Shown: positions 1 through 10,447 of the stretch, piece by piece | Layout of the letters: the number at the start of each line of letters is the position of its first letter | Numbering within the stretch: position 1 is the first letter of the stretch | DNA from: a bacterium | GTDB lineage: Bacteria; Patescibacteriota; UBA1384; JAMDBS01; DAOVQR01 | DNA: 10,447 bases | Reading direction: 5' to 3' | Assembly (NCBI GenBank): GCA_030628575.1 | Contig: DAOVQR010000014.1 | Span: 1-10,447 of the forward strand | Program-made: the position numbers and the translations under genes | Notes under the pieces: generated by a model | The model's input: the letters and a program-made list of their open reading frames with translations, nothing else | The model's database searches: none | Told to the model about the DNA's origin: nothing

Positions 1-942
1 ATATAAATCAGATTCTATCATCATCATTGCCGGTTGACATTCAGGATCACCAAAACGGACATTAAATTCAATAACTTTTGCTCCATCTTTTGTCATCATC
101 ATTCCAGCATATAATAATCCTTTAAATATATTATTATCTTCTTTCATTTTTTTTACGATTGGCGTTAACATTCTATTTGTAATATATTCAATCGTTTTTT
201 TATTGGCAATTGGTGCTGGTCCATAAGCGCCCATACCGCCAGTATTTGGACCTTTGTCTTTATCTAATAATGGTTTATGATCCTGAAGGGAAATTTTTAT
301 TGGATAAACTTTATTGCCGTCAGATATGGCAAAAATAGAAAATTCTTCGCCAAATAATCTTTCAGAAATTAAAACATCAGTTCCATATTTTTTAAAATGT
401 TCTTTGATTTGTTTTAGTGCTTGTTTTTTATTATCACAAACACTAACACCTTTTCCGCCTGTAAGTCCTCTAGCTTTAATGACAATACCATCTTTGTTAA
501 CCATTTTTTCTATTGCTTTAATTGCTTGTTTTTTAATTCTACATTTTACTGATTCAGCTTGGGGAATATTAAAAAACTTCATAGTGTCGTATGAATAAAA
601 TTTATCTGATTCAAGTTTTGTTGCTTTTTTAGTCGGACCAAAAATATTCTTATAACCATTTTTATGGAAATAATCAACAATACCGTCAACAAGTGGCGCT
701 TCAGGACCAACTATAACAAGATCAATTTTATTGTTTTTAATCCAATTGAATAATTTTTTAAAATTTTCTTTTTTAGTTCCGTCAATTTCAATATTTTCGG
801 ATTTTTGCTCTAAAGCAGTACCGGCATTGCCAGGGGAATAAAAAATTTCCTCAACCTTGTTGCTTTGAGCCAATTTCCAACCTAAAGCATGTTCCCTTCC
901 CCCCTTGCCAATTATCAGAACCTTAGCTTTTTTGGCATTCAT
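1..942 (-). other. purD: PurD (GAR synthetase) portion of the fusion, with possible internal start
   Basis: This part catalyses phosphoribosylamine + glycine + ATP to glycinamide ribonucleotide, step two of purine synthesis. Numbered from ATG 942, it has the N-domain motif IIGKGGREHAL at about 8-18, GNAGT, VGPEAPLVDG, GPTKKATKLESDKFYS, the ATP-grasp glycine loop KARGLTGGKGV, SERLFGEEFS, QDHKPLLDKDKGPNTGGMGAY, and the metal/phosphate site IEFNVRFGDPECQ. About 314 of the usual 420 or so residues are present; the C-domain lies beyond base 1. ATG 942 has AGGA six bases upstream, a good Shine-Dalgarno sequence. Internal initiation could therefore yield stand-alone PurD besides the fusion, and this may be the relic of two formerly separate, coupled genes. 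Confidence 0.93.
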
Positions 943-1515
943 TTTCCTTCCTGTCATAGTTTTGATAATCTTTGCTACTTTTTCTATTGCTTTTTGTGGT
1001 TTTCCTTCATAATTTATTATTTTGTAATTATGATATTTGTCATACTTCTTCTCTTTTTTCATCGTATCTAGGCGCCAAGAAAGATCTTTTGTTGAAGTTT
1101 CTGGTCGATTCTTTTCGATTCTTTTCATCAACTGTTCAGGATTTTCATATCTAATGGATATTGATATTGTTTTATCAGGAAACAAATTTTTATAATTTTT
1201 TACACCGATGGCGTCAGTTTCCAGGATAATATTTTTATTTTGCTGTAAAACTTTTTCAATATCTTTTTTACTTCTTCCATAATAATTTCCACAAAATTCA
1301 GTATATTCAATCATTTCATTATTATCAATCATTTTTTTAAATTGCTTGTGCGATATAAATTTTCTATTTCCTACTTCATCAGATTTTCTTTTTGATCTAC
1401 TGGTGTAACTTTTTACCACTACCAAATCAGGATACTTTTTTAGTATGCCTTTGATAATAGTATCTTTGCCTACTCCCGAGGGTCCAGAAATTATAAAAAT
1501 TTTTGCTTTAATCAT
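1..1515 (-). CDS. Guanylate kinase-PurD fusion protein (3' end beyond window)
   Basis: One reading frame runs from ATG 1515 to base 1 with no stop, giving 505 codons in the window. Residues 1-191 are guanylate kinase (GMP + ATP to GDP + ADP). They show the P-loop GPSGVGKDT at 11-19, a GMP-binding-like SYTSRSKRK stretch, NYYGRS, and LETDAIG in place of the usual IDxQG. From residue 192 the protein is phosphoribosylamine-glycine ligase (PurD). I checked every codon across the junction and found no tta, cta or tca in frame. GMK normally ends at about this length, so there is almost no linker. The start is supported by AGGAA five bases upstream, and the ATG overlaps the TGA of the methyltransferase remnant (ATGA). 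The two enzymes catalyse distant steps of purine metabolism. An internal start at 942 could also give free PurD. What I see is a fused frame; that it makes a fused protein is inference. Confidence 0.88.
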   Translation of the reverse strand, partial: MIKAKIFIISGPSGVGKDTIIKGILKKYPDLVVVKSYTSRSKRKSDEVGNRKFISHKQFKKMIDNNEMIEYTEFCGNYYGRSKKDIEKVLQQNKNIILETDAIGVKNYKNLFPDKTISISIRYENPEQLMKRIEKNRPETSTKDLSWRLDTMKKEKKYDKYHNYKIINYEGKPQKAIEKVAKIIKTMTGRKMNAKKAKVLIIGKGGREHALGWKLAQSNKVEEIFYSPGNAGTALEQKSENIEIDGTKKENFKKLFNWIKNNKIDLVIVGPEAPLVDGIVDYFHKNGYKNIFGPTKKATKLESDKFYSYDTMKFFNIPQAESVKCRIKKQAIKAIEKMVNKDGIVIKARGLTGGKGVSVCDNKKQALKQIKEHFKKYGTDVLISERLFGEEFSIFAISDGNKVYPIKISLQDHKPLLDKDKGPNTGGMGAYGPAPIANKKTIEYITNRMLTPIVKKMKEDNNIFKGLLYAGMMMTKDGAKVIEFNVRFGDPECQPAMMMIESDLY

Positions 1516-1658
1516 TTATTTCCTATCAAATATATATTTAATCCATTTTCTTTATCACTCTTCCCTGTTTTATCAGCATAAAAAGTTTTGATATCTTTAA
1601 AACCGGTTTGTTTCGCCAATTTTTTTAATTCTTCGGCTGTGAAACAATGAATAAATCT
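1512..1658 (-). pseudogene. 3'-terminal remnant of the SAM methyltransferase gene
   Basis: The minus strand encodes the last 48 residues of the methyltransferase at 3615-4559 (RFIHCFTAEELKKLAKQTGF onward) and ends LIGNK-TGA. It differs from the intact gene by one substitution (TGK for TGE) and by its final residues. An in-frame TAA lies just upstream and there is no start codon, so it is not a gene. Its tail provides AGGAA and the ATGA overlap for the GMK-PurD start. This suggests the methyltransferase once lay directly upstream of GMK-PurD, before the kinase and phosphatase genes came between them. Confidence 0.85.
1521..1658 (-). repeat. Direct repeat, copy A (138 bases)
   Basis: Matches 3630-3767 at an offset of 2109 bases with two differences (1527 C for T, 1562 T for C) and no gaps. 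Identity stops abruptly at 1659/3768 on the right and near 1520/3629 on the left. Both copies face the same way and bracket the phosphatase and kinase genes. Confidence 0.95.
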
Positions 1659-1681
1659 TTTTTGATTATTGATTTACTATT

Positions 1682-2773
1682 TCATCTATGAATTTTTTGA
1701 ATAAGATTATAAAGAGGAGTTTTATCATCAAGAATAATTTGTGTTGCATGTTGACGAACAGTTCTTTTAGCATTTTCCTTTTTAAACCAAACAGTCCATG
1801 AGCTAGAGATTCCATCAATTCTACCAAGCATCAATCCTCCAATATAATGTTTAATTCTGTTTTCTAAATCCTTTCTGTTTTCCGGGATATTAATTTTATT
1901 TAAATAGACATTTATCATTTCCAAAACAGATTTAATAACTAAAGGGCGAATATTTTTATGATAATCTGCTCTCAAAAGATACGATCCTAATAAAATTCCT
2001 ATATCAAAAGCGGGATCACCAAGATGAGCTTCTTCTAAATCAAAAGTACCAATTTTTGCACCATTAACCAAAATATTTCTAGGATGATATTCACCATGAA
2101 CTAATACTTTGTTAATTTTCATGCTTTCCTGAACAAATTTTGTCTGAAGTATTTTGACTCGGTTTCGGATTTTAGGATCTAAATTTTTATAAACTTCTAA
2201 ACATTGATATTTAAGTTTTATAAATTTTACTTTTTTATCTTCTTTCACAGAACGTAAAGGATTGGTTTTCCCGTAAGTATTACTAACTAATTTAGCTGCA
2301 AATTTAGCAAGATTTTTTGAAGCTTCTAAGTTTATTTTTTTATCGATAATGTTTTCTAATAATTTACCATCAGGACAAACCTCAGAGAGAATTAAAACCC
2401 TGTTAGAAGTATCATGATAATAAATATGTGGAGTAATGTCGTGGTTGACTTTTTTTTCAAGGATTTTCAAAGCTCTTGATTCCGGAATTTGACGATTGTT
2501 ATTAAAGATCCATTTTCTGACTTCATTTAAAGCTTTTTTTTCAAAATCATCTTGATTATCTTGATCAGGAAAAAACTTTTCATACTGCACAGATTTTATC
2601 ACTCGTTTTAAGTAAAAGGGAGTTTTATCTACTACTAAACGGAAAACTCGTGAGACTAAACCACCTTTCATCTTTTTAAATTCCTGTAATTGACCCTGAG
2701 TAATAAAATCAAGATGAGAAAAAATATTTTTTTCTAAATAAGATAGAATATTTTGTTTATTTAATGGTTTCAT
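1682..2773 (-). CDS. APH/choline-kinase-family small-molecule kinase
   Basis: A 363-residue protein of the aminoglycoside-phosphotransferase fold. An N-lobe nucleotide loop (GGLVSRVFRL, about 37-46) is followed by the ATP-binding lysine region FYLKRV (K56) and a possible helix-C glutamate E84. The catalytic Brenner motif is HGEYHPRN (226-233), with E replacing the usual D of HGD. The metal site is FDLEEAHLGDPAFD (244-257). The family transfers the ATP gamma-phosphate to hydroxyls of small molecules (aminoglycosides, choline, methylthioribose, sugars); the substrate here is unknown. The C-terminal GGLMLGRIDGISS region vaguely recalls methylthioribose kinase. AAGGA lies four bases before the ATG, and the gene starts nine bases after the phosphatase gene, so the two are probably co-translated. 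The kinase-phosphatase pair is bracketed by the 138-base direct repeats. Confidence 0.85.
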   Translation of the reverse strand: MKPLNKQNILSYLEKNIFSHLDFITQGQLQEFKKMKGGLVSRVFRLVVDKTPFYLKRVIKSVQYEKFFPDQDNQDDFEKKALNEVRKWIFNNNRQIPESRALKILEKKVNHDITPHIYYHDTSNRVLILSEVCPDGKLLENIIDKKINLEASKNLAKFAAKLVSNTYGKTNPLRSVKEDKKVKFIKLKYQCLEVYKNLDPKIRNRVKILQTKFVQESMKINKVLVHGEYHPRNILVNGAKIGTFDLEEAHLGDPAFDIGILLGSYLLRADYHKNIRPLVIKSVLEMINVYLNKINIPENRKDLENRIKHYIGGLMLGRIDGISSSWTVWFKKENAKRTVRQHATQIILDDKTPLYNLIQKIHR

Positions 2774-2782
2774 TTATCCTTT

Positions 2783-3622
2783 TTAATAAGTACCTTTTTC
2801 TATTTTTGAATTTTTTTCCAAATGGGGAGTTTCGGCTATAGAAGTAATGTTCCATTGATTCTTTTTTCGGCTTATTTCGCTAATAGAAGTGTAAGCAATT
2901 TTGCCTACTAGATCAATAATTTTAGGTAAATCTTTTTGAGTTATAGTCAAATCCTTTTTTCCTTTATTTTTTTCTTCAATAAACCAAAGGGTTAAGCCAA
3001 GTATAAGACGATGAGTAAAAACAATATTAAAGGGATATTTAGAACTGTTAAGAAATTGTAAACCTTGTTTTACCTTTGAGAGTTGACTATTGAGTAAATC
3101 AATGATTTTATCTGGATCTTTTTGTAACCATAATTTAATAGGGTGGATATTTTTTTGTTTTGCTTCTTTGAGTAGATCAAGAGCTTCTTGTTTTTTACCA
3201 ATCCAAGGTATTTCAGAAAAACATTCTAATTCTATAGGAATATTATTAGCTGGAATTGGCACTTTTTGGTTTTCTAAGTGAGCTAGGTTTAAATTTTTGG
3301 AAATAATATTAGCTTCGCTTTTAGAGCGACGAATAGGACTTGTGTAGATCATAAATTTTTTGTTTAAATTTTCTTCTTTTAAGATTTCCGGTAATTTTTT
3401 TTGAAGATATTCACTTAATAACCTGGTCATCTTTAAACCTTTAATATCCGCAAGTGTATATGTTTCAATATCTTTACCTTCTAATTCTGCTTTTTTTAAA
3501 TGCATATCCAGCCATTTTACAGATGGATGTCTTATGAATAAAATGGTTTTTTCAGGTTTTGATTCTTTTTCTGGGGTATATTCTTTTTCAATGTCAGGTC
3601 TAAATTTTTTGATTTCACCCAT
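2783..3622 (-). CDS. Histidine phosphatase superfamily protein
   Basis: A 279-residue protein matching the phosphoglycerate-mutase/histidine-phosphatase fold. Its catalytic features are FIRHP (R31, H32; usually RHG, here RHP), TSPIRRS (95-100, equivalent to SPLxRAxxTA), SEIPW (E137, the probable acid) and FTHR (H204, second histidine). An N-terminal charged extension of about 25 residues precedes the core. There is no signal peptide, so it is probably cytoplasmic. The start at 3622 is backed by AGGAG seven bases upstream, inside the end of the methyltransferase gene, and the two genes overlap by eight bases (ATGGGTGA). A phosphatase beside a small-molecule kinase suggests handling of a phosphorylated intermediate; the substrate is unknown. 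The RHP variant is unusual but keeps the two essential residues. Confidence 0.82.
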   Translation of the reverse strand: MGEIKKFRPDIEKEYTPEKESKPEKTILFIRHPSVKWLDMHLKKAELEGKDIETYTLADIKGLKMTRLLSEYLQKKLPEILKEENLNKKFMIYTSPIRRSKSEANIISKNLNLAHLENQKVPIPANNIPIELECFSEIPWIGKKQEALDLLKEAKQKNIHPIKLWLQKDPDKIIDLLNSQLSKVKQGLQFLNSSKYPFNIVFTHRLILGLTLWFIEEKNKGKKDLTITQKDLPKIIDLVGKIAYTSISEISRKKNQWNITSIAETPHLEKNSKIEKGTY

Positions 3623-4559
3623 TTTTTTCTCCTATTAAATATATATTTAATCCATTTTCTTTATCACTCTCCCCTGTTTTATCAGCATAAAAAGTTTTGA
3701 TATCTTTAAAACCGGTTTGTTTCGCCAATTTTTTTAATTCTTCGGCTGTGAAACAATGAATAAATCTGAATTTGCCTGATTGTTTCCATGGTACTATTGT
3801 ATCACATTTTTCTAAATCGCTGATTAACGCAGATAGTGACGCAGATTGACGTGGATATTTTCTTAGTTTCGGATTTCGGTTTGCCCCGTACCGTGCTTGC
3901 TTTGGTGCGGGGATTTCGTGCTTCGGATTTGCAGGTATAAAATATTTTTTATACCTAGGTTGCCAGCGGTTCCAGACCGAGATTAGGATTTTACCCTTAG
4001 GTTTTAGAGCTTGGTAAATATTTCTTAGGAATTTTAATTGTAATTCTTTACTTGGAATATGATGTAGAACTGCAATGCTAATAATGTAATCAAAACGATT
4101 TTTGAAATTGACCGTTAAACTATCCCCTACTTTAAATTCCGCTGTCATCTTGAGCGAAGTCGAAGGATCTCGAGATTCTTCACGGAGCCTGTCCTGAGAT
4201 TCTTCACTGTGTTCAGAATGACAATCGAAGGATTCAGAATGACTAATTGGATATTTTTTCTTATTTAACTCGATGAATTTTTTACTAATGTCTATTCCAA
4301 CATACTTGATTTTTAATTGTTTTATCTGTTTTGATCCGCTATTGAATCTGGTTGATAATCCGTGTTTTGCGATACAATCGCAGAGACGTCCATTGCCACA
4401 ACCTAAATCCAAAATAGATGACTTTGGTTTAATTTTGTCAATAAAGTCCAAAATAGGTTTTTCCCAAATAGCGGATCGGGTTTTATCCCAATCCAAAGCT
4501 TGTGATTCATACAGATCATAATTAAGTTTTAAAAGTTTTTTTACAGTTTGCGGTTTCAT
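3615..4559 (-). CDS. Class I SAM-dependent methyltransferase, Trm9/ALKBH8-like, with two repeat-derived insertions
   Basis: A 314-residue Rossmann methyltransferase. The SAM site is ILDLGCGNGRL (49-59), motif II is YVGIDIS (86-92), and the later motifs are ISIAVLHHIP (160-169) and LKPKGKILISVW. The stretches ISIAVLHHI, IVPW and FRFIHCFTAEEL resemble the Trm9/ALKBH8 tRNA wobble-uridine methyltransferase family. That tRNA is the substrate is inference only. Two segments look foreign: residues 106-139 (HSEHSEES...STSLKMT) and 209-247 (NPKHEIPAPK...SALIS). Both are read through in frame, so the protein is longer than the 230-250 residues I would expect. The first gene of the operon, it starts just after the intrinsic terminator and has no clear Shine-Dalgarno sequence. 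The end overlaps the phosphatase start. Its last 46 codons recur at 1521-1658. Confidence 0.82.
   Translation of the reverse strand: MKPQTVKKLLKLNYDLYESQALDWDKTRSAIWEKPILDFIDKIKPKSSILDLGCGNGRLCDCIAKHGLSTRFNSGSKQIKQLKIKYVGIDISKKFIELNKKKYPISHSESFDCHSEHSEESQDRLREESRDPSTSLKMTAEFKVGDSLTVNFKNRFDYIISIAVLHHIPSKELQLKFLRNIYQALKPKGKILISVWNRWQPRYKKYFIPANPKHEIPAPKQARYGANRNPKLRKYPRQSASLSALISDLEKCDTIVPWKQSGKFRFIHCFTAEELKKLAKQTGFKDIKTFYADKTGESDKENGLNIYLIGEKNG
3630..3767 (-). repeat. Direct repeat, copy B (138 bases, inside the methyltransferase 3' end)
   Basis: Partner of 1521-1658, 136/138 identical. This copy is the functional 3' end of the methyltransferase and carries the AGGAG ribosome site of the phosphatase gene. 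Confidence 0.95.
3819..3935 (-). repeat. Repeat-derived in-frame insertion 2 in the methyltransferase
   Basis: Encodes residues 209-247 (NPKHEIPAPKQARYG..., RQSASLSALIS), which interrupt the methyltransferase between KKYFIP and DLEKCDTIVPW. Base composition is much richer in GC than the surroundings. Stretches reading CCGAAGCACGAAATCC and ATCTGCGTTAATCAGCG are of a kind I recognise as dispersed repetitive DNA in environmental bacterial genomes. Family membership is from memory, not from a search, and the edges are approximate. Confidence 0.6.
4143..4244 (-). repeat. Palindromic dispersed repeat inserted in frame in the methyltransferase (insertion 1)
   Basis: Encodes residues 106-139. The minus strand contains TGTCATTCTGAACACAGTGA, then AGAATCT, then CTTCGACTTCGCTCAAGATG ACA. 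The two ends are imperfect inverted repeats of each other (TGTCATTCTGA and TCAAGATGACA). Peptides such as HSEHSEES and DPSTSLKMT are the known signature of this widespread palindromic repeat when it is translated. It adds about 34 residues between the motif II strand and AEFKVGDSL without breaking the frame, much like Rickettsia palindromic elements. Confidence 0.75.
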
Positions 4560-4587
4560 AATGTTATCATATCATTTTTAAGAAAAT

Positions 4588-4615
4588 AAAAAAATCTTGA
4601 TAATAAATCAAGATT
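4588..4615 (-). terminator. Intrinsic terminator after the DNA methyltransferase gene
   Basis: On the minus strand AATCTTGA, loop TTTATTA, TCAAGATT form a perfect 8-base-pair stem followed by a T tract (seven T's, the first two inside the stem). It lies about 90 bases after the DNA methyltransferase stop and about 30 bases before the SAM methyltransferase start, so it separates two transcription units. Confidence 0.78.
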
Positions 4616-4633
4616 ATATTTTAACTTGTTATT

Positions 4634-4655
4634 CCCTGTGGTCTCTGCCACAGGG
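4634..4655. repeat. GC-rich perfect hairpin
   Basis: CCCTGTGG, six-base loop TCTCTG, CCACAGGG. The stem is perfect over 8 base pairs in an otherwise AT-rich spacer. It sits between the DNA methyltransferase stop and the terminator and has no T tract of its own. It could protect the transcript 3' end or be a REP-like repeat. Confidence 0.6.
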
Positions 4656-4705
4656 TAATTCATTTTCATTAGATTAAACCGTGTCTTTAGAGAAAATTTG
4701 ATTTT

Positions 4706-5533
4706 TTAGTTTGGCGAAGGACAGAGGTGCTGAGGGTGAATGCCCCGAGCCGAATTACTCTGTTTTTGTTGTTGAAACAGGGTTGGACGGCTATTATATT
4801 TTTTAATCCTATCCATTATTATTTTATGATAATCTTTATTTATTTCAAATCCTACATATTGTTTGTCATTTGCCAAGCAAGCAATAGCAGTTGTCCCCGT
4901 TCCCATAAACGGATCAAAGACAATGCCTTTTTTTGGACAACTTGCCCTTACCATTCGTTCAATTATTTCCAATGGTTTTTGTGTTGGATGATTTTCTCTT
5001 TCTGGGTTCTGTGCATGAATTCTAGATACACTCCATAAATCTTTTGGATTATATCCAATTTCAAGCCATTTCGCACCAATAAAAATAGAACGAGTCCTTG
5101 CCTTTTTAGTTTTTTCATCATAAGGTATTCTAATACTATCTAAATCAAAATAATAATCATTATTTTTAACAAAAAAGCCTATGTTATCATGAACGGAAGA
5201 AAATTTTCTTGTAGATCCGCCCATGCTAGGTACTCGTCTATCCCAGATAATCTCATTAACCATTCGTAATTTCTTTTTTAAATAAACAAAAATTTCTGGT
5301 GAATATTGCCAACTCAAAAAAATATAAAAACTGCCGGTTTTTTTTAGTTTAGGTAAAACCGCATCAATCCATTGATATGTCCAGTTTAAATAATCTTTTG
5401 ATGATTTTTGATCGGAATCATTGCCATAATCTTTACCTAGACAATAGGGTGGATCGGTCAATATTAAATCAATAGAATCATCTTCTATTTTATTTATTCC
5501 TAATAAAATGTCTTCATTAAAAATTTTATTCAT
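4706..5533 (-). CDS. Solitary DNA methyltransferase (N6-adenine or N4-cytosine, beta class)
   Basis: A 275-residue DNA amino-methyltransferase. Catalytic motif IV, LTDPPY (25-30), is near the N-terminus, and the SAM-binding motif I, FDPFMGTGTT (206-215), is near the C-terminus, with HPTQKPLEIIERMV (182-195) before it. This circular order (IV, target recognition, I) defines the beta class, as in YhdJ and many type II enzymes. DPPY fits N6-adenine slightly better than N4-cytosine but does not decide it. No restriction endonuclease gene is visible nearby, so it may act alone, for example in regulation or phage protection. The last 20 or so residues (SARGIHPQHLCPSPN) are coded by a GC-rich patch unlike the rest and look like a repeat-derived extension. 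A good terminator follows. Confidence 0.9.
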   Translation of the reverse strand: MNKIFNEDILLGINKIEDDSIDLILTDPPYCLGKDYGNDSDQKSSKDYLNWTYQWIDAVLPKLKKTGSFYIFLSWQYSPEIFVYLKKKLRMVNEIIWDRRVPSMGGSTRKFSSVHDNIGFFVKNNDYYFDLDSIRIPYDEKTKKARTRSIFIGAKWLEIGYNPKDLWSVSRIHAQNPERENHPTQKPLEIIERMVRASCPKKGIVFDPFMGTGTTAIACLANDKQYVGFEINKDYHKIIMDRIKKYNSRPTLFQQQKQSNSARGIHPQHLCPSPN

Positions 5534-5565
5534 AGCTATTTTAAAATTATGCTTTTTGATTTTTC

Positions 5566-5627
5566 TTTCAACATTTTCAGAGCGTAGCGGGGGCGTAGTG
5601 GAGTGAAACGGAACGGAGAAGTTGAAA
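5566..5627. repeat. GC-rich spacer element bounded by TTTCAAC/GTTGAAA
   Basis: A 62-base stretch between the HIT gene and the DNA methyltransferase gene begins TTTCAAC and ends with its complement GTTGAAA. Its interior (GAGCGTAGCGGGGGCGTAGTG) is strikingly GC-rich for this region. It looks like an inserted short repeat; nothing suggests coding. Confidence 0.45.
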
Positions 5628-5637
5628 CTTTTCCGTA

Positions 5638-6063
5638 CTAGAAATCAGACATGAATTCCTTCATTTTTTTAACATATTTTTTAACTTCTTGGAAAATATC
5701 ATTACTTAACATATTTTCTTTTGCATAATTCATAATTGGTCTTACGGATTGGATTTTTCTTCCGAATTTTTCCATCCAATCATAGCGAGGAAAAATCCAT
5801 AAATGAAATCCATGTTTAGTATCTTCATTCTGAAAAAAATAGACTTCATTAATTTTTAGAACGTTTCTCATCCCTTTACGAGCTTTGCGAATTAAATTGA
5901 TAAATTCAATTGCTTCTTCACCAGTAAATTGATCTACAGATTTTAATTTTCGTAAAGGAGCAATTATGAAAAATCCAGGAATAGGAACTTCCCAATCTTG
6001 ATGAATATTAAAGTATTTAGCCGTGATGATGTTTTTGTTTGGAAATAGTGTTTTTTCTTTCAT
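5638..6063 (-). CDS. HIT-like (histidine triad) family protein
   Basis: A 141-residue protein with the size and layout of HIT nucleotide hydrolases/transferases. A beta strand GFFIIAPLRKLKSVDQF (about 30-46) is followed by a helix and then YFFQNEDTKHGFHLWIFPR (75-93). In the standard HxHxHxx-PR alignment, H87 takes the place of the nucleophilic histidine, while the flanking histidines are replaced by G85 and W89, with H84 close by. The triad is thus altered, somewhat like GalT-type HPHxQ proteins. Family members split nucleoside phosphates or dinucleotides; the substrate here is open. AGGAA lies about ten bases before the ATG. The gene seems to stand alone between the toxin fossil and the DNA methyltransferase. 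Confidence 0.68.
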   Translation of the reverse strand: MKEKTLFPNKNIITAKYFNIHQDWEVPIPGFFIIAPLRKLKSVDQFTGEEAIEFINLIRKARKGMRNVLKINEVYFFQNEDTKHGFHLWIFPRYDWMEKFGRKIQSVRPIMNYAKENMLSNDIFQEVKKYVKKMKEFMSDF

Positions 6064-6117
6064 AATATAACGTTCCTGTATATCTGAAGTTTATTTGGAT
6101 TTTTTACCCAATTTGGA

Positions 6118-6230
6118 CTAATACTTTCTATAAATATCATGGTGTCCTACATTGTTTTGAAGTCCTTTTGGATAACTATCGGTAATTTATGATACGCTCG
6201 CTTGAAGCGCGGCGAGAGATTGATAAACAT
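6118..6230 (-). pseudogene. Internally deleted RelE/ParE-type toxin gene
   Basis: ATG 6230 begins one base after the antitoxin stop (TAA-T-ATG) and encodes MFINLSPRFKRAYHKLPIVI followed by QKDFKTM-TAG. This is a typical RelE-family N-terminus (SxxFKRAYxKLPxxIQKDF). One base out of frame, starting at 6150, the sequence reads VGHHDIYRKY-TAG (stop at 6120-6118), the typical RelE C-terminus (xGxHDxIYR). About 50 residues of the middle, which hold most of the fold and the catalytic region, are missing. The two parts now sit in different frames, so no toxin can be made. This reading rests on family knowledge of both ends and on the position right behind an antitoxin. Confidence 0.75.
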
Positions 6231-6231
6231 A

Positions 6232-6492
6232 TTATACCTCAAGTGCAGCAATTAAGCTCTTGGCAGTTTTGTGAGTAGTATAATTACCCAAAGCATAATC
6301 GAGCCGTGCTTCATTAATAATTTCGTCAAGCGTTTTGGCTCTATTAACTCGTTTAATATCATCTATGGCGATTTCTACTACACTCTTTTTTTCACGCGGA
6401 TATTTAGAAAGATACCGAAAAGCTGACAATGGTATATTAATCATTGCTTCATGAGTTCTTTTTGAATTTTTGGATAATGTTTTTAGTTTCAT
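6232..6492 (-). CDS. RelB-like antitoxin, orphaned
   Basis: An 86-residue protein. I start it at ATG 6492 (MKLKTLSKNSKR); a TTG nine bases further upstream is possible but has no better ribosome site. The N-terminal half would be the DNA-binding, dimerising part (AMINIPLSAFRYLSKY). The C-terminal segment LDEIINEARLDYALGNYTTHKTAKSLIAAL resembles the toxin-wrapping tail of RelB-type antitoxins. Gene order antitoxin-toxin with a one-base gap fits a type II system. Because the toxin behind it is deleted, the antitoxin is orphaned; it might still repress its own promoter or neutralise related toxins elsewhere. There is no Shine-Dalgarno sequence. Confidence 0.7.
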   Translation of the reverse strand: MKLKTLSKNSKRTHEAMINIPLSAFRYLSKYPREKKSVVEIAIDDIKRVNRAKTLDEIINEARLDYALGNYTTHKTAKSLIAALEV

Positions 6493-6511
6493 ATTAAACA
6501 AAGTTTATCAC

Positions 6512-6517
6512 ATTATA
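6512..6517 (-). promoter_or_regulatory. Possible -10 box of the antitoxin gene
   Basis: A perfect TATAAT on the minus strand 19 bases before ATG 6492. It would give a very short leader, in line with the missing Shine-Dalgarno sequence. No good -35 box is visible at 16-18 bases, so this is only suggestive. Confidence 0.35.
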
Positions 6518-6629
6518 CAAACCCAAGCAAATTTGGACGAAGCCCGAAAGTGCAATGTCTCCTTGAGTCAAGAAAAGTTGTATATCCAGAACTAAGTATA
6601 TTCAAATAACATATAGAAAGTCGACAAAA

Positions 6630-7040
6630 TTACAATGGTTTAGTTCCTAAATCTTCTACAAATCTTAATAAATAACCATCCGGATCTTGAATGAGAAATT
6701 CTTTATTTCCAAAAAGTTGATTGTCTTGTCTATACCAATTTTCTTTAGGTTTAACAAAAATAGGATAATTATTTTTCTTAAGATTGTCTAAAATTGGTTT
6801 AATCTTATCAACTTCTATTTGAAAATTAATTCCTCTACCATAAGGATGCTCTAATTTGCCTGTTACCCAATGATTATTGGTTTCTTCAATCATTAGTTGA
6901 CTTTCTTGAAATGAAATCATGGCAAATTTAGATTCTTTTCTTTGATATTCAATTTTGAAACCTAAAATGTTAGTATAAAATTTCAAGCTTTTGTCAAAAT
7001 TAGACACACTTAATTCAGGAATTAATTTGTTGAATTTCAT
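6630..7040 (-). CDS. VOC superfamily protein (glyoxalase/bleomycin-resistance-like)
   Basis: A 136-residue protein with two beta-alpha-beta-beta-beta modules. The first is IPELSVSNFDKSLKFYTNILGFKIEYQR (about 7-34) followed by FAMISFQESQLMIEE. The second contains EHPYGRGINFQIEV, then WYRQDNQLFGNKEFLIQDPDGYLLRFVE near the C-terminus. FYTNILGF, GRGINFQIEV and DPDGYLLRF are typical of the bleomycin-binding branch of the vicinal-oxygen-chelate superfamily, which sequesters drugs as a dimer and lacks the metal ligands of true glyoxalases. Resistance is only one possibility; many VOC proteins have other small-molecule roles. No Shine-Dalgarno sequence is seen. A 20-base palindrome lies about 75-90 bases upstream and could be its operator. 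Confidence 0.85.
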   Translation of the reverse strand: MKFNKLIPELSVSNFDKSLKFYTNILGFKIEYQRKESKFAMISFQESQLMIEETNNHWVTGKLEHPYGRGINFQIEVDKIKPILDNLKKNNYPIFVKPKENWYRQDNQLFGNKEFLIQDPDGYLLRFVEDLGTKPL

Positions 7041-7093
7041 AATATTAATAGATGATTGTTAAGGATATATAAATTTGCTGACTTCTTCAAAAA

Positions 7094-7215
7094 ATAAACT
7101 TTTCTTGATTTTGTATAACCCTTGTTATACACTCCGACGACTGAAAGGAGAAGAGCGCAGCGTGGCTTGAGTTCAAAAAATATTTTTCGTTCTCATTCAT
7201 TTGATAAACTTTTCT
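7094..7215. repeat. Spacer element flanked by 12-base direct repeats
   Basis: ATAAACTTTTCT occurs at 7094-7105 and again at 7204-7215. Between them lie 98 bases that include a GC-rich patch (7131-7170) and the 20-base palindrome. This resembles a small insertion with a target duplication, or one unit of a dispersed repeat. A 37-codon minus-strand frame (7200-7087, MNENEKYFLNSSHAALFSFQ...) crosses it but has no ribosome site, and I do not call it a gene. Confidence 0.4.
7112..7131. promoter_or_regulatory. Perfect 20-base palindrome, candidate operator
   Basis: TGTATAAC, CCTT, GTTATACA: two perfect 8-base arms with a 4-base centre. It lies upstream of the VOC gene and downstream of the dikinase. 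The arm spacing suits a dimeric repressor. There is no T tract on either strand, so it is not a terminator. Confidence 0.45.
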
Positions 7216-7253
7216 CATTAATTATAAATTTCATTTTTCAAAACACATTATTA

Positions 7254-8432
7254 TTATTTCTTTTTTAGAATTTTAACCAATCCTTGATTAGCGTTAACTT
7301 CTACTAGATCGCCATCTTTTAAAATTGATGTTGCACTTCCTGTTCCAATGATACAAGGTTTTTGCATTTCTCTTGAAACTATTGCAGCGTGGCAAAGAAT
7401 TCCTCCCTCATCGGTTATAAATGCTGATGCCTTTTCCATAGCAGGAACAAAATCAGGGGTGGTCATTGAAGAAACTAAAATATCGCCTTCACTTATTTTT
7501 TTTAACCCAGTATTATCTAAAACAATTTTGACAAACCCTTTGACAATACCCTTATTTGCAATAACACCTTTGATTTCTTTGTTTTCTGTAATTTTTACTT
7601 TTTTCTTGATAACTTTTTGATTAACATTTTTTAATAATTTTTTATGAACTTTGATTGCTTTTTCACCAAAAGCAAAATACAGCTTTCCATCAACACCTCT
7701 TATTATATTTGTTTTTGCTCTCTCTGTAATTGTTTTTTTATCAGGAAAATTAAAGCTAATAATTTCGTTTGGTAAACATTCAATAACTGATCTTAAATTA
7801 AGTGCGTTTCTTTTCCCGATTTCTTTAAATAAGGGAAACATATTTGCAAAAGCTCCCGAAATAATATCAGTCCTATATGTTCTCAAATATACATATAAGC
7901 GCGTTATTACGATGAATTTCCTAAAATTTTTGTCAGCATTTAATTTTTTCAGTGTGATTTCCACCTTATCATCTGCTTGCTTCAGTATTGATAAAATATG
8001 ATATAATCTTTTTTTAGGAGATTGTTTGGATAGATATTTTATTCTTTCAACGACTTCTTTTTTGTTCCATAATTCACCGACACCATATTTAACTCCAAGT
8101 GTGTCAAATTCAAGGAGATAATCATCTATTTTATTTTTTATCCCTCGATTTTCGTTATAGAGTATTGCTAATTTTAAGATAGCCACTTGTTCAAAATATC
8201 CAGAATTTTGCTTGGAAGGGGTTGTTAAAATTTTAAAATAGTTATCCTTAAATTTAGGGTCTTTAACTTTTTGAGAGAGCCAATTTTTTATTGATTCCTC
8301 AAAATAGCATTGCAAGGAGATTGGAAATAGCAAATATGAACATAAATTAACTAAATCTTCTATTCCTTTTACAACTAAAGATTTTAATTCCTCATCTGTT
8401 TTTCTGCTTAAGTTTGTTTTTTTAATAACCAA
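7254..8432 (-). CDS. Dikinase C-terminal part: helical region and phosphohistidine swivel domain
   Basis: The 392 codons continue the gene at 8408-9727 in the -1 frame. Residues 1-250 or so are helical (LSRKTDEELKSLVVKGIEDL and onward). The C-terminus is the PEP-utiliser mobile domain with ITDEGGILCHAAIVSRE (339-355), where H348 is the histidine that carries phosphate, followed by PCIIGT and LKDGDLVEVNANQG. No PEP/pyruvate TIM barrel follows, so the order ATP-grasp, helical, swivel resembles rifampin phosphotransferase and not PEP synthase. The only early start is TTG 8432, with GGAAAG some eight bases upstream. It could be translated by reinitiation, by frameshifting in A7, or not at all if the gene is broken. 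The acceptor substrate is unknown. Confidence 0.82.
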   Translation of the reverse strand: MVIKKTNLSRKTDEELKSLVVKGIEDLVNLCSYLLFPISLQCYFEESIKNWLSQKVKDPKFKDNYFKILTTPSKQNSGYFEQVAILKLAILYNENRGIKNKIDDYLLEFDTLGVKYGVGELWNKKEVVERIKYLSKQSPKKRLYHILSILKQADDKVEITLKKLNADKNFRKFIVITRLYVYLRTYRTDIISGAFANMFPLFKEIGKRNALNLRSVIECLPNEIISFNFPDKKTITERAKTNIIRGVDGKLYFAFGEKAIKVHKKLLKNVNQKVIKKKVKITENKEIKGVIANKGIVKGFVKIVLDNTGLKKISEGDILVSSMTTPDFVPAMEKASAFITDEGGILCHAAIVSREMQKPCIIGTGSATSILKDGDLVEVNANQGLVKILKKK

Positions 8433-9727
8433 GCTTTCTTTCCAAAGTTTAGCCCCGTCTTTTTGGCATTTATCTGCAATTGTCTTGAGGTAATTTGATT
8501 TTTTTCTATTTGTAATGAAATTTCTTTTCTTTCAATTGCAATCGCTTTTTTATCAACAAAAATCCCTCTCTGGTTATTGTAAAAGGGCTTGTGGGGTGTC
8601 GGGAAACCAAATATTTTTTTGTATCTTTCATTACCGCAATAACCCCAAGGGAAGCAACATCTTAACAATAAAACAGATTTTCTTGCCACCACAAAAAAAT
8701 AATTACTTTCCTCATCCATTTCAAAAACGGACAAGTCTTTGGGTAATATTATTCTTTCTTGAATACTAAATTGTTTAATTTTTTTAGCACTAATAGTAGT
8801 AATCGGTCTACTTTGCACAATATAAAACTTTTCATTTTCTTTTGCCCATTCTATATCACAAGGAAACCCATAATGATTTTCAATTTTTACAATCAGTTTA
8901 GACAATTCTATAATCTCTTTTTCATTTAAAACTTGTTTTTTGCCTTTAACTCCTAATTCTTTCCATTCATTTCCACCTTTAGCTTTTTTGTATAGTGTCT
9001 TTGTCTGTTCATTAACGTTAATATCTAAAATTGAAAATTCCTGCTTATTTACAACATAACTATCTGGAGTTATTGAGCCGGAAACAATTGCTTCACCTAA
9101 ACCAATGCCCGCTTCAATAATTATTTGGTTTTCATCTTGTGTAACTGGATGAACCGAAAAAGCAATTCCTGACTTTTCAGAATCAACCATTTTTTGAACA
9201 ACAACAGCAACAGAAATCTTATCTTTGCTTAATTTGTTTTCAAATCTGTAAAAAATGGCTCTTGGAGTAAATAAAGAAGCCCAGCATTTTTTAACATTTT
9301 CTAAAAGCGTTTCTTTTGTTGTATTAAGAAAGCTATCTAATTGTCCAGCCCAAGCGGCAGAAGCTGAATCTTCGGAGGTTGCAGAAGAACGGACTGCAAC
9401 ATATTTACAATCTAATTTTTTATAAAACTTCAAAATTTCTGTTTTAATATCTTCTGGTATTTCTTTGGAAAGAATCAATGCCTGAATTTTTTCAGAAGCA
9501 TTTTCAACTGTATGAATTTCTTTGATATCAACTGTATCTAAAACAGTATCAATTTCAACATTCAAATTTTTTTCTTCAATAAATCTATCAAAAACATTAG
9601 AAAGAATTACAAAACCTTCCGGGACAGGAATACTCGCCTGTGTCATTTCGCCAAGCGAAGATCCTTTGCCACCAGCAATCGCTGTGTTTGATTTTGAAAT
9701 TTTTCGGAAAGTTTTAATTAATGTCAT
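8408..9727 (-). CDS. Dikinase N-terminal part: ATP-grasp (PEP synthase/PPDK-type) domain
   Basis: A 439-residue frame. Residues 1-315 are the PPDK N-terminal ATP-grasp: AIAGGKGSSLGEM (16-28), VAVRSSATSEDS with WAGQLDSFLN (110-135), VVVQKMVDSEKSGIAFSVHP (176-194), IIIEAGIGLGEAIVSGSITPDSYVV (202-226) and IEWA...FYIVQSRPIT (292-310). All key motifs are present. It uses ATP to phosphorylate the histidine of the swivel domain, which lies in the next frame. Residues 320-435 enter the helical middle region, then the frame ends eight bases after an A7 run (LLKKQT-TAA). Moving to the -1 frame there gives LLKKTNLSRKTDEEL, a natural continuation. The family protein is normally about 820-870 residues in one chain. 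Confidence 0.88.
   Translation of the reverse strand: MTLIKTFRKISKSNTAIAGGKGSSLGEMTQASIPVPEGFVILSNVFDRFIEEKNLNVEIDTVLDTVDIKEIHTVENASEKIQALILSKEIPEDIKTEILKFYKKLDCKYVAVRSSATSEDSASAAWAGQLDSFLNTTKETLLENVKKCWASLFTPRAIFYRFENKLSKDKISVAVVVQKMVDSEKSGIAFSVHPVTQDENQIIIEAGIGLGEAIVSGSITPDSYVVNKQEFSILDINVNEQTKTLYKKAKGGNEWKELGVKGKKQVLNEKEIIELSKLIVKIENHYGFPCDIEWAKENEKFYIVQSRPITTISAKKIKQFSIQERIILPKDLSVFEMDEESNYFFVVARKSVLLLRCCFPWGYCGNERYKKIFGFPTPHKPFYNNQRGIFVDKKAIAIERKEISLQIEKNQITSRQLQINAKKTGLNFGKKAWLLKKQT
8417..8423 (-). other. A7 run where the dikinase frame switches (-1)
   Basis: On the minus strand the zero frame reads TTA AAA AAA CAA ACT TAA. A -1 slip on A-AAA-AAA continues as ACA AAC TTA AGC, which enters the downstream frame. 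The run is both a classic slippery heptamer and a common site of indels, whether real or from sequencing. Confidence 0.7.
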
Positions 9728-9834
9728 ATTCTCAGATTAGATTGCATTCCTTTATAAATAAATCGTTTTCTGGAGCGGAACAGAAGAAAACACCATATAC
9801 CCCCCTCTTAAAATAAATAAAATAAAATTTGTTC

Positions 9835-9840
9835 ATTATA
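9835..9840 (-). promoter_or_regulatory. Possible -10 box of the dikinase gene
   Basis: TATAAT on the minus strand about 108 bases before the dikinase start, with no recognisable -35 at 16-18 bases. In so AT-rich a region this can occur by chance. Confidence 0.22.
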
Positions 9841-9967
9841 GAAAATAGTTAGGCGTTAGCTGTGAAAAGAAAAGCATATTTCCGATAATATTCGCGTATG
9901 TCTGAAGTTTTCACCCCGATTTTAATGGAATAAATTTTAATTATCAGACGCACGTTTTTAATTAATC

Positions 9968-10052
9968 CCACCCAAACCCTCATCAAACTAAGAGATGAAA
10001 ATTTGGGCGGAAGAAAATTGACACTCCTTTGAAATTAAAAAGGTCAATTTTC
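9968..10052. repeat. Two adjacent imperfect hairpins
   Basis: First: CCACCCAAA (9968-9976) pairs with TTTGGGCGG (10002-10010) with one mismatch, and inside it TCATC (9980-9984) pairs with GATGA (9994-9998). Second: GAAAATTGA (10013-10021) pairs with TCAATTTTC (10044-10052), and inside it CCTTT pairs with AAAGG. Nested pairing in both suggests a folded RNA or a structured repeat. Confidence 0.55.
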
Positions 10053-10120
10053 TGTAGCCAGATATACGTTGTTATGTGATGTAGACAGAAATTTCTTTTT
10101 CTTTAATCTATTTTGGCAAT

Positions 10121-10447
10121 TTATTCGCTTTCAAATGTTGACCACCTCTCAATTTTTGAAGTGTCACATCTTAACGAACCTCCATTTTTGCTAATCATCT
10201 CTGAAAGCGTCTCGCCGTCTTCTTGATTAATTTTCATTATTGCCGAAGTAATTTCCGGCACTTCTTTGTCGCTTATCGCTACCACAAATTCTATCTCTTT
10301 GTCCTTTAAAAAATCTAACACTTTTCCACTAAAAGCTTTGTTATCACTTCTTCCAGCAAAAGTGCCAAAAATTGATAATTCTCCAAGCGGCACTTTGATA
10401 ATTGCCATATCTTCATCATTCATTTCAATTTCATCGTAGCCATAAAT
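10121..10447 (-). CDS. Unrecognised protein, C-terminal part (gene enters from the right edge)
   Basis: The frame is open from the window edge to the TAA at 10121. An ATG at 10423 would give 100 residues, but the frame continues upstream without a stop (IYGYDEIE before that Met), so the real start probably lies outside. I recognise no family. The protein is acidic and soluble-looking, with alternating strands and helices: MAIIKVPLGELSIFGTFAG, a basic helix around KVLDFLKDKEIEFVVAISD, and ITSAIMKINQEDGETLSEMI. It has no membrane segment and one cysteine in SLRCDTSK near the C-terminus. It is separated from the dikinase by the structured leader. Confidence 0.6.
   Translation of the reverse strand: MYGYDEIEMNDEDMAIIKVPLGELSIFGTFAGRSDNKAFSGKVLDFLKDKEIEFVVAISDKEVPEITSAIMKINQEDGETLSEMISKNGGSLRCDTSKIERWSTFESE

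Follow-up and report, generated by a model that had tools for sequence, protein, structure and literature searches.

A phosphatase-kinase gene pair between two copies of a methyltransferase gene 3′ end in a patescibacterial genome, most likely a scar of recombination with incoming DNA

The window, i.e. the whole stretch of 10,447 bp that was analysed, contains a compact array of genes which, like both repeat copies described below, are located on the minus strand. The upstream gene (3615..4559) codes for a SAM-dependent methyltransferase (MT; Methyltransf_23, E 1.2e-21), the 3′ end of which is duplicated, and its homologs in class relatives (n = 6, 230–238 aa) align as far as the C-terminus. 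The MT stop codon (3615-3617) falls within ATGGGTGA, the start of a divergent histidine-phosphatase-like gene coding for 279 aa (2783..3622), which is followed by a gene coding for an APH-family small-molecule kinase of 363 aa (1682..2773; PF01636, E 3.5e-11). A 23-base spacer (1659..1681), representing the new junction and showing no similarity by alignment to the MT sequence outside the repeat, leads from the kinase stop codon to an orphan MT 3′ end (1521..1658) that carries the ribosome site of the next gene. The MT-frame stop codon of this orphan (1512-1514) overlaps the start of the GMK-PurD fusion gene (1..1515) as ATGA, and the fusion gene runs off the contig. Its domains (Guanylate_kin, E 1.7e-28; GARS_N, E 1.1e-34; GARS_A, E 5.2e-58) were found by Pfam in a single frame, in agreement with the fusion proposed in a sequence-only reading of this DNA. 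No tRNA or Rfam matches were detected within the window.

The two copies of the MT 3′ end form a direct repeat (1521-1658 and 3630-3767) which is identical at 136 of 138 positions in a pairwise alignment, as that reading had stated, with mismatches at 1527 and 1562 and exact runs of 6, 34 and 96 bases; the best pairs in ten letter-shuffled windows reach only 60–66/138. A gapped alignment widens the similarity to 1496-1658 and 3602-3767 (94% over 166 columns), and a search of the window's own genome returned these two places and no third copy. The right copy (3630..3767) corresponds to codons 265–310 of the 314 codons of the intact MT gene and is its true end, the MT frame being intact through this copy, so that the target gene is intact via a rebuilt 3′ end. 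Translated in the MT frame, each copy gives RFIHCFTAEELKKLAKQTGFKDIKTFYADKTG(E/K)SDKENGLNIYLIG, followed by EKNG-stop in the right copy and by NK-stop in the left one. The sequence AGGA(G) is located a few bases upstream of both the phosphatase start and the GMK start, at the end of the repeat. The left copy has neither ATG nor GTG in the MT frame, and TTG is present only at codons 14 and 44 of 49. The reading frames thus bear out the earlier suggestion that the MT C-terminus and its stop codon are preserved in the left copy, together with the ribosome site and the ATGA overlap for GMK-PurD.

The gene pair enclosed by the repeat had been read as phosphatase and kinase, and the Pfam search supports the kinase, whereas the phosphatase has no significant Pfam match (His_Phos_1, E 0.17, under the cut-off). 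For the phosphatase, NCBIfam gave a match to dPGM_arch with an E-value of 0.0015 and 18 bits, the cut-off being 225. The top Foldseek matches are histidine phosphatases with a best E-value of 2.7e-3 and a probability of 1.00, none having E ≤ 0.001, and were obtained with a poor structural model (pLDDT 53.5). The assignment of the gene at 2783-3622 to the histidine phosphatases is putative and draws partly on motifs. The sequence matches of the phosphatase in the PDB, with E-values of 1.5e-6 at best, are almost all pentatricopeptide-repeat proteins of natural or designed origin and were set aside, by judgement, as chance helix similarity. For the kinase, the best NCBIfam model is S-methyl-5-thioribose kinase, with a score far under the model cut-off, and sequence matches in the PDB are weak. 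PADLOC gave no matches for either gene. Among the genomes searched, a phosphatase homolog is present only in G039; none was found in plasmids, nor in viral contigs in a search reaching close relatives only.

The search for relatives returned 54 other genomes listed as the same class, none of them closer. Contig scans with exact peptide patterns, which reach close relatives only, gave no matches for the phosphatase, and for GMK one distant match from Pseudomonadales with 30% identity and no close relative. In nine class genomes matching both MT and GMK the two genes are not adjacent, being located on different contigs in 9/9 cases, although these assemblies are fragmented and the MT matches are partly weak. 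An MT gene adjoining the phosphatase gene was not seen elsewhere in the genomes searched. A foreign composition of the phosphatase-kinase pair is unsupported, its codon typicality lying at the 86.9th percentile among 291 genes. Neither a donor nor an empty allele was seen in these searches. This result, the separation of MT and GMK in the nine class genomes, the absence elsewhere of the MT-phosphatase pairing and the pair's being compositionally at home all count against the recombination reading discussed below.

A search of the 84 readable contigs of the window's genome (G000) revealed two further loci with the same anatomy and a marginal fourth. Locus L181 on contig C75 consists of an SHMT gene, a gene coding for 386 aa and an orphan SHMT 3′ end, with both copies retaining a proper SHMT end and differing in their last codons and stops, while L162 on contig C55 consists of a UPF0102 gene, TnpA and Bro-N genes and an orphan UPF0102 3′ end. 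The direct repeats at the three loci, the window included, have lengths of 138, 65 and about 56 bp and enclose one or two genes. In the marginal locus, L180, a Bro-N gene lies between the copies, a 250-aa ORF contributes 18 bases from its end to one copy and the repeat includes a REP-like string; it was excluded from the main count. Altogether 11 of the 14 repeat pairs in this genome were left out as parallels, among them L138 and L188 (gene-internal repeats or neighbours bearing repeats), L109, L133, L142, L165, L173 and two in L183 (intergenic or non-coding repeats) and L182, where the repeat pair encloses an IS200-type gene. No core common to the three loci was found: the longest shared strings have 8, 8 and 9 bases, lengths that shuffling attained 54, 73 and 13 times in 100, respectively. 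A protein-level scan of 512,547 bases of G000 gave three cases of orphan C-terminal duplicates (94–100% identity) and two weak N-terminal ones. Applied to 400 kb of G008, the same scan detected a single repeat having an orphan C-terminal duplicate (three rows, 49–81% identity) and a single gene accompanied by two orphan tandem copies of its N-terminal part, so an enrichment of this anatomy in G000, which would make it peculiar to that genome, is not established.

The in-frame differences between the copies fall in the third codon position in 1/2 cases in the window, 3/3 in L162 and 2/2 in the 15-codon core of L181, giving 6/7 for the three loci pooled (p = 0.007). The count becomes 4/5 without L181 (p = 0.045), 7/11 with the last two L181 codons added (p = 0.039), 6/8 with L180 added (p = 0.020) and 7/12 in the widest version including both (p = 0.066), all of these tests being post hoc. 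The single difference in L180 is at a first codon position, contrary to the allele reading. The lean of the pooled counts towards third codon positions mildly favours a reading of the copies as two functional alleles rather than as a fresh target duplication. Set against the recombination reading, the lean is pooled, post hoc and count-dependent, and the window alone contributes 1/2.

The repeat, its two junctions, the intact reading frames and the parallel loci are observed directly, and the most likely origin of the locus is recombination with incoming DNA behind MT, which left the operon unbroken. The route we prefer, although tentatively and at somewhat less than an even chance, combines a single homologous crossover between incoming DNA and the MT 3′ end with an illegitimate join on the other side. 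As to the order of events, the route and the donor, we infer that the phosphatase-kinase pair would have arrived already joined to the donor's own MT 3′ end, and that the intact junction of MT and phosphatase would have arisen by a homologous crossover inside about 140 bp of the MT 3′ end. On the far side, from 23 bases past the kinase stop codon to MT codon 265, the DNA would have been joined without homology, either at circle formation or during one-sided (homology-facilitated illegitimate) integration. With the resident MT 3′ end staying downstream as an orphan, the GMK-PurD ribosome site and ATGA coupling would have survived, while the rebuilt MT end would give the phosphatase an equivalent ribosome site, provided that translational coupling works as the overlaps suggest. 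The anatomy of the repeat and its junctions supports recombination, as do L181 and L162 with the same anatomy and the terminal codons, which differ (EKNG-stop versus NK-stop) and are each fitted to their own downstream start. A capacity for DNA uptake is indicated by a ComEC match in the same genome (E 5.5e-52). The sequence-only proposal of an insertion of the pair behind MT that spared the GMK-PurD start finds partial support: it accords with the observed features and is our preferred interpretation, although either the pair or GMK-PurD may have been the newcomer.

Single-crossover and HFIR insertions offer a close description of such a route: one homologous gene-end segment, foreign DNA inserted and the gene end partly duplicated. 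Sequenced recombinants in the E. coli lacZ-end system have gene-end duplications of 109–950 bp, according to passages of PMC3240628, and similar insertions by natural transformation in Acinetobacter, Pseudomonas stutzeri and pneumococcus are cited in a part of PMC2884548. The window likewise has the target homology segment on both sides of the insert (136/138), but here the case is a natural one in an uncultured small-genome bacterium, and neither flanking gene has lost its frame or its start site.

Insertion with a long target duplication was reportedly treated by Nobusato et al. in 2000. In such an event a break behind MT, or an unknown transposition-like process there, would have led to capture of the pair with ~140 bp of the target doubled, both copies deriving from one resident sequence, as reported for restriction-modification genes in Helicobacter pylori. 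This kind of event is in print (passages of PMC1643837, PMC3031569 and PMC3154945; also of PMC4978471), and long, variable direct target repeats around one or two genes are what is seen in the window and at the other two loci. Restriction-modification cargo, which is usual for such insertions but perhaps not defining, was not found by PADLOC or Pfam in the phosphatase-kinase pair. Copies made in this way would start identical and the orphan would drift freely, yet in the pooled test the copies lean towards diverged alleles, and the two L181 copies, unlike in their last codons and stops, each keep a proper end; we regard this alternative as unlikely, though worth serious consideration. The same final anatomy, with its abrupt junction between the kinase gene and the left copy, would also result if the whole MT gene had been duplicated by a larger single-crossover integration and the second copy then cut to its last ~50 codons by a deletion ending behind the kinase. 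However, that course requires two events, the spacer holds no MT-like sequence and the short form with the 3′ end only recurs at L162 and L181, and it appears improbable.

A site-specific element rebuilding the 3′ end of its target was the other of the two routes named in the sequence-only reading; of these, homologous recombination is mildly favoured by the parallel loci and the codon lean, while the cassette has no integrase match and the three loci have no core in common beyond what shuffles give. The model for it is prophage e14, after whose integration into icd the old 163-bp end stays as a duplicate on the far side (a passage of PMC6379469). The window matches this anatomy, with a rebuilt target 3′ end and the old end kept beyond the insert, and coding-constrained differences would be expected for such an element too; it differs in being an integrase-less two-gene cassette with no phage genes and no core common with the parallel loci. 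The integrase would have had to act in trans or be lost: no recombinase family match to Pfam or NCBIfam was found between the repeat copies, and the genome, which is incomplete and partly masked as N, has one Phage_integrase match, on contig C101. We consider such an element very unlikely, and the chance that a fragmented metagenome assembly (145 contigs for this genome, 68% complete) went wrong or merged strains across the repeat is slighter still. Of the exact repeats in the sample that have neither copy touching a contig end, the 96-base run is the longest. Since exact repeats of at least 98 bases touch a contig end in 7/7 cases and those of 50–96 bases are internal on both sides in 14/36, this run looks to be just inside the assembler's resolving range, and two mismatched sites and unlike ends distinguish the copies.

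The locus therefore looks like an example of a known insertion kind and not of a new mobile system, which the recombination reading alone does not imply. It is highly doubtful that the lineage possesses a recurrent mechanism, active to this day, which places small integrase-less cassettes behind operon genes, each cassette bringing a functional target 3′ end that preserves both the upstream gene and the downstream translation or transcription start, and each removable by recombination between the copies. If the recombination reading is true, a streamlined uncultured bacterium can gain genes within a compact translation-coupled operon without the operon being broken. Such events would leave a searchable signature, an orphan gene 3′ end behind one or two genes together with a codon-position bias, and the orphan 3′ end would be usable as a mark in genomes that have no close relatives.

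Read along the minus strand, the genes flanking the repeat follow one another as methyltransferase, phosphatase-like gene, kinase, orphan methyltransferase end and GMK-PurD. The intact methyltransferase gene (4559-3615) carries the right copy of a direct repeat and is followed by the phosphatase-like gene (3622-2783), the kinase gene (2773-1682), the left copy with its stop (1658-1512) and the GMK-PurD gene, which runs from 1515 to the contig end. The repeat, 1521-1658 against 3630-3767, was confirmed at 136/138 identical positions, as had been claimed in the sequence-only reading, and includes an exact run of 96 bases, whereas the best pairs in ten shuffled windows reached only 60-66/138; no third copy was found in a search of the same genome (823,206 bases in 145 contigs, completeness 68%, the window being the entire contig C59).

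Both copies encode the same 46 residues in the methyltransferase frame with one exception (E/K). The right copy terminates as EKNG-stop, with the stop falling inside the phosphatase start, and the left copy as NK-stop, which forms an ATGA overlap with the GMK start, and at each of the two ends AGGA(G) is located a few bases upstream of the next ATG, so the earlier claim that the left copy keeps the methyltransferase C-terminus, its stop, the ribosome site and the ATGA overlap holds. The left copy, separated from the kinase stop by 23 bases, contains no ATG or GTG in the methyltransferase frame, only two internal TTG codons. An alignment with six homologs from class relatives identifies the right copy as the C-terminus proper to the methyltransferase family. 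It follows that the right copy is part of an intact gene, the left copy being an orphan.

The methyltransferase (314 aa) possesses three in-frame extra segments (about 4149-4247, 3882-3962 and 4326-4373) absent from the six homologs (230-238 aa). A genome search with the first two gave 21 and 17 further matches at E<=10, most of them very weak, with best E-values of 2.4e-8 and 5.4e-6, and these segments appear to be short interspersed repeats that entered a conserved gene without disturbing its frame. The match of the gene (3615-4559) to the PADLOC model mad2 (E 1.8e-21) spans the methyltransferase part and probably reflects a common domain only. The GMK-PurD gene (1-1515) joins guanylate kinase to PurD in a single frame; among 29 GMK loci from other genomes, none showed a PurD match in flanks of up to 1.5 kb, and at several of these loci GMK lies within unusually long open frames.

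Among the sampled contigs, all seven exact repeats of at least 98 bases touch a contig end, while 14 of the 36 exact repeats of 50-96 bases are internal to contigs on both sides. The 96-base run is the longest exact repeat crossed by the assembly in this sample, which places the window repeat at the edge of assembler resolution; it is nevertheless unlikely that the arrangement is an assembly artefact.

The kinase is assigned by Pfam to the APH family. No significant Pfam match was obtained for the phosphatase-like protein (His_Phos_1 at E 0.17), and the top fold matches of its poor predicted structure (pLDDT 53.5) are histidine phosphatases (best E 2.7e-3). Its only homolog among 54 other class genomes, with 32% identity, is found in genome G039, and 379 genomes drawn from across the phylum again gave no other match than this one. 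In G039 the homolog adjoins a PEP-utiliser-domain gene. On contig C113 of the window's own genome a kinase relative (26%) has a PEP-utiliser-domain gene on one side and, on the other, a stretch resembling the PPDK_N gene of the window, which itself holds PEP-utiliser-domain and PPDK_N-type genes (Pfam) at 7254-9727. At three locations (C113, 2686-6068; window, 7254-9727; locus L035, 4254-6317), PEP-utiliser-domain genes thus have relatives of the kinase or the phosphatase nearby, hinting at a functional association. Since they recur beside the relatives and in the window, the phosphatase-kinase pair may be part of a loose local gene set; by codon comparison with the genome's own genes it is not foreign in composition.

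Of the 102 contigs examined (the window, C113 and 100 others), 18 consist of N only, and the remaining 84 (512,547 bases) were scanned for direct repeats of at least 40 bases with at least 85% identity and a spacing of 300-6000 bases. This resulted in 14 pairs, in three of which one copy lies on the 3' end of an upstream gene that is intact, with the orphan copy beyond one or two same-strand genes. Besides the window these are L162 (2986-3050/4481-4545), where a UPF0102 gene and its orphan 3' end enclose genes for IS200 TnpA and a Bro-N protein, the latter matching PADLOC PDC-S13 (E 4e-101), and L181 (6894-6948/8171-8226), where an SHMT gene and its orphan 3' end enclose a gene for a 386-aa protein having no Pfam match, with an AAA_14/DUF4143 gene and a folD-type gene downstream. 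L180 is a fourth locus of this anatomy, by 18 bases only. A protein-level scan of 486 ORFs of the genome, reaching up to 8 kb, detected orphan C-terminal duplicates at the window, L162 and L181 alone, versus one repeat with such a duplicate (best 81%) in the class relative G008 (400 kb, 393 ORFs), where a single gene also has tandem orphan copies of its N-terminal part; a ratio of three to one does not establish enrichment.

Repeats of this genome containing GGGGACGGTTCTC, or a near-identical string or its reverse complement, which we take to be REP-like, surround a Bro-N gene at L180 (5936-5982/6994-7040), a DUF4325 gene pair at L165 (4770-4860/5835-5927) and a gene for a 193-aa protein at L173 (1-79/1021-1099). 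At L182 (2703-3539) an IS200-type transposase gene, presumably RAYT-like, lies between palindrome-bearing repeats, and L183 on contig C77 has a 179-base repeat of 95.5% identity (3090-3268/5523-5701) in surroundings with hardly any ORFs.

Precedents are available for such an arrangement. Insertion of e14 leaves behind a duplicate of 163 bp of icd (PMC6379469); for H. pylori, PMC1643837, PMC3031569, PMC4978471 and PMC3154945 describe "insertion with long target duplication", and for insertions in E. coli PMC3240628 reports a count of 56/60, with partial duplications of the gene end of 109-950 bp in the sequenced recombinants. Had the repeats arisen as fresh target duplications, the orphan copy would drift regardless of codons. 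The copy differences lean instead to third codon positions (1/2 in the window, 3/3 at L162 and 2/2 in the 15-codon core at L181; 6/7 pooled, p=0.007), although the test is post hoc with few differences: without L181 the share is 4/5 (p=0.045), with the last two codons of L181 added 7/11 (p=0.039), with L180 added in their place 6/8 (p=0.020), and with both 7/12 (p=0.066). At L181 both copies have a proper stop after unlike last codons (PGV-stop and PGT-stop).

This pattern mildly suggests that both copies were functional gene ends before they met, which would imply either homologous recombination with a donor allele or a 3' end borne by an element. Both routes had been proposed in the sequence-only reading, and the copies fit either; the element route, however, requires an integrase, and the cassette has no integrase match, nor do the window, L162 and L181 share a core. 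One Phage_integrase match is located elsewhere in the incomplete assembly. A ComEC match is also present in this genome, and natural competence has been demonstrated in a cultured Saccharibacterium (PMC10633639), to whose phylum this genome may belong, judging by its size. The insertion reading, from which a putative empty site and a possible loss as a circle would follow, is supported in outline: the locus is a real-looking, well-preserved insertion scar of a known kind, in which the newcomer may be either the phosphatase-kinase pair or GMK-PurD, and it has two siblings in its own genome, L162 and L181.
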